Source: Phlyctochytrium arcticum (Eukaryota > Chytridiomycota > Chytridiomycetes > Chytridiales > Chytridiaceae). From it: a stretch of DNA of 64,000 nt. Below, one piece after another: positions 1 through 64,000 of the stretch. Below the pieces are notes generated by a model. The model worked only from the letters and a program-made list of their open reading frames with translations. It did no database searches and was not told the DNA's origin. The stretch's first letter is position 1. Each line of letters begins with the position of its first letter. The DNA is taken from the NCBI GenBank assembly GCA_025602905.1, contig JAHLKI010000019.1, positions 473,749-537,748 of the forward strand, written 5' to 3'. The position numbers were made by a program, and so were the translations under genes.

Positions 1-1120
1 CGACAAGCTGAAAGGTGCTATGCGTTAGACATGTGAGGTTTTGCCTGTAAGGATCTGCTATTACCTGTTTAAGGTCTTCCCTTCCTTTCTTGCTGAACAA
101 GTATTTGAGCCTTCGAACGCCCAGCTGTTTGAATGCTCGGTTGGAGGGCGCGAACACAGTAATGGCGGCCTTCTCGTTCAGGGTGTCTTTGAATCCAGCC
201 TTTTTGATGGCAATATCGAATAGTCCAAATTCCAAAGGAAAGTGAACCAGAACGCTGAAAATCGGCGGGGGTGGCATTACGATATGGTCTACAGCCTGGA
301 TCAAGCCGTTGCTGCTCTTGATATCATCTTTGATGATGTGAGAGCGCAAGTTGAGGGATACATGATGTTTATGCTCGAAAACGCGAATCTTTTGGTGACG
401 ATCGCCAAGGGAGGCCAACTTGAGGCTAGTTTCCAACAGCTGCCCGTTCTCGAGTTTACCACTTTCGATCTTTTCCTGTAAGATATGGTACAGAAGGACT
501 TTTGTGACGACTTCCTTGGGAGGCTCCTTGTCATCATCCTGGCCGACTGCTGCCTGATGATGGCCATGACCCGGGCAGTGTCCGGGCCGACGGAAAGCAC
601 TGTTGATGGGAGCAAAGAGCGTGGCATCCTTGAGTCCGTCTTTATCAAGCCAGTGCGCAATCTCTTCACGCTCCTCAATAACTTCAGCCAGTTTCGCAAA
701 CGCAGGGTCCGCCTTGACGTTCTCGAGAATGGACTTTTGAGGGTCACCTTCGCCAGGCTTTTGGTGTTCGCCATTGGGGGCTTCGAGGTCAATCCCCGCA
801 CATGCAGGATGGACAAACAGCTCTTCATACGCCGCCATGAAATCTGCGTGCCGCAACTGCTCATTATTCACGACTGCAGGATTCACTCTAGCATTACCGA
901 CAACGTTGTGGGGTTTCTCTGTGCCGAACGTTAAGCGAAGGGGGGGAAGCACAATCTGCTGTTGGTCGCCATCGGGGTTGGCCAAAACACGTTGATTGTT
1001 GCTGCTGCTGCTGCTGCTAGACGAAAGCCGGATGGAGTCGAGGACCACCACCGGTGCCGCAGAGACGATGGCCGGCACGACAGCCAGAGCCAGGAGCGAG
1101 AGCGGCTGCACAAATAGCAT
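1..1120 (-). CDS. Secreted fasciclin (FAS1) domain protein, 3' end outside window
   Basis: Read from an ATG at 1120 leftwards, the frame stays open to the window edge with no stop (about 373 codons), so the C-terminus is missing. The first ~22 residues are a signal peptide (hydrophobic stretch ending in a small-residue SAA site), followed by a short Ser run encoded by AGC repeats. Two FAS1 units can be recognised by their H1-type motifs: ATLFAPINSAF in the first and ITVFAPSNRAF in the second, each preceded by a typical F-x-x-L/A helix. FAS1 proteins are secreted or cell-surface adhesion modules. No intron is needed in the visible part. The longer-looking open frames on the same stretch are shadows: they lack these motifs. 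Function beyond cell-surface or extracellular adhesion is inference. Confidence 0.85.
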   Translation of the reverse strand, partial: MLFVQPLSLLALAVVPAIVSAAPVVVLDSIRLSSSSSSSSNNQRVLANPDGDQQQIVLPPLRLTFGTEKPHNVVGNARVNPAVVNNEQLRHADFMAAYEELFVHPACAGIDLEAPNGEHQKPGEGDPQKSILENVKADPAFAKLAEVIEEREEIAHWLDKDGLKDATLFAPINSAFRRPGHCPGHGHHQAAVGQDDDKEPPKEVVTKVLLYHILQEKIESGKLENGQLLETSLKLASLGDRHQKIRVFEHKHHVSLNLRSHIIKDDIKSSNGLIQAVDHIVMPPPPIFSVLVHFPLEFGLFDIAIKKAGFKDTLNEKAAITVFAPSNRAFKQLGVRRLKYLFSKKGREDLKQVIADPYRQNLTCLTHSTFQLV

Positions 1121-2015
1121 GGTCTTAGGTTTTCAAATGGATTTCTGGAGGTTACGTTCTTGGTAGGTTGAAATGATTTTCAAAAAGGACAGGGTGTTTG
1201 TAGGCCGAAAGTTGCCCCCGGGATGGGATCCTGATCGGGAGCGCGCCTTCCTATTGGACGCTTCTCACCACAGGACCCCGTCATCATATACTCTGCCTAA
1301 CACACATTTCATTATGATATTTCCCACTATACTATATATATGCGTCCTTTACTTTCATACGATGCCGATGCCCAGTATGGACATATTCCCCTTCAGCACT
1401 CGTCGTCTACATATTCCCTATAGCACACATATTCCTCACTCCGCAGAAGAAACGCGTCGGCAGCGAATTTCGTGACGTGATAGGCTTCACCCGTGGCGTC
1501 GGGGGGGCTTGTGGCTTGCTCCTCCGTGCACGTGGAACCTGCTTACCCAATCCTCCAGAGCAGCAGAGCAGCAAGAGCAGAATATATTTGGGCGCTACCA
1601 ACAGGGACCGAAACGACAAACCGCAAGTCAACAGCATCAAAGCGAGCGTACCATACGATTTTTACTCAGAACGGAAGTTTTATTGGTTGGGTTGGCATTA
1701 CAACAGGCACCACTGAAAGCACGGCCTGTTTTGACTTGTTGGAACCCTGCTGGAACCCTGACCTCCTCTGTAGTCTTCCTCCCGAGAACCCAGACGACGA
1801 CATTTGAGTTGGCGCGGGAACCCGAAAGACACTGTATAGTACGATAATAGTCGACCCAGATACGCTTGGTGGTGGGGCTCCACTCCTTTTGCCGCCGTCT
1901 GTCTCCGCCGCCGGTGCGACTGACTACAAAGACCAAAGTTTGACCAAATCACACAACTAGCAACGTACTCTTGTTTTGGTAAAGTCGCAACTTTCTTCTT
2001 TGACCGAAAAAGGGC
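1121..2015. promoter_or_regulatory. Divergent intergenic region between FAS1 and PWWP genes
   Basis: About 895 bp separate two divergent start codons. No ORF here has coding character, and no clear tRNA or repeat is visible. It should contain both promoters and 5' leaders; an AT-rich stretch around 1318-1345 (ATACTATATATATG) is the best TATA-like candidate, but its orientation of use is unknown. Confidence 0.5.
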
Positions 2016-4100
2016 ATGCTGGACGAAGGCACGCTGCATCAGGAAGGACATATGGCTAGCGGCAACGGCCACACTACCTCCTCCCCCATCCCAGACGCTT
2101 CATCATCGCCTTCTTCTTCTCCTGGCCCAAGTCTCACACCCTCGCAGCAGAATCAACGCAGAAAACAGCCGAAACGCCAAATTGTCTTTGTTGATCCCGA
2201 CGATGCTAGCTCACCGTGGTGGTGGCCAGCCATGGTTGTTCCCCGGCATGAGTACCACATCTTCAAGGAGAGCGTAAATGGTGAAGTCCGAGATCCCAAG
2301 GATGGTGAATGTGTGGTTGTTTATTTCGAGGATGCCTCATTGTAAGTGCTCATGTTTTTCTCTCATTGCCCGAGAGTGCGTGCATTCCACCCCATCAAAT
2401 ATTTACCCCTCTCACATCTAGTAACACATTGAAGGAATCAGAATTGAAAACATTTTGTCCTCACACTCCACCGTACACAAACTATGTCAGCGGACCAAAT
2501 GGAAAGGCTTTCCGATCCGATACAGCCGTTGTCCTAGCGACATTGTTCTGGGAGAGGGGTAAAATTCCTCCCGCTTTTACTTGGCTACGCGAAATTGAGG
2601 AACGCAACAAGCAGAGTCGGCTCGCCGGCGGTCCTGAAGATCAATCGAGTCTTGAAAAGGGAGAGGACAGTACCGCCAATAGCTCCTTCACCAGCACGCA
2701 TTCTCACAAGAAATCAGGGTCCATTAGTGTAGCAGGGACACCCCGTCGTGCCAGTCAAGTTTCATTAGTGGGACAACATCCACCATCACCCGCCACCAAT
2801 GGAGCACGCAAGGACTCCAATTCCAGTAAGGATCCGTTACGTAAAGTTGACAAGACGATCAGAAAGGTTGGTTCAGATCGGCTTACTGTCGACCTTGCAC
2901 GCCACTAAGCTCTTCCGCATCTAGACCAATGCGGGGGTACCAATAGGTACCAATGCAAAGACAAAGACTGTTGCGGCATTTGTAGCGTCAGGAAATGGTC
3001 ATTCTGCGGGAACCAGCACCCGCCCAACGGCGCCAATCGTCAACCTTCCTACATCAGCGACACCTGTTCGAGGTGGACGTCCATCACATCCAAAGGTTCC
3101 CTCCGCTTCGACGACTTCCCAACCTTCAATAAGTCGAAGTCGAGAGGATATGGGCTCCAGTCCTGACGGAATGGAAGGCCCTCCACCAAAACGTCGCTCA
3201 AGTGCTGTCGGCGTGGAAGCTACCGCAGTATCTGCCTCCGGGCGGCCTCTTCATGTCCGCAGGAATCGAGAAAGTAATCCAAATGATTCGACTATTACAA
3301 AGGCCCCGTGTGCAAGGTGCGGCAAGAGAGATTTTGAAGGAAATCGCGATTTTGGGGTCGATCAAATGCTGGTGGCCAATGTAAACCGAAATGATGGCAC
3401 CGCCGCTGTTGTGCTATGTCGCTCGTGTCGAGACGTGTACGATGAAGCCATTCCCCCACTTGTTGATGGCCTTGATGACGTTGAGCCTGTTTGGGCTGCA
3501 GGTGCGTCAAACTATTTTGTCTTTTCACTGGCTCCAACCACTTTGCTAAAGTTGGGTTTTTCAAAAGAGCGGAAGCCTCTCCGGCTACTCAAATCTTTGC
3601 TTCCTGAAGGGCGAACAGACTGCCTCAGCCGACATTTCAGGGCTCTTCAAGCTATCGCCCCACGTGAGCATCCCCAACATCATAGTACTATCGTCCATCC
3701 CGTCCAACTTACATCGACCATCGGAAACCCAACGCTATCTACATCAAACCATCCCTTAACCGCAGCCATCCCAGCTGTCTCCGCCACCATACCCCTTTCT
3801 AGTACTCAATCTTTTTCAAACCACCAGACCCTTTCCTCCCTTTCTGCTGCACCGTTGTCGTCATTACCCCCAGCCTCCGACGTAAACACCAAGTCTGGAA
3901 GCGCCCCAAGACTTGTGCCGACCTCCCACCCAACATTGGCATCATCATGTATCAGCGAGAGCCTCGCCACCTCCACGACACCCACAGCTAGCGATCCAGA
4001 ATACCGGACTGTCACATTGCCCCATACACCTTCCCCTCCTACGACGACGATACCCGTGCTGCCCGGCGCAAGCAGCACTACGACGATTCCAGCGCAATAG
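2016..4100 (+). CDS. PWWP-domain protein with CxxC zinc-like motif
   Basis: Three exons. Exon 1 starts at ATG 2016 (an in-frame ATG at 2052 is an alternative). Intron 1 is 2342-2421 (GTAAGT...ATCTAG); splicing keeps the frame and joins the halves of one domain. Intron 2 removes the stop at about 2908; it lies within roughly 2839-2946, with two possible border pairs that both keep frame. The last exon runs to the stop at 4100. The N-terminal domain begins VFVDPDDASSPWWWPAMVV, a PWWP signature, and continues after the splice through a conserved helix ending in a Trp-Leu-Arg pair. PWWP domains bind methylated histone tails and DNA, so a chromatin role is likely. Downstream are Ser/Pro-rich linkers, a basic PPPKRR motif (possible NLS), two CxxC pairs (CARCGK and CRSC) that could bind zinc, and a long Thr/Ser/Pro tail. 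Confidence 0.8.
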
Positions 4101-4669
4101 GGAGTCTGGGCAGGATCTGTTGATCCTATCTGTATTATAGAGCCGACTCCGTGGTTTTTTTCTTTTTGTATGCGCATTTTTATCTTTCATCTGTCGGTCT
4201 GTGTACATTCACAAACAAATTCTTGCAATAAGCGACGCCCCAGTTCTGCTTACGGCACCAACTGTCGGGGTCGGCCGCACGACTTCCACAATAAAAGTGT
4301 TGCCGTTTTTAGCGACATTCGCCCCTGACAAATTGCACCGACGTCTGGGTCTTTTTGGCACATAGATCTTTTCTTTGCTTCTGCTGCCCGCCGTTGCTGT
4401 CTGATTGCGACGGAATCTCGTCCTTGAATCAGATCGACATACTCGAGTAGTCAAGATTCTCTAGCTGCACAATTAAGCCCTAGCCACGGCCGTCATCTGC
4501 CGCAAGATATACCGCTGTATTGTAAACATTGCTGAAAACCGTTCGAGCGCACCCGTCAAGACTTTTTCCTGCCCATATTCACGGCTTACTGGGTTTGAGA
4601 ACTTCAATCTACAGCTGTTTCTATGAAACTGCCGTGAGATCGTTTTTCGTTCCAATCTCACCTCCTCAG
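4101..4669. other. Intergenic gap and unresolved 5' part of next gene
   Basis: The 3' UTR of the PWWP gene should lie at the left. From 4529 a frame is open into the downstream gene but has no ATG, and a good 3' splice site (CTCCTCAG) ends at 4669, so the first exon of the next gene probably lies here. I could not identify it with confidence. Confidence 0.4.
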
Positions 4670-7294
4670 GATTGCAGAATTGTCTCGGATAGTCAAAAGG
4701 GCGACCTCTGCAAAACAGTGCATACGATTGATCAACCAAACTTTGCGGAAACAGTCGTGCCTAACGGGTCCTACACAAAAGTCATGCTCATTACAAAGCT
4801 CAAGATCGGGGTGTACTTTCAAGCCCAAATGGGCTACGCTTTTTGCGTCTACTATTTTCCCGTAAATTCTCTTCGGGATTCCTCGAATGCGTCCGAATCA
4901 GGGACGGCAGTACCATCTGATCCAGATTCTCCATCTTCCGAAACAAATTTTTACAGATTGCGGGACTTGGACGTTATGTTTTTTCGGAAAGAGCCGGGAT
5001 ACATGCAAGGATCTGGGAAATTCCAGGCGAAATATCTAAATTCTTCGGCCCACCATTTCCGTGAGAATACAGGCGATGTCTACATGTCATCGACGGCGAT
5101 TGGAGAAGCAGCGAAACGACTGGGTAACTACTTACTTGCCGAATTTTGTGTTTTGTCACGGGAGGCGATCAAGAACGGTGTTGCCGATGAAATGTTCAAG
5201 AGTATACCCGCCTTCAATTGGAAACATCCTTTTACCGAATCGGAGGAGGACTTGGATGCTCTTACCGACGGAGACGAAATTCCGGGTACCACAACCCCGG
5301 ATCCACATGCAGTGTCTGGGCGTGACGGGGAGGATACCACTTGGGACGCTCGGGCGAATAGTGGAGATAATGTGTCACCAACACCAATGGAGACGGATTC
5401 AGCAGCCCCCGTCCTCGAAAAAAATACGGAGAAACCCCCCCGAACCACTGGCAAAGGTACGGCACGTAATGGGCGACGTAAAGGTCAAGAGACCCCCTCA
5501 AAGGTAAAGCATGACTTGCTGGGAAGAGCAAAACAGTTGTTCACCAAACTAAATCGCATTCCCAGCAGTCTGGAACCTGCACAAGGTCACCTAGCCCAAT
5601 AGGAACTCCTTCAAAGCGTGCTAACGAGACGGAAAGTGGGAGAGGCAGGTTGGTATCCTGCGAGGATCTTTATTCTATCGAAAAACTCACTAAATCTCGG
5701 TCGTTTTCCTCCCAGTTATAAGCAACCAGCGCCCCAGGAATCAGGGTTGAAGCGAGCTCGGTCAGACGCCGAGCTCTCAGAAGCGGCGAGCGTGGCAGAT
5801 AAGGATACTTCACCTCCGGAGAGTCCGCGTGGTTCAGAGGATTCTCAGAGCGCGCGTCCCCGCCAGCGGAAACGGTTGTCTATCAATACAGCAGTTGCTC
5901 ACAGCTTACCAGGGAGCCGCCAATCGAGCGCTTCGGTCATCGGCGTGGGTACGGCCAGCGGCAGTGTGGATGTGATGGAACAAATGCGAAGTACTTTAAA
6001 GTTAAAACAGCAACAGCAAGCAATCATTGATTCGCGACAAAATGCGCATCGTGGCCCTATGTCAGCAGACACCCGAGCATCAACTGGCGGTGTGGCCAGC
6101 TCACCGCGTGAGTCATTTGGTGGAAAGGGTGCGTCTTCCCGACAACCTCCTTCGCCTAGATACCGCAACTCAAAAAATCTGACCATTTGGACAGGTGAGA
6201 GTGCAGCATCGGGATCATCATCACGCGGCGGGGCTATGACCGCTCCTGTCGATGGACCCGCCCATGCGCCGCCAACCGTCCTGCACCCCGGCCGGCGACA
6301 CGACTCTCCTTCTAATGCATCGCTTCTATCGCCGCGTCACTTGAATCCGGCGCCGGGCAAATCATCGAAAATCGGCTCACGCGGCATGGAAGCGTCACGA
6401 TACAACATACCATTACATTCCAATTCAATCTCCGCTTCAAATCAACAGCTAGTTTCACCCCGTGCCGGCGAGTTTCCTTCTCGCGAGCTACCTCTTCCTC
6501 CCCACATGCATCAACACCGTGATCGGGACGCAAGTGATCGTGAAACTCATGGGCGATCACCGCTACCCATTGCACAGGCCCACAATGGCTCCAGTGGGTC
6601 TTCGAAACATTTACCATCCATTGCACCACCCCCACAGTCGCCAAGCACGGGCTATGGGACCGGACCCGGCGGGCTGCACAGCAACAGCGCACTGCCGTTC
6701 TCACGTTCGAACTTTCTCGGCTTATGCGAATCTCTGTTTGATCAAACTGATGAATCATTCCGTTTGCAGTCTACCCTCCGCGATCAAATTCGTCGATCAA
6801 CAGCCATGCTTCAAACCTTGCAAAGCTCAGGTCAGATGATCGAAGGCCTTGTCCGAAGTCATTTTAGAGAAATGCAAGTCCAGTATGGGGAGAAATTTGG
6901 ATTTGCTTTAACTGATTTGAATCGCCGTCTGGCGAGCGTGGAAGAGAAGCTCGGCTTGTCCAATGCGGCATCCAACCAACGAGGTGGTGGAGGCGGCGGC
7001 GGAGGTGGTGCCAGCAATGCCGGATCAACGACAAGCAACGAACCTTCCAGCTCATCCATACCATCGCATGTGGCACATTGGGGATTCCGCGGTGGGCCGC
7101 CATCGGCCAATGTCAACGGAACCGGATTCTCGTTTGGATTGGCTCGTGAGGAAGGTGGAGATGGGAAGGCAGCCACGCCCGGGGTGGAGGGGCTACTTCG
7201 GGGATTGATGGAACGGTTGGAGAAGCTAGAGGGGAAGAGTGGTGATACTGCCGCCACGGGAGATGGCGAGATTGTTGAAAGCAAATCAGAATAG
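4670..7294 (+). CDS. Unrecognised coiled-coil, low-complexity nuclear-type protein
   Basis: Two open blocks share one frame and are joined by a predicted intron 5504-5602 (GTAAAG...CCAATAG, phase 0) that removes an in-frame stop. A further 63-nt intron 5653-5715 (GTATCC...CCCAG) is also compatible with frame. The 5' end is not resolved: no in-frame ATG precedes the conserved-looking start, and a 3' splice site sits at 4669/4670. The N-terminal ~200 residues look globular (hydrophobic strands around VMLITKLKIGVYF). The middle is acidic then Ser/Pro/Gly-rich with basic patches (RPRQRKRLS) resembling an NLS and a Gln run. About residues 700-780 form an amphipathic helix rich in Leu/Gln/Arg, probably a coiled coil, followed by a poly-Gly stretch and a second short helix. 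I do not recognise the family; a nuclear regulatory role is only a guess from composition. Confidence 0.6.
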
Positions 7295-7487
7295 GAACGC
7301 TCGCCTTTTTCTCCTATTTTACCTGTCCATTCTGCATTTCGTAATTTTTTGTTACGTGTTTTTATTTTTGAATGAATCTGTGTTGAGCATAAGCCATCTT
7401 TGCACATGACTTTCAGTCTGAGGATATTGGCTAGAAGCTGATCATGGCAAACTAGGGGGTATTGTACAAAATGTATAAGGACGCACA

Positions 7488-7844
7488 TCAGCTTCCGCCC
7501 GTCGGTATTGATGTTGGGGACGTTGTCCCCAGACCCAAAAGCCTGAATCTTCCACCGACTGAAACCTCCTTCTTCTTGCCTTTCAAGATTTTGTACCCAG
7601 TGCCCGCGATAACGTTGCCGAATCCGCCCCCTCCATATGGTGCGGGCTGCCCATCCGTGTCGATGGTCAGATCCCTCACCTTGAACGGAATGGAAGACCC
7701 CGCTAAAACCGCTAATGAGCCAGAGCCTTCCGTACCACCCGCACGGGCAGAGCTCGCACGGGATGTTGGCTGCGAAGTTGATGCATGCAGAAGATCGGCG
7801 AGGCGCGCATTGGAAGCAGCTGTCTTGACGTTGGGCGTAGACAT
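7488..7844 (-). CDS. Small hypothetical protein (118 aa)
   Basis: The open frame extends upstream to 7922, but its first in-frame ATG is at 7844, giving 118 residues; an upstream exon cannot be excluded. The N-terminal half is Ser/Ala/Thr-rich. The C-terminal half has a compact part with a Gly cluster (PYGGGGFGNVIAGTGY) and a basic KGKKK motif. No family recognised. It lies between the 3' end of the coiled-coil gene (convergent, under 200 bp away) and the 3' end of CFAP206, to which it is tandem on the minus strand. Confidence 0.45.
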   Translation of the reverse strand: MSTPNVKTAASNARLADLLHASTSQPTSRASSARAGGTEGSGSLAVLAGSSIPFKVRDLTIDTDGQPAPYGGGGFGNVIAGTGYKILKGKKKEVSVGGRFRLLGLGTTSPTSIPTGGS

Positions 7845-8011
7845 AGTGTTTTCGGGGTGGGATGAGGAACCATTAGTTGTAGAGCTTGGTCGTGGATTTG
7901 GAACATGGCGAAGACCGGACAAGAACGTCTTCTTGATGGGTGTTTGTGTGTGAGATGTTGCGAGTGTCTGAGTGTCCTTTGATCTAAATAGTGCAACAAT
8001 ATTTGAGTCAG

Positions 8012-10552
8012 CTATTCGATGTGAACTTGCACATATAAGACAAACCGGGGCTCGTAGTGTTGCGTCTCGCCCTCGCGCCGGAAATGAGACGAGTTCGTTT
8101 GCACTGAATGCGTTTGTTTGTTTCTCAAGTTAACCTGACAAGACCATTTAGAATGAGGAGTGTTGTTGCGAATTTTAGGCATGGCAATCACGTACCAACA
8201 TGATGGCCTTTCTTCGAAGTTCCCACTCGTTCCACTCATAATCCTTGACGATTCGTTCTTCTACAGGATGCGTTTCCACCTGGGTGCCTACTTCTGCAAC
8301 CAAGGGAACTCGACCGAGTAAGCGTTGCCGTGTGAAACTCCGAGCATTTTCCAGAGCGTCCACCGTGGGAAAATATGGGTAAAGGTGGAGGAGTTGAACT
8401 AGGGAGGGGGCATGGCGCGCAAGGGTTAGAACGTGTTCAATGTGTGTATCTGGCGTAGTTGCGAATGCACGGGCAGCTTGTGGAGTCGCTAGCGCATATA
8501 GCTTGTCCCGATGGCGGATCAGGCCAAGGTTCTTGTTCCCGGGCACAACAAGCCCGTCGCGCGTTGTGAGGGTGTAGGGGCAAAAACCCTGAATCATCAT
8601 CAGTTGAGTCAGTATCTTGGTAAACCCAAGAGGACCCCCAAAATATTACCCCAAATTCAACCGGCAAACGATAGTATTGTGTCGTATTTCCAGGATGAAC
8701 AACTTCGACACCCTTATGGCCTGTTACTGCCACGGCCGTCATGAGTTCCACCGCATTGGAGATTATTTGGTCCTCTTAATGCGCGAGGGTCAGTACTGTT
8801 GTTTCCCACAGGCCTCCAAGGACGCACTCTTACCGGGTTGAATTTCGGGTTCGATATCTTGCCTAAACTCTTGGGCAAGAGCGAGAGCAATGGGCGAAAT
8901 GTTCATTGTAAATGCCTTTTCAATAGCGGGCAAAGTAAGAAAGGATTCCCATGATGCCAAGCAATATACCCACTTTGGAATGTCCATCCAAGGTGTCCAA
9001 AATGCCCTTGCGAAATGCTAGTAGGAAGAGGTCTTCCATGTAATTTGTCCACAAGTTTGCCAACATAATGAATTGGGGCTTTGTCCGTCTTAGTAAGATA
9101 TTTGCCTACATCAAGCCTGTTCATTCTCAAAGTGCACTCACATAGACCTGATCTACTGGTACAGCAGTTTTGGCGCGGCATGTGATCTTCAGTTCCCGTA
9201 CCGTTTCTTCAAATCGCTCTGCGAGGGCATGCAATGTTTGGTCGCTCCTTTCAGTTTGCTCTGTTAAGGCATCAAGGTAGATCAAGAGCTGCCGGCGAAA
9301 GATAAGGCTGGAGCGGAGACGTGCAAGAGAGGTGTCGCCAAGCTCGGGGCGCGGCGATTTGTCTGCGTAGTCAATAACGGCTACAATCCCAGATCAGCAC
9401 GGTTAATGCGCAAAGGAATGCTCGTGCTGTACCAAGGTATGTTTGTATAAGCTCTTCAGTCTGAATAGTAGCATTTTTGAGACGTTCTTTGAGATCTGTC
9501 AACTCTGATGCACACACGCTTGGTACTGAAGATACTGGGTAAAACTAACGAACGCAAGTCCCATGTAAAAAGTGGCAGCACTCACAGTCTTCTACACCCT
9601 CCCCTCCTTTCCCTAGTTGCTTGTTGAAGAGCCTTATACCCGTTACAAGTTGCGCTAGTCCATTTAATTGTGCTTCCTTTTCTGAGCGGGACAACGAGAT
9701 GAACGTTGAGAGTTCAGATTGCGGAAAGACTGACTCGAGAGCAGCTATGAAAAGACATTTATAGGTTGTACTTCACGTCAATTATCAATGCAGGCCAATA
9801 CCAGTAGTTTCGCGAATGACGCGCATGTCAGTTGGGCTGCCTACGTGGCTGCGCAATAGTAGGTAAGAAACAATCTTGCGGTACAGGGCTGGAAACAAGT
9901 TATGTATTGGTAACACCGTCGCTGCTAAGGTGCTTACTCACCTTCATAGACAGCAATAGCCTTAGTTTTGACATCAACGATTTCTCGAAGCAATGGCGCA
10001 CAAGCTTGAGTCTTGCTGATTTTTTCTTTGTGCAGAAAGTCACCTATGGCAGCCAATTTGAAAGTAAGACCTTGTTCCGAATCTGTTCACAATAATCCAA
10101 GACTCACTTTGAGCAGGGAAGTTGGTGTCAAAGTACACTTGCATCTTCACGGCTTCGATAACGGGACTGTCTGGGGCGGTGATCCTATCCACGCAAATCT
10201 AAGATAGTTTTTACATTTGAGATCTCCGCAGCTCCGCAGGCTGATCAAAATGGGTAGGAGCGCCCACCTTTATGAGCCGCTCGACCTCATCTCTTCCCAA
10301 TTCCTCTTCGATTCGGAAACTGTTTCTGGGGTCCAGGACCACCGCGCGCACGATAAACGCCGCAACCGTTTCAGTCACATGTACATCCCCGGGAGCTCTG
10401 TACTGGCTGGCACTTGCACTAGAGGGGTCCTTAGCGGCAGCGGTGGCAGCAGCGTGTTCAGCATGGGCATATCGGGACTTTAGTAGACTTGTCGATCGAG
10501 AAACAATGTCTCGAATGATGTGCCGGATGATATCGTCCGATGAGGCGGACAT
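8012..10552 (-). CDS. CFAP206: Cilia- and flagella-associated protein 206
   Basis: Twelve exons reconstructed on the minus strand: 10552-10268, 10198-10108, 10082-9942, 9888-9802, 9744-9586, 9525-9433, 9380-9142, 9078-8974, 8915-8834, 8720-8650, 8588-8196, 8134-8012. All introns are short (25 to 113 nt) with GT..AG borders, and the phases close to give 622 aa, the usual CFAP206 length. Family landmarks in order: AFIVRAVVLDPRN near residue 65, VKMQVYFDTN, a YRKIVSYLLLRS helix, GKGGEGVED, and the C-terminal GFCPYTLTTRDGLVVPGN block with WNEWELRRKA and a THSVQTNSSHFRRE tail. CFAP206 is an axonemal protein that anchors radial spoke 3 and the c/d complex in motile 9+2 flagella. Its intact presence means the organism builds motile flagella. 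Individual splice sites are hand-predicted; the family call is very secure. Confidence 0.95.
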
Positions 10553-11541
10553 TTGATGGTGTACCGGACTATTATACTGGGAATTGGATGAGACACGGCC
10601 TCAGATCGCGCAGCCAACATCAGCAACCTGCGATTTTTACCGACGTCGTTCGAGCATTCTGACAGTCGGAGTCTGCGCCACACTAGATGACATAAGCAGC
10701 TGTCTGAGCCATTGAGCCTGGGGTCACACAGAGCACGGGCACCAGATTTCCAACTGACAGGCCTCTCAGCGGCCAGCCAGGCCAGATCTGCCGGCCGGCG
10801 CCATTTGACGTTCCATTGGCTTTGGCAAATTCTCCGGTCGTTGAAGCTGGCCAACTCCGGCGGTAAGTCGGCGCTTGGGACTTAACCGAAATACTCTTAA
10901 CCTGACCAGAGTTATTACGCAGACTTTTGAGGGTGTATCCTTATCGTGTGCTTGGGTCTATTCTTTGGGCATTCCGCGGAGAATTACACGATTTACCATT
11001 GACCTCTTTGTATCTGTTGAATACCACCACCTGTTGAATACCACCACCTGTTGAATACCACCACCACACCTTCCCTCATACTGATACCCTCAGAACCGAT
11101 CTGTGAGCATCCAGAGGATGTGCTCTTAAATCGCCCAAGTTCATTGCGATTACAGCAATCGTAACAAGCATCCTGTTACACGTCCTGATATTACTATACC
11201 AACCGACTATCAAAGTCATTGAAATACTGTCGCGTACATATCGGCGTAGTAAAATGCTAGGCGGACCGACTTTGATGTGCTCCGCAATAGCCTCGGATGC
11301 ACCCTCGAATTCCCCAAATTCCCCAAGCATCAGCTGCCGGACCCGCAGACCCTCCACACCTTATAACCATATTTATTCCCCGAAGGATAGACCCCTTGAA
11401 AATCCTCACCTCTCGGTTAATGGTTTGCCTGTCTGTACATTCTCCTTGAGTTGCGAGCTAAAAAGCAGGAGCGCTCAGACGAAACCCAGTCCCCGTTGTC
11501 AGCCCTCTGCACCCAAAATTACCTCCGATCCAAGTTTCAAC
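10553..11541. promoter_or_regulatory. Divergent intergenic region (CFAP206 / membrane protein)
   Basis: About 990 bp between two divergent genes. It holds both promoters and a short tandem repeat at 11014-11064. An upstream in-frame ATG at 11254 could start the downstream protein earlier. Nothing else recognisable. Confidence 0.4.
11014..11064. repeat. 17-bp tandem repeat, three units
   Basis: The unit CTGTTGAATACCACCAC occurs three times head to tail with no spacer and no visible change, followed by a further CACACC. A simple minisatellite in the intergenic region; too short and spacer-free to be anything else. Confidence 0.85.
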
Positions 11542-12693
11542 ATGAATACCGCCGACTTTCGATATCATCAATATCCGCAAGGATTTCAATTTCCTCGAAG
11601 GTCATGGACACCTGGATATCAAAGGACAGCCGGACATGCTGAAGACTCGAAAAGACGTATTGGCCGCATTATCGATCATCCGGTCGCAGTAACTGCGTAC
11701 GACCTTTTTCGCCCTTTGATCGGGATCACCGCCCGCGCAGCAATAGTAGTGGTCTGCATTGCAGTCTCCGTGACCGTCGTTGTCATTCGCTACACAATCA
11801 CCGCCATTGTGTATTTGTACAGGCGCCTACACCCCTACTTGAAAGTTGCGGTTCGCGCGGCCGTCACGTCGGCCAATGTTGCCATTGGCGTGGCCAAGCG
11901 CGTCGTAACCGCATACAATTCAGGTCGCCAAGTTTGGCGCGATCGCAGCAATCCTTGGCGTCTATTTAAATCCTTCTTTCCGGCAGTAGACTTTGCTATA
12001 GAACACAGGCCGCATATTCCGAGACCTCCTTCACCGCAATCCGATCAGTGCTCTACTTCAAGCCCGTCTCCCAGCGGTAGTGAGGAGGCAAACATTGATG
12101 GGTTCGAACTCAACTCAACGCCGCTACACGGTGCTAGTGGGGAGGCGAACGCTGTCGCGTTTCCTCTCAGCCCAAGCACAGCATTCCATGCTGATACGGA
12201 AGTCAATCTGGACGCCCCCATTCCCCAATCAGTATACCAAAGTAAAGAGTCGGAAGAACCGGCAGGGGCTAATACGCCGCTGACTACTACTGAACGCGCG
12301 AACTTGGATCCGCAGGAAGGATGTACGCTCCCACAGAGTGAGCAAAATTTGATAACCAGCGTAGAACCGACGAACGCATCTTCTGAGCATCCTCTTACGC
12401 CGGTCACCGCCACAAATGAATCAACTTTTAGTGATAAGTTGAGCAGCCGTTCTGATGCTGCTTGTGATGCCATTGATACGGAAGACCTTGGGCAAGACCT
12501 AAATGGCCAGAATATGGATGAAAGCGTGGAGAGCTGCTATCTGACGGAAGAGCAAGTTGAAGATGTCCGTGATGACGAAACCGAGCACTTTTACTCCCAC
12601 CCGATCCAGAAGCGCAGCCGTTGGCGAGGCAGCAGCAGGTGGAGCCTGGACAGTGGCTACGCCGAGGACACGTTGCCTTTTCCGGGTCATTGA
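11542..12693 (+). CDS. Hypothetical protein with a hydrophobic membrane segment
   Basis: Single open frame. I chose ATG 11542 (384 aa) because sequence before it in the same frame is Pro/Ser-rich and looks like leader; ATG 11254 would give 479 aa. After a Tyr/Arg-rich N-terminus there is a strongly hydrophobic stretch around residues 65-100 (ITARAAIVVVCIAVSVTVVV then ITAIVYLY), long enough for one or two membrane passes, followed by an amphipathic Ala/Val/Arg helix. The remaining ~220 residues are acidic, Ser/Thr/Pro-rich and apparently disordered, ending in an Arg/Ser/Trp cluster. No family recognised; a membrane-anchored protein with a cytosolic disordered tail, or a membrane-shaping hairpin protein, would fit. 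Confidence 0.6.
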   Translation: MNTADFRYHQYPQGFQFPRRSWTPGYQRTAGHAEDSKRRIGRIIDHPVAVTAYDLFRPLIGITARAAIVVVCIAVSVTVVVIRYTITAIVYLYRRLHPYLKVAVRAAVTSANVAIGVAKRVVTAYNSGRQVWRDRSNPWRLFKSFFPAVDFAIEHRPHIPRPPSPQSDQCSTSSPSPSGSEEANIDGFELNSTPLHGASGEANAVAFPLSPSTAFHADTEVNLDAPIPQSVYQSKESEEPAGANTPLTTTERANLDPQEGCTLPQSEQNLITSVEPTNASSEHPLTPVTATNESTFSDKLSSRSDAACDAIDTEDLGQDLNGQNMDESVESCYLTEEQVEDVRDDETEHFYSHPIQKRSRWRGSSRWSLDSGYAEDTLPFPGH

Positions 12694-13340
12694 GCGCTGG
12701 GTAGCTGAGGGGTAGCTGAGTACACATAGATGTAGTTATGACAAATATTTTGTAGAAGATAGCTGGCATATATAAATACGATATTCGGAATTGAACTGAA
12801 CCCATTGTATTGTGCAAATCGGTGCGATGTACAAGGCGAAGGACATGCACGAAATGAGTATTTGGGAATTCTGTCGATGTCCCTCGCTTGTCAACCCTGC
12901 AGCGTTACATGCGCTTTACAGCTTCGACACTCCTCTATTGCGTCCCGAAATCACCCTCTTCGCCTCTATCCTCACGTCCCGTTCCATTAAGACCGTCCGA
13001 TTCGAATTTTTCCTCCCAAGCATGTCCCCGCATGCCCTCATAAATTTGTCAGTTGCAAGTTGCATGTTTCTTTTTCCACCTAGCACATCAGGGTGTAATT
13101 AGCCGTCACGAAATAGTTCATATATATTGAATTTGAATGTTTCGTTACTGCGCAGGTCTCTATGCTAATTGATGTTCGTTGCTCTGCAGAACCACCCCGC
13201 AGCCAATCGAACAAGGCCCCGATATGCTTTTTCCCAACAGCTAACGCACATACTATAGTCCCATGTCATTGATTGTACATGTGTGCGACAGCAAATGAAG
13301 CACGCAGGGATAACACCAGCTGCAGCTTCGCAACTACTGC
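12694..13340. other. Intergenic, no supported gene
   Basis: About 650 bp between the end of the membrane-segment gene and the 3' end of the BRK1-like gene. Frames here are short and lack family features. AT-rich stretches around 12745-12790 could hold a poly(A) signal. I see no RNA gene or repeat. Confidence 0.4.
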
Positions 13341-13850
13341 TCATTCTGAATGCGTTATCTGAGCAATGTCTCTAATAGGAGTGTCTTCATTATCTCCCTC
13401 AATGCGCGCTGAAGGTGCTATTTCTCCGTCAAGGATTCTTTCCTCTGGTACGCTTGTGCCTATATTGGTTTGTGATACGTGGGCGGAATTGTCATTTGAC
13501 AAACTGGATACTGGGGTAGCGGTCGTAGCACTTTGAGCCTATAAAGTCCCTGACCTTCAGCCTACAGGTCTTGCATAGTCTCAGCAATAATGACATACTT
13601 TGGCTTCAAGGACGGCAAGCCGGCGCTCGGTAGCTGTCAGGTTCTCACTCATGGCTGCAAGATGTGTACGGGCGTGTGCATCTAGAGCCAGAATTCATGA
13701 CTGCACATGCGTGAATCAACAATGGCATCAAGTCATACCGAATTTGGATAGGAACATAGCCATTTGTTTGATACCGGCCTCAAGGGACTCGATTGCATCG
13801 TTTGCATCGCGGTGATCGTTGAGTGGAGTTGGTCGTGTTTGTGCTGACAT
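13341..13850 (-). CDS. BRK1: BRK1/HSPC300-like subunit of the SCAR/WAVE complex
   Basis: Three exons: 13850-13739, 13681-13599, 13538-13341, introns of 57 and 60 nt (GTATGA..TCTAG and GTATGT..TATAG). Phases close to give 130 aa. Residues about 15-65 form a single amphipathic helix with the BRK1 pattern: an I-K-x-M-x-x-F-L-x-x-F segment followed by LTATERRLAVLEAK, matching the LTALERR..EAR core of animal and plant BRK1. BRK1 is the small helical subunit of the WAVE regulatory complex, which activates Arp2/3 at the leading edge. About 65 residues of acidic/Ser/Thr tail follow the helix, whereas family members are usually near 75 aa in total. WASHC3 (CCDC53) has a similar helix and is the main alternative. 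It shares a 307-bp divergent promoter region with the TUG/UBX4 gene. Confidence 0.7.
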
Positions 13851-14157
13851 TGTTTTGCTAGGAGCTAGTTATGGCAATCTTGCACATGCGCGAAGGGCAC
13901 CTTCTCTAGAGTCGGGGATTGCTGCGCAAGAGATTACGAAGTCGCCGCACGTGAGCTGTGCATCCGTTGGTCTCTCTCTGCCTTTGGTTGTTCAGCATGT
14001 TCATCATGTTCTCCCAAAAATTACAGATCCAAGAGTGATCGTGCATATTAGACTTGCAGCATTTGTCTTTAAAGAGTGGAACAGATCACCTCTGACTGCT
14101 GGTCCATACTCGTATCACCCGAAAATCGTCAGTCTTCACAAAATCTCCCTTGGCAAA
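13851..14157. promoter_or_regulatory. Shared divergent promoter region
   Basis: 307 bp between the ATG of the BRK1-like gene (minus) and the ATG of the TUG/UBX4 gene (plus). An open frame crosses it but runs through the promoter and has no family signature upstream of 14158. Confidence 0.5.
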
Positions 14158-16338
14158 ATGTCTGTCACCTTAGATCATCCAACGCATCCCACGAAGAAGG
14201 CACACTTGAAGATAACACCGTCAACTCCACTACAGACACTCTTAGATCAAGCCTGTCAGTCATGGGGACTCAACTCTGCGGACTATTCCCTCAAGCTGGT
14301 GCAGGGGGTCGGAGGGAAAAAGGAAGTAGATGTCGAGCTCGGTAGTACAGTGCGGATAGTGGGAGTAGCAGGTGGGAGTCGACTGCGGGTCGTTCCAGGA
14401 GTAAAACGAAAGGGTGAGACTGGCTAATCCGTTGTTTCAAATGAAATGGACCTGGCAATGACCGAGTTCCCTACTGACAGCTGGTCCCGTAACGGTGGCC
14501 CTTCAACCGCCTGATATGCCGCGCATGGTGGCAGCATTCTGTGCATCAGCAACAACTTTATGGAATGTCCTCCAGCACTTTGAAGGGAAATGGGGGTAAG
14601 CGTTCGGCATCCTGTGAAAGAAGACGCAACCTAATCTGTGGAAAGTGTTAATTTGACGCGTGTGACACAGACCGAGTCTCGGGGAATGTTGAAAGTCAGT
14701 AAAGAGGTTTATATGATGCCAGCTTGCATTGTGATGAACCGAGAGGTCAGGAGTTTCAACAACACGCGTATTTGAAGATAATATTGATCAATCCTACAGT
14801 TCTCAACCTTCGAGAGTTTGAAGCAAACGACTTTGGAAATGGCAGGCCTTAGCTCTGGCAACGGAGTTATCCGGGTGCTGCTAAAGGCTACAGATATGAG
14901 CCTCGACGCTGCTTTGACGCTACTCGGTAGCACTCCATCATGGCAAGCTCCAGTGAATGACCGCAGCAACGCTCAAACCCCACCGCAATCTCAAACCGCC
15001 TCTGCTCCATCTCCTCAACAAACCAATACTGCCCCATCGCTTTCCGGGACATCTCAGTCTGCTCCGATAGGTTGCCCCCCTTCAGTGGTTCCCACTTTAG
15101 CGTCTCCAAATCTGCCGAAAACTACGCACATTCCGAGCGAATCTTCTGCTCAATCGGTGGCAGCTGCCAAAGATGAAGGTAACGCCCATGGCGTACTAGG
15201 TATTAGTGCAAAGTCCTGACCACATTCCTGTCTATCATCAGAGTCTAGTGCCATTGCCAACCCTGCATCTGCCCTACCCACACTAGCCGGAACAGCAACT
15301 CAGGATGTTGAGCACGAAGTGATCACCCCCTTCGACCGGGAAATTCGTGTTTTCCGCCCACCGCCACCCGGACAAGCATATCCCCAATGTGAGTTTACCT
15401 AGGTGTGATAACTCAAATAGCACAAATCTCATTGATGTCGCACCCCTGCACCAGTCGAACTTCCAGAGTCTTTTTACGACTTGTCGCCCCTCGAGTTGCG
15501 TCATATGCTTGGTACATCGCGCGCACGGAATACCGCTGAAGCACCTCTTTTGACCCGCAAAATGCGAGAGGACATACAACAGCGAAAGTGGCAGAAATAC
15601 CCAAAAACCCTCGTGCGTGTCCGATTACCTGGCTGGGAATTAGTACAAATGAGATTCTTGAGCGCCGAGCAAGGTATGGCTGATATGATTTCGTTGCCCC
15701 TGGCAGTTGGGCTGACGCTGTGTTCTTGCTTAGTTCAGACATTCTACGACACCCTCCGCTCTATGCTGGTGGACCCCACTCGGCAATTCACACTATACAC
15801 CACACCGCCGTTCAAAGCATTGGATCCGACAGACACATTCTGGACAGCCAAGCTTGCTCCAGCTGCGCTGGTGTACTTAAAGTGGGAGGACGATGCGAAC
15901 GGAACACACCGCGAAGGACATCCCCTGAAGGACGAATGGCGCCAGAGAATGGAAGAAATGGAAACATCCACGCAAGCGGAGAGCACTGGTACCGCACCCA
16001 TGGAGGGACTATTGGTGGGAGTGCGGGCAAATGAAAAGGATTTGTCCAACATTGTACCGTCGATGGGACATCGTCTCAGCGACCCTTCGTCGTCGTCTTT
16101 CCCTGGTTCATCCTCCCGGAGTGATCAAGACCTGCATCAATCAGAATCTCAAGAGGGTAAAAGCGGCGGGAGCGAGAAGAAAAAACCCAAATGGTTCAAA
16201 ATAGGTAATTTAAAAACCTCTTCACGTGTAAATTGGAAACTAAAAAAGAAGTCCGACTTGCAGGGGGTAAGTGACATTGAGAATTTCTCTTCAACACTGT
16301 CCTATTTTAAATACAACGAATTACAACGAATGATTTGA
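14158..16338 (+). CDS. ASPSCR1: TUG/ASPSCR1-UBX4 family, UBX-domain p97 cofactor
   Basis: Seven exons: 14158-14413, 14481-14595, 14646-14745, 14800-15178, 15242-15388, 15455-15673, 15734-16338; phases close to 606 aa. The N-terminus is the TUG ubiquitin-like domain (KITPSTPLQTLLDQACQSWG), then the second ubiquitin-like region with ATTLWNVLQHFE. Splicing at 14745/14800 rebuilds the family hallmark MNREFSTFESLKQTTLEMAG. After a Ser/Pro/Gln linker come the FDREIRVFRPP segment and the UBX-like fold (VRVRLPGWELVQMRF then FYDTLRSMLVDP). This family binds Cdc48/p97, disassembling its hexamer or controlling trafficking and ER-associated degradation. The C-terminal exon ends Lys-rich around KKPKWFK; a small extra intron there (GTAATT at about 16204) would shorten the tail. 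Convergent with asparagine synthetase, 93 bp apart. Confidence 0.88.
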
Positions 16339-16431
16339 TCGATACAAAAAAATCCATTTCGGGTTCATCTAAGGCGCGCGCAGACGCATATGAATTGAGT
16401 GGCAGTCATTGGTAGCATAAAGCCTGAGAGC

Positions 16432-18572
16432 TTAATAAGCGGCGTTATGAGACTTCTGTGCGCGACCTGAAGGGTCCTCGGGACAACCTGTAGTGATGAA
16501 TCATATTAGCCCACAGAAAGTAAAATAAGAATCGCATTTTACCCACCCCAATCCTTTCGGGGTATCCATCGTACAACGCTTTCCAAACACGCCGGTTGCG
16601 GGAATTTATTTTCAAACACTTCGCGGAACCAGTATGCCTCCTTTGTGGTCGGCGTATCCTTTTGAAATCTCTTATGCGCACTGGCCAACTGTTCCTCTGA
16701 CACGTGTTTCTCCGCATACGCCTTGATGCTATCAATCCAGCTGTATCCGACACCATCGCTGAATTGCTCCTTTTGGCGCCACAAGATATCATCAGGAAGG
16801 TATGGGTCTTCCGGAGTATCGAATGCTTTACGGAGCGTGTGTTTCTCAAGCTTGTGGTGGTATGGGGCACGCTGTGTAAGTTTGTGGTTGGCAGGAACTT
16901 TCTGCATGCATACGTCCAGGAAAGCACGATCGAGGAAAGGTACACGAGCCTCTAGACCCCATGCCATGGTAGATTTGTTCGCGCGAAGGCAGTCCGAAGT
17001 ATGAAGGTTTTGTATACGAGTAATGGTCTCATGGTGCAGGGCTTGTGCAGTAGGGGCAGAGTGGAAATACAGGTAGCCTAAGGTGCTGCGGTATGAACAA
17101 CGCATTTCGCTAAAAAAGAAATGTACAACACCTACCACCAAAAATTTCATCGGCCCCCTCGCCACTGAGAACCATCTTAACACCCATGGCTTTGATCTTG
17201 CGGGACAAGAGATACATAGGGGTACTGGCGCGAACAGTGGTTACATCATAGGTCTCCAAATGCTCAATGACCTCGGCAATGGCATCCAAGCCTTCTTCTA
17301 CCGTGAAAGTGAATGCACGGTGTACAGTTCCCAAAAAGGTTGCGACGCGCTGAGCAGCAGCCAGATCGGGAGAGCCAGGTAGTCCAATGGAGAAGGAGTG
17401 CAGGCGAGGAAAGGCAGATGATGAAGAGATTGCGGCTACAGATTTGAATGAGCATTCGTATGTCGATGCTGCTAGGCGCGGTAGTTTGCTGATCGAACTT
17501 ACATCGGATATCGTCGTCATCATCCGCGTCAAGCGCACTGCCGTTGGTAGGACCGGCGTCCTCGACAGCCGCACGACGGCGCATGCGCATCGCTATTGAA
17601 GCAATAAGACTGGAGTCCAACCCACCACTTAAGAGAACACCGTATGGCACATCACTCATGAGACGTTTCTTGACGGACTTCTCGAGGGCAGCGCGAACGG
17701 CCGTGTACATCTGGCCCTCCTCTTCGGCAGTCATCTGGGCATTCTCCTCATCCAAGGATGGGAGACCTCGCGCGATATCCGAATACCATTCAGGTTTGTA
17801 GTACTCCGTTGTTTTGCCTGTTTCGCTGGAGTAATAGTGGCCTGGGGGGAAAGCAATGATTCTATCACAGTCCTCATTCAAACATTTCATTTCGGATGAA
17901 AACCAGACAGAGTTGTCCTGCGAACGCCATCCTTGGTACAGAGTGGTGATGCCGACGTGGTCACGAGCTGCGAGGTAAATGTCCTTTTTCTTGTCGTAAA
18001 GAACAAAGCTGTACATGCCATCAAGGTGTTGAAGCAAATCAACGCCCATTTCCTCATACTGTTTACAAGGAAGGAGGTTCAGAATATAAACAAACAAAAT
18101 TCCATACGTCAATCACGTACCAGATGCAAGATGATTTCACAGTCGGAGTTGGTCTTGAATGTGTGCTCCTTCTTCAAAAGCTTTCTCAAGGTTACATGGT
18201 TGTAAATTTCTCCATTGACGGTGAGCACAATAGACTCATCCACGTTGGTGAGAGGCTGCGCTCCGGATTCTATAGAGCGCGGGCGACAAAAATATATGAG
18301 ACAACAAATTCCACCGTCCAGCTCTAACCAATCAGCATACTGACCAACACCAACAATGGCAAGGCGTTCATGACAAAGAATGTTGTTTCCACAAACAGTC
18401 ACACCACTCCAGTCAGGTCCTCGGTGGCGAATTCTGGAACCAAGCTCTTAGTCCCATGGTTTCCGGTGATGCCTCAACATACAGCTACTTACTTTTTGGA
18501 TAGTTTGACAGCCTTTGTCCTCAGCGAGTTGCCGCCCTCTTGGCAGCCGAAAACAGCAAAAATTCCACACAT
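16432..18572 (-). CDS. ASN1: Asparagine synthetase (glutamine-hydrolysing)
   Basis: Seven exons: 18572-18493, 18433-18345, 18269-18121, 18058-17503, 17435-17136, 17077-16547, 16487-16432; phases close to 586 aa. The protein starts [10 protein letters not shown], so Cys2 is the glutaminase nucleophile after Met removal. It continues with RHRGPDWSG and SGAQPLTN in the class-II amidotransferase domain, then the ATP-binding SGGLDSS P-loop and [11 protein letters not shown] of the synthetase domain. The last intron (16546-16488) joins WG to CPEDPSGR, matching the fungal Asn1 tail; without it the protein would stop a few codons after WIPRKDWG. It makes asparagine from aspartate, glutamine and ATP in the cytosol. 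An acidic Asp run sits just before intron 4, in a loop that varies between species. Confidence 0.95.
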
Positions 18573-20924
18573 GGTTTGTACTGCGAATGAGGGTAGAGAT
18601 CGTTCAGAGGTACAGACACCAAGTTGGTCAGGAGTTTGTCGGCAGTAGATATAGAGCAGAAAGGAGCGCTGGCGGCGAAGAAGAAAGTGGAGGCGGCTGC
18701 TGCAGTGTGGAGGCCCACACTGCTCGGTTTTCCCGTGGAGAAGAAACCAGATTTCCCGGCGCCAGATCTGCTTACGTGAGCGGCAATCAGTCCGTGACTC
18801 ATTTATGAGATCTAATCATTCTGATTGGCTGCAAACAAGGTTGTGTGGCATCGCCGCATCTTATCAAATGGCTGGAAATTGTGGTGATTCTGCGGCGATG
18901 CTTCTGACAGCAATCTAAGGAAAACTGCTATCGTACATTCGTTTTGGAGCTTGTGGCAGCCATCGATGCATTGGATAATTGCTACTGGATGTGGTGCTAC
19001 ACCGGTTTCCTAGTGGGGGGTAGAGCATTTGCAACCTTTCCCGAGGAGATTTGGGGGATCTTCATACGACAGAGACAACATCAATCGCCATCCCTAATAT
19101 TGCACCATTCTTCTATGTAGCGGGAAGGTGTTGCAGGGAAGATCACTAGCATTATCTCTCAAATCAAACACCTATAACAATTCGTTGAGCCTGCTGCCTG
19201 CTGCCTGATGAATGTATGGAGACTAGTTTCAGGCGCTCGATGGCGATTTCCACACCTTCAAGACCAGGTATATATATACAGCGAAATCAAGCCTAACGTG
19301 GCCTACGGGCAGTTCATATTCTTCGCACAAAGGGAATGACACCGGGGTGAACCACTGTCAGGTTGAGGATGGCTCTCTTCCAGATGGACCCGCAGGACTT
19401 TTCAATGAGAACCAAGCCGGTCAATCACTTGGCTTTACTTTTCTACAATTACACGTGTTTTTTTTTTGTCGAGAATGTTACCATCTGACTGTGTATGAAA
19501 ATGCCGCTTCCTTTATGAACGAAGATGGTTGGTTGCTGTCAGATGCTATGAGAGAAATGGTTGTGGAAGAGAAGGCAGCCGCATCTCCACCATCGAGCTT
19601 AGATAAAAGAGCTTTGTCACCAGTGCAGATGAGGAGCAGGCTATCAACACGAAGTTTGCGACTATGGGGTGTTTTAATCCACCCGGCATCCATACGTGGT
19701 GTATAAGTGCCCGTATAGTCATTACTACGCCGGCTCTGTAGGCATAGCGTCAGGGTCATTAGCGCTATAGCCAAACGGTGACTACCCTCAGTATACATCA
19801 CAGTAGAGTTAAATTATAGGTGCACCGTGACAGCATATGAACTCAATGTCAGTGATGCCGGTTCATAGGGGATGTGCTAACGGTTGGCGTGGTGCGAAAA
19901 GCCTTACAAACCCAAGCCGCAATGATTTCTATTATGCATAAGTTGTGCCAACTTTGCCAGTACAGTAAAATAATATATATACTGGGAGTTTTGACCCGAA
20001 GTGTTGCTGACCCCTAGCATTTTCCCCTGAAGGAATGAAAGAAAACATGTAGATCAAGGACATCATCAAGAGCAACATAACAAACCGCAGAAATAAAAAA
20101 AAAATGGAGATGAAGGAAAGAGACATGACGTCTCAACAGGACAAAAAAAAGAAAAGAGATCAAAGACAAACGAGATATCATAGGAGAATTTCGAAAAAAA
20201 CAAAGAATGAACGGACAGAGATCAATGAATGGACTTAACAGCATACGTCCCCAGAACAAATCAAAGAAAGAGAAAACAGACGCCGATCATATCCGATCTC
20301 CTTCCTTTCCTCACTGTCTAGCAACATCTTTTGCCATTGTCCTCTCCACCTTCCCTTCCCTTTCTGAATATTCACCACCTCTTTTCCCGCTTCCAGCTAA
20401 GGTAGCATCTACGTCTCTTCCATGCTGCCTCAATCCATTTTCGAGCCTGATGCAGACTGAGCTTGACTCGACCGTAGAAGCGTGCTGCAATGGACGCTTC
20501 CAATCCAGACCGAGCTTGGCTTGACCAAAGGGAGAGTCAAGCAAATCTGGATTGGACTTGTCTGTTGCAGCAAGATGGCGAGCCGCACTATATTACTCAT
20601 TCCAGTAACATGGTTATAGTGGAGAGAGCTCAAGCAAATCTGGCTGGGTTTGCTTGTTGTGCAACTCTCTCGCATGGGACTCTCTTGCCTAACAAGTCCA
20701 ACTTATCTTTACCGTCTTCTTCATCTGTCCTAACTTTGGATATCCTCCATTTCTGCTACTATGCACTTTTCACAGTGCCTTTCCTGCCCAACGTTTTCAT
20801 GATTTGATCATAGCTATAATCTACGTGTTTCTACGGATTTACTTTGCGCAATAATTGTTGATCACGTACAATTTTCTTTCTTTTACTGCTGAAGCATCTA
20901 ACCCTTTTCTTACAATTCCCATTC
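18573..20924. other. 2.35-kb gap: promoter, then gene-free repeat-like DNA
   Basis: The first few hundred bases should contain the asparagine synthetase promoter. I find no supported gene in the rest: frames such as 19347-19706 or the minus frame at 19478-19801 lack recognisable domains. From about 20200 the strand becomes pyrimidine-rich (runs of CTTCC, TTTCC), like 29950-30290 and 58700-63500. The last ~220 bp before Copia-A are similar to 29990-30240, including the shared block TTTTCTTACAATTCCCATTC, so Copia-A landed in an older repeat. Confidence 0.5.
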
Positions 20925-21099
20925 TGTTGTGACTCAGCTTTCCAGTTGTCAGCACGCGTCTGTTACCTCAGCAAGGTCTTCTATAACTCCGACGCGTAGC
21001 TTCCATGATGTGTAATGCCTTGTATATAATGTGGTCGTTGGCTCACCCCGCACCAACTCTCCAGTCTTTGATAGTATACATTGAGTTCACTTTACAACA
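20925..21099 (+). repeat. Copia-A 5' LTR
   Basis: TGTTGTGACTC...TTTACAACA, 175 bp; contains a TGTATATAATG TATA-like box about 100 bp in. The bases just after it (GTTATCAGACACC) resemble the initiator-tRNA-derived primer sites of copia elements, but the match is partial. Confidence 0.95.
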
Positions 21100-21180
21100 C
21101 GTTATCAGACACCAAGCTCTAACCAACTCGAACTACCATTTCAAAAAAAAAAAAAAAATTCAAAAAAATCAGCATCAGCC

Positions 21181-24100
21181 ATGACCATCCAGGCTACAAA
21201 ATTCGAACAGTTATTCGCGGACGGTCGCAACAACATCGCATGGTCCCAAAACACTCAAGATCATTTATTTGCGATCGGCTTGGAGCACGCTTTAGTACCC
21301 ATTATCGATCCCGATACCGTCACAACATCTGAAGAAGACACCGAAAGCCGCATCACCAAATTGAGAGAGCGCGCTCAAGGTCTTTTGTTTATCAAACGAC
21401 ACCTCAGTCCCGATCTACAAGAACAATACAGTGCAACCAAGGATCCGACTGAACTCTGGCAACAATTATCAGCGAGATTCTTCAACCAAAAGATTATCCT
21501 GGAACCGCGTGCTATGCACGATTTCAACAACCTGCGTTTTCAAGACTTCAAATCCGTCCACGCATACAACTGTGCCCTTATGGGCATCGTCAACCGCCTT
21601 CGCCTCTGCGGAAAGATGGAGATGATAACCGATGCCAACCTAATCCAAAAGACACTCTCCACTTTTCCCAAACATTTGGTGGTATTATCCTCCCTGTACC
21701 AAAATTTGAAATTCCCGACATATTCTGCCTTACTCGCGACCATGCAAACAACCGAAGAGCGAGAAAACATTCTAATCACCAACGCCGACGTACGCCCCCC
21801 GGGAACTGCGATGCCTTCGCTCGGCGCAAGTCCCGCTGAAGTGGAATCACACTATATTGACCGTTACGACACAAACATGACACCCCACTCGAACGGACAA
21901 TTCTACCAATACCCCAACAATGACCACGGTCATCAGCCGGTTTATGGCGAGTCGCACTATACGCAACGTTTCGACCCCACAGGCGGTCACGGCCAAGGAC
22001 ACTGGCGAGGACGTGGTCGTGGTCGTGGTCGCGGCCGCGGTCGCGGACAGAATCGCCCCCAAGTTACTTGTTTTGAATGCGGGATACAGGGACACCGCGG
22101 GAAGGAATGCCGAACCGCTCCGCATCTTCGACAACTATACAAACAATACGGTAAACCAGAAATCAAGGAAGCCCATTCGGTCGAAATAACCACCCCCGCT
22201 CCCATGCCGGTGCCCGAACTTGTCTACAGCAATTTCATGGACGCCTCAAACGATAACATTCCTACCCGCTCCAAAATTCATGCGGAAATTAACTCCACCC
22301 ACACAGACGACGAGTACACCGGCAACCAGGCGCTCATCGACAGCGGGACAACCCACTGCATCATCCCTCACCGGGAAATGTTTATCACCCTCAACAACGA
22401 CAAAGAAATTACCCTAAAGACCATCTCGGGATCTTCTCTGGCCGAAGGATCAGGACACGCCAGACTTCAACTACCTAACGGAACAATCTTGGAAATCAAC
22501 GACGCTCTCTATGCCCCTCAATCTCCCAGATTACTGGTTAGTTTCAAGGTCTTACACCAGAACAAGTTATCTATTCAAACCAAGGATGACGGGGGGAAGA
22601 TGTACATGCATCTATTGCGGAAAGGGGAAATTGTAGAAACATTGAAAGGTCTCGAGAACGGCCTATACACTACAACTGTAAATGCTGTCAATAAACAATC
22701 TCACATCTATTACGCGCAAACTCAAAATGAGAATGTTTCATCACCGTCCAAAGACCTTACGATCGACAACCAATCCGCAATGTATAACCTCTGGCATGCT
22801 CGCTTCGGACATCCGGGAAAGACCATGTTCGGCCGTATCCTGAACATAGTACGAAATATGAACCTCTCCAGGCGACAATTCAACAAAGGTTTATCATTAA
22901 ACTCACCATGTCGACCATGCGCACTGGCCAAATTCTCATCTGCACCCGCCAGCTTTAAGGAACCCACTGAGGCCCCTCCATTCCTAAGTCGATTGAATAT
23001 TGATATCCATGGCCCAGTATATCCTCCGTCGGGCCAATTTGAGTACTTTATGGTTATTGGAGATTCCTCATCCCGATTGGCATATGTCGCCCTACTAGAA
23101 AACAAGGACGACGCCTTCCCCAATGCCCTACGCCATTTCATCAAACTCCGAGATTTTTACCCAGAGTACAAAATCAAAAAGATCCGGGTCGACAATGCGG
23201 GAGAACTTACATCACCACTGATGAAAGCATACTTGGCTTCATGCGGCACGGAACTAGAGACCTGCACAGAATATGTACATCAACAGAACGGAAGTGCTGA
23301 AGCACCGATTAAAAGAGTGTCCACTACGGCTCGGGCAATGCTTCTGGGATCAAGACTACCAGCATCCGCATGGGGTCATGCCGTTTTACATGCGGTCAAC
23401 GTCCTAAATTACCGGCCCTCCTCTTATATGAAGGAAAGTCCCCACCAGCTGCTCAATGGACACCCACCAAGCGTCGACCATCTTCGTGTTTTTGGAAGCG
23501 CGGTTTACGTCCCAATCCCACCACCCAAAAGAAACAAGATGGGACCGCAACGTACACTTGGAATTTACATCGGTTATGACAGCACTTGTAAAATACGATA
23601 TCTGGAACCTACATCCGGCTCGGTTTTCCACGCCCGTTTTGCCGATTGTATCTTTGACGAAACACAATTTCCCACCGTAGGAAACAAGGAGTACCTCACG
23701 GAGGATCAACGCAAAGAACGAGAGGTCCTGTTCTCCTCATCCCCTACAAGACCTACGGAATATTCTATTTCTTCAATGACCGAAAAGACAATTGCGGAGA
23801 TTATCAACCTGCAAAGAATCGTGAATAACGCTCCAGACACATTCAACAACAGCGCGACAGTCATCCGTCACCCAGAATCTTTAACATCGGCTGCCATAAA
23901 CGCTCCGGACCGCATCTCCACAGAACTACCTCCGGCAGTCATCACCGAACCACGCAGAAAACGTGGACGACCAATTGGCTCGAAAAACAAATATCCCCGT
24001 AAAACGTTTACACCACCAGAAAACCGCATCACGGACGATCCGAGAGTGGAAATTACCGAAACAATGGTTAATCACATCGCGGCAGCTATCAACTCCAGTA

Positions 24101-25773
24101 CCGCCCTTATTTTTGACAAAGACTTGGACACAGACCCACAATCGATTAAAGAAGCACGTACACGATCGGACTGGCCCAAATGGCACGACGCTATACGCGC
24201 CGAATACGATTCAATTTTGAAAAGAAACGTCCTCGGTCCTATTCAGGAAACCCCCGACGGATTCGACCCAGTAGGATGTCGAGTAGTATTACACCTCAAA
24301 CGCAATGCAGACGGTGAAGTTGTACGACACAAAGCAAGAGTCGTAGCCAAAGGATACGCTCAACGCTACGGCATTGATTTTACGGAAACATATGCTCCAG
24401 TTCTCGACGCAGTATTCTTCCGTTTCCTTCTCGGATTTGCTGCTAGTGAGAAATTGATGATGCACCTGATGGATGTAGTCACCGCATTCCTATATGGAAA
24501 AATGGACAAGGAACTTTACATGCGAGTCCCAGAAAATCTGTATGGAACGGACACTGCACAACAAATGGCACAATTCGAAAATCCCTCCGTTAGGGTGAAC
24601 CAAGCCCTGTATGGCTTCAAACAGTCCGGCATGCTGTGGTACCAAAGATTGAACCGTTTTCTACTCGACAAAGGTTTCGAGACGGAGGCCCGCTGCCCCT
24701 GCATATTCATAAAGAGAGCGGGACCCGAAGTCGCCGTAGTTGCAGTTTACGTAGATGATCTAAATATCATCGGCACAGAAAGTGCTATCTCTGACACACG
24801 TAGAAGCCTTGCAAATGAGTTTGAAATGAAAGATCTCGGTCAGACCACTTACTGTTTAGGCTTACAGATCGAACATATCTCAACCAGCCCCGAAGGCCCT
24901 GGCATTTTCTTACACCAAACGGGTTATATCACACAGCTTTTGAAACGTTTTTCAATGGACGCGGCAAATCCATCAAATACACCAATGGAAGTACGCAGCT
25001 TAACCCACGACAAAGACATCTTCCGTCCAAGAGAAGCAACAGAAGCACCGTTAAACGCTGCAGTCCCATACTCCTCAGCAGTCGGAGCCCTGATGTATCT
25101 AGCAAACCAAACTCGACCTGATATTGCTTTCGCGGTAAACCTCTTGGCTCGATACACAAAAGACCCTACTGAACGACATTGGGTCGGCGTCAAGCGCATC
25201 ATGAAATATCTGAAAGGAACAACCGATTTTGGCTTATTTTTCCCACGCAAATCAAACCAGATGCTGACCGGCTACACCGACGCCGGGTACCAATCGGATC
25301 CCCACACCGGCAAGTCTCAGACCGGATATGTATACCTGTTCGGGGGAACCGCAATCAGCTGGAAATCAAGCAAGCAAACCATGGTAACGACATCGACAAA
25401 TCACTCGGAACTGATCGCGATGTACGAAGCAGCCAGAGAGGCCGTCGCCCTTCGTCGAGCTCTGAAATTCATTACCACTAAGACTGCTCGCATTACCACA
25501 ATATTCGATGAACCAACTATCTTATACGGGGACAACGCCGCTTGCATTAGCCAAATCGAAAAAGGATACACAAACTGCTCGCGAACCCGCCACATAGACC
25601 CAAAATATTTCTACGCACACGAAATCAACCACGTGGACATTGAAGTCACCAAGATCGCATCAGTCGACAATGTAGCCGATATACTGACCAAGGCACTCGG
25701 CCCTACCACCCATTGGCACCTCCTCCCCAAACTCGGACTGCGCAGTCACCGGACTCTAGACAACACAGCCTGA
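21181..25773 (+). CDS. Copia-A gag-pol polyprotein (1530 aa)
   Basis: ATG 21181 follows an A-rich leader. Order of domains is copia-type: gag; a Gly/Arg-rich stretch and CCHC knuckle CFECGIQGHRGKEC (about residues 297-310); aspartic protease with DSGTT (about 388; copia usually has DSGAT/S); integrase zinc-binding HHCC segment (HARFGHPGK, about 540) and catalytic core; Arg/Lys-rich linker; reverse transcriptase with YVDDLNIIG (about 1190); RNase H with YGDNAAC (about 1450) and the terminal ADILTKAL motif. Gag and Pol are one continuous frame, so no recoding is needed and the Gag:Pol ratio must be set by processing or stability. No internal stop or frameshift: probably functional. Confidence 0.96.
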   Translation: MTIQATKFEQLFADGRNNIAWSQNTQDHLFAIGLEHALVPIIDPDTVTTSEEDTESRITKLRERAQGLLFIKRHLSPDLQEQYSATKDPTELWQQLSARFFNQKIILEPRAMHDFNNLRFQDFKSVHAYNCALMGIVNRLRLCGKMEMITDANLIQKTLSTFPKHLVVLSSLYQNLKFPTYSALLATMQTTEERENILITNADVRPPGTAMPSLGASPAEVESHYIDRYDTNMTPHSNGQFYQYPNNDHGHQPVYGESHYTQRFDPTGGHGQGHWRGRGRGRGRGRGRGQNRPQVTCFECGIQGHRGKECRTAPHLRQLYKQYGKPEIKEAHSVEITTPAPMPVPELVYSNFMDASNDNIPTRSKIHAEINSTHTDDEYTGNQALIDSGTTHCIIPHREMFITLNNDKEITLKTISGSSLAEGSGHARLQLPNGTILEINDALYAPQSPRLLVSFKVLHQNKLSIQTKDDGGKMYMHLLRKGEIVETLKGLENGLYTTTVNAVNKQSHIYYAQTQNENVSSPSKDLTIDNQSAMYNLWHARFGHPGKTMFGRILNIVRNMNLSRRQFNKGLSLNSPCRPCALAKFSSAPASFKEPTEAPPFLSRLNIDIHGPVYPPSGQFEYFMVIGDSSSRLAYVALLENKDDAFPNALRHFIKLRDFYPEYKIKKIRVDNAGELTSPLMKAYLASCGTELETCTEYVHQQNGSAEAPIKRVSTTARAMLLGSRLPASAWGHAVLHAVNVLNYRPSSYMKESPHQLLNGHPPSVDHLRVFGSAVYVPIPPPKRNKMGPQRTLGIYIGYDSTCKIRYLEPTSGSVFHARFADCIFDETQFPTVGNKEYLTEDQRKEREVLFSSSPTRPTEYSISSMTEKTIAEIINLQRIVNNAPDTFNNSATVIRHPESLTSAAINAPDRISTELPPAVITEPRRKRGRPIGSKNKYPRKTFTPPENRITDDPRVEITETMVNHIAAAINSSTALIFDKDLDTDPQSIKEARTRSDWPKWHDAIRAEYDSILKRNVLGPIQETPDGFDPVGCRVVLHLKRNADGEVVRHKARVVAKGYAQRYGIDFTETYAPVLDAVFFRFLLGFAASEKLMMHLMDVVTAFLYGKMDKELYMRVPENLYGTDTAQQMAQFENPSVRVNQALYGFKQSGMLWYQRLNRFLLDKGFETEARCPCIFIKRAGPEVAVVAVYVDDLNIIGTESAISDTRRSLANEFEMKDLGQTTYCLGLQIEHISTSPEGPGIFLHQTGYITQLLKRFSMDAANPSNTPMEVRSLTHDKDIFRPREATEAPLNAAVPYSSAVGALMYLANQTRPDIAFAVNLLARYTKDPTERHWVGVKRIMKYLKGTTDFGLFFPRKSNQMLTGYTDAGYQSDPHTGKSQTGYVYLFGGTAISWKSSKQTMVTTSTNHSELIAMYEAAREAVALRRALKFITTKTARITTIFDEPTILYGDNAACISQIEKGYTNCSRTRHIDPKYFYAHEINHVDIEVTKIASVDNVADILTKALGPTTHWHLLPKLGLRSHRTLDNTA

Positions 25774-25860
25774 TTCGGTTCAGGGGGAGTACACGGCATA
25801 CTACAACAACTCATCTGAGTCTTGCAACTACTGAACTACAGTTCAGCCTTTGAGGGGGAG

Positions 25861-26035
25861 TGTTGTGACTCAGCTTTCCAGTTGTCAGCACGCGTCTGTT
25901 ACCTCAGCAAGGTCTTCTATAACTCCGACGCGTAGCTTCCATGATGTGTAATGCCTTGTATATAATGTGGTCGTTGGCTCACCCCGCACCAACTCTCCAG
26001 TCTTTGATAGTATACATTGAGTTCACTTTACAACA
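25861..26035 (+). repeat. Copia-A 3' LTR
   Basis: Same 175 bp as the 5' LTR by eye, directly after the purine tract GAGGGGGAG, and followed by the CATTC duplication. Confidence 0.95.
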
Positions 26036-26096
26036 CATTCACATTATTTAGTAATTGTTTCTTCCTGTATGTTGGGTTAGGGTTAACCCTCTGAGC

Positions 26097-26224
26097 GGGA
26101 GCGCCTCGAATCCACTGCCCCGATCGCTAAAAATCACTGTTCCACACAGTTAACCCCTTTTCGGACAACTTTTTTGGTTGGTGTATTGGTACTATTGGTT
26201 GGTGTACTCTTTGTGTGCCCTATG
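26097..26224 (+). repeat. MULE-A left terminal inverted repeat
   Basis: Begins GGGAGCGCCTCGAATCC and ends TGTGTGCCCTATG; pairs with 29208-29335 read in reverse, with about 5 visible differences. Confidence 0.93.
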
Positions 26225-26380
26225 AGCCTATGAACCACAGATTCGGACCCAATCCTTCAGCAACTTTTCCCCGTAACAATGTTTGTTTATGCTCAGGCAC
26301 TTTTAACTGTCATATCACTTTTCGCAGTAGCTGGAGCTCGAATCAAATTGGACAACGAGAACAATATATTGATTCAGCGA

Positions 26381-28705
26381 CTATGACAATAAATAAACAG
26401 CATGAAAAGACATAAGAAGAGAGGTTGCCACAGCAACGGATGTGTTTGTTACGGACGTCAAGCACCTACCCCTTCCTCCGCGTCCTCCTCGACCTCTTCC
26501 TGCAGCAGTGGGCTTTGGAACTGCAACTTTGCGCACCTTTCCACACTTCTTCAACACATGGTCATACTGGTGCTCGGTCGATCCGCACCCGGTACAGCGA
26601 CGCTTCTTGGGCGGCTGGGAAGCGTCCAAAGCAAGATCGGACGCGTCCGCAATCCCTGCACCTTCCACCTCCATATTCTCCACACTTCGACACAGAGCGA
26701 GCAAATCGGCCATGTGGTCATTGTCATCCTTGCTGAAGTCAATTAGCTCGTCGTCGGACTCTGGATCGGACTCGGGAATGTCCTGGTCTCCTGGCGCGGT
26801 CGGGACGTCATCCGGATCCTCCCCATCCTCAGCAAGGCCCAAATCCTCCCCACCGCTGTGAATTCGGGGCTCTTGCCACTGGTTCCGCGCTTTCCCAATC
26901 CCTTGCTTCTGCTCGGGTTCCTTGGCGCCGGCCATAGCGGGGTCAATGATGTTGTCTTGCGGCTCGTCAACCAAGTACCATCGCTTGTCAAAAAGCCTGT
27001 AACTGAGATTTTGTTTATTCTCCAGGATCTTTAGGACCTCATGGCCACAAGGGACACCATAAATGCTTCGAAGGGTACAACGGCACTCGGCATCACCTTC
27101 TTCAATCTCCTTGACAGCCGCCTTCCAAGATTTGAAAGAGAGATTGATCGCGAATCTTGACATGTTTTGCTGCACTGGTAGGAAAATGAGACTGAACGTA
27201 GTGACGATGCCATTAATTTCATTGTTGTAGCGAACTTCGGCTTTCTGCTGCATGTTGGCGACAGTCAAGCATATTTTTTTGTACGTGTGCGCCAAAGTTC
27301 CGACAGAAGACTTGAGGTTTTGTTTGATCCGTCGATGCTGGCTTTCACAGATGGAAGTCTCCGTGTGTCTGCAATGCTTGTATTGGTTCGTGATGTAGCC
27401 CACGAAATGCTCTTTAAAAGGTAGTTTGTTGTTGGTAATGTAATCATCTGTTTCGGGACTAATCTCGTTTTGAAGTTGGCGCCAGGTTTGATCGAAGAGT
27501 TCTTGCGTAGGCAGCTTCACCAAATGCTTCCAGTCCTTGTCAAACATCTTCCAGGTATATACCTCAACTTCACCGTCTTCATCGTATTCGGATTCGTTGT
27601 CGAAGTACTTATGACAGTTAGATTTAATGTTTAGTAGGATATGCCACCGACAAAGCAGTCGTTTCGTCTGGGGCCAAACACCTTTGAGGGCACCAATGAG
27701 TGCTTTCTCGTGATCGGTTACAACAATATCGGGCGCCCTGCCCAAGACTTGCGTTAACAGACGGAGAAACCAAACGTAGTCGGCACATTCTTCTTGTTCA
27801 ACAATGCCAAAGGCGATGGAAAAGGTGTGATTTGTTGCGCTGAAGCCAACCGCGTGCATCATTGGCATTTTGTACTTATTTGTTTGGTAGGTTGCGTCAA
27901 TGATGACGACGTCAGCATACTTGCCGACATTTGGATTGCCATCAGCCGACCAAAACAAACGACGAACGGTGCGATCTTCATTCAGCGTGAAATCAGATAC
28001 CAAATGTTTTTGTCTGATCCTTTGCAACAGTGCCTCCATCATGGCCATGGTCCCCAATTCTTTCCTCTGCATTCGGGCGATAATATTGGTGACATCTCGA
28101 GCTACGATGAGTATCGGCCTGTCTGGATTGTCGTCGGAGAGCGATTGCACGATTTCTCCAGGGCTTCGGGCGTCCGCGTACATGTCGATAATCTTGGCCA
28201 AGATGACTCCATCCGCAAGGTTCTGAGTGGCCCGTCTCGCAGCGGGCAAGCTGGCGAGTTCGGTAGTGGTTCTCTTGGGGTGATTGATATGCTGGTCATT
28301 CTCGTCCCCGTGCTTTTGAATTTTCCATACTTCCCCAACCAAGCTTAACCGCAATCTGTAGGTGCACCCGACCTTCTTGCTCTCCCTCTTTCTCTTCGAC
28401 GACGGCGCCTGCGCTGGGGGCGACCCACCCTGGCAACACTGAAAGACCACCTGACGAACAATTTTCGGAGTGCCCCAGCTATTTTTTTTCTGTTCGGAAA
28501 CGGCGAAACCCTGGGCAAGCGCGTACTGCTTGACGCCGTCAATACCTTTCTGCATGGTGGCAAATTCCACATCCGGCGCATCTTGAGGAGCCCATGGACC
28601 ATGGCGGGAGGCGGCTTGCGCTATGATAGCATTCGCCAATGGTGCATCAGTTGAAGTATCAGGACGTCTGCTTGGGAGGAGGATGACTTGACCGGCGGTG
28701 GACAT
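26381..28705 (-). CDS. MULE-A transposase (774 aa)
   Basis: Intronless, ATG at 28705. The N-terminal part has a FAR1/FLYWCH-like zinc-binding region with basic SSKRKRESKK. The MULE catalytic DDE core shows DATYQTNKYKMP (first Asp, about residue 274), VTDHEKALIGAL (second Asp, about 333) and CESQHRRIK (Glu, about 463). Downstream is a SWIM zinc finger, CRCTL...GVPCGHE (about 577-593). An acidic segment and a C-terminal CTGC..H..C knuckle plus Gly/Arg tail follow. It cuts and joins the MULE ends in the nucleus. With intact TIRs and no stop, this copy may be active. The last ~20 codons overlap repeat-like 3' sequence, so the exact C-terminus is less certain. Confidence 0.93.
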   Translation of the reverse strand: MSTAGQVILLPSRRPDTSTDAPLANAIIAQAASRHGPWAPQDAPDVEFATMQKGIDGVKQYALAQGFAVSEQKKNSWGTPKIVRQVVFQCCQGGSPPAQAPSSKRKRESKKVGCTYRLRLSLVGEVWKIQKHGDENDQHINHPKRTTTELASLPAARRATQNLADGVILAKIIDMYADARSPGEIVQSLSDDNPDRPILIVARDVTNIIARMQRKELGTMAMMEALLQRIRQKHLVSDFTLNEDRTVRRLFWSADGNPNVGKYADVVIIDATYQTNKYKMPMMHAVGFSATNHTFSIAFGIVEQEECADYVWFLRLLTQVLGRAPDIVVTDHEKALIGALKGVWPQTKRLLCRWHILLNIKSNCHKYFDNESEYDEDGEVEVYTWKMFDKDWKHLVKLPTQELFDQTWRQLQNEISPETDDYITNNKLPFKEHFVGYITNQYKHCRHTETSICESQHRRIKQNLKSSVGTLAHTYKKICLTVANMQQKAEVRYNNEINGIVTTFSLIFLPVQQNMSRFAINLSFKSWKAAVKEIEEGDAECRCTLRSIYGVPCGHEVLKILENKQNLSYRLFDKRWYLVDEPQDNIIDPAMAGAKEPEQKQGIGKARNQWQEPRIHSGGEDLGLAEDGEDPDDVPTAPGDQDIPESDPESDDELIDFSKDDNDHMADLLALCRSVENMEVEGAGIADASDLALDASQPPKKRRCTGCGSTEHQYDHVLKKCGKVRKVAVPKPTAAGRGRGGRGGRGRCLTSVTNTSVAVATSLLMSFHAVYLLS

Positions 28706-29207
28706 CTCGGATTATCGTGTTTTGGTGTGGGGCAGGTTCTTCGATTCAGAAGAATGGGGCGAACCTGAGTGGCAATTGGACGGCCGGAGCGGAGTTTTGG
28801 TCGCCAAAAGTGCTCAGCCACATCTCGGACAAGCATTCGGACGTGGTAAGATCTCGCGCAGATGCCTTCTAACCTTTGTCTTTCAGGGCATCAAGTCGTC
28901 GGCGTTTACCATTAGTCTAGTTCTTTGTTTAGTTTTCAATGGTTTTGCGTATCCATTAGTTTGATTTTTCTCAATATTTTGCTGAGCATATCAATTAATA
29001 AATTGGCTCCTTTACTATGCAATGCTAGGCTCAACATCTATGCCCATTAGAAAATTTTCAACAGGATGTGTGTGCGAGGGTAGTGGCAAGATGCATGTGT
29101 AAACAAAAGGCAATGATTGGACGAGTATAAACAAAAATTACTAACGAAAAAAGTTGTTAAAAGGCAATGGCCGAAGACTAACAACACATTCGGGAACACA
29201 AAAGATG

Positions 29208-29335
29208 CATAGGGCACACAAAGAGTACACCAACCAACAGTACCAATACACCAACCAGAAAAGTTGTCCGAAAAGGGGTTAATTGTGTGGAACAGTGATT
29301 TTTAGCGATCGGGGCAGTGGATTCGAGGCGCTCTC
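29208..29335 (-). repeat. MULE-A right terminal inverted repeat
   Basis: Reverse complement of the left TIR, ending GGATTCGAGGCGCTCTC, followed by the CTCTGAGC duplication. Confidence 0.93.
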
Positions 29336-29948
29336 CTCTGAGCCAAGAACACTTAGCCAGTTGAAATTTCTTGAAATTCTCAAAACTTTTTCAATAACTT
29401 TTGCATTGTAAATGTTGCCCCAAACACTAGCTATCATCTCATATGCTCCTCAGGATTTTTCGTGGCTGTAGAGTCACTCCACATTTTTTATAGATCTGGG
29501 TGGATGCGTTTCTAAGCATTTTGAATTAGGAAGAATTCGAAAAAAATTCAAATTCCAAAAGGTCGCATTGCTATAAATTTTCGAACGGCAAATGCGCAAA
29601 CAAATATTAGCTACAAAAAGTAATCTGTAGTTAGGGGATTGTTGCCCCGGTTCTTCTCTCTGACACTGTATGATTCAATTCTAATGGGCTTAAAATTTTC
29701 AGTCTAAAGTATTTTTTGCCAGTCAGAGACCACATTTACCACAAATTCGTGACAAAACAATGATAGCAAGTACAATGTCTGAGCTTGCGAGCTGAAATAT
29801 GACTTTTCTGAAAGCCCTTTTGATCCTGAATTGAAAATGTGCGAAAAAAAAGATTGGGTAACCGTTAGGATTCCTTTCTGTGATGCTTTCAAAGAAAAAT
29901 TTAGGAACCTAAATTTAGGTCGCCTAAAACCATGGCTCAGAGGGTTAA

Positions 29949-30297
29949 CCCTCTGCCTTCCATACTGCCATTTACTATGGCTGTACCTTTCCCCCATACT
30001 ATCTGTTGCTCCTATTCTCCTTCCCTTCTTCCCAACCCATTTATTTTTTAGCTTCTATTTCTCTCCAGAGTCTTCAATACTTTGATCCATTTTCCACTGT
30101 ACATTACTTCTTGGCACAATAAAGGTTTGTTGATCTCCTATATTTTTCTTTTTGCCACCGCCACGGCTATGGCTATTTCCCCACAATTCTTTGACTCTGA
30201 AGCATCTTTCTCTGCCCCCTTTTCTTACAATTCCCATTCACCTACTTCTTTCAATAAATTTCTACAAAACTAGCCCCCATTGAACTGCAGGGGCGTC
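29949..30297. repeat. Pyrimidine-rich repeat copy
   Basis: About 350 bp of C/T-rich DNA without a gene. 29990-30240 resembles the DNA left of Copia-A (about 20700-20924), sharing GTTGATC...TTTTTCTTT and TTTTCTTACAATTCCCATTC. Same compositional style as the 58.7-63.5 kb region. Confidence 0.55.
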
Positions 30298-30524
30298 TGC
30301 GGCGGGCTCGTGGTTTGATGAGCATTGACCGCACGACTGCGCTAATGCGCATCGTCACGTGTATATTTCTTGTTTTCTTCTGTATATCATTCCCTTACAC
30401 TGTACATTTTTACTCTTTACGCTTTTTCTCTTCCTCTGCGCTAAAGCTAATAACACTACCCCGACTCTCGCACCCTGGGAAGGTGCATTACCGTCCATAC
30501 CAACTCTTAACCGAAAACGCTACA
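30298..30524 (+). repeat. Gypsy-A 5' LTR
   Basis: 227 bp. Near its 3' end it carries a small hairpin GCACC-CTGGGAA-GGTGC (30470-30486) that has a covarying relative elsewhere in the window. Confidence 0.95.
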
Positions 30525-30597
30525 TGGTAGCACCACCCTCTTCGACCTACTAGCCTCAACTCTATTTTCAACTTAACCTTATTCTTACTTCTTCACC

Positions 30598-32073
30598 ATG
30601 GGTTCTGGATCCAAGAAGAGCAGCCGCAAGCCCACCAAGGTTTCCGAGGACAGCCCCGTCAGGAGCGAATTGTCCTCCAAACCTATGGATGGAGCGAACT
30701 CGGACGTTGAGGAGGGACAGCATTCCGCTGCCTCCGACTCCGAGCAAGAAAACCCTCTCGCTAGAGATAGCGGCGAGCAGGGCCGTCCCAGCGCTAGAGA
30801 TAGCGGCGCTGAGGGCAACAACAAGGGAGAGGACGGCGGTGTCGTACCTATGGAGGTCGACAAGCCTACCCCCCAAGAACCTTCCGGCGGTGCAACGTTG
30901 TCCCTTTCGGGCAACGTTCACCCTGCTGGCCAGGTTCTCGGAGGAACTCCCTTTGTTGCGACCAACACCGGCCCGGACGTCGAAAGACTCGAAACCCTCA
31001 CGCAAGAGGTTGAACAACTGAAGCGGTTGATTTCGAAGGCGGGCGTCCCCCTAGATGGTAGTTTCTTTCAAAACTCCATGCTGAAGTCTATGCAGCGCAG
31101 GGCGGATGAGGCCACTTTCAATGGCGACGGCACGGACGAGGATGCCCACAAGAGAATTCGGGACTTTTTGGACCGACACTTTCTCTTTCTGGACAACTCA
31201 ACCGATAATGCCGACCAGCGATACGGCCGCAAGTGTGTTGAGTACCTCAAAGGCTTTCTTGAGGGCACGGCCAAGGCTTGGTTCAAGTCCTTGACCTTCG
31301 CCGACGAGCCCAAGACCCGCGACGAGTTTGAGTCGATGTTGCGCGAGCGATTTGAGGCTCATAACTCCCGCGACGGCATTGTGGCGAAGTTGAATCAGCT
31401 TGCCTGTGACAACTATGCCACCTTTCTGTCTGGCTTCAACCGGTTGACCGGAGAACTACGGGCCACTGCCACCCGCCGCCGTCCCGTCGATGAGGATGAG
31501 ATCCGTCGATTTTTCCGGGACGGGCTCCAGCGTGGGGGGAGCTTCTGGACGCAAGTGATGCGGGTTGCGTTTGCCAATTTGACCGACCAATCCGTTCAAT
31601 CGCTCCAGACGGCAGTGCAGACCATTCTCGGGAACTGGGGATGCGACAACTTAGGGAACTATGTCCCTGTTTCCGGCGCACCCGCCGCGAAAGGCAAAGG
31701 CGCCACTCCTGCCCCTGGGCCTTCCAATCAGGGGTCCAAGCCCGGAGGTGGTAAAGCCCCCAAAGCCAGTGTCGCGGCCAGCAGCAGCAACAACAACAAG
31801 AAAGCCACCCCTTACAGTAAGGGAGGACGGCAGCCTGATAGCAATCAGGGGCGTGGTTCTCGGAACCACGACCGCCGTGACGATCGCCGCGACGACCGCC
31901 GCGATGACCGGTACGATGACCGGCGCGACGACCGCCGCGATTCCCGCCGTGACGACGACCGGCGCGATGACCGTCGAGATGAGCGGCCTCCCTGGTGCCT
32001 CGTCTGCGGCAAAGAAGGGCACCCTGCCAGCCGTTGTGCCGGTGCCAAGCACCGACCGTCGTCAAAAAACTAG
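30598..32073 (+). CDS. Gypsy-A Gag (491 aa)
   Basis: ATG 30598 lies 74 bp after the 5' LTR. The N-terminus is acidic/Ser-rich and disordered; the middle is a retrotransposon-gag (capsid) domain (RIRDFLDRHFLF...GTAKAWFKSL...FRDGL); then Gly/Ser/Asn linkers, a striking run of Arg-Asp-Asp repeats (about residues 424-460) and a CCHC knuckle CLVCGKEGHPASRC near the end. The stop at 32071 directly follows the heptamer A-AAA-AAC, placed in the zero frame as TCA-AAA-AAC-TAG. A -1 slip there enters the protease frame. Confidence 0.94.
   Translation: MGSGSKKSSRKPTKVSEDSPVRSELSSKPMDGANSDVEEGQHSAASDSEQENPLARDSGEQGRPSARDSGAEGNNKGEDGGVVPMEVDKPTPQEPSGGATLSLSGNVHPAGQVLGGTPFVATNTGPDVERLETLTQEVEQLKRLISKAGVPLDGSFFQNSMLKSMQRRADEATFNGDGTDEDAHKRIRDFLDRHFLFLDNSTDNADQRYGRKCVEYLKGFLEGTAKAWFKSLTFADEPKTRDEFESMLRERFEAHNSRDGIVAKLNQLACDNYATFLSGFNRLTGELRATATRRRPVDEDEIRRFFRDGLQRGGSFWTQVMRVAFANLTDQSVQSLQTAVQTILGNWGCDNLGNYVPVSGAPAAKGKGATPAPGPSNQGSKPGGGKAPKASVAASSSNNNKKATPYSKGGRQPDSNQGRGSRNHDRRDDRRDDRRDDRYDDRRDDRRDSRRDDDRRDDRRDERPPWCLVCGKEGHPASRCAGAKHRPSSKN
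32064..32070 (+). promoter_or_regulatory. -1 programmed ribosomal frameshift site (A AAA AAC)
   Basis: A canonical X-XXY-YYZ slippery heptamer in the correct phase, immediately before the gag TAG stop. The -1 frame is exactly that of the protease ORF. The following ~60 nt should hold a stimulatory structure; none obvious by eye. Confidence 0.85.
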
Positions 32074-33212
32074 TCTCGGCATGCAATAACGACGCAGGTC
32101 GTATGCCGAAGGATGGACCCGCAAAATTAGATAGCCCAACTTTGTTTATACATAACTCTAATTCAAATAAAACGGTCTCCATCAATACTGTGTCCATTGT
32201 CTCCGATGAAGTTCAGCAATCCCAAGCTATTCGACAAGAAGACGTACGATCAAAACCCGAGGAACTATCAACTCCGATGCAGCCGTCTGGCGCTGTTCGG
32301 GCTGCACCGATTGGGAGTTCCCCTGGCGAAGATCGTTACGCTCCGCGTCGTACAGCTTGTGGACCTGAACCGGCCATTGCGCCAAATGCCTTTGTCGTTC
32401 ATGCGAAACTGAATGGCAAAATGGCCCGCATTCTCATTGATACCGGGTGCGATACCCTCATGATCAACGACAAATGGGTCCGGCATCACAAATTTTCTAC
32501 CTATCGACCCACCTCTACTATCGAGGTAGAATGGGGTGACGACGGAGAATCCTTCAAGGCGGACCGAATGATGCTAGGAGCCTTGGATATCTACTGCGAC
32601 CGCACCAAATGTTCATTCGGCGAACTGCCGTTCATTGTTGCGCCCCTACGCGTAGATGCCATTGTAGGCCTCCCTTTCATCCTCTCCCTCAAAGGACTCC
32701 AGATCGACGAGGTTGACCAACGCCCCCGCATGTCTTTCATGCTTGACGGCGTTCGACACCTTTGCGAAGCAAGACCGGTTTCACGGAAACGGGAACAAAA
32801 TCCCTCTTGCAACGCAGCCCACCTACGTACGTTCGACTGCAGACTCGAATCTCCACGACTTCAATCGCCGCTGGCTTCGGTACAAGGTCTCAAGATTCAC
32901 CTCAAAGCCGAGAAGTTCTTACGCATGATGCGGAAAAAGGAGTTTACCTCAGTCTATGCAGTTCAAGTTAACGTACTCGAGTGGATCGACGGTGACGGGC
33001 GTGTGCGAGCAGCTCCAGCCTCCGCGCGAGTTACCGCGGCTGCAAGTTCCAGCACCGCGACTTCGGGGACCGAAAGTGCCGGACGAAGATCCGCTGGCAT
33101 CAATCCCGCAAGACAACCCGTTACTGTCGATTTTACGAAAATTCAAGAAGACGGTGTTCACGGAGCTACGCAACCTCCCGCCATCGCGTGGCGAGGACGA
33201 CTTCAAGATTGA
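32064..33212 (+). CDS. Gypsy-A protease segment of Pol (-1 frame)
   Basis: Entered by -1 frameshift from gag. Contains a retropepsin-type aspartic protease, ILIDTGCDTLMIND (catalytic Asp-Thr-Gly at about 32439), and a second strand VDAIVGLPFI. After about 33000 the frame becomes low complexity, and it stops at 33212, whereas RT-type sequence begins in another frame from about 33070. The junction would need a second shift (+1) or reflects an indel. Confidence 0.88.
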   Translation, partial: KKLVSACNNDAGRMPKDGPAKLDSPTLFIHNSNSNKTVSINTVSIVSDEVQQSQAIRQEDVRSKPEELSTPMQPSGAVRAAPIGSSPGEDRYAPRRTACGPEPAIAPNAFVVHAKLNGKMARILIDTGCDTLMINDKWVRHHKFSTYRPTSTIEVEWGDDGESFKADRMMLGALDIYCDRTKCSFGELPFIVAPLRVDAIVGLPFILSLKGLQIDEVDQRPRMSFMLDGVRHLCEARPVSRKREQNPSCNAAHLRTFDCRLESPRLQSPLASVQGLKIHLKAEKFLRMMRKKEFTSVYAVQVNVLEWIDGDGRVRAAPASARVTAAASSSTATSGTESAGRRSAGINPARQPVTVDFTKIQEDGVHGATQPPAIAWRGRLQD

Positions 33213-36200
33213 AATCGACGGCGTAGAACGACCTCATTCGGTACCTTTGCGTCCAATGGGTCCGAGTGAACTGGAAGAACTTAAGCAGCAAACCACGGCA
33301 TTGCTCGCCAAAGGCTGGATCCGACATTCGACCAGTCCTTGGGGTGCAGCAGTTCTCTTTGCTCCAAAGAAGGACGGCACTCTTCGTTGTTGTATCGACT
33401 ATCGGGGGTTGAATAAACAAACGAAAAAAGACCGGACTCCTTTGCCGCATCTCGGAGAATTGCGACATCGCACTGTCGGCAAAAAGTACTTCTCTCTTCT
33501 TGACATCAAGGATGCCTATCACTGCGTTCGGGTTCGCGAAGGTGATATCCAAAAGACTGCCTTCAAGACGCGTTTCGGACATTTCGAGTACGTTGTCATG
33601 CCCTTCGGTTTGACCAATGCACCCGCAACGTTCCAACGTATCATGAACAAGGTTTTTGGAAGCATGTACGATGACTTTGTTATCTCGTACCTTGATGACA
33701 TTCTCGTCTTTTCAGATACGCTTGAGGAACATCAACGGCACGTCGAAACTGTTTTGACCAGCCTTGAAGCAAGCGCTCTATACGTCAAACCATCCAAGTG
33801 CTCATGGGCCGTACAGGAAGTTGAATTTTGTGGTCATATGCTGGGATCATCCGGTGTGCGAATTGCTGAAAGCAAAGTTACTGCCGTGAACAATTTCGCC
33901 ACTCCCAAGAACTTCAAAGACATTCAATCTTTCCTGGGTTTGACCAACTACCTATCATCATACATCGATGATTACGCACGGATCGCTCACCCTCTCTCGG
34001 AACTCCAGTCTGGCAACAATCCGTGGAAGTGGGGTGATGAAGAAATTTCAGCATTCAACACCTTGAAGGAGAAAATTTCAACGGCTCCAGTTTTGACGCC
34101 GTTCGATCCTGCGAAAGAAGTCTATGTGTTTTCGGACGCATCCGGCTTCGCCATCGGCGGATGGCTTGCTCAGCCAGTTGACGCAGACGATCCCATGCCA
34201 TCCCCGTTACCAACGACGATACATGGCTTCAAGAACCTGCCGAAATTGCGACCCGTCTTGTACTTTTCTCGGAAAATGCAAGATGCGGAGACACGATACC
34301 CAGTTCACGAACAGGAACTACTCGCGCTCGTCAAAATGTTGAAGGCCAACCGACCGTTCCTTCTCGGACGTCACTTTCGTGCGTTCGTTGACCACAAATC
34401 GCTGATTTATTTACAAGATCAGCAGCATTTGAGTCGGCGACAGGCGAATTGGGTTGAGTTCCTTCAACAGTTTGACTTCGACATTGAGTACCTCCCTGGT
34501 GAATGGAATACGGTAGCCGATGTCCTGAGCAGAAACCCCTACTACGCACCGCGATGTGCTGATTGCGCCCAGCGTGTTACGATCAACGCCATCGCCGTGA
34601 ACTCCGCCAGCATGCCTCTCGACAAGCCTAACCTTGTGGTTTCGGTAAACGCTGCGCGTGCCAAGAAACGTGCCAAGAAACAACTGGCACAGGCAACACA
34701 ACAACTCGAGCTCCCACTTGACCTGAAGGTTTGGGCCGAATTGTTGCTTACAGACGACTTCGCTCTTCAAATGCAGAAGACACTTGAAGACAAGGCATCG
34801 GCGCCGCATACCTTGACGGTCCCTGAACGGCGTTATTCCGTGGAAGTCCTTCCGGAGAAAGGCAACAACGGGGAAACCCTCACCTTGCTCCGTTACGAAG
34901 ATCGCCTGTACGTACCCGATGCCCTCCGTAGTGCATTGCTCGCGCGATATCACGATACGTTGGTTACGGGTGGCCACACTGGTACACATTCGACTTACGG
35001 TCGTCTACTGCAAGAATACCATTGGCCCACTATGGAACGCGACGTTGCAGCTTATGTTCGTACATGTGCAACTTGTCAACGCTTCCGAAGTCCCGCACGA
35101 GGTGTCGGACTATTACGCTCGCTCCCAGTGCCTGATAAGCGCTGGCACACCATCGGCATGGATCTAGTCTCACTACCTAGGACGGAATCGTGGGGGGGGA
35201 AACCTAGCCATAACGGCGACTACTACGATGCCGCCCTGGTCATAGTCGACTACCTGTCAGGACGTGTGTACCTCATCCCATGCAACATGGAGATTTCGAG
35301 TCAAGAGCTTGCGTACCTCTTCATCCAGCACTTCTTTAAAAACGAAGGTGCTCCCAAGGTCATTGTCAGCGATCGCGATAGCCGGATCTTAGCCGAATTT
35401 TGGCAATCCTTTACCGCTGCTCTCGGTATCAAGCTAGAGGTGGCGACCGCTCGACATCAGCAGACAGACGGCAAGTGCGAACGCAAAATCAAGTCTGTCA
35501 AGAACGTGCTGAAGGCCTACATAGACGGCGATGGCAAGAACTGGGTTGACATTCTACCCTTGATTGAGTTTCACCACAACTCAACACCATCGAATACCGG
35601 CTATGCCCCGTTCATGATCGACAAGGGCCGCCTCCCACAGGTCAATGGTGGACACCATACCAGGGAAGGCCTGCAGGAGATTTCACAGCCAACAAACCAG
35701 CAAGTTGTCAAGTTCGTGGACACTCTCCATGAGATCGAACGGGTGGTACAACAACGGTTACGCAATGCACAAGATGTGCAAGCGCGGAACCATGACAAGG
35801 GTCGGCGGACGCTCATCTTCAAGAAGGGCGATTCAGTCTTACTCAAACGCAAGGGAATCCACATTCCAGCTTTGGGCAAGCTTCCGGAGAAACTTCGCCA
35901 AGATTGGCTCGGTCCATTCAAGGTCAAAGAAACCGGTCCGCACCCTGATACCTACACGCTGGAATTACCTCACCCAATGCGTATGGTACATCCGACATTT
36001 CATGTCGACATTCTGAAGCCGTGGCACAAACCTGGCTCTATTGTCCATCGTGCCACGAAGGACGCGCCGGAACCTGTGCTGGTCAACAGCGAGGAACTTT
36101 GGCTCGTCGACCGTATTCTGGACGAGCAGATCCGTCACAAGAAGCGGAAATACCTAGTTCAATGGGAAGGCTTCGGGCCGGAGGACTCAACTTGGGAACC

Positions 36201-36363
36201 GCGGGAACACCTTGAGCAAACCGACGCGCTGAAAGCATGGGAACTAGCACGTCCCTCAGCACCCAAGAGTTCCAAACGAAAGAAAGCCCAGAAAGAAGCC
36301 CCGGCAACCGACACGACGTCTACCGCCGATACCCCATCGAAACGTTCACGACGCAAACGCTAG
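32956..36363 (+). CDS. Gypsy-A reverse transcriptase-RNase H-integrase-chromodomain
   Basis: Conserved sequence starts around 33080 (LLSILRKFKKTVFTELRNLP). RT shows GAAVLFAPKKDGTLRCCIDY and YLDDILVF; RNase H shows FSDASG and DHKSL; integrase has the HHCC zinc segment (GGHTGTHSTYGR...CATCQRF) and DDE core (IGMDLV, VSDRDSR); then a GPY-like module and a C-terminal chromodomain (WLVDRILDEQIRHKKRKYLVQWEGFG), defining a chromovirus. The chromodomain probably guides integration to heterochromatin. The frame has no internal stop over 1135 codons. The nominal ATG at 32956 is unlikely to be used as a start. Confidence 0.93.
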   Translation: MQFKLTYSSGSTVTGVCEQLQPPRELPRLQVPAPRLRGPKVPDEDPLASIPQDNPLLSILRKFKKTVFTELRNLPPSRGEDDFKIEIDGVERPHSVPLRPMGPSELEELKQQTTALLAKGWIRHSTSPWGAAVLFAPKKDGTLRCCIDYRGLNKQTKKDRTPLPHLGELRHRTVGKKYFSLLDIKDAYHCVRVREGDIQKTAFKTRFGHFEYVVMPFGLTNAPATFQRIMNKVFGSMYDDFVISYLDDILVFSDTLEEHQRHVETVLTSLEASALYVKPSKCSWAVQEVEFCGHMLGSSGVRIAESKVTAVNNFATPKNFKDIQSFLGLTNYLSSYIDDYARIAHPLSELQSGNNPWKWGDEEISAFNTLKEKISTAPVLTPFDPAKEVYVFSDASGFAIGGWLAQPVDADDPMPSPLPTTIHGFKNLPKLRPVLYFSRKMQDAETRYPVHEQELLALVKMLKANRPFLLGRHFRAFVDHKSLIYLQDQQHLSRRQANWVEFLQQFDFDIEYLPGEWNTVADVLSRNPYYAPRCADCAQRVTINAIAVNSASMPLDKPNLVVSVNAARAKKRAKKQLAQATQQLELPLDLKVWAELLLTDDFALQMQKTLEDKASAPHTLTVPERRYSVEVLPEKGNNGETLTLLRYEDRLYVPDALRSALLARYHDTLVTGGHTGTHSTYGRLLQEYHWPTMERDVAAYVRTCATCQRFRSPARGVGLLRSLPVPDKRWHTIGMDLVSLPRTESWGGKPSHNGDYYDAALVIVDYLSGRVYLIPCNMEISSQELAYLFIQHFFKNEGAPKVIVSDRDSRILAEFWQSFTAALGIKLEVATARHQQTDGKCERKIKSVKNVLKAYIDGDGKNWVDILPLIEFHHNSTPSNTGYAPFMIDKGRLPQVNGGHHTREGLQEISQPTNQQVVKFVDTLHEIERVVQQRLRNAQDVQARNHDKGRRTLIFKKGDSVLLKRKGIHIPALGKLPEKLRQDWLGPFKVKETGPHPDTYTLELPHPMRMVHPTFHVDILKPWHKPGSIVHRATKDAPEPVLVNSEELWLVDRILDEQIRHKKRKYLVQWEGFGPEDSTWEPREHLEQTDALKAWELARPSAPKSSKRKKAQKEAPATDTTSTADTPSKRSRRKR

Positions 36364-37058
36364 TGACGTCAAGGAAGATGTGTTTCATATTTTCAAGTAT
36401 CACTATTTCTCAACACGAGACAACCTCATTGACTGCTATCAAAGCAAGGAGTGTCCTCTTGCAAACACTCTCTACGTCATTTATTACTTTTCGGGACCTC
36501 CCATCCCATATCTTGATACTACCTACGCGCGCGCACCATCTCAACACTTTGAGACCCTCATCCAAGGTTGCCCCTTGCTGACGACGCGTCTCGCACGTCA
36601 GAACTCCGGTAGGCCTGATCAGCCTGAGCTGAGTTGATGCATCATCTATGCATAGGTGATGAGAGACCGGGGAAACATTTATCTCCGTTATTACGCGTAA
36701 CTACCCTCCACGCAAGGAAACACACTCTTACCTCTATGCCCGTGATTAACTTGGACACGGAAGGTTGCACACTTTGCAACGAGAGTCGCGGGAACTGCAT
36801 CCAGCAGCATTCATGCCTGTGGACATCAGAAGGCTGGTTTCGAGGGGATCCAACACAATTCAAGTGCTCAAACGTCAGGCGTTGTTCGGTTTGTTCCCTT
36901 GCACCGTTGACACCTATACATGTCTGGCGACGTTCGGTGTATAGTGATGGCCGGTGAGGTTGTGCTGGTGATCTGACATTCCACTCTTCCTGCTGACACA
37001 CGAACCCTGATCTGAGACTCGCTTCTTCCACCTTTTTCAGCACCGAGTCTGAGGGGGG

Positions 37059-37285
37059 TGCGGCGGGCTCGTGGTTTGATGAGCATTGACCGCACGACTG
37101 CGCTAATGCGCATCGTCACGTGTATATTTCTTGTTTTCTTCTGTATATCATTCCCTTACACTGTACATTTTTACTCTTTACGCTTTTTCTCTTCCTCTGC
37201 GCTAAAGCTAATAACACTACCCCGACTCTCGCACCCTGGGAAGGTGCATTACCGTCCATACCAACTCTTAACCGAAAACGCTACA
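37059..37285 (+). repeat. Gypsy-A 3' LTR
   Basis: 227 bp matching the 5' LTR by eye; followed by the GCGTC duplication. Confidence 0.95.
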
Positions 37286-38001
37286 GCGTCCTCTATTCTT
37301 CCACATTTAGCAGGAATTTGTTCAGCCTCCAATGCACATGATGTTTGCATGGGACATGATTGGAATCAGACATTACAGGCGGGCTGGAAATAAACATGAT
37401 TGAAGATATGATTGCCTTATATTTTGATTATAAAGTTGTTTAAGTTTGCGAGAAGTACAGAGAAGTCTGTCTGTATTATCTGTTTTAGATCTGAGAGGCA
37501 GTGAGAGGCTGAGTGCAAATGACGGGCAATCAAACCCTTGTTGTCAAAGATAGGTCCTTTGGTTTTTTTTTAGGGGGGATGGGTGGTGCTGCTTTAGCTT
37601 TTCCACCCCTGGCAATGCGCTAGGACATCCCAAAGGGTTGTTGTTGATCAACAACGAGAGACTATTGAATAAAACCAATCTCCTGCATAATTTAAGCAGA
37701 GGTTGTAACTTGCCCACCTTGTTTTATGAATCTTTTTGCTCCAGCTTTTCCTCTGCTGTCCCCAGTGTCCACTGTTTTTCCTACACCTGGCAAAGCTGTC
37801 TCAATCCAATGATTAGAAGCAAACCAAAGACCATTAGGGGGACTCAAACATGGGCAGAGGCCAAAAAATATAAAACTTTTCAAAACTTTTATATTGGCAA
37901 AGGATTTCTGTGACGGGTTCTGGTTCTTTCATACTAGCGGCAGGCGGCCGAATGACATGTGTCATTGGTCCCTGAGAGCGGTAGCAATCATTACTGTGCG
38001 A
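37286..38001. other. Gene-free spacer between Gypsy-A and Copia-B
   Basis: About 715 bp, AT-rich, with a T-run at about 37562-37571. No gene, RNA or repeat recognised. It ends in TGCGA, the Copia-B target duplication. Confidence 0.5.
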
Positions 38002-38165
38002 TGTTGAGACGTCATGACTCATCCTTCCCATTTAGTGGATAGCGGGCATATTGCAGCATAGTTTAGCGGTAGAATCCTATTTATAGTTGGACGACATATG
38101 ACCTACGTACTGCTGTATCTAATTCAATAAGCTACTAGTCCCGATATAGGATACCAGCTTTAACA
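38002..38165 (+). repeat. Copia-B 5' LTR
   Basis: 164 bp; CTATTTATAG serves as TATA-like motif in the middle. Confidence 0.95.
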
Positions 38166-38349
38166 GGTTATGAGCCCTGAGGACTAAAAATAAAGTTAAG
38201 TGTGAACGAAGAGAACCTTGGGTCAAAGGCTCTGGCAGTATAAATAAAAGAGACAAATGTGCTAACTCTGCCCACTTCTCTATCAAGAAAACTGTCAGTG
38301 AAACATCGAAAACACCCAAGAATTGTCAATCAACACTTAGCTCAAGAAT

Positions 38350-39378
38350 ATGTCTGCCACCGAAAACAATGCTGAAGGCGCTATCCAAGGTGACCCGACT
38401 GAAAACAACGAAAACAACGGTCAAGGTCACGCTCAAGGTGGTCAGACTCAAGGCACCAACCTGCTCTTCACTGCTCATGATCCAGCTCAAGCCTTTGCCG
38501 CTGCCTTGGAAATCCAGCGATTGAAGAACGAATTGGAATGCCAAAAACTACGTGCTGAATTGCTTGTTGCGCGTGCCGCCCGTGTCCCAGAAATTCAAGA
38601 ATCTCGCTTTGCGGAACGACTCGAGAAGGCCATTCCCAAGTTCTCCGGCGAAATGGACAAGCCCGCTTTGTTGACCCAATTCCTTCGTAAAGTTGAACTG
38701 TATCTTGAGGCTTCGGTGGTGTCTCCCAAGCAATCGTTTATGATCATTTTGTCGAAATTTGTCGGAAGTGCCGACACTGAGATTGAACGTCACACCCCGG
38801 TTTTCGACACTTGGGCAACACTTCGCGCGTTTCTTATCAAGAAGTATCACCGAGCAAACTTGCCCGCAGAAGTCTTTGCTCGATTGCAGAAATTGAAACA
38901 GAAGGGATCCCTGACTGCCTACAACGCTGACTTTGACGAACTGGTTCCCCAACTCCCTGAAGGCTTCCCGTTCTTCGTCACCGCTACACTGTACATCCAA
39001 GGCATTCGGGATTCGGCTGCTCGCCAGTACCTCAACACGGAAATGCTTCACGGCAGTATTAGCGAACTTGTGGACCTCAAGGCTGAGGCTCAAACATTCT
39101 TCAGGTCTTCCGACAAAGGCGATGTTTCGGCGACTCCTACGTTACCACCAACTGAAGTCTACCAAGTTCAGCAACGAGATGGCAAACCCCGTCGTTCCTA
39201 TCCCTGTCCCATCTGTGATCAAACGGACCATCGTGCCCACGAGTGTCCCAAGCTGTCAATGGTCCGATCCAACGTTGCGGCACAGAAACGCAAGCGACCT
39301 GACTCGGCTCACGAAGTCGACACTATTGTTCCATCACTGGTGCCAACACAAGATCTCTACTCTTCTGACAGCGATTGA
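38350..39378 (+). CDS. Copia-B Gag (342 aa)
   Basis: ATG 38350. The N-terminal Asn/Gln/Gly-rich stretch is followed by a helical pair (FAAALEIQRLKNELECQKLR) and a gag capsid domain (KFSGEMDKPALLTQFLRKVE). A CPICDQTDHRAHEC knuckle lies near residue 280. The frame ends at TGA 39376-39378, and pol follows in the same phase with no other stop, so a Gag-Pol fusion would need only read-through. Confidence 0.92.
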   Translation: MSATENNAEGAIQGDPTENNENNGQGHAQGGQTQGTNLLFTAHDPAQAFAAALEIQRLKNELECQKLRAELLVARAARVPEIQESRFAERLEKAIPKFSGEMDKPALLTQFLRKVELYLEASVVSPKQSFMIILSKFVGSADTEIERHTPVFDTWATLRAFLIKKYHRANLPAEVFARLQKLKQKGSLTAYNADFDELVPQLPEGFPFFVTATLYIQGIRDSAARQYLNTEMLHGSISELVDLKAEAQTFFRSSDKGDVSATPTLPPTEVYQVQQRDGKPRRSYPCPICDQTDHRAHECPKLSMVRSNVAAQKRKRPDSAHEVDTIVPSLVPTQDLYSSDSD

Positions 39379-42300
39379 AGGGTTGGAGCCATCGGCACTA
39401 CCGGCCCACGACAGAAACGTGTGCGGTGGCTCCTTGACAGTGGGGCAACAACAACGATAACCAAGGACCGGTCGTTGTTTACTTGCTATGGTCCTACACA
39501 GCGACGGGTAAAGGTGGCAAACTCGGTGATCATTCCAGCAACTGGGGAGGGAACAATCCAGATGACCACCCCGACTTCGGCCACTATTGAAGTTCCCGCT
39601 CTTCATGTCCCAGAAATTTCTACCAACTTGATGAGCGTTCGGGGTCTTGCGGATGCAGATATTATCACCACTTTTGCCAAGGACTCGGTCAAACTCCAGC
39701 ATGAGCTCACAAAGGAGATTTTGAACGTGTCGCCAACAACATTGATGTGGGATATTGATGTTACTCTTGCTCGTCCGGGTCAGTTTCGGGGGGTCGGAAC
39801 CGCGTATTCGGCTTCAACTATGGATACAAATAGGGATTTGCTTCCTGCTCTTCCAGGCGAAAACGGAAACATAGGCACCGCTTTTGCAACCGACACCTTG
39901 ATTCCTGGCGATGTTTCCGCTACAGCATCACCTCCATCACCATTCAAGAAAAAGGATGATCGTCGTCTCTGGCACCTTCGCACCGGCCATCCTCGCAATC
40001 GCGTCTTGCAACTCATGTCCAAGAAGTGCAAGAACTTTCCCACAACGCTTTCCACCGACGACTTCGAACCCTGCCCAGCGTGCTACACTGGCAAGGCACA
40101 TCGGGCTTCTTTTCCCCATTCGGAACGTAAAACTAGTCGACCATTTGAAGTCGTAGCTGCTGATCTCGTCGTCTTTCTGGATACACCAACTGAAGAAGGC
40201 TATCAATACTTCGTCCTCTTCACAGATCTCCACACTTCGTATACCTACGTCGCGCTACTCCTGGACAAAAGTGCCGGCTCAATCATCCAAGCTCTTCGGT
40301 GTTATCTACGTGATGTGGTGATGCGCAAAAATCCAACAGGACCACTGGTTGGCACATATCGCACGGACAATGGGAAAGAGTTCTGCAATGCCGAGATGCA
40401 ACAGTTTCTGTTCGAGTTGATAAGCCGTCATGAAACGACTCAGTCTTATACGTCACAATCCAATGGGGTTGCGGAACGGATAAATCGCACAATCTGCACC
40501 ATTCTTCGTTGCATTCTTCATCACTCTGGTCTTCCTCTCGTCTACTGGGGTGACGCTGCTCTTCATGCTGTGGACCTGTACAACATCCGCCCACGTCTCA
40601 CTGCCCCTCAGCAACTCTCGCCGTTCCAATTGCTCTGGGGTCGTCCCCCGGATGTTGGCCATCTTCGTGTCTTTGGTTGCAAAGTTTGGGTTCACACCGC
40701 CAAGGAACATCGCCGCGGAAAAGTCGAACATCGTGCCACAGAATGCCACTATCTCGGACGTTGTCATACCACGAAAGGCGACAAATTTTTGCAAATTTCA
40801 ACCAACGAACGCTTCATCAGCCGTGATGCTGTCCGCTTCATCGAGCGTCCCGTTACACTCTCACTTGCGCCCAGCACTCCCAACACCGAGACCACCGTCG
40901 ACCATGCCAATCACGTCGAAATCTTCCCCGGCTTTGCGGTTAGCAACATTCCTATAGACTTTCCCGGTGCTGAGACGGAGCCCAACACTGTTGACGAAGC
41001 CCGCCGTCGCCCAGACTGGCCTCTCTGGGATGCTGCAATCAAGGACGAACTGGCCTCCCTCGACCGTCATGGCACCTGGCGTGTACGTCCACTTCCGATT
41101 GACAACGAGACTGGTCGCAAACGTGTCGCTATTGGGTGTCGTTGGGTCTTGAAACGCAAACGCAATGCCAAGGGTGTCGTTGTTCGATACAAAGCGCGTC
41201 TTGTGGCTCTTGGATACTCGCAGAAGTTTGGGATCGACTACAACGAAACATTTGCTCCCGTGGTGAAAATTCAAACTATTCGTCTTCTCCTCGCTCTTGC
41301 CCTTCACCATCATCTTCAACTCTGGCACATGGATGTGAAAACGGCGTTCCTCAATGGTAAACTCAGTGAACGCGTCTGGATGCGGCAACCTCCCGGCTAC
41401 CCTCTTGGTGATCCTGACGACTTTTTGGAGCTCATGAAGACTCTCTATGGCCTCAAACAGTCCCCCCGCGAATGGTACTCTGTTCTCAAAACCTTCATGC
41501 TTTCTCTCGGTTTTACGGCTTGCTCGGGCGATCCGTCTTTGTTCTTCCGTCGTGCTCCTGATCTGGTTGTTGTCGCTGTTTATGTCGATGACATCATCAT
41601 AGCCACCAGCAATGACGATGCCCTCGAGGGGGTGAAACGTGAACTTAGCGCCAATTTCGAGATGACAGACTTGGGAACACTCGACTGGATACTCGGAATC
41701 AAGCTTGAGCGATACAACGACGGATGGCACTTGCACCAAGGACAGTATATCAAGGAGATGCTTGCAAAGTACGAGTCGGTTGATCCAACACCTTTGAAGA
41801 AGCGACGCACTCCGGCAAGTTCAACAAAGGCTACCATCACGGATACTGACAACGATCTGTCTCTTGAACCGACATTCCCGTATCGACAGATTGTTGGCAG
41901 CCTTATGTATGCAATGGTCGCAACTCGGCCCGACATTGCATTTGCCGTGTCTATGGTCGCCTCCAAGATGTCTACTCCCAAGCAGTCCGACAAGAAGAAA
42001 GTACTTCGCATCCTACACTTCTTGCGAGGTCAGCCTGATGTTGGTCTCTGGTTTCCGAAGAAAGCGACTGTTCCAACTCACCCTGCTATTCTTCCACATG
42101 ATGGTCTTATTGGGTTTTCTGATGCTGATTGGGGTGGTGATCAAACAAGTCGACGTTCTCGAACAGCCTACGTTTTCTTGCTCCACGGATCTCTTGTCAG
42201 TTGGGTCTCGAAACTTCAAGTAACCATCGCGCTTTCCACTACCGAGGCAGAATATATGGCAGCAACGCAATCAACGAAGGAAGCGATGTGGTTGAAGAAT

Positions 42301-42651
42301 CTGCTCAAGGAGTTAACCATTACCCAGTACTCTTCTGAACCTATACTTATCTTCGAAGACAACCAGTCGACTATCAAGACTATCAACAACCCAGTTGGCC
42401 ACGCACGGATGAAGCACATCGACATCCAGCACCACTACGTCCGCGAACGTGTAGCTGCCGGCGACGTTCGTTTCGAGTACATGCCCACCGCTGATATGCT
42501 TGCCGATGCTCTTACGAAAGCTCTACCATTTGATCAGTTCTCATCAATATTTCGACGCTTGAACGTCATACCTCCTGTCCCAACTCAGAAGCCTACGAAC
42601 GCCAGAAAGCCGAAGGACCTTGTCGTCCCAGTCTCCGATGCGCAAAGGTGA
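39379..42651 (+). CDS. Copia-B Pol (protease-integrase-RT-RNase H)
   Basis: Continues directly after the gag UGA in the same frame; there is no plausible ATG near the start (the first clear motif is only ~15 codons in). Protease WLLDSGATTTI; integrase zinc segment (HLRTGHPRN) and core with a DNGKEF strand; RT with YVDDIIIA (about 41581-41604); RNase H with FEDNQSTIKTI and ADMLADALTKAL at the C-terminus. Over 1080 codons without interruption suggests the single UGA is either recent damage or a functional recoding site. Confidence 0.93.
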   Translation, partial: RVGAIGTTGPRQKRVRWLLDSGATTTITKDRSLFTCYGPTQRRVKVANSVIIPATGEGTIQMTTPTSATIEVPALHVPEISTNLMSVRGLADADIITTFAKDSVKLQHELTKEILNVSPTTLMWDIDVTLARPGQFRGVGTAYSASTMDTNRDLLPALPGENGNIGTAFATDTLIPGDVSATASPPSPFKKKDDRRLWHLRTGHPRNRVLQLMSKKCKNFPTTLSTDDFEPCPACYTGKAHRASFPHSERKTSRPFEVVAADLVVFLDTPTEEGYQYFVLFTDLHTSYTYVALLLDKSAGSIIQALRCYLRDVVMRKNPTGPLVGTYRTDNGKEFCNAEMQQFLFELISRHETTQSYTSQSNGVAERINRTICTILRCILHHSGLPLVYWGDAALHAVDLYNIRPRLTAPQQLSPFQLLWGRPPDVGHLRVFGCKVWVHTAKEHRRGKVEHRATECHYLGRCHTTKGDKFLQISTNERFISRDAVRFIERPVTLSLAPSTPNTETTVDHANHVEIFPGFAVSNIPIDFPGAETEPNTVDEARRRPDWPLWDAAIKDELASLDRHGTWRVRPLPIDNETGRKRVAIGCRWVLKRKRNAKGVVVRYKARLVALGYSQKFGIDYNETFAPVVKIQTIRLLLALALHHHLQLWHMDVKTAFLNGKLSERVWMRQPPGYPLGDPDDFLELMKTLYGLKQSPREWYSVLKTFMLSLGFTACSGDPSLFFRRAPDLVVVAVYVDDIIIATSNDDALEGVKRELSANFEMTDLGTLDWILGIKLERYNDGWHLHQGQYIKEMLAKYESVDPTPLKKRRTPASSTKATITDTDNDLSLEPTFPYRQIVGSLMYAMVATRPDIAFAVSMVASKMSTPKQSDKKKVLRILHFLRGQPDVGLWFPKKATVPTHPAILPHDGLIGFSDADWGGDQTSRRSRTAYVFLLHGSLVSWVSKLQVTIALSTTEAEYMAATQSTKEAMWLKNLLKELTITQYSSEPILIFEDNQSTIKTINNPVGHARMKHIDIQHHYVRERVAAGDVRFEYMPTADMLADALTKALPFDQFSSIFRRLNVIPPVPTQKPTNARKPKDLVVPVSDAQR

Positions 42652-42793
42652 GAAAGTTGAAGGACCTCATCATCTGCTCTGAAGCGACTTTACGCCCGAA
42701 AGCAACATACGTCAGCATCATCCTCATCTGATCCGATTCCATAGCAACCAGATCTTCGGTCATCTATCCAAATGAGTTCAGATGAAGGGGTGG

Positions 42794-42957
42794 TGTTGAG
42801 ACGTCATGACTCATCCTTCCCATTTAGTGGATAGTGGTCATATTGCAGCATAGTTTAGCGGTAGAATCCTATTTATAGTTGGACGACATATGACCTACGT
42901 ACTGCTGTATCTAATTCAATAAGCTACTAGTCCCGATATAGGATACCAGCTTTAACA
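42794..42957 (+). repeat. Copia-B 3' LTR
   Basis: 164 bp; two visible differences from the 5' copy, near TGGATAG. Confidence 0.95.
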
Positions 42958-43351
42958 TGCGAGCCGGCATGCGCCACACTCGTGACAGGTTTTCTAAGAT
43001 TTCTTCCATCATAAAGTACTCTGATAGCATTAGACATAACTTTAAGTGTTTTTCGACCATTACACTACCCGAACTCTCGCAACCTGGGAAGTTGCATATA
43101 GCGTCCATTTTACTTTTCTTTGAGCCCCTTTCTTTCATCAGACCGATCCCCCTGACCCCTTTGCAATTTCCCTCATCCACATAGTTAAAAAAGTGTTATA
43201 TTGGCGGACAAAAAGTGGTATATCGCTGCGATATAAATCACGATTTGCCCATGTTTGACACCCCCTGTTGTGCCCAATACATCAGTAACCTCAATTATGC
43301 AGCACTACTCCTGCTGTTCCTTCATTGGTATTCCTTTTGCTTTTGTTTTAT
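42958..43351. repeat. LTR-like remnant left of Gypsy-B
   Basis: No gene. 43063-43120 resembles the internal part of the Gypsy-A LTR (CACTACC..GAACTCTCGC, then the hairpin GCAAC-CTGGGAA-GTTGC), so a decayed LTR of a related gypsy family probably lies here. The rest is unassigned. Confidence 0.45.
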
Positions 43352-43564
43352 TGTAGCGGATCTGGGCCCTTGCGGCGCAGTAGCGCAGTAGCGCAGTCCA
43401 AGACTGCGCAGTGATCTTTCACACTCGTACCATCCGGTGTCTACCACCGGAGTTCGGTAGCAACTGGGAGTGTCGCGCCACACGCGTGATATAGTTTAGT
43501 TTTTCTTCCATATAAAAGGCCGGCGGTACGCCGTTGTAAACTCTAGCTTACTTTTATTCTTGCA
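43352..43564 (+). repeat. Gypsy-B left LTR
   Basis: 213 bp, with TATAAAAGG as a TATA box and a GCGCAGTAGCGCAGTAGCGCAG triplet-like repeat near its start (two of the units intact in the right copy). Confidence 0.9.
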
Positions 43565-43747
43565 CTCGAGTTGGTTGTTGCGATGAAGAAATGTATTGAG
43601 AAGAAAACGGTTGTAGTTCTAAGCTGCCAAGCTGTCTGCTATCTAACGACGCCAACGGTACGCGTAGAGACGCGTTCCCATGCTCACGTGTACTAATAAT
43701 CTATCTAAAATTGGCTACATGACTTAAGACTCCCAGCTTCCCACACT

Positions 43748-43985
43748 TGCTCCAGTTCACATCTCAACAGTGAGGAGGACGAAGTCCTTCTTGTCGGTGC
43801 CGAAGAGGGTCAAAGCCAGATTACCTTCGGGTCACTCGACCCAGTCGATGTCCCGGCCCGCCGCAGTGCCACTACCGCTGAACCTATGGACGGCGTAGTG
43901 TTCCACCAGCCGGCCGATGCTCCCCGCCCCGTGGCCCGTTCTAGCGACGCCCAGCCCCCCTCAGCGCAACCCGAGATTTTCCCGC
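43748..43985 (+). pseudogene. Probable Gypsy-B gag N-terminal remnant
   Basis: About 80 codons stay open and code for an acidic then Pro/Ala-rich, disordered peptide (EEDEVLLVGAEEGQ...), like the N-terminal region of Gypsy-A Gag in composition and position. It ends abruptly where AT-rich viral-type DNA begins. No capsid domain follows. Identity as gag is inference from position after the LTR. Confidence 0.4.
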
Positions 43986-44078
43986 CAAAAATTTACGTAA
44001 GCAATGTCCGACGGTCCGAACAATTTCCGCGACAACTGATGGGTGCTATACTGATGTAAATTCTAATGTAAAAGAGTG

Positions 44079-44146
44079 TGACACGGTGCATATTGACACT
44101 GACCACCCACCCGGGTGGGTGGTCAGTGTCAATATGCACCGTGTCA
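44079..44146. repeat. 68-bp perfect palindrome
   Basis: Two 34-bp arms, TGACACGGTGCATATTG...CCACCC and its exact reverse complement, meet at CCCGGG with no spacer. Both ends carry TGACACG. A perfect, spacer-less palindrome this long is unstable and suggests recent formation or a replicative/terminal function of the viral element. Confidence 0.97.
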
Positions 44147-44362
44147 GCCCTTTGATGTCTATATAGGGATTGAATAGCTGCATACAGTTTAATGATATAG
44201 TTTAAAATTGACACGTTTTTGAACCGTGTCAAGAGATCAGGCCTGTATTCGGAGATCTATCGTTAGGATCTCGCCCGTGTCAAAAGCTCCCTATATAGAT
44301 ACATAACTATACTAATCCGATCTAAGATCGTGGCAACTATCTATCAATAGGATTCTGACACG
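44079..44362. repeat. Cluster of six TGACACG motifs
   Basis: TGACACG occurs at 44079-44085 (+), 44140-44146 (-), 44209-44215 (+), 44225-44231 (-), 44276-44282 (-) and 44356-44362 (+). The third and fourth form a short inverted pair around TTTTTGAAC. Mixed orientation and spacing suggest binding sites near an element end or origin. Confidence 0.85.
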
Positions 44363-44500
44363 ATCCGAGCGGCCACATACTCATTCGATGCTAACTCTAA
44401 TCTATTAATAGAACTTTGACCAGATCCAAAATCGAGTCAAATCCGAGGGCAACCGCCCACAACTTGAATCTTGTGGCATATTCGCACCGAAGGTCCCCCA

Positions 44501-44675
44501 TCTACATGTCGCTAAACTTTTAGCAAAAAAGTAGGAAAAATACCACAAACGTAATAAACGTTGAAGTGTGTTTTACGTTTGTGGAAAAATCACGACTTTT
44601 TCAAATTGCTAAATACGATGAATATGATGAAGTGTGTGTGGAAGTGTGAATCAGTGACCCTCACCGCGACAAAAC
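44501..44675 (-). repeat. Viral intergenic repeat A with hairpin
   Basis: About 170 bp shared with 45194-45368. It includes a perfect 12-bp inverted repeat CCACAAACGTAA...TTACGTTTGTGG (44542-44584) nested inside AAAAGTnG...CnACTTTTT arms, then GTGTGGAAGTGTGAATCAGTGACCC. It lies just past the stop of the 120-aa ORF, where a transcript 3' end would be. Confidence 0.8.
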
Positions 44676-45023
44676 GTAACGGCCTCGACTCTCACACTTA
44701 TCTATCACTATGACGTCATCCGCCGCTGGATTCTCCACTGTCACGTTTCTGAGCCAAACATCTAAAGTCGTCTGGTATGAATCGCGAATATCCATCGGTA
44801 ATGCCTTGATATCGACGCGGCTTTGTTTCTTGATGTTGAACGATAGTTTCTTGGATATTCCGCCGTCCTTCACTGATAATGAAGTTATATTCTTCTTCTT
44901 CATTTCTTGCTTGATATATTCTAAAGCTGCGGTGTGCTTCTTGACGACTCTATTCGCCGCCTCATATTCTGCTGATATGTCAAGGTTGATAAACTCCAAT
45001 ACTCGATCCTCCAATCGACTCAT
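44661..45023 (-). CDS. Viral hypothetical protein (120 aa)
   Basis: ATG at 45023, overlapping the stop of the upstream small ORF by ATGA (translational coupling style spacing). Lys/Glu-rich, mostly helical N-terminal half with possible coiled coil, then a beta-like C-terminal part. No family recognised. Its 3' end runs into repeat A. Confidence 0.6.
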   Translation of the reverse strand: MSRLEDRVLEFINLDISAEYEAANRVVKKHTAALEYIKQEMKKKNITSLSVKDGGISKKLSFNIKKQSRVDIKALPMDIRDSYQTTLDVWLRNVTVENPAADDVIVIDKCESRGRYVLSR

Positions 45024-45193
45024 TGCTCTTTGATGCTATTTGGCGCTAACTTGATTCTAACTGAGGCAATGTCAGGCAGGTTCGTCGCTTTTATAGAACC
45101 GGATTGTATCGATACCTTTTCTTTGTATGGATAGGAAAGAACCAATTGAATCTCTTGCCGCTTATTCGCTCCGAGGTCAATGCTTCGTACCAT
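45020..45193 (-). CDS. Viral small hypothetical protein (57 aa)
   Basis: First in-frame ATG at 45193; the frame is open upstream into repeat B without another ATG. Beta-strand-like pattern (QEIQLVLSYPYKEKVSIQSG). Overlaps the next gene by four bases. Repeat B lies directly upstream, so this may be a truncated remainder of a larger gene. Confidence 0.45.
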   Translation of the reverse strand: MVRSIDLGANKRQEIQLVLSYPYKEKVSIQSGSIKATNLPDIASVRIKLAPNSIKEQ

Positions 45194-45368
45194 GCTACAT
45201 GTCGCTACTTGTTGCTTAACTTTTAGCAAAAAGTCGGAAAAATACCACAAACGTAATAAACGTTTAAGTGTGTTTTACTTTTGGGGAAAAATCACGACTT
45301 TTTCAAATTGCTGAATATGAGGCAGTGTGTGGAAGTGTGAATCAGTGACCCTCACCGCATCAGAACGA
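45194..45368 (-). repeat. Viral intergenic repeat B
   Basis: Second copy of the ~170-bp repeat. Central inverted repeat is imperfect here (ACTTTTGGGG instead of ACGTTTGTGG) but the outer AAAAAGTCG...CGACTTTTT arms are better conserved than in copy A, as is the GTGTGGAAGTGTGAATCAG segment. Confidence 0.8.
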
Positions 45369-45452
45369 AAGGGAATGAAATATTCACTTTTCAGGATCTA
45401 TCCCTATCATCTCGATACGGATACCTCACACTCTCTATTCTTTCGTGATTCT

Positions 45453-45941
45453 TTATTGATTCTTGTATGATTCGGGCATTGATTTTTTCATTAAACACAC
45501 ATCTTGACCTGCTATTGAGATTCTAAACTCTTGGTCCAGATCTTTAATACGTTCTACTAATATGTGACTGTTCGGACTGGGTATTTTCATAATTATGAAT
45601 ATTTCTTTTGGTATTACAAGTTTTTCACCCTTGCAAAAACTGATTGTCAGACTTCCATCATAAGTAAAAAATAATGGAAACAGATATGACATAAGCGAAT
45701 TTGCATATTTCTTGAGGTTATTGAGTGGTATTCTTATTTTTTCCAAGTCCTGATCAACTCTCGTAAATTCAATTACAACATCAACTTTCTTTAATTCATT
45801 TTCAGATAGCCCGGATAGATGTAATGAAGATAACAAAGCACATTGAGACCAAGAGACGATCTGAAAAAGTCCCTTTTCATCTGGTTCGATACGCAACAAC
45901 GAGATTTTTCCTGTATCTCTTTCCATTTTAACATTGTTCAT
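45453..45941 (-). CDS. Viral hypothetical protein (162 aa)
   Basis: ATG at 45941; AT-rich codon use. Alternating hydrophobic pattern suggests mainly beta structure (jelly-roll-like spacing is possible but not demonstrable by eye). Contains a basic KGEKLVIPKE turn and a Lys-rich C-terminus. Lies between repeat B and the tRNA-like gene. No family recognised. Confidence 0.6.
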   Translation of the reverse strand: MNNVKMERDTGKISLLRIEPDEKGLFQIVSWSQCALLSSLHLSGLSENELKKVDVVIEFTRVDQDLEKIRIPLNNLKKYANSLMSYLFPLFFTYDGSLTISFCKGEKLVIPKEIFIIMKIPSPNSHILVERIKDLDQEFRISIAGQDVCLMKKSMPESYKNQ

Positions 45942-46010
45942 GTTTTTTATTCATTGGGTTACAAACGCGGTAATTTGAAGCTTTTTATATTTCAAAGTCT
46001 GTTATATTTT

Positions 46011-46082
46011 CGGCCGGCAGGGATTCGAACCCTGCATCGGGAATGCGATGAAACCTTATGATAACCTTTACACTACAGCCGG
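46011..46082 (-). tRNA. tRNA-like gene, possibly tRNA-Glu(UUC), degenerate
   Basis: On the minus strand the sequence has a 6-bp acceptor stem (CGGCUG with CGGCCG), a D-arm typical of Glu/Asp tRNAs (UAGUGUAAAGGUUAUCA) and a perfect T-arm (GCAGGG-UUCGAAU-CCCUGC with universal UUCGAAU). The anticodon loop best reads GUUUCAU, i.e. anticodon UUC, but the anticodon stem pairs poorly. It may be a viral tRNA, a relic of integration into a tRNA gene, or a pseudogene. Position between two viral genes favours the first. Confidence 0.6.
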
Positions 46083-46138
46083 ATTTTTATGATTATATTC
46101 TTATCTTTATGTTTTTTTTTAAATATTCAATTTCTCGT

Positions 46139-47389
46139 CTAGATCACATCGACTAGTGTGCTAATTGAGAGTGTGACGTTCTCAGAATACTGGAATACCA
46201 TGCGACAGTTGGTAGAAGGTTGTTGGCCTGATTCGTGGATAGTAGTGATTTCAAGAATCGAATCAGTGTTAACAAATGACAAGGCCGCACTTGAAGATTC
46301 ATCGATGCTTTGATATGAGAAACCTGCGCTAAAGAACTTGTTTTGATAATCTGATAGAGAAGGTAAATCCATCTCACCCACTGCAGACAAGTAGTTACCT
46401 TTAATCTGCGAAATGAGCAGTGTTTCTGGATTGGCAGGACCGTTCAAAAATCCAGTAGTACCATTCGGCGTTACAAGGTTACCGATTTGGATGAACCGCT
46501 CTTTCAAACCTTTAGAGGAGGATATTTCATTCTTGTCTAGTGCAGGATTAGCAAGAAGGTCTTCATCGACAAAGGAAAAGTCAAAGGCCTTCAAACTTCG
46601 AACACCATTCATGTGAATACGGTAAGTTTGACGAGTGGATCCATTACAGGCCAACTCTTGAGTAGAATACCGTGTGTAATCGTAGAACAGTTCTTTACCT
46701 GCGGCAATCGCACGCTGAACAGCGAGCTGGAATTCGGGGGGCGGTTGGTAGGTAGGTGTCATGATGGAAGTTTCACTAAATCTCACTTCATCAACGACAT
46801 TGTTTTTGAATGCCTGAGCAGGATCGCGCAAGGTGATATAGTAATCTAAAGTTTGATTCGGCGTTGCCCACACGTGGAACAATGAGTCATTATCTGGATG
46901 GTGGAATCCTATAGGAAGATGGGTAGAACACCCAGCTACACTGTCTGTTTCAAAAATATTCGTAACACCATATCCACTGAGTGACTTCAAGAATGTCTTT
47001 TGCGTCTTTGGTAGATACTTGTAGACAGTCTTGAGATATTCGGGATAGTTGTCAATCTTTTGCAATTCTTTCGAACCGATACAGACTCGTACCGATTGAA
47101 TCAAAGATTCCAAGCCGAGACTGCTGTTGATGACCGTATTCCCTGAAACTGGTTGCCCATTCTTGAATACTTGTACTTTGAAATTCAACAGAAGATTCTG
47201 CAATTGAAGGGATCGAGAAGCGTCGTGCAATGAGATTTTAATAGGTGCTGCTTGTCGATTCTTGGACGTAAATGTATCTTGCCCGATACAATACCACTTG
47301 TTAATACTTTCCAGGCGGGGGTTGCTGTACGGTTTTGAAAAATTTCGTGTCGCCGTTAACCAGTTGCGGGGTACTTGATTATCGGTCAT
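46139..47389 (-). CDS. Probable major capsid protein, double jelly-roll type (416 aa)
   Basis: ATG at 47389 after a very AT-rich leader. The sequence has the feel of polinton-like/virophage capsids: an N-terminal strand-rich part with NLLLNFKVQVFKNGQP, a conserved Trp-rich loop (FHVWATPNQTLDYYITLRDP), a charged YDYTRY stretch, then a second beta-rich half with long loops and a strand ending SENVTLSISTLVDVI. Its neighbours (coiled-coil protein, probable penton, FtsK-type ATPase) are those expected in a capsid module. Length is short for the class but plausible. Basis: pattern and context, not a search; a structure prediction should show two stacked jelly rolls. Confidence 0.62.
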   Translation of the reverse strand: MTDNQVPRNWLTATRNFSKPYSNPRLESINKWYCIGQDTFTSKNRQAAPIKISLHDASRSLQLQNLLLNFKVQVFKNGQPVSGNTVINSSLGLESLIQSVRVCIGSKELQKIDNYPEYLKTVYKYLPKTQKTFLKSLSGYGVTNIFETDSVAGCSTHLPIGFHHPDNDSLFHVWATPNQTLDYYITLRDPAQAFKNNVVDEVRFSETSIMTPTYQPPPEFQLAVQRAIAAGKELFYDYTRYSTQELACNGSTRQTYRIHMNGVRSLKAFDFSFVDEDLLANPALDKNEISSSKGLKERFIQIGNLVTPNGTTGFLNGPANPETLLISQIKGNYLSAVGEMDLPSLSDYQNKFFSAGFSYQSIDESSSAALSFVNTDSILEITTIHESGQQPSTNCRMVFQYSENVTLSISTLVDVI

Positions 47390-47436
47390 GATTTATGCTG
47401 TGGTTGTTTACTATATGAATAAAAAATAAAAAACAC

Positions 47437-47901
47437 TTATCCGAATATTCCACCAAAATCATCATCATTTGAATATTGTGGAACAGGTGTTGCTTTTCGT
47501 GTAGCAACTGGTTTCTTTGGAATAACAGCCTTCTTTTTGGTATTCGATGTTGAAGAACGTTCCGCTTTTTTACGCGCCCTTTCTTTTTTCTTTTGTTGCT
47601 TTTCTTGTCTCTTTTTCTCTTCTAATTCATTTACCAAATCATAGGCATCTTGAATACGTTTTCTTTCATCTTGTATTCGTTTCTCTTGATCTCGTTTCTG
47701 TTGCATTTCTCTTAATTGTCGAGTCCGTTCTTTTTGCGCTTTGATCATATTCGCTGTTTGTTTCTTTTTCTTCACTTCTTGAATTGGTTCTGGTGAAGGA
47801 GAAGGTTCTTGTTCAACGGGTTGTTCAATTTCTTGTTCAACTTCTTCTTCAATGGGTTGCTCAGGCTCGATTGGTAGCTCATTTTCGTTATGGTCCGACA
47901 T
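47437..47901 (-). CDS. Charged coiled-coil protein (154 aa), viral
   Basis: I start at the ATG at 47901; an upstream in-frame start at 47940 overlaps the minor capsid stop and lacks support. The N-terminus is acidic with Glu/Pro/Gln repeats (EEEVEQEIEQPVEQEPSPSP), the middle ~60 residues are a Lys/Glu/Arg coiled coil, and the C-terminus is basic then ends DDDFGGIFG. Such a small basic/acidic protein between capsid genes could be a DNA-condensing core or scaffold protein; that role is inference from context. Confidence 0.65.
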   Translation of the reverse strand: MSDHNENELPIEPEQPIEEEVEQEIEQPVEQEPSPSPEPIQEVKKKKQTANMIKAQKERTRQLREMQQKRDQEKRIQDERKRIQDAYDLVNELEEKKRQEKQQKKKERARKKAERSSTSNTKKKAVIPKKPVATRKATPVPQYSNDDDFGGIFG

Positions 47902-47929
47902 TGTTACTTGTATTCTACAAAAAAATAAT

Positions 47930-48649
47930 TTATTGAACATCTGAAATGTCGTCGGCTATCAAGAATCTCACTGTTAATGGTGAATTCAGTGCTAATTCTT
48001 CACCAGTTTGTGAATCAATTAGATGAAACTCAACCTTGCTAATCGTATCGTTACAGGGTAACCATTCCGAATCGTTGGTGAATGTAATGACGTCCCCAAA
48101 CGAATCGGGTGACAGTACACTGATAACGGTACTCGCGGTATCATTGTAATCAGATAGATATCTAACGCTTGGAACATTGATATTCGATGTCAGTAAAATC
48201 GGGTAGGAACCAGATAGATTCACACTATTTTTAAATGTGACAGTCTTTGCCATAGGCGATGCAGTTCGATTCGAATACCCAGAGACAGAATATGCGGTAG
48301 TTCCCTCCATACCTGGCAAAATTTGAAAGTCTTTGTCGACAGCTGTTATAGTAATCTTTCGAGTAATTTGGTTGTAACTACTTGAATATGCTTGACTCCC
48401 AGCTGTGGTCATCGCGGCTGCTACAACTTGAGGATAGTTTGAGACAGTGTAGTTGCCATGAGGAATACTGGCTTTAATAGTGTCGGTATTCCCGTCCTCT
48501 TTGAAGGCGAATACGTTATTGGTATTGTTGATCAAATCGTAATCTTGAATAAAACTCACTGACAGGATTTTCACAAATGAAACGTTCCGCTTCTCTATAT
48601 TGAACGATCGACGCTTTAGAGAACAATAGGTCCACTCATTGATGGTCAT
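47930..48649 (-). CDS. Probable minor capsid (penton) protein, single jelly-roll (239 aa)
   Basis: ATG at 48649, 33 bp from the divergent ATPase start. Mostly beta. It holds a pattern I associate with minor capsid/penton genes of polinton-like viruses: IPHGNYTVSNYPQVVAAAM followed by a YNQITRKITITAVD strand pair, and a C-terminal strand ...VRFLIADD. Together with the adjacent ATPase and major capsid this completes a morphogenesis module. Confirmation needs a profile search. Confidence 0.6.
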   Translation of the reverse strand: MTINEWTYCSLKRRSFNIEKRNVSFVKILSVSFIQDYDLINNTNNVFAFKEDGNTDTIKASIPHGNYTVSNYPQVVAAAMTTAGSQAYSSSYNQITRKITITAVDKDFQILPGMEGTTAYSVSGYSNRTASPMAKTVTFKNSVNLSGSYPILLTSNINVPSVRYLSDYNDTASTVISVLSPDSFGDVITFTNDSEWLPCNDTISKVEFHLIDSQTGEELALNSPLTVRFLIADDISDVQ

Positions 48650-48682
48650 GATGTCTTTTGTTATTATCTAAGTAATAAATAA

Positions 48683-49204
48683 ATGACGACGTACAAGGTG
48701 AAGCCCATATTTAATCCGAAAGCTATTGAAAGGGATCCTCGCGTCCCTGAGCCGTTACCGTCGCATCCTCTCTGCTGTACGCTTGTCTCACCAAGGAAAG
48801 GGGGCAAGTCTGCATTAGTTGCGGGATTGATTCAGGATGTATACGCTAACAGATTCGACAAGATTATCATAATGTCAGATACTGTGCGATATGATACTAG
48901 TATTCAACAATTAGCAAAGACGACAAAACACAAGAATATTTATTTCATCGATGATGTCTCAAATACTAGTATAGCAGAAGTAGTTAAAGAACAACAGGAG
49001 AATGATTGTGAGGATCGAATACTGCTTTTTATCGATGATGCAGGGGACAGTGCGAGATCAAAGGATTTGGCAAAACATTGTTACCCCGGCCACTACGACA
49101 AACAAAACGAAGTGTGCCTTTGTTTCTCACTAAAAAGGGATGATTCGTATTGTTTGTATGATGTCGTTCGCAAACTTTACACATGTAAGGTGCGGTTGCT
49201 GTGA
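48683..49204 (+). CDS. Packaging ATPase, FtsK-HerA/A32 type, C-terminally truncated
   Basis: ATG 48683. Walker A SPRKGGKS at residues 36-43, and Walker B ILLFIDDAGD at about 113-122, then a conserved LAKHCY segment. This family pumps viral DNA into preformed capsids of DJR viruses and normally runs to ~230-300 residues. Here recognisable sequence ends near residue 136 (about 49088). The remaining ~38 codons to the stop are read antisense through the primase gene and are not ATPase. The sensor and C-terminal motor elements are therefore missing; it is presumably non-functional. Confidence 0.78.
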   Translation: MTTYKVKPIFNPKAIERDPRVPEPLPSHPLCCTLVSPRKGGKSALVAGLIQDVYANRFDKIIIMSDTVRYDTSIQQLAKTTKHKNIYFIDDVSNTSIAEVVKEQQENDCEDRILLFIDDAGDSARSKDLAKHCYPGHYDKQNEVCLCFSLKRDDSYCLYDVVRKLYTCKVRLL

Positions 49205-49958
49205 TGATGAACATATTGTCACGATTGGGACTTTGGTCAATTTGAAACTGTTCCAGATAGTATTCACTCTTCTTAAACATGTCTACATCATTGTTATTGA
49301 GCGGCGCGTTGTCCACTGGCGATGAAGTGAATTCTTGACGGCTAAAGTGTTTCTCATGTTTTTCCATAGTGGTCTGAATATTGCGAAGAATCCATTGTGG
49401 CAACGGAGCCATTTCCACGCGGTATTCGTTTTCACGATCATCCCAAATATAACTATTTGGTCCTTTGGTGCTAGCCGGGCACATGACGTACCCACCCTGT
49501 TTTCTGATATCGACTGCGATCAATTTATCATTGAGAGACATGCAAGCGGTCCAGTTCTTTAACATGGATTCTTCGGCAATACCCGTCAATTTGAAGTAAT
49601 AATGCTTTCCGCCTGAAGGTGTAGTGACTGAGAGAGTCTTGGGAAGGAATTCGTTTTCTGAAACCAAAGTGTTGAAATCATCAATCCCCGTATTCTCAGA
49701 GTATTTCTTAGTACTAGACTTGTTTGCGGGGGGCTTATTGTCAATATCAAGCACAAGATATTTCGAATTGATGATGAGACCCAAATTACATTCATCATCC
49801 CATTTCTCTCTCTTTTGGAAATCACGTTCAAAAGTGTATTTTCCTGCCTTCCATAAGCCCAAAGGTCGCTTGTCTTTGACACTTGCTGGTACGGGATTGA
49901 ACCAGGGGTTGTAGGCTCTCATCTTTTTGGCGACCTTGAATAGCTGAGTTTGGACCAT
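49029..49958 (-). CDS. Archaeo-eukaryotic primase domain protein, C-terminally truncated
   Basis: ATG 49958. The primase-polymerase fold is clear: LVLDIDNK (catalytic Asp71, Asp73), SGGKHYYF (His119) and VDIRKQGGYV (Asp150), spaced as in bifunctional prim-pol domains. A possible zinc element follows (CKVCERHH...LRFVC). Full-length viral versions continue into a D5/SF3 helicase; here coherent sequence stops near 49090, exactly opposite where the ATPase stops, and the last ~15 codons are antisense ATPase. The helicase half is lost. Role: initiation of viral DNA replication. Confidence 0.82.
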   Translation of the reverse strand: MVQTQLFKVAKKMRAYNPWFNPVPASVKDKRPLGLWKAGKYTFERDFQKREKWDDECNLGLIINSKYLVLDIDNKPPANKSSTKKYSENTGIDDFNTLVSENEFLPKTLSVTTPSGGKHYYFKLTGIAEESMLKNWTACMSLNDKLIAVDIRKQGGYVMCPASTKGPNSYIWDDRENEYRVEMAPLPQWILRNIQTTMEKHEKHFSRQEFTSSPVDNAPLNNNDVDMFKKSEYYLEQFQIDQSPNRDNMFIITATAPYMCKVCERHHTNNTNHPFLVRNKGTLRFVCRSGRGNNVLPNPLISHCPLHHR

Positions 49959-50091
49959 GACTTTGTGTTGTATTCAGTACAAACTAAAATAAAGATTTTA
50001 GTGATGTCTCAAACTCAAACGCACTTATATAAGTTTTTTGGACCACTTCCTATCAATATTTTATTGTGTCATATATAATACAGAGGTAAAA

Positions 50092-50289
50092 ATGAAGCAA
50101 AGATTTCACTATATTGCCATAGTTCGAGTCAGCAAAGATACAAAATGTATCGTCGAGGCCAAAACGATGCGTGAATTGGCCAAAGAACTGAATATTTCAT
50201 TGTCTACTACGCAACATCTGATCAACAATATTCAAAAAGCACCTTCTATGTCAAAGCGGATTCATATTGAGCGCAAGTTGCAAAATTGA
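50092..50289 (+). CDS. Small helix-turn-helix-like viral protein (65 aa)
   Basis: I prefer ATG 50092 over the upstream in-frame start at 50038, which begins in AT-rich leader. The core TMRELAKELNISLSTTQHLIN is a typical HTH (helix, turn at Asn-Ile-Ser, recognition helix), like those in homing-endonuclease-associated or phage regulators. It could regulate viral genes or bind the inverted repeats that follow immediately at 50290-50520. Confidence 0.55.
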   Translation: MKQRFHYIAIVRVSKDTKCIVEAKTMRELAKELNISLSTTQHLINNIQKAPSMSKRIHIERKLQN

Positions 50290-50520
50290 GGTAGCAATTT
50301 GGGTAGCAAATTTTTATTCGAGTAGGGAAGAATATGGTGATGGTCCCTACTCGAATATTTCATTAGGTAGCAAAATATTCTGAAAAACTTTTGTAAAAAA
50401 CAAGAAGTTAAAAAAAAAAAAATGAAAATTTTTTGTTTGGCCTACTAAAAAATAGTTTTGGAAGAATATTTTGCTACCTATGAAATATGCTTCCCCACTC
50501 GAAACAGCAATTTGCTACCA
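50290..50520. repeat. Nested inverted repeats, AT-rich viral intergenic region
   Basis: Three sets: ATTCGAGTAGGGA (50316-50328) with TCCCTACTCGAAT (50344-50356), 13 bp perfect; GGTAGCAAAATATTCT (50366-50381) with AGAATATTTTGCTACC (50463-50478), 16 bp perfect and extendable to ~24 bp; and outer copies of TAGCAAATT near both ends. An A-run of 13 lies between the larger arms. Origin, operator array or transcript-end structure are all possible. Confidence 0.85.
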
Positions 50521-50544
50521 GTATCAAAATGAGGATCGACCCGC

Positions 50545-50570
50545 AAAAGACCCATACCGGGGTCTTTTTT
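50545..50570 (+). terminator. Terminator-like hairpin with T-run
   Basis: AAAAGACCC-ATACCG-GGGTCTTTTTT: a 7-9 bp stem followed by T6, 25 bp before the methyltransferase start. Shape is that of an intrinsic terminator, though in a eukaryotic virus it more likely marks a transcript end or is incidental. Confidence 0.45.
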
Positions 50571-50594
50571 GGTTGAATACAAATAAAGGAACAA

Positions 50595-51137
50595 ATGAAG
50601 CCATTTGTATCATATGTTGGTTCAAAGACGAAAATTATGAATCACATTGATGCCAAGTTACCCTCAGTCATTAATCGCTACTTTGAACCATTTGTGGGTG
50701 GTGGAAGCGTCTTGTTTCATATAGCAGAATCATACAAAGATATTAAGCAGTATTTCATCAATGACAAGGATGCGAATATGACAAACCTGTATAGCGCTAT
50801 AAGAAACAACAAGAAAGAATTGCTTCATGAGCTTTCATCGTATTCAAAAGACAAAGAATCATTCCAAAAGTTTGTGGAGATATTCAATCATGATGAAGAG
50901 CTGAATACCATAAAGAGAAGCGCGCTATATTTGTATCTATTGAAACTATCATTCAACAACAATTTGAAGCACAAGAATGGCAGGATTCATCCGACGTATT
51001 CCGCGAGAAACGCTGCTGCAAAAAAGATTTACAATCCGGACCACATTGAAGGAATTGCGCCATTTCTACAACAAGTGAATATTTTCAACCTGGACTATAT
51101 CAAGTACACTTTGGATCACACTTTCCAGGTACTTTGA
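50595..51137 (+). CDS. D12-class DNA adenine-N6 methyltransferase, truncated
   Basis: ATG 50595. N-terminal motif YVGSKTKI (SAM-binding motif X of Dam-type enzymes), motif I FEPFVGGGSV (residues 31-39), NDKDANMTNLY, a helical target-recognition region (KRSALYLYLLKLSFNN) and VNIFNLDYIKY just before where the catalytic DPPY should come. Coherent sequence ends near 51110, so DPPY and the C-terminal part are absent; the final codons are MULE-B sequence. Viral Dam-like enzymes mark viral DNA, for example against restriction. Non-functional as it stands. Confidence 0.85.
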   Translation: MKPFVSYVGSKTKIMNHIDAKLPSVINRYFEPFVGGGSVLFHIAESYKDIKQYFINDKDANMTNLYSAIRNNKKELLHELSSYSKDKESFQKFVEIFNHDEELNTIKRSALYLYLLKLSFNNNLKHKNGRIHPTYSARNAAAKKIYNPDHIEGIAPFLQQVNIFNLDYIKYTLDHTFQVL

Positions 51138-52680
51138 CGAGACGATGATATGACTCCAAGGGATTGGTGGATGTCATTTGCAAAAGAATCGGCGACTGTT
51201 GGCGGGCGGCCATGGACCAGCACTCCATATTGGCTGCATTGGTCCAATTCCTTCTTAAGTACTTTGCGATTCCGTCAGGTGCCCCAGCGGCAGCTTCTTC
51301 GACAAGGGCTCGGGCTCCCACACGAGTTGTTTTGTTCAACGCATGAATCATTATTTTGAAAGTTTCATGATGGGACGACGTTCGCCTCATCAGTATTCTT
51401 AGTAGGTGCACCTAAAGATCAAATTTAGATGTATGACAAGTTGCGGAAACTTACCACTTGAGTACCTTGCACCACTTGATGTGGACTTCTTCTTCTCCAG
51501 CCTGCATTCCGCGGAAAGTCTTTTTGATTCCGTTTCTCTCAATATTGGATTGGTCAATCTGGATATACCTCGGCTGCCAAACTTTTCCTCCCAAGGCAGC
51601 GATCATGCTACGCAGGCTTTGGAGCCCCTGATGCACCGACTCGCCGTTCTCGACACTCACGTAAAACTGACCGGCTGGAATCCAACTGCCAAATTTGTTC
51701 CGCACCAAAGTCGTGAAGAGGCGCAAATCGTATTTGTTCGTTTTGTGCGTCGAATCAAGAAGAACCAGATAGCTGTTGTCACGGAGGGTCTCCAGTCCCT
51801 TTACAGTAGCAAACGCAAAGCCTTCTCCGGCGTGTGTGTCCTCTTCCTCATCCGAATCAGCATCAACCGAATTATTGGTGGCCGACACCAGAAAGCGTTT
51901 GACCTGGTAGCCGGCGCCCTCCAACTCTTGAATAGCCTCGTTGATGTCTACAGTCTGAGAGGCAGGGGTGACGGGCTGGTCCTTACGCTGCTTCCATCTT
52001 TTATTCCACACGTCCCGCGCGGACACCCGGTCCAGCCCCAAGGCCTTCCCACGCGCAGGAGAATACTTCTGAAGCATGATCTCGGGGAGCGCCGCAGCAA
52101 CATCCTTGGGTGCATAGGGCATCGCTGCTTCCGCCTTGATGATATCCGAAGCATGAGAGCAAAGCCGTTGGTCGTCGACATCAGCAAGCGTGTGGTTTTC
52201 ATGCTGCGGGAAGTTTGGGTGCATCTGAACAATGACGACGTCGGTACCTGGACTTTCAATGACCTGCAGGCGGGCTGGGCATGGGATGGGAGTGAGAACG
52301 GAAGATATCCGCCGCTTCTTTGAACTTTCACCCTCAGTCTCGGGTCGTTGGGTGGATGATTTCCTGTGCTTGGCAAGTTTACATTTGTACGTTGTTGTCT
52401 TGACGCCGTCTGAATCGCGGGTGTGTGATCCAAACCAGTTCCACGCATTGTCGACCAGCTTCCAATCTTCTTTGTAGCGGCTTCGCGCTGCCAAATACTT
52501 GATTGTTCCGCACGAATGTTTCCTGCGTAAAGCTGTTGAGACATTCTTGTTGTGCGAGTGCGTTGTAGGAGACTGATCTTGGATCTTGAGTCTTGACTTC
52601 AACAGTTCAAAGTCCGAGATGCACCTTTCATGTTGTAATTTGTCTTTTTGGGAATATAAATTTCCAGCCAAACAAACCAA
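51111..52680 (-). pseudogene. MULE-B: truncated Mutator-like transposase gene
   Basis: A different MULE family from MULE-A. The frame is open from 52680 without an obvious ATG. It encodes a FLYWCH/zinc-like N-terminus (CGTIKYLAARSR...KCKLAKHRK), then the DDE core: LLDSTHKTNKYDLR (first Asp) and IQIDQSNIERN (second Asp). A 54-nt intron (51465-51412) joins KWCK to VHLLRILMRR, after which TSTNPLESYHRLVK near the exon end at 51133 likely holds the Glu. A second intron would start at 51132 but the gene then meets viral DNA. The C-terminal half is missing. No TIR recognised on either side. Confidence 0.8.
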
Positions 52681-52736
52681 CTGGTTCTTCTACGCCCGAT
52701 ACGCACCCCCGATACGCACCCCAATCCGTCCCAACA

Positions 52737-53063
52737 TGCCCAATCCCTCAAATTTATCCAAATCCGGATATATATCCGCGCGTCCGAACCCAGATCCGAG
52801 TGTTCCTCTGAGTGTTCCTTTCGCGTCCAGAATTGCCAAGATCAGCGAATCAGCGATGAAGGGCAAAGCTGCCAAGCAGACAATCACCGATGCCACCAGC
52901 GAATACTTCGTCAAGAACCCGCTGGATCGGTGGAGTTTTGCACACTTCGAAAACACGCTTAAGCGCAAAGGCTTTAGTGCCGTGGACGTCCCCGCTGCGT
53001 GGCAGGACGGATTGTATCAACAACGAAGAGCGATTCAACACACCACTCGATCTCTTAATCCGG
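52737..53063 (+). CDS. Unidentified exon-like ORF
   Basis: An ATG at 52737 opens a frame that reaches a consensus 5' splice site GTGAGTACAG at 53064. The peptide has a basic start (AMKGKAAKQTI) and a compact region with aromatic residues (NPLDRWSFAHFENTLKRKGF, then WQDGLYQQRRAI). No family recognised and no convincing next exon was found. It may be a host gene fragment or a second gene of a transposon. Confidence 0.35.
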
Positions 53064-53649
53064 TGAGTACAGTGCACAGACGGAAGTCGCCTAGTTCTCG
53101 GGAGAAGCTGCAGAGCCAAGTCGTGCAACACCTTTTCTTCCGCCCAGCACATCGCGCCCATCTTTGTAGATCATCCTGCAAATGATGCTCCCGAGTGTCC
53201 CGGAAGATCTACGACAAGGTGTGATGGGCCATCGTACCAATCCGGGTCTTCCATGCGCTTGCCTTCGTACCATCGCCCATCAGCACGATGCACCCCCTTC
53301 GCCCGGCTCCTTCTACCATAGAGGATGGCGTTGATGTGAGCATAGTTGAGGGTATCAGGAAACTTCACCTGCTCCCTCAGCGTAGCTTGGCCGAGAAACC
53401 TGACTTCGTGCCATGAAGTTCTTCATTTCCTGAAGAGGCGTTTGTGTTCTTGCTCACAATTATTAATGCATGGACCTTTTTTAGCCAACGGCCCAACCCC
53501 GCACCACGGTATTGCGATCCCCCAACGTTGGTGTCGTGCTTAATGGAGACGTTAACGGCAACCATAATATTATCGCAAACCAGTATGAGAGGTTGGTGGG
53601 TTCCTGAGTCAGTACTGAATACTTTCTCATGCTTTGAATTTTTAGAAAT
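53064..53649. other. Unassigned stretch
   Basis: About 585 bp. A minus-strand frame at 53171-53368 has protein-like character (Tyr, Gly, Trp, Asp-rich) but breaks after 65 codons, with continuation only in another frame. A 3' splice-like TTTTTAG ends at 53645. No confident gene. Confidence 0.35.
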
Positions 53650-54231
53650 TTGGACTCCCCAGTCCGGACAAGAGCAGCGCAGAAAGCAAAAGCATCCATC
53701 CAACCCACCATATCTTATGACCGCGAAGTACCGGAGGGAGCCGGTGGCCCAACGATGGTCAATGATGCGGACACAATTTTCATGGCCACAGATCTTATGC
53801 GAAGGGTGGAAGAGGTTGAAAGCATTTGCAATAATGACGCGCAGCTTTGGGGGATAATCAGCCAATATATCGAAATGGCACAACAAGATGAAGATGAAAG
53901 TTTGAAACAAAGGGGGAGGCATTTGCTCAACAGATTCTGGTTTGCAAACATGGTGGAGGCGACCAGCTCTTCCCCTAATACAGAGGAGACTGTTCGCGCT
54001 TACCATGTTCGCATGTGGCTCCAGAGGGATGGGGTCGCTTGTCCTAATGTGGCCGCAAGCTTGGAGGTATTGGGGCGAACGCAATTAATCAAAACACCCT
54101 CTTGGTGGCAGACAGTACTGAGGATTGCACCAAAAGATGCCACATGTGTCCCTTTTCATTGCTTCTCCTCACTGCTCGATGCCTTGGAAAGAATGCGCAC
54201 CAACGAAAGTATCGGCCATGAAGAGGACGTA
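53650..54231 (+). pseudogene. Unidentified ORF fused in frame to Gypsy-B pol
   Basis: About 194 codons without ATG start, running straight into pol sequence at about 54232. It has helical segments (DLMRRVEEVESI, YIEMAQQDEDESLKQRG) and a Trp-rich SWWQTVL. It does not match the protease region of Gypsy-A, which should precede this pol, so it replaces it. Possibly host or other-element DNA joined by a 5'-truncated Gypsy-B copy. Confidence 0.4.
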
Positions 54232-57200
54232 CACCCACTCTTACCGACCCTGCAACCTTTTGCAAAGACAGTCTTTACAGAACTGCGAACACTTCCTCCC
54301 TCCCGCGGCGAGGACGATTTTCAGATTGAAATCGAGGGCGTGGCCAAGCCACTGTCCGTGCCTCTCCGCGCAATGGGACCGAATGAGCTCGAAGAGCTCC
54401 AGCGACAGATCACCTTGCTCCTCGCCAAAGGGTGAATTCGCCACTCCTCGAGCCCATGGGGCGCCGCCGTGCTATTCGCGAAAAAGAAGGACGGTTCTCT
54501 TCGCTGCTGCATCGACTATCGAGGCCTCAACAAGCAGACGAAGCGCGCAGCTCGGCTAAATTCGGCAAAGGAGTTTGGTCGCCACCGGACGGTCGGCAAG
54601 AAGTGGTTTTCGCAGCTGGACATCAAGGATGCCTATCATTGCGTCCGCATCAAGGAGGGTGATATCCAAAAGACCGCATTCAAGACCCGCTTTGGACACT
54701 TCGAGTACGTTGTAATGCCCTTTGGGTTGACCAACGCACCGGCCACGTTCCAGCGGATCATGAATAAGGTTTTTGGGTCCATGTACGATGATTTTGTTAT
54801 CACGTATATGGATGACATCCTTGTTTTCTCCGACACGCTTGAGGATCACAAGCGACATGTCGAGACAGTGCTCAAGGCTTTAGAGTCTAGTGCACTCCAC
54901 GTCAAGCCGTCCAAGTGCGCTTGGGCGACCTCTGAGGTTGAATTCTGCGGCCACATGATGGGCCAAAATGGCGTTCGGATTGCCGAAAGCAAGATCGCCG
55001 CCGTGCAGAACTTTGCGGTTCCTAAGAACTACAAAGACATTCAGTCCTTCTTAGGTTTGACGAATTATTTGTCGGCTTACATCGACAAGTATGCTGAGAT
55101 CGCGCATCCCCTATCGGAGCTCCAGTCCGGTAGTAAACCCTGGCAGTGGGGCGATGCGGAAATGACGGCGTTCAAAACGCTGCGAGAAAAAATTTCAACG
55201 GCCCCAGTTCTTTCGCCGTTCGATCCCAACAAGGAAGTCTATGTCTTCTCAGATGCTTCAGGCTTCGCCATTGGCGGCTGGATTGCCCAACCCGCTAATG
55301 AGGACGACGTTATGCCGTCCCCCCTACCCACCACTGTGGGAGGCTTCCAAAACCTGCCAAGACTCCGGCCCGTCCTGTACTTTTCTAGGAAGTTGCAGGG
55401 CCCCGAGACGCGTTACCCGGTCCATGAGCAGGAACTACTCGCTCTCGTCAAAGTCCTGAAATCCAACCGGCAGTTCCTTGTGGGACGGCACTTCCGCGCT
55501 TTCACCGACCACAAATCCCTGATTTATCTTCAGGAGCAACAGCATTTGAGTCGGCGTCAGGCGAATTGGGTTGAATTCCTTCAACAGTTTGACTTTGACA
55601 TCGAATATTTACCTGGCGAATGGAACACCGTGGCAGATGTTCTTAGTCGCAACCCGTACTACGCCCCTCGCTGTGCGGATTGTGCACAACGCGTTACGCT
55701 CAATGCTATCGCCGTGCACACATCCAAACTGCGAACGCTCGAGCGCACCGCTCCCGGCAGTACAGTGGTAGTCACGGCCAACGCCGCCCGTGCTCGTAAA
55801 CGCACGAAGAAGCAGATCGCCCAAGTGATCGCCCAACTGGAGATCCCTAGCGATCCACTGGATTGGGCCAAGTTAGTCCGCACGGATGACTTCGCACTCC
55901 GGACGTTCAAGACGTTGGAAAAAAAGTCGGAAGCACCCGAGACACTGACGGTGGCAGAACGGCGTTATTCCATAGAGGATCTTTCTGCGGACACCGACGG
56001 CGCTACGCTGCGGTTGCTACGCTATGAGGGTCGTCTCTATGTTCCTGATGCTCTCCGCGGTGCGGTGCTGGCGCAATACCATGACTCACTCCTTACGGGT
56101 GGCCATACGGGCAAGCATTCGACTTTCGGACGATTGCTGGAGAAGTACTTCTGGCCTACTATGGCACAGGACGTTGCTCAATATGTGCAAACGTGTGCTA
56201 CTTGTCAGCGCTTCCGTGGTCCTGCCCGAGGAGTCGGATTACTCCGCTCCTTAGTGCCTGATCGGCGCTGGCACACGATTGGAATGGACCTAGCTTCCTT
56301 ACCCCGCACGGAATCGCGGGGAGGGAAGGATAGCCATAATGGCGAGTACTACGATGCCGTGCTGGTTATTGTAGACTATTTGTCCACTCGTGTGTACCTC
56401 ATTCCATGCAACATGGAAATGTCGAGCAAGGAGCTTGCATACCTTTTTACGGCGCACTTCTTCAAAAATGAAGGAACTCCAAAAGTGATCGTTAGCGATC
56501 GTGACAGCCGCTTTCTGTCCGAATTCTTTAACAGTAACAGGGACAGGCAGAATAGGTCGTAGAGAAACTAGTTGTATTCAGGTCCGGGTCTGTCCTCCCG
56601 CTCTGGGGCGAGGACAGGGGCCCTTTTTATAACAAAATCAACAGAGGTCTACTGGCTAAACTAAGTACAGAAACTCCGCAATGCGGTCTCGGCTAATTAT
56701 CAATTACAGATGTCTATTACTAAGAGTGCGCTTTCGGTTCTACGTATCCTAAATCAAGTCCGCACTGAGGCTGACGGTTAGCGGGGTTCGGGCAGTTCCA
56801 AATGACCGAACTACAACAGACAGCGCCGAGCTGTCACAAATTCTGGCAAGCCTTTACGGCCGGTCTCGGCATCAAGCAAGAGGTTGCTACAGCTCGACAT
56901 CAACAGACTGATGGTAAATGCGAACGCAAAATCCAGTCTGTCAAGAAAGTCTTGAAGGTGTATATCGACCGAGACGGCTCTAACTGGGTTGATATTCTTC
57001 CACTATTGGAGTTTCATCACAACTCGACGCCGACAAGTACCGGTTACGCCCCGTTCATGATCGACAAAGGTCGCCTGCCGACAGTCTTCGCTGAATTCAC
57101 GACGCGTGAAGGTCTCCAAGAGATCTCGGTGCCAACAAAGCAACAAGTTGACCGATTCATCGAAACACTTCGCGAGACTGAACGGATCGTGCAACAAACG

Positions 57201-57791
57201 TTGCGCGATGAACAAGACAAACAAGCCAGGAATCACGACGTCAAACGTCGGACCCTTACGTTTAGCCCAGGGGATTTAGTCCTGCTTAAGCGTAAAGGCA
57301 TCCATATTCCGGCGCTTGGGAAGCTCCCAGAAAAGCTTCGTCAGGACTGGCTCGGACCGTTTTCGGTACTAGAGCGCGGACCTCACCCTGACACTTACAA
57401 GTTGGATATGCCGCATACCTTACGTATGATCCATCCTACATTTCACGTCAATATCCTCAAGGCGTGGAAGTCACCCAATTCCGTCGCTCATAGAGCTTCG
57501 AAGGACGCTCCGGAACCTGTATTGGTGAATGGTGAACAATACTATCTTGTTGAACGCATTCTTGACGAGAAAGTCCGTCACCGGAAGCGCATGTACCTAG
57601 TACAATGGGAAGGCTACGGACCAGAGGAGGCTACTTGGGAGCCGCTAGAACACCTCAAGGAGACGGACGCACTAAAAGCGTGGAACACAGCAAAACCACC
57701 AGTTGCAAACCTTACTCCCGCGCAATCGGCGAAGCGCAAAAATGGACCGACTGCCAACACCCCATCTACGACACCGAAAAAGAAGCGCTAA
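54232..57791 (+). pseudogene. Gypsy-B pol (RT-RNase H-integrase-chromodomain), decayed
   Basis: Parallel to Gypsy-A pol throughout (KTVFTELRTLPPSRGEDDF; YMDDILVF; FSDASGF; ADVLSRNPYY; CATCQRF; VSDRDSRF; chromodomain YYLVERILDEKVRHRKR...YLVQWEGYG). Three defects: TGA at 54433-54435 where Gypsy-A has the Trp of AKGWIRHS; a short replaced or deleted segment after LNKQTK at about 54545-54590; and a 311-bp insertion at 56528-56838 splitting the integrase core. Protease and gag are missing upstream. The 3' part (56839-57791) is otherwise open to its stop. Confidence 0.9.
56528..56838. mobile_element. 311-bp non-coding insertion in integrase (MITE or solo LTR)
   Basis: Aligning with Gypsy-A shows that SEF|WQAF was interrupted. 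AATTCT is repeated at both edges (56522-56527 and 56839-56844), giving a target duplication of at least 6 bp. Ends are TTAACAG and CTGTCACA, weakly inverted. Inside is a CTGTCCTC...GAGGACAG hairpin (about 56588-56616) and TTTTTATAA. Superfamily undetermined. Confidence 0.75.
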
Positions 57792-58466
57792 CGCTTCGGT
57801 GTGTCAGGAAACCTATGTCTGGTCGTTCAATAACGACAGGTCGTACAGTATGACGACGGGCACGAAGATGCATGAGCCCAGCTCTCAACCCTTTACAGGA
57901 CGCGGTCAACGCCCCCACAGGCGACCAGCTACATCTTCTGCCTTTTTCAAGTGGCCACACTACCTAGCGTTCTATAACGCGCATCCAAGGTTGCTCCTTG
58001 TGAACCAAGTGTCTCGCTGGTTCTTGCTTCGGTAGGTCTGATCAACCTGAGCTAAGCAGATGGGTCGTCCATGCATGGGCGTCCAGAGACTGAGATCTAA
58101 TGATTTCTATGGCGTACTCTAACCCAAGAGGCGCAAACAGACATAGTGACCCGTTTCCATTTCCCCTAGTAACTCTTGCCAATGCAAGAGGAGTTTACAC
58201 TACGCTGTCTACACGGCGTGCGCCCGTGTTAAGCGCGTGGACTACTGTTGACTATGGTATCGATGATTCAGAGGGCAAGCGTCTGGCGATGTTCGGCTTG
58301 TGCTCTGGCTTGACCTTTCGGCGTACGTCTGGCGACGTTCGGTACGCGGGATCGTCAAGTAGGTTGTCGGTGTCTTGGCCACCTGTAGTTTCCTCGCTTA
58401 ACAAGGACCCCGAACTTGAGACTCGCCATCATGCCTCCGACCGATTCTGAACGAGTCTGAGGGGGG
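57792..58466. other. Gypsy-B 3' non-coding segment
   Basis: Between the pol stop and the right LTR. Shares patches with the Gypsy-A equivalent (GCGCATCCAAGGTTGCTCCTTG; GGTCTGATCAACCTGAGCT; GTCTGGCGACGTTCGGT) and ends in a GAGTCTGAGGGGGG polypurine tract. Confidence 0.75.
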
Positions 58467-58679
58467 TGTAGCGGATCTGGGCCCTTGCGGCGCAGTAGCG
58501 CAGTAGAGCAGTCCAAGACTGCGCAGTGATCTTTCACACTCGTACCATCCGGTGTCTACCACCGGAGTCCGGTAGCAACCGGGAGTGTTGCGCCACACGC
58601 GTGATATAGTTTAGTTTTTTTTCCATATAAAAGGCCGGCGGTACGCCGTTGTAAACTCTAGCTTACTTTTATTCTTGCA
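58467..58679 (+). repeat. Gypsy-B right LTR
   Basis: 213 bp; preceded by the polypurine tract and about 97-98% identical by eye to 43352-43564. Confidence 0.92.
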
Positions 58680-61600
58680 CTCGCCCTGCGACCATCTGAA
58701 TAAACCACCCACAATACGCAACCTGGGAAGTTGCATCTCACTGTCCATTGTCCTCTCATCATCCTATACTACCATCCCGTTACATTTATTCAAGCCTCAG
58801 AATGTTCAGAGCTTTCTACCTCAATTACAATACACGCTCTGTTAGTCCATGTGACCTGTCTGTTTTTCATAGTCTTTCCGTTTCTTGCTCTCTCTTTCAG
58901 ATACCGTCTATTCTTTCCCTACCTTTCAAGTTTGATGCTGATTTTTCTGCTGGTACTCTTGGTTCCTGTCGTTCCAACGAGCCCGTTGCCAGATTTGTCC
59001 TGTCCTTCTAGCCTGTTCTGTCCACAAATTGCTACGCTACTAGGCTGCTATCCTTTTTTGTGACCTTGCTTTTTTTCCCCATCCAACCCTTCACTTCTCT
59101 TCCCGGTGTGTCCTGTTCTGTCCTGTTCCTTCCAATTTAATTTTTACCATGATTCCATTCCTGCCTGTTTTATGCTGTAAGACAGTATTTATTTGGATTG
59201 TCATTCTTTTGACCTTTTCTTTGCCCTTGAAAATTACCCTACCCTTCCTGATCTCATATCCTGACTGTTTCTTTACTCTCTGCAGTCTGTTGATGTACCT
59301 TTTTCCTCTACTTCTCTTTGGCTATCTCCTGCCTACGCCCGCATTTGTCAGAATCCCTTTTGCCAATGTGCCAGGCAGGACCTTCAAACTCGTTCTGTTC
59401 TGGGCTCTCCTAGCTACAGATTTGTTTTTTTGTTTTGTCTGGAGATCTGACTTTCTGCAGCCAACCATTCTTTATCATATACAGTCTTATGCATCTGCTC
59501 AATCTGTCTGGCAGATTATACAATTTCCGGACTTCTCCTTTCTAGGGCTATTGCTTATTCGGCTATATGCCCATATCTACGGGTTTTCCCCGAGCACCAA
59601 AAAAAGAGAGGAAGAGGGGAGAGAAGAGGGAAGAGAAGAGGACAAAGGGAAGAAGAAGGAGAGAGTTGCAGCTCTTTTCTGTGTCGTTTTCTACTGCTGC
59701 TGGCGAGAGCCGGGCTGATGGATTGGCAGCTCAAAATGGTGCATCTGGAGCGCAGCATGTACAACAACGTGGACTATTGATACAATCGAGGCCATTTACG
59801 CAGATAATACAATAAAAGTTCATGCTTATGTAGGAAGAAGGCATGTACGAGTACGCTGGATGGTATAGTAGGTCTCATACCTGGGCTTAGCCCCATGTCA
59901 AAAGGGTGCATATGCATTTCGAAATCATTCGAAAATCCCTCTGTAAATTCACAAGGATATGCACCTCTACGATATCCTCCTATTCCTGTGTTTGAAACTT
60001 CCACTAGCTGTATCGTCAATTAACGCAACGCGTAAAGGTCGTAAAGGTCAAATGAGAATCTATTCGATAGAAGCAAGGCGAGGAGACATCAGTGCTTGAT
60101 GTAGGAGAGCAAGTCTACGGGCGCGCCGGAAAGCAGTAACAACTGGGTATATTGTCCATCATGACGAGATTAAATGGGAACCTAGGATCTGAATAGACAT
60201 TAGAAAGAAGCATACAAATGCAGCGGACCTGATGTAAATAACTTAATGCGAGTGATCTTTTAGTCTGAATTTGTACAAAAGATGGCAGTGATCTATAGTT
60301 CACCTTTCTTCTGCCTTGCTGACAAGGAGATCGTTCAGTATCTTAGCAGGGTGCTTTTGCTCAGTGAGAGGGTTCTGGGATGGCAATCTTGAGAGGTCTC
60401 CTACATGCAAGACAATTTTCTACAGGGTCTGCTCAAACAAGCATCGTGCCGCTTTTGCACAAACATCCTCTGGCAGCATTCCAAATCTCAGGAGAAGAAG
60501 TCCAAGCTGATGCAGTCTGTGGGCACCTCTGGGGCACCTGTCCGTCCATCCCTGTTGGCCAGATGTTGGCCTGGGAATCCCCTTACATTGGTTCCAGCCC
60601 CTTATGATCTATGATTTGAACCCCTTACGATGCACGGTTGGAACCCCATACGTCATACCCATAGTTTGAACTGGTTTGAACCCCTTACAATGCGAAAACC
60701 CGCAGGTTCAGGCGTCTAGCCTATTCTTCTCTTCCCATTCTTTCTGTCCTGTCCTTTGTGCTTATCCTTACTCAGGATGAGTAGTTCATTTTGTATGTAT
60801 CTGTTTCCTTCTGCTCCTTTCTTTTCAGTTGGGCTGTGGTGTGACTCAAGCTAATATGTTGGATGTTGCTGTCCTTGAATTGCACTATCTCACAGATTAT
60901 AGCAACTTCTTTTTGCCTTGGCGGCCTGGCAGTCCTTATAAATTTGATGGTGAAACATTATTGGCTTACTGTCTGTTCTATTTTCCTTTTGAAATTGGAA
61001 ATCTGTCATTCATCTGCCACACCGGATACTTTGTCCCCCCATTCTTTGCCTTTCCTGTCCTTTTTGCTCGCAGATTTCTTTGCCCCTAAAGTCTGCCAAA
61101 TTGGTCCATCGCTTCATTTCCTTTTGGGGGCTTTCCTGTCTTTCTGCATGATTTGTCTTTGGACTGTACCTACTCCTGAAACCATCCTTGCTACTTAATG
61201 TTGACTCATTGAACATTTATGCTACACTTTTACTTTTAAGGCTGATGCATATGATTTTGTTCCCACCCTTGTTGTGTTGTCCTTTCTCCTATCTTCAACT
61301 TGGTCAGGCCTCTATATCTGACTTGTTTCCTTTCTATCTTTTCATCCCTACTGGACATATATGCAATGGCAACTCTTTTATGTTTCAACTTTTTATGTGA
61401 CCTTCCACTATCACTTTTGACTGGCTCTGGCAAAGGCAGATGTTATTCTGTCAACTCCGGTATAAATTCTCTGGCTCCATTCTCCTCCTACATTTTGCAT
61501 TTTGGAATACTAATGCTTTTGTCTTCCTCAAATGCCGATATAACATTCTCAACATCTCTTCTCTTTCCACTTCTCAAATTCTCTTCCTTCCGGGAAGGCA

Positions 61601-63504
61601 ATTTATTTCTTTTGCTGTTTCCGGTTTGTTAGCTTGCATTGTTGGCTTGCTCTTGAGAGAGAAGGCGTAAAAGCACCGCTGTGTACTTGTTTATTCTTTG
61701 AAGGATTTTCCTTGTCCACATAAATTAATCCAACATACAATTTGCCCTTGTTTCATATCAGGTGCTTTCCCTTTAGCTGTATACAGATGTCTTGGTTTCT
61801 TTTTCCATCTGCTAAGTTTTAAAGTACACCTGCCTGGCATCTTTACCCCTTCTCTGCCTACCTGCATTTTTCCACACTTGAAGCTTCCGCTGCACTTGCT
61901 CACTTGTGCCCCCTTTACTTTGCAGTATCTACCTCAACTTTTTCCACCCTCCTGATTTCTTGTACATCGACCTATGTTTTTGGCATGGGTCTCGTCATGA
62001 AGTCTCATAGTCCTTTTCCTCATGTTCTGTACCTTTGCACCAGGGGAATACTGCATTTGACAATCCAGAAAGGAAATGAAAGAAATAATGCAAGCAAGAT
62101 TGAGGTAACAAAGATACCGTACCTGGATGGCATGCACTCCATACCTTCCCTGCTTTGTTGCCTGTCCTTCCTGGCTTTGCCCTGCACCGTTCAATCTCAT
62201 TTATTGCTCACCTTCATGTCTTGTACTTCCACCATTTTATCAATTTTTAAAATGTTTGATTGCACTGTCCCAAAAAGTTCCCCCTATCTTACCCTTTTAT
62301 AAAGCAACACTTAAGACATCCAATGTGTCAATCAGAGTAAGAGACTTGCAGAAAAATATTGCCTATGAATTCTGTTCACTTTTCTAGACAATTTTACTCT
62401 TTGCTTACTCACTTCTCTTATCTTACTTCTTTCTTGTAATCCAGAAATGTCATTACTAACAGAATTACATCGAGCATTTCAGCCAGAGGCACAAGAATTT
62501 TGAAAAATAGCCTATGAGAACTGAATATTTGTTCTTTCTTAGCAACCAGCCCTCAAAAAATGCTTACTGTTGACATGCAATCTTTTACAGACCAAGCATA
62601 AATTCCACTGCCCTGTTGATCTTACACTTTCTCAAAATATTTGCTCTGATTACTTTTTCATTAACAAATGATTTCTGCTTCTGTCTCACACCTCTCATAT
62701 GGGCGCTCCTCCCCCTGGCTAGTACAGTGCATAGTTGCTCTTGAACTTTGCTGTCTTCCTTTGGATTTAAGTCCCCTTGTTAGATAGACTTATCTTCAGG
62801 TACATTGACAACAGACATCTGTAATGTAGGATTCTTTTCGATAATTTTGATCATTACTCCTTTCACAAGCAATATTTTGGACAAATTTCATCCTTTTATT
62901 GAGATTTCTGTTCCTTTGTACCAGTTATTCAGTCGATTTGAGTGCAATTTCAAAATAATGAGTTCTGCGTAGCTTAGCTTGAGTGCAATTCCAAAATGCC
63001 AGAGGTCTACCATCTGCCATCAATGTTACTGCCAAAAATGTAAAAGACAAAGTACCTATCTTATGCTAGGAGGATGATTGTATGGCTTCAAACCTCCCAA
63101 AGACTGATGTCCCAAAATCCTGTGGGCTGGCCTGTCATGATGCCCATCCCATGAGCGAGAGACAGGCAATGCATCCTTTGGGAATGCCTTATACCAGTCT
63201 TCTGCTTAAAAACAGATCAAGATCTGCCACCACTTCCGGCCCAATGTGGTCATCCACAGGTGTCATGTTCACCCTTGCAACTTGTCCTTTCCCCTTGATA
63301 AAGCCGCACCACCATGGCTGGCAAAGTAAAGGCTGGTTTGGATATACACCTGGTGCAAAGGGGGTGGGAGAGAATCAGTCTCAGCTCCTTGCCAGAATAT
63401 GCAGCCGTGTGGTTTGCTTCCCCTTCATTTTGCAATCAAGTTGTGCGTGCAGGTCAATCTTCTTCCCATGGCTAAACCAAAGGTTTTTAAAATGATGAGC
63501 AAGC
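58680..63504. repeat. Pyrimidine-rich repeat-like region without genes
   Basis: Nearly 5 kb in which the plus strand is strongly enriched in C and T (CCTGTCC, CTTTCC, TTTCTTTT) over long stretches, broken by a purine run at about 59600-59660. Apparent ORFs are hydrophobic (Phe/Leu/Ser) simply because of T-richness and show no domains. It starts with an LTR-like fragment containing GCAACCTGGGAAGTTGC (58718-58734). TTGAACCCCTTAC occurs as degenerate repeats at about 60615-60700. Probably degraded repeat DNA or a large non-coding element. Confidence 0.5.
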
Positions 63505-63568
63505 AGTTTTTAAAGAAAAATTTAGAAACCAAGATTTAGGTTGCTAAAACCATGGCTCAGAGGGTTAA
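63505..63568. repeat. Right end of piggyBac-like MITE family
   Basis: About 65 bp, AAAGAAAAATTTAG...TAAAACCATGGCTCAGAGGG-TTAA, match 29885-29948 with few changes, ending at the same TTAA. No left end found nearby, so the copy is longer, truncated or internally diverged. Confidence 0.7.
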
Positions 63569-64000
63569 AGGATGCAGCACTTTTTGTAATTAGCCCACTT
63601 GGCCAACCACTTCAACTCTGCAATTTTGGTGTTCACAGGAACATTTGCTTCTTTGCATTTTGTAGGTATTCAATTGATAGCGGCTAAAGGCATGGCTGTG
63701 CAACAACTTGTTGAGCAAGTGAAGGCTGCAATTTTGGAGAGTGATTGTCTCGACGGCTGAGAATTTCAGTTTTGGGCTTCCAGGAGCTTCAAGAGGGGCA
63801 AAGTTATGTGCAAGCTCTAGCAGGAAATATCTGGACCCTATCAAAGCGCAGCCATGCGCTCAGCCATTGGTCAGCCAATTGGAAATGGTGGCATTATTAT
63901 TTTTATATTGCTTCTACCTTGCTATTTCCCACAAACTTGCACATCACAGCCATTCAATTGTCTCTCCATTTCACCACATCGGGTGACATGATCCATCAAA
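63569..64000. other. No supported feature
   Basis: About 430 bp after the MITE end; no gene, RNA or repeat that I can support. Confidence 0.4.

Follow-up and report, generated by a model that had tools for sequence, protein, structure and literature searches.

An AT-rich block in the genome of the chytrid Phlyctochytrium arcticum (Chytridiomycota) raises the question of what kind of element it once was and how that element came to lie in host DNA. The block is part of a 64,000-nucleotide stretch (the window), and its GC content is 0.345-0.424 per kb over positions 44001-51000, against 0.48-0.52 in the 2 kb on either side, in agreement with a preliminary description that had read it as the AT-rich remnant of a small double-jelly-roll DNA virus in a zoosporic fungal genome. 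It is indeed a remnant, with one end left, ~8 kb lost internally and the far end gone. It probably derives from an integrated polinton-like, linear double-stranded DNA virus of a chytrid that had hairpin ends, was inserted by an RVE integrase and later underwent deletion.

Genes of the window block

The open reading frames on which the preliminary description was built (46139-47389, 47437-47940, 47930-48649, 48683-49204, 49029-49958 and 50595-51137) all exist. The intact frame at 46139..47389 (minus strand) encodes a 416-aa product that is, with moderate confidence, a double-jelly-roll major capsid protein: in low-confidence structure models (pLDDT 53.7 and 64.5), the first jelly roll is clear and the second moderate. 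The capsid call relies on these models and found no sequence-family support in Pfam, PHROG or PDB sequence searches, the last of which gave nothing meaningful either with the window protein or with the capsid alignment. The capsid comparison set took only L008 of the two C40 arms and left out copy L004, which has an internal stop. The shortness of the protein, once thought to hint at a distinct lineage, is insufficient for that conclusion by itself. The adjoining 239-aa product (47930..48649, minus strand), which has no Pfam or PHROG match, is by position only the probable minor capsid (penton) protein. Between the two lies a gene for a charged protein of 167 aa (47437..47940, minus strand), judged by eye to be coiled-coil-like; one NCBI gene model (P0001) has a stretch resembling it fused ahead of its capsid protein.

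The next three genes are all truncated. Only the 5' part of an A32/FtsK-type packaging ATPase gene is present (48683..49077, plus strand, residues 1-133 of 236, in an ORF of 173 aa that continues to 49204). Its match to Pox_A32 is weak (E 0.002, under the Pfam cut-off), whereas a full-length homologue elsewhere in the genome (L017:7409-8116) matches the same profile at E 2.7e-8 (34.0 bits against a cut-off of 22.8), in support of the assignment made in the preliminary description. The prim-pol and Dam-type methyltransferase assignments stand on Pfam matches above cut-off in the window itself: 49075..49958 (minus strand, in the 309-aa ORF 49029-49958) encodes the N-terminal part, residues 1-296, of a PrimPol-D5 protein of ~820 aa (Prim-Pol, E 3.9e-17), and 50595..51137 (plus strand, 180 aa) encodes a D12/Dam-family adenine methyltransferase that is cut short on the 3' side, its match (MethyltransfD12, E 7.7e-22) stopping at profile position 171 of 253.

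Minor features complete the block. Two hypothetical ORFs on the minus strand, gene 4 (44664..45023, 120 aa, cluster of 8) and gene 9 (45456..45941, 162 aa, cluster of 6), have relatives in other copies, gene 9 being conserved among them and gene 4 having a homologue in each of the two C15 terminal repeats. On the 3' side of the capsid gene is a tRNA-Glu-like sequence with an irregular anticodon arm (46012..46083, minus strand), which received no call from ARAGORN or Rfam and is also present in copies L002, L005, L006 and L007. A small helix-turn-helix-like ORF (50092..50289, plus strand; Pfam matches under cut-off) precedes a block of GTAGCAA repeats on both strands (50291..50520), located between the prim-pol and methyltransferase genes, for which a function as an origin or control region is a guess.

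Fuller elements and their palindromic ends

Matches in the same genome number 59 for the capsid protein, 51 for the ATPase and 25 for prim-pol, and some of the copies elsewhere, sought as the preliminary description had suggested, are less damaged than the window copy. The whole element is ~25-27 kb long, and its fuller form encodes the double-jelly-roll capsid protein, the packaging ATPase, PrimPol-D5, an RVE integrase with a chromodomain, a tyrosine-recombinase-like (YREC-like) protein and a long fibre-like protein. The integrase (L017:4198-5463; rve E 2.2e-12, Chromo E 5.1e-15) is missing from the window copy, in which the corresponding stretch is deleted. The YREC-like protein has R, K, R, H and Y conserved in all five aligned sequences, a pattern that we take to be the tyrosine recombinase motif, and a weak match to UCH_1 (E 0.0058, under cut-off). 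It is a candidate telomere resolvase by motif only; with 16 matches in the genome, where the ATPase has 51, and no support from the profile library, that role is a guess. Telomere or junction resolvase families had no match among the ORFs scanned, which were part of the element ORFs; nor, in these ORFs, did any Pfam protease profile score above cut-off that would correspond to the cysteine protease of virophages. A profile comparison gave no support for a 334-aa protein of L066 as a second tyrosine recombinase (probability 0.30, where the maximum is 100); L066 is a palindrome-ended element that encodes a DUF5906 protein and lacks a capsid match.

The sequences directly show element boundaries, 5-bp target site duplications (TSDs), palindromes at the ends and a palindrome centre that is inverted from one copy to another. 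Exact TSDs flank 9 of 11 paired ends tested, a count that omits C1:1308257-1324039 since both its flanks are common with C3; at the pair C4:900748/925826 four of five TSD bases agree, and the C6 palindromes are embedded in a longer inverted repeat. The terminal repeats of the C15 element, the only one in which repeat length was measured, are identical over 1,118 bp, which together with the dozens of related capsid and ATPase genes makes recent integration likely.

The window copy retains a single end, a perfect palindrome of 2 x 34 bp without a loop (44079..44146, TG...CA), whose outer edge is where homology to four other compared copies ends. The viral left end is 44079, not 43990 as first given. 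An Rfam match to MIR2600 at 44093-44132, under the gathering score, was discarded, the sequence being that of the terminal palindrome. Across the genome, the sequence class of this palindrome (family A) occurs at 12 full sites and 4 half sites.

All of the full ends read (n=30) are palindromes, 56-69 bp long, and 28 of these have arms that pair completely except for the five central bases. The ends start with TG, finish with CA and are placed directly within the 5-bp TSDs. The exceptions include two sites of family A, which are imperfect or carry one more base at the centre, and a family B site whose arms mismatch at one point. The palindrome cores differ between families yet remain complementary; the count of this compensation leaves out C9 and C29 (69 bp, not perfect) among the 12 full family A sites. 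Of 86 motif sites, the 50 listed were classed, and the site-class threshold admits one short borderline site (C14:601757, 7/9 core pairs). The motif sites need not all belong to this virus: four of the five non-palindromic sites listed resemble, by eye, one other repeat.

The palindromic, flip/flop character of the termini was absent from the preliminary description. The C45 and C23 copies, at unrelated sites, have 8 differences over 12,570 bp by direct comparison (5 mismatches and 2 gaps by BLAST of parts), and 5 of the 8 are accounted for by a palindrome centre in opposite orientations; ends of these copies lie at C45:20147-20211, C23:393495-393559 and C23:420478-420542. Such multi-base inversion of the centre was seen in one family (B) only, the contrast in family D being confined to one base, for which a point change is another possible cause. 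In family A the palindrome lacks an asymmetric centre, and the end in the window is thus uninformative about flip/flop. Assembly of palindromes is difficult, and the centre orientations given here come from assembled integrated copies.

Origin of the ends and of the internal deletion

Inversion of the centre between near-identical integrated copies suggests hairpin telomeres. Each end of the replicating genome would be a folded hairpin, its stem ~28-34 bp long. Replication across it would yield an extended palindrome with its centre in either orientation and its arms kept complementary, and the RVE integrase would attach these extended TG...CA termini to host DNA, leaving a stagger of 5 bp. 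On balance we favour a small double-jelly-roll lineage with closed flip/flop hairpin telomeres, poxvirus-like PrimPol-D5 replication and RVE-chromodomain insertion at opened palindromes, which would link it to the hairpin-ended large DNA viruses. A D5 primase-helicase also occurs in poxviruses.

It is unlikely that these are ordinary polinton-like elements with open ends, at which the palindrome is only an integrase binding site. TG...CA ends directly within the TSDs are expected of an RVE integrase site, and the families have GTGCATA as well as the TG/CA ends in common, but binding requires neither cores that vary while staying complementary, nor a centre inverted between two near-identical copies, nor a mirror-image derivative, of which one exists; moreover, PrimPol-D5 is present and no protein-primed polymerase family was matched among the ORFs scanned (part of the element ORFs). 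A satellite dependent on a giant virus, as entertained in the preliminary description, is quite improbable: virophages are of similar size and likewise have a double-jelly-roll capsid, a packaging ATPase and a primase-helicase, but the integrated sequences indicate neither such dependence nor a satellite virus. Inversion of the centre might instead have arisen in the host chromosome after integration, by cruciform extrusion and recombination rather than by viral replication, since long palindromes can extrude cruciforms and the four half sites show palindromes changing in the genome. This is very unlikely, as C1:1308257-1324039 and C3:1361088-1387132, which share both flanks and so represent one insertion, agree in centre orientation at either end despite their differing lengths.

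With hairpin ends and integrase-mediated insertion as the preferred reading, the window copy would then have lost ~8 kb, from the 3' part of the ATPase gene to the 3' part of the prim-pol gene, with the join at a 3-bp microhomology, and its far end would have been lost near the point where transposon-like DNA now starts. The join at 49077 is abrupt, with a 94.9% match to L014 on one side and 91.9% to L018 on the other, and cuts both genes. The compact 7-kb gene set of the preliminary description thus contains the genes named, but its close packing is due to an internal deletion in a longer element. That the block is a chimera, a capsid part joined to a prim-pol/methyltransferase part of another element, is most improbable: the disparate matches at the join would suit it, as would the direction of the prim-pol gene, which follows that of the capsid gene in the window copy and in the C45 copy (for which no second end was found) and opposes it in C15, C23, C26, C18, C41 and C2, but both genes lie within one pair of ends in C15, C23, C26, C18 and C41, the unusual direction is common to the window and C45, and repeat blocks flanking the C45 prim-pol gene match the window block in opposite directions, so that an inversion of the prim-pol segment between these blocks is conceivable.

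Relation to known viruses

Double-stranded DNA viruses of fungi are barely documented (PMC10640383), and here one fungal genome has dozens of related viral capsid and ATPase genes. The elements have the A32/FtsK packaging ATPase, terminal inverted repeats, size (14-40 kb) and target duplications of polinton-like viruses, and fuller copies have the RVE integrase of polintons proper. The kind of virus is already known, and the group is documented: an integrated polinton-like virus of another chytrid, Spizellomyces punctatus, was published by Bellas and Sommaruga (2021, PMC7805220), and GenBank names also precede this analysis. In comparisons by name and one protein each, the "hexon" capsid of Powellomyces chytrid fungus MELD virus 5 (GenBank TPA) is 43% identical to the window protein, and the "FtsK" ATPase of MELD virus 2 (GenBank TPA) is 54% identical to that of full-length copy L017; the literature search found no paper on Powellomyces MELD viruses. 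Relatives occur in Powellomyces, Gaertneriomyces and Thoreauomyces, and P0003, P0009 and P0013 come from contigs of 18.8-24.9 kb. In IMG/VR, no relatives were found with the palindrome pattern, with the capsid protein of the window or one ATPase, or with the alignments of either protein.

The S. punctatus group has terminal inverted repeats, TSDs of 5-7 bp for three elements and tyrosine recombinase or RVE integrase genes, and 52% of it has a chitinase, which was absent from the P. arcticum ORFs scanned (part of the ORFs); the main text of PMC7805220 nowhere mentions palindromes. Cryptophyte polinton-like viruses form expanded families with long terminal inverted repeats, TSDs and RVE or YREC integrases (PMC12220804). 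In them, TSDs made by RVE are typically 6 bp long and the two integrase types are described as alternatives, whereas the P. arcticum elements have 5-bp TSDs and an RVE-chromodomain protein occurs with a YREC-like protein in one element; palindromes and chromodomains are nowhere mentioned in the available text of that paper. A literature search that covered few subscription journals and preprints gave no recognisable report of hairpin or palindromic termini in polinton-like viruses, and palindromic flip/flop termini seem new for these viruses.

If the hairpin reading is true, hairpin telomeres extend beyond large DNA viruses to a small integrating relative, which bears on the origin of poxvirus-type replication. 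Poxviruses, asfarviruses and phycodnaviruses have flip/flop hairpin termini (PMC8956199 and PMC11788076). Two traits of pox/asfar-type viruses, inverted repeats at the termini and an incompletely paired terminal hairpin that occurs in two mutually inverted forms, are matched here in integrated copies only. Those viruses are large, whereas the P. arcticum element is 25-27 kb long, integrated with 5-bp TSDs and known from integrated sequence alone.

Terminal palindromes and their centres

The left end of the viral block in the window is a palindrome (44079-44146) of a type, family A, that recurs at the ends of related polinton-like elements elsewhere in the Phlyctochytrium arcticum genome. The 30 full ends examined fall into four families (A, 12; B, 7; C, 2; D, 9), which have TG/CA ends and GTGCATA in common and differ in their cores, each again palindromic. 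Family A ends are 68-69 bp long; ten of the twelve are perfect palindromes, in all ten of which the five variable arm positions are compensated, and the remaining two contain one additional base at the centre, one of them also with an arm mismatch. Family B ends are 65 bp long with an asymmetric centre of five bases, those of family C 56 bp, and those of family D 61-63 bp. With the five central bases set aside, 28 of the 30 ends have fully complementary arms; four additional sites are half palindromes. A genome scan with the shared motif returned 86 sites, versus one with the reversed control; of the 50 sites listed, 45 passed the threshold applied for a palindrome, representing 27 different sequences. 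Four mutually similar non-palindromic sites (C2:707991, C2:1495513, C3:71734 and C9:383642, C denoting a contig) carry the motif GTGCATAT...ATATGCAC.

A direct alignment of 12,570 bp of the copies on C45 and C23, the outer flanks of which are unrelated, shows eight single-base differences; five are adjacent (TGGAG versus CTCCA) and coincide exactly with the centre of the terminal palindrome, and three lie at other positions. Read outward, the family B centre is TGGAG at the right ends on C45 and C3, and CTCCA at both ends on C23 and at the left end on C3, the insertion of which is also carried by C1. In family D a single central base alternates: it is A at C17, at the right end on C18 and at the left ends on C26 and C41, and T at C16 and at the opposite end of each of those three elements; this is weaker evidence of flip/flop inversion. 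The viral genome is probably linear with hairpin ends, such that copying through the hairpin would renew the arms from each other and invert the centre; the extended form would be integrated by the RVE integrase.

Paired ends and gene content of related elements

Eight elements lie between paired palindromes, with target duplications (TSDs) read by eye: C15:210291-237079 (26,789 bp, GACAT), C4:348968-373844 (24,877 bp, CCGTT), C23:393495-420542 (27,048 bp, GTTAC), C26:370323-395460 (25,138 bp, GTAAC), C18:177965-203194 (25,230 bp, GTCAG), C41:118916-151950 (33,035 bp, GACAT), C40:7173-32114 (24,942 bp, CCCTG) and C3:1361088-1387132 (26,045 bp, TGCCG). A further pair, C3:238232/277431 (CATAG), encloses genes of a more distant family, with the ATPase at 249638 and a capsid of 44% identity at 260099; at C4:900748/925826 four of the five TSD bases are alike, and at C6:103490/127695 the outer flanks are mutually inverted repeats and the boundary cannot be set. 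Exact TSDs were thus found in 9 of the 11 pairs tested.

The terminal repeat of the C15 element is 1,118 bp long with zero differences. The products of this element include a PrimPol-D5 protein of 818 aa and a Dam-like protein. It also has a fibre-like frame of about 1,887 aa, split over two adjacent loci, the larger part of which has a score equal to the cut-off for the avian adenovirus fibre. One of its loci also encodes a response-regulator receiver protein (L052:1640-2047, above the cut-off) and an F-box-like protein (L052:1160-1600, below it). Another palindrome-ended element (L066, C13:607500-617400) carries chromodomain ORFs, a DUF5906 protein and a segment with 54% identity to the fibre-like protein of C15; the own-genome capsid search gave no match within C13:607560-626662.

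Own-genome searches, the counts of which include some pieces of single genes, returned 59 matches for the capsid (nearly full-length copies at identities between 92% and about 24%), 25 for the prim-pol, and for the recombinase-like protein far fewer than for the ATPase (16 versus 51). Seven of ten extracted places (C45 twice, C2, C1, C15, C23 and C17) share the order recombinase-like protein, RVE integrase with chromodomain, proline-rich protein, small ORF, ATPase, 239-aa protein (the minor capsid candidate by position), coiled-coil protein and capsid; C8 and both arms of C40 have only part of it. Five catalytic-type residues of the recombinase-like protein are invariant in all five sequences, and the protein had no match in the protein-family libraries searched. 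Some copies have broken genes, for instance the one for the recombinase-like protein at C2. For seven intact capsid genes, 20 of the 21 pairwise comparisons give a dN/dS of 0.044-0.151 and the remaining one a dS of 0, as would be expected of genes maintained in function.

The truncated copy in the window

All ORFs named in the preliminary description were found in the window (G000:C19:473749-537748; genome 31.48 Mb, 91 contigs), and the block is indeed AT-rich (GC 0.345-0.424 per kb). The prim-pol and Dam-like methyltransferase proposed there exceed the Pfam cut-offs for Prim-Pol and D12 methyltransferase; the A32/FtsK ATPase, weakly matched in the window because the gene is truncated, has a full-length homologue that is a clear Pox_A32 protein (Pfam). 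The ATPase matches locus L014 (94.9%) as far as 49077, and from 49075 onward the window matches the prim-pol DNA of L018 (91.9%), with ACA common to both parent sequences at the join. Measured against the C45 arrangement, the deletion is about 7.9 kb by arithmetic from match coordinates. The methyltransferase frame ends at 51137, and from 51132 the window resembles L026 (75%); a second end of this copy was looked for and not found. Near the broken end is a MULE-type transposase ORF (51454-52680, minus strand; Pfam). Judged from translations, the block is surrounded by retroelements, and long plus-strand ORFs at 39421-42651 and 54469-56562 are Ty1/copia- and Ty3/gypsy-polyprotein-like.

The prim-pol runs in the same direction as the capsid gene in the window and C45, and in the opposite direction in C15, C23, C26, C18, C41 and C2. 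Between prim-pol and methyltransferase are GTAGCAA repeats (50291-50520; three and two copies on two strands) in a region containing an 18-bp inverted repeat; similar blocks flank the prim-pol on each side at C45, and one more is in L010. Since the C45 blocks match window 50289-50526 in opposite directions, the prim-pol segment may have been inverted between them. A tRNA-Glu-like sequence (46012-46083, minus strand), also present downstream of the capsid gene in L002, L005, L006 and L007, has recognisable T and D arms and a variable anticodon region; neither ARAGORN nor Rfam called it.

Comparison with known systems

Mirror-image derivatives arise in hairpin-ended genomes, and these are resembled by the C40 element (C40:7172-32115, L021-L024), a mirror image with inverted arms of 7,121 bp each and one mismatch. 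For chytrids, an integrated polinton-like virus is already described in PMC7805220, and related GenBank records are known by name. The literature searched yielded no report of polinton-like viruses with palindromic or flip/flop ends, and the term "palindrom" is absent from the searched text of PMC7805220, PMC12220804 and PMC10120064. PMC11788076 cites asfarviruses, poxviruses and phycodnaviruses as having flip-flop hairpin termini, and, according to PMC8956199, the incompletely paired terminal hairpin of vaccinia virus exists in two inverted forms.
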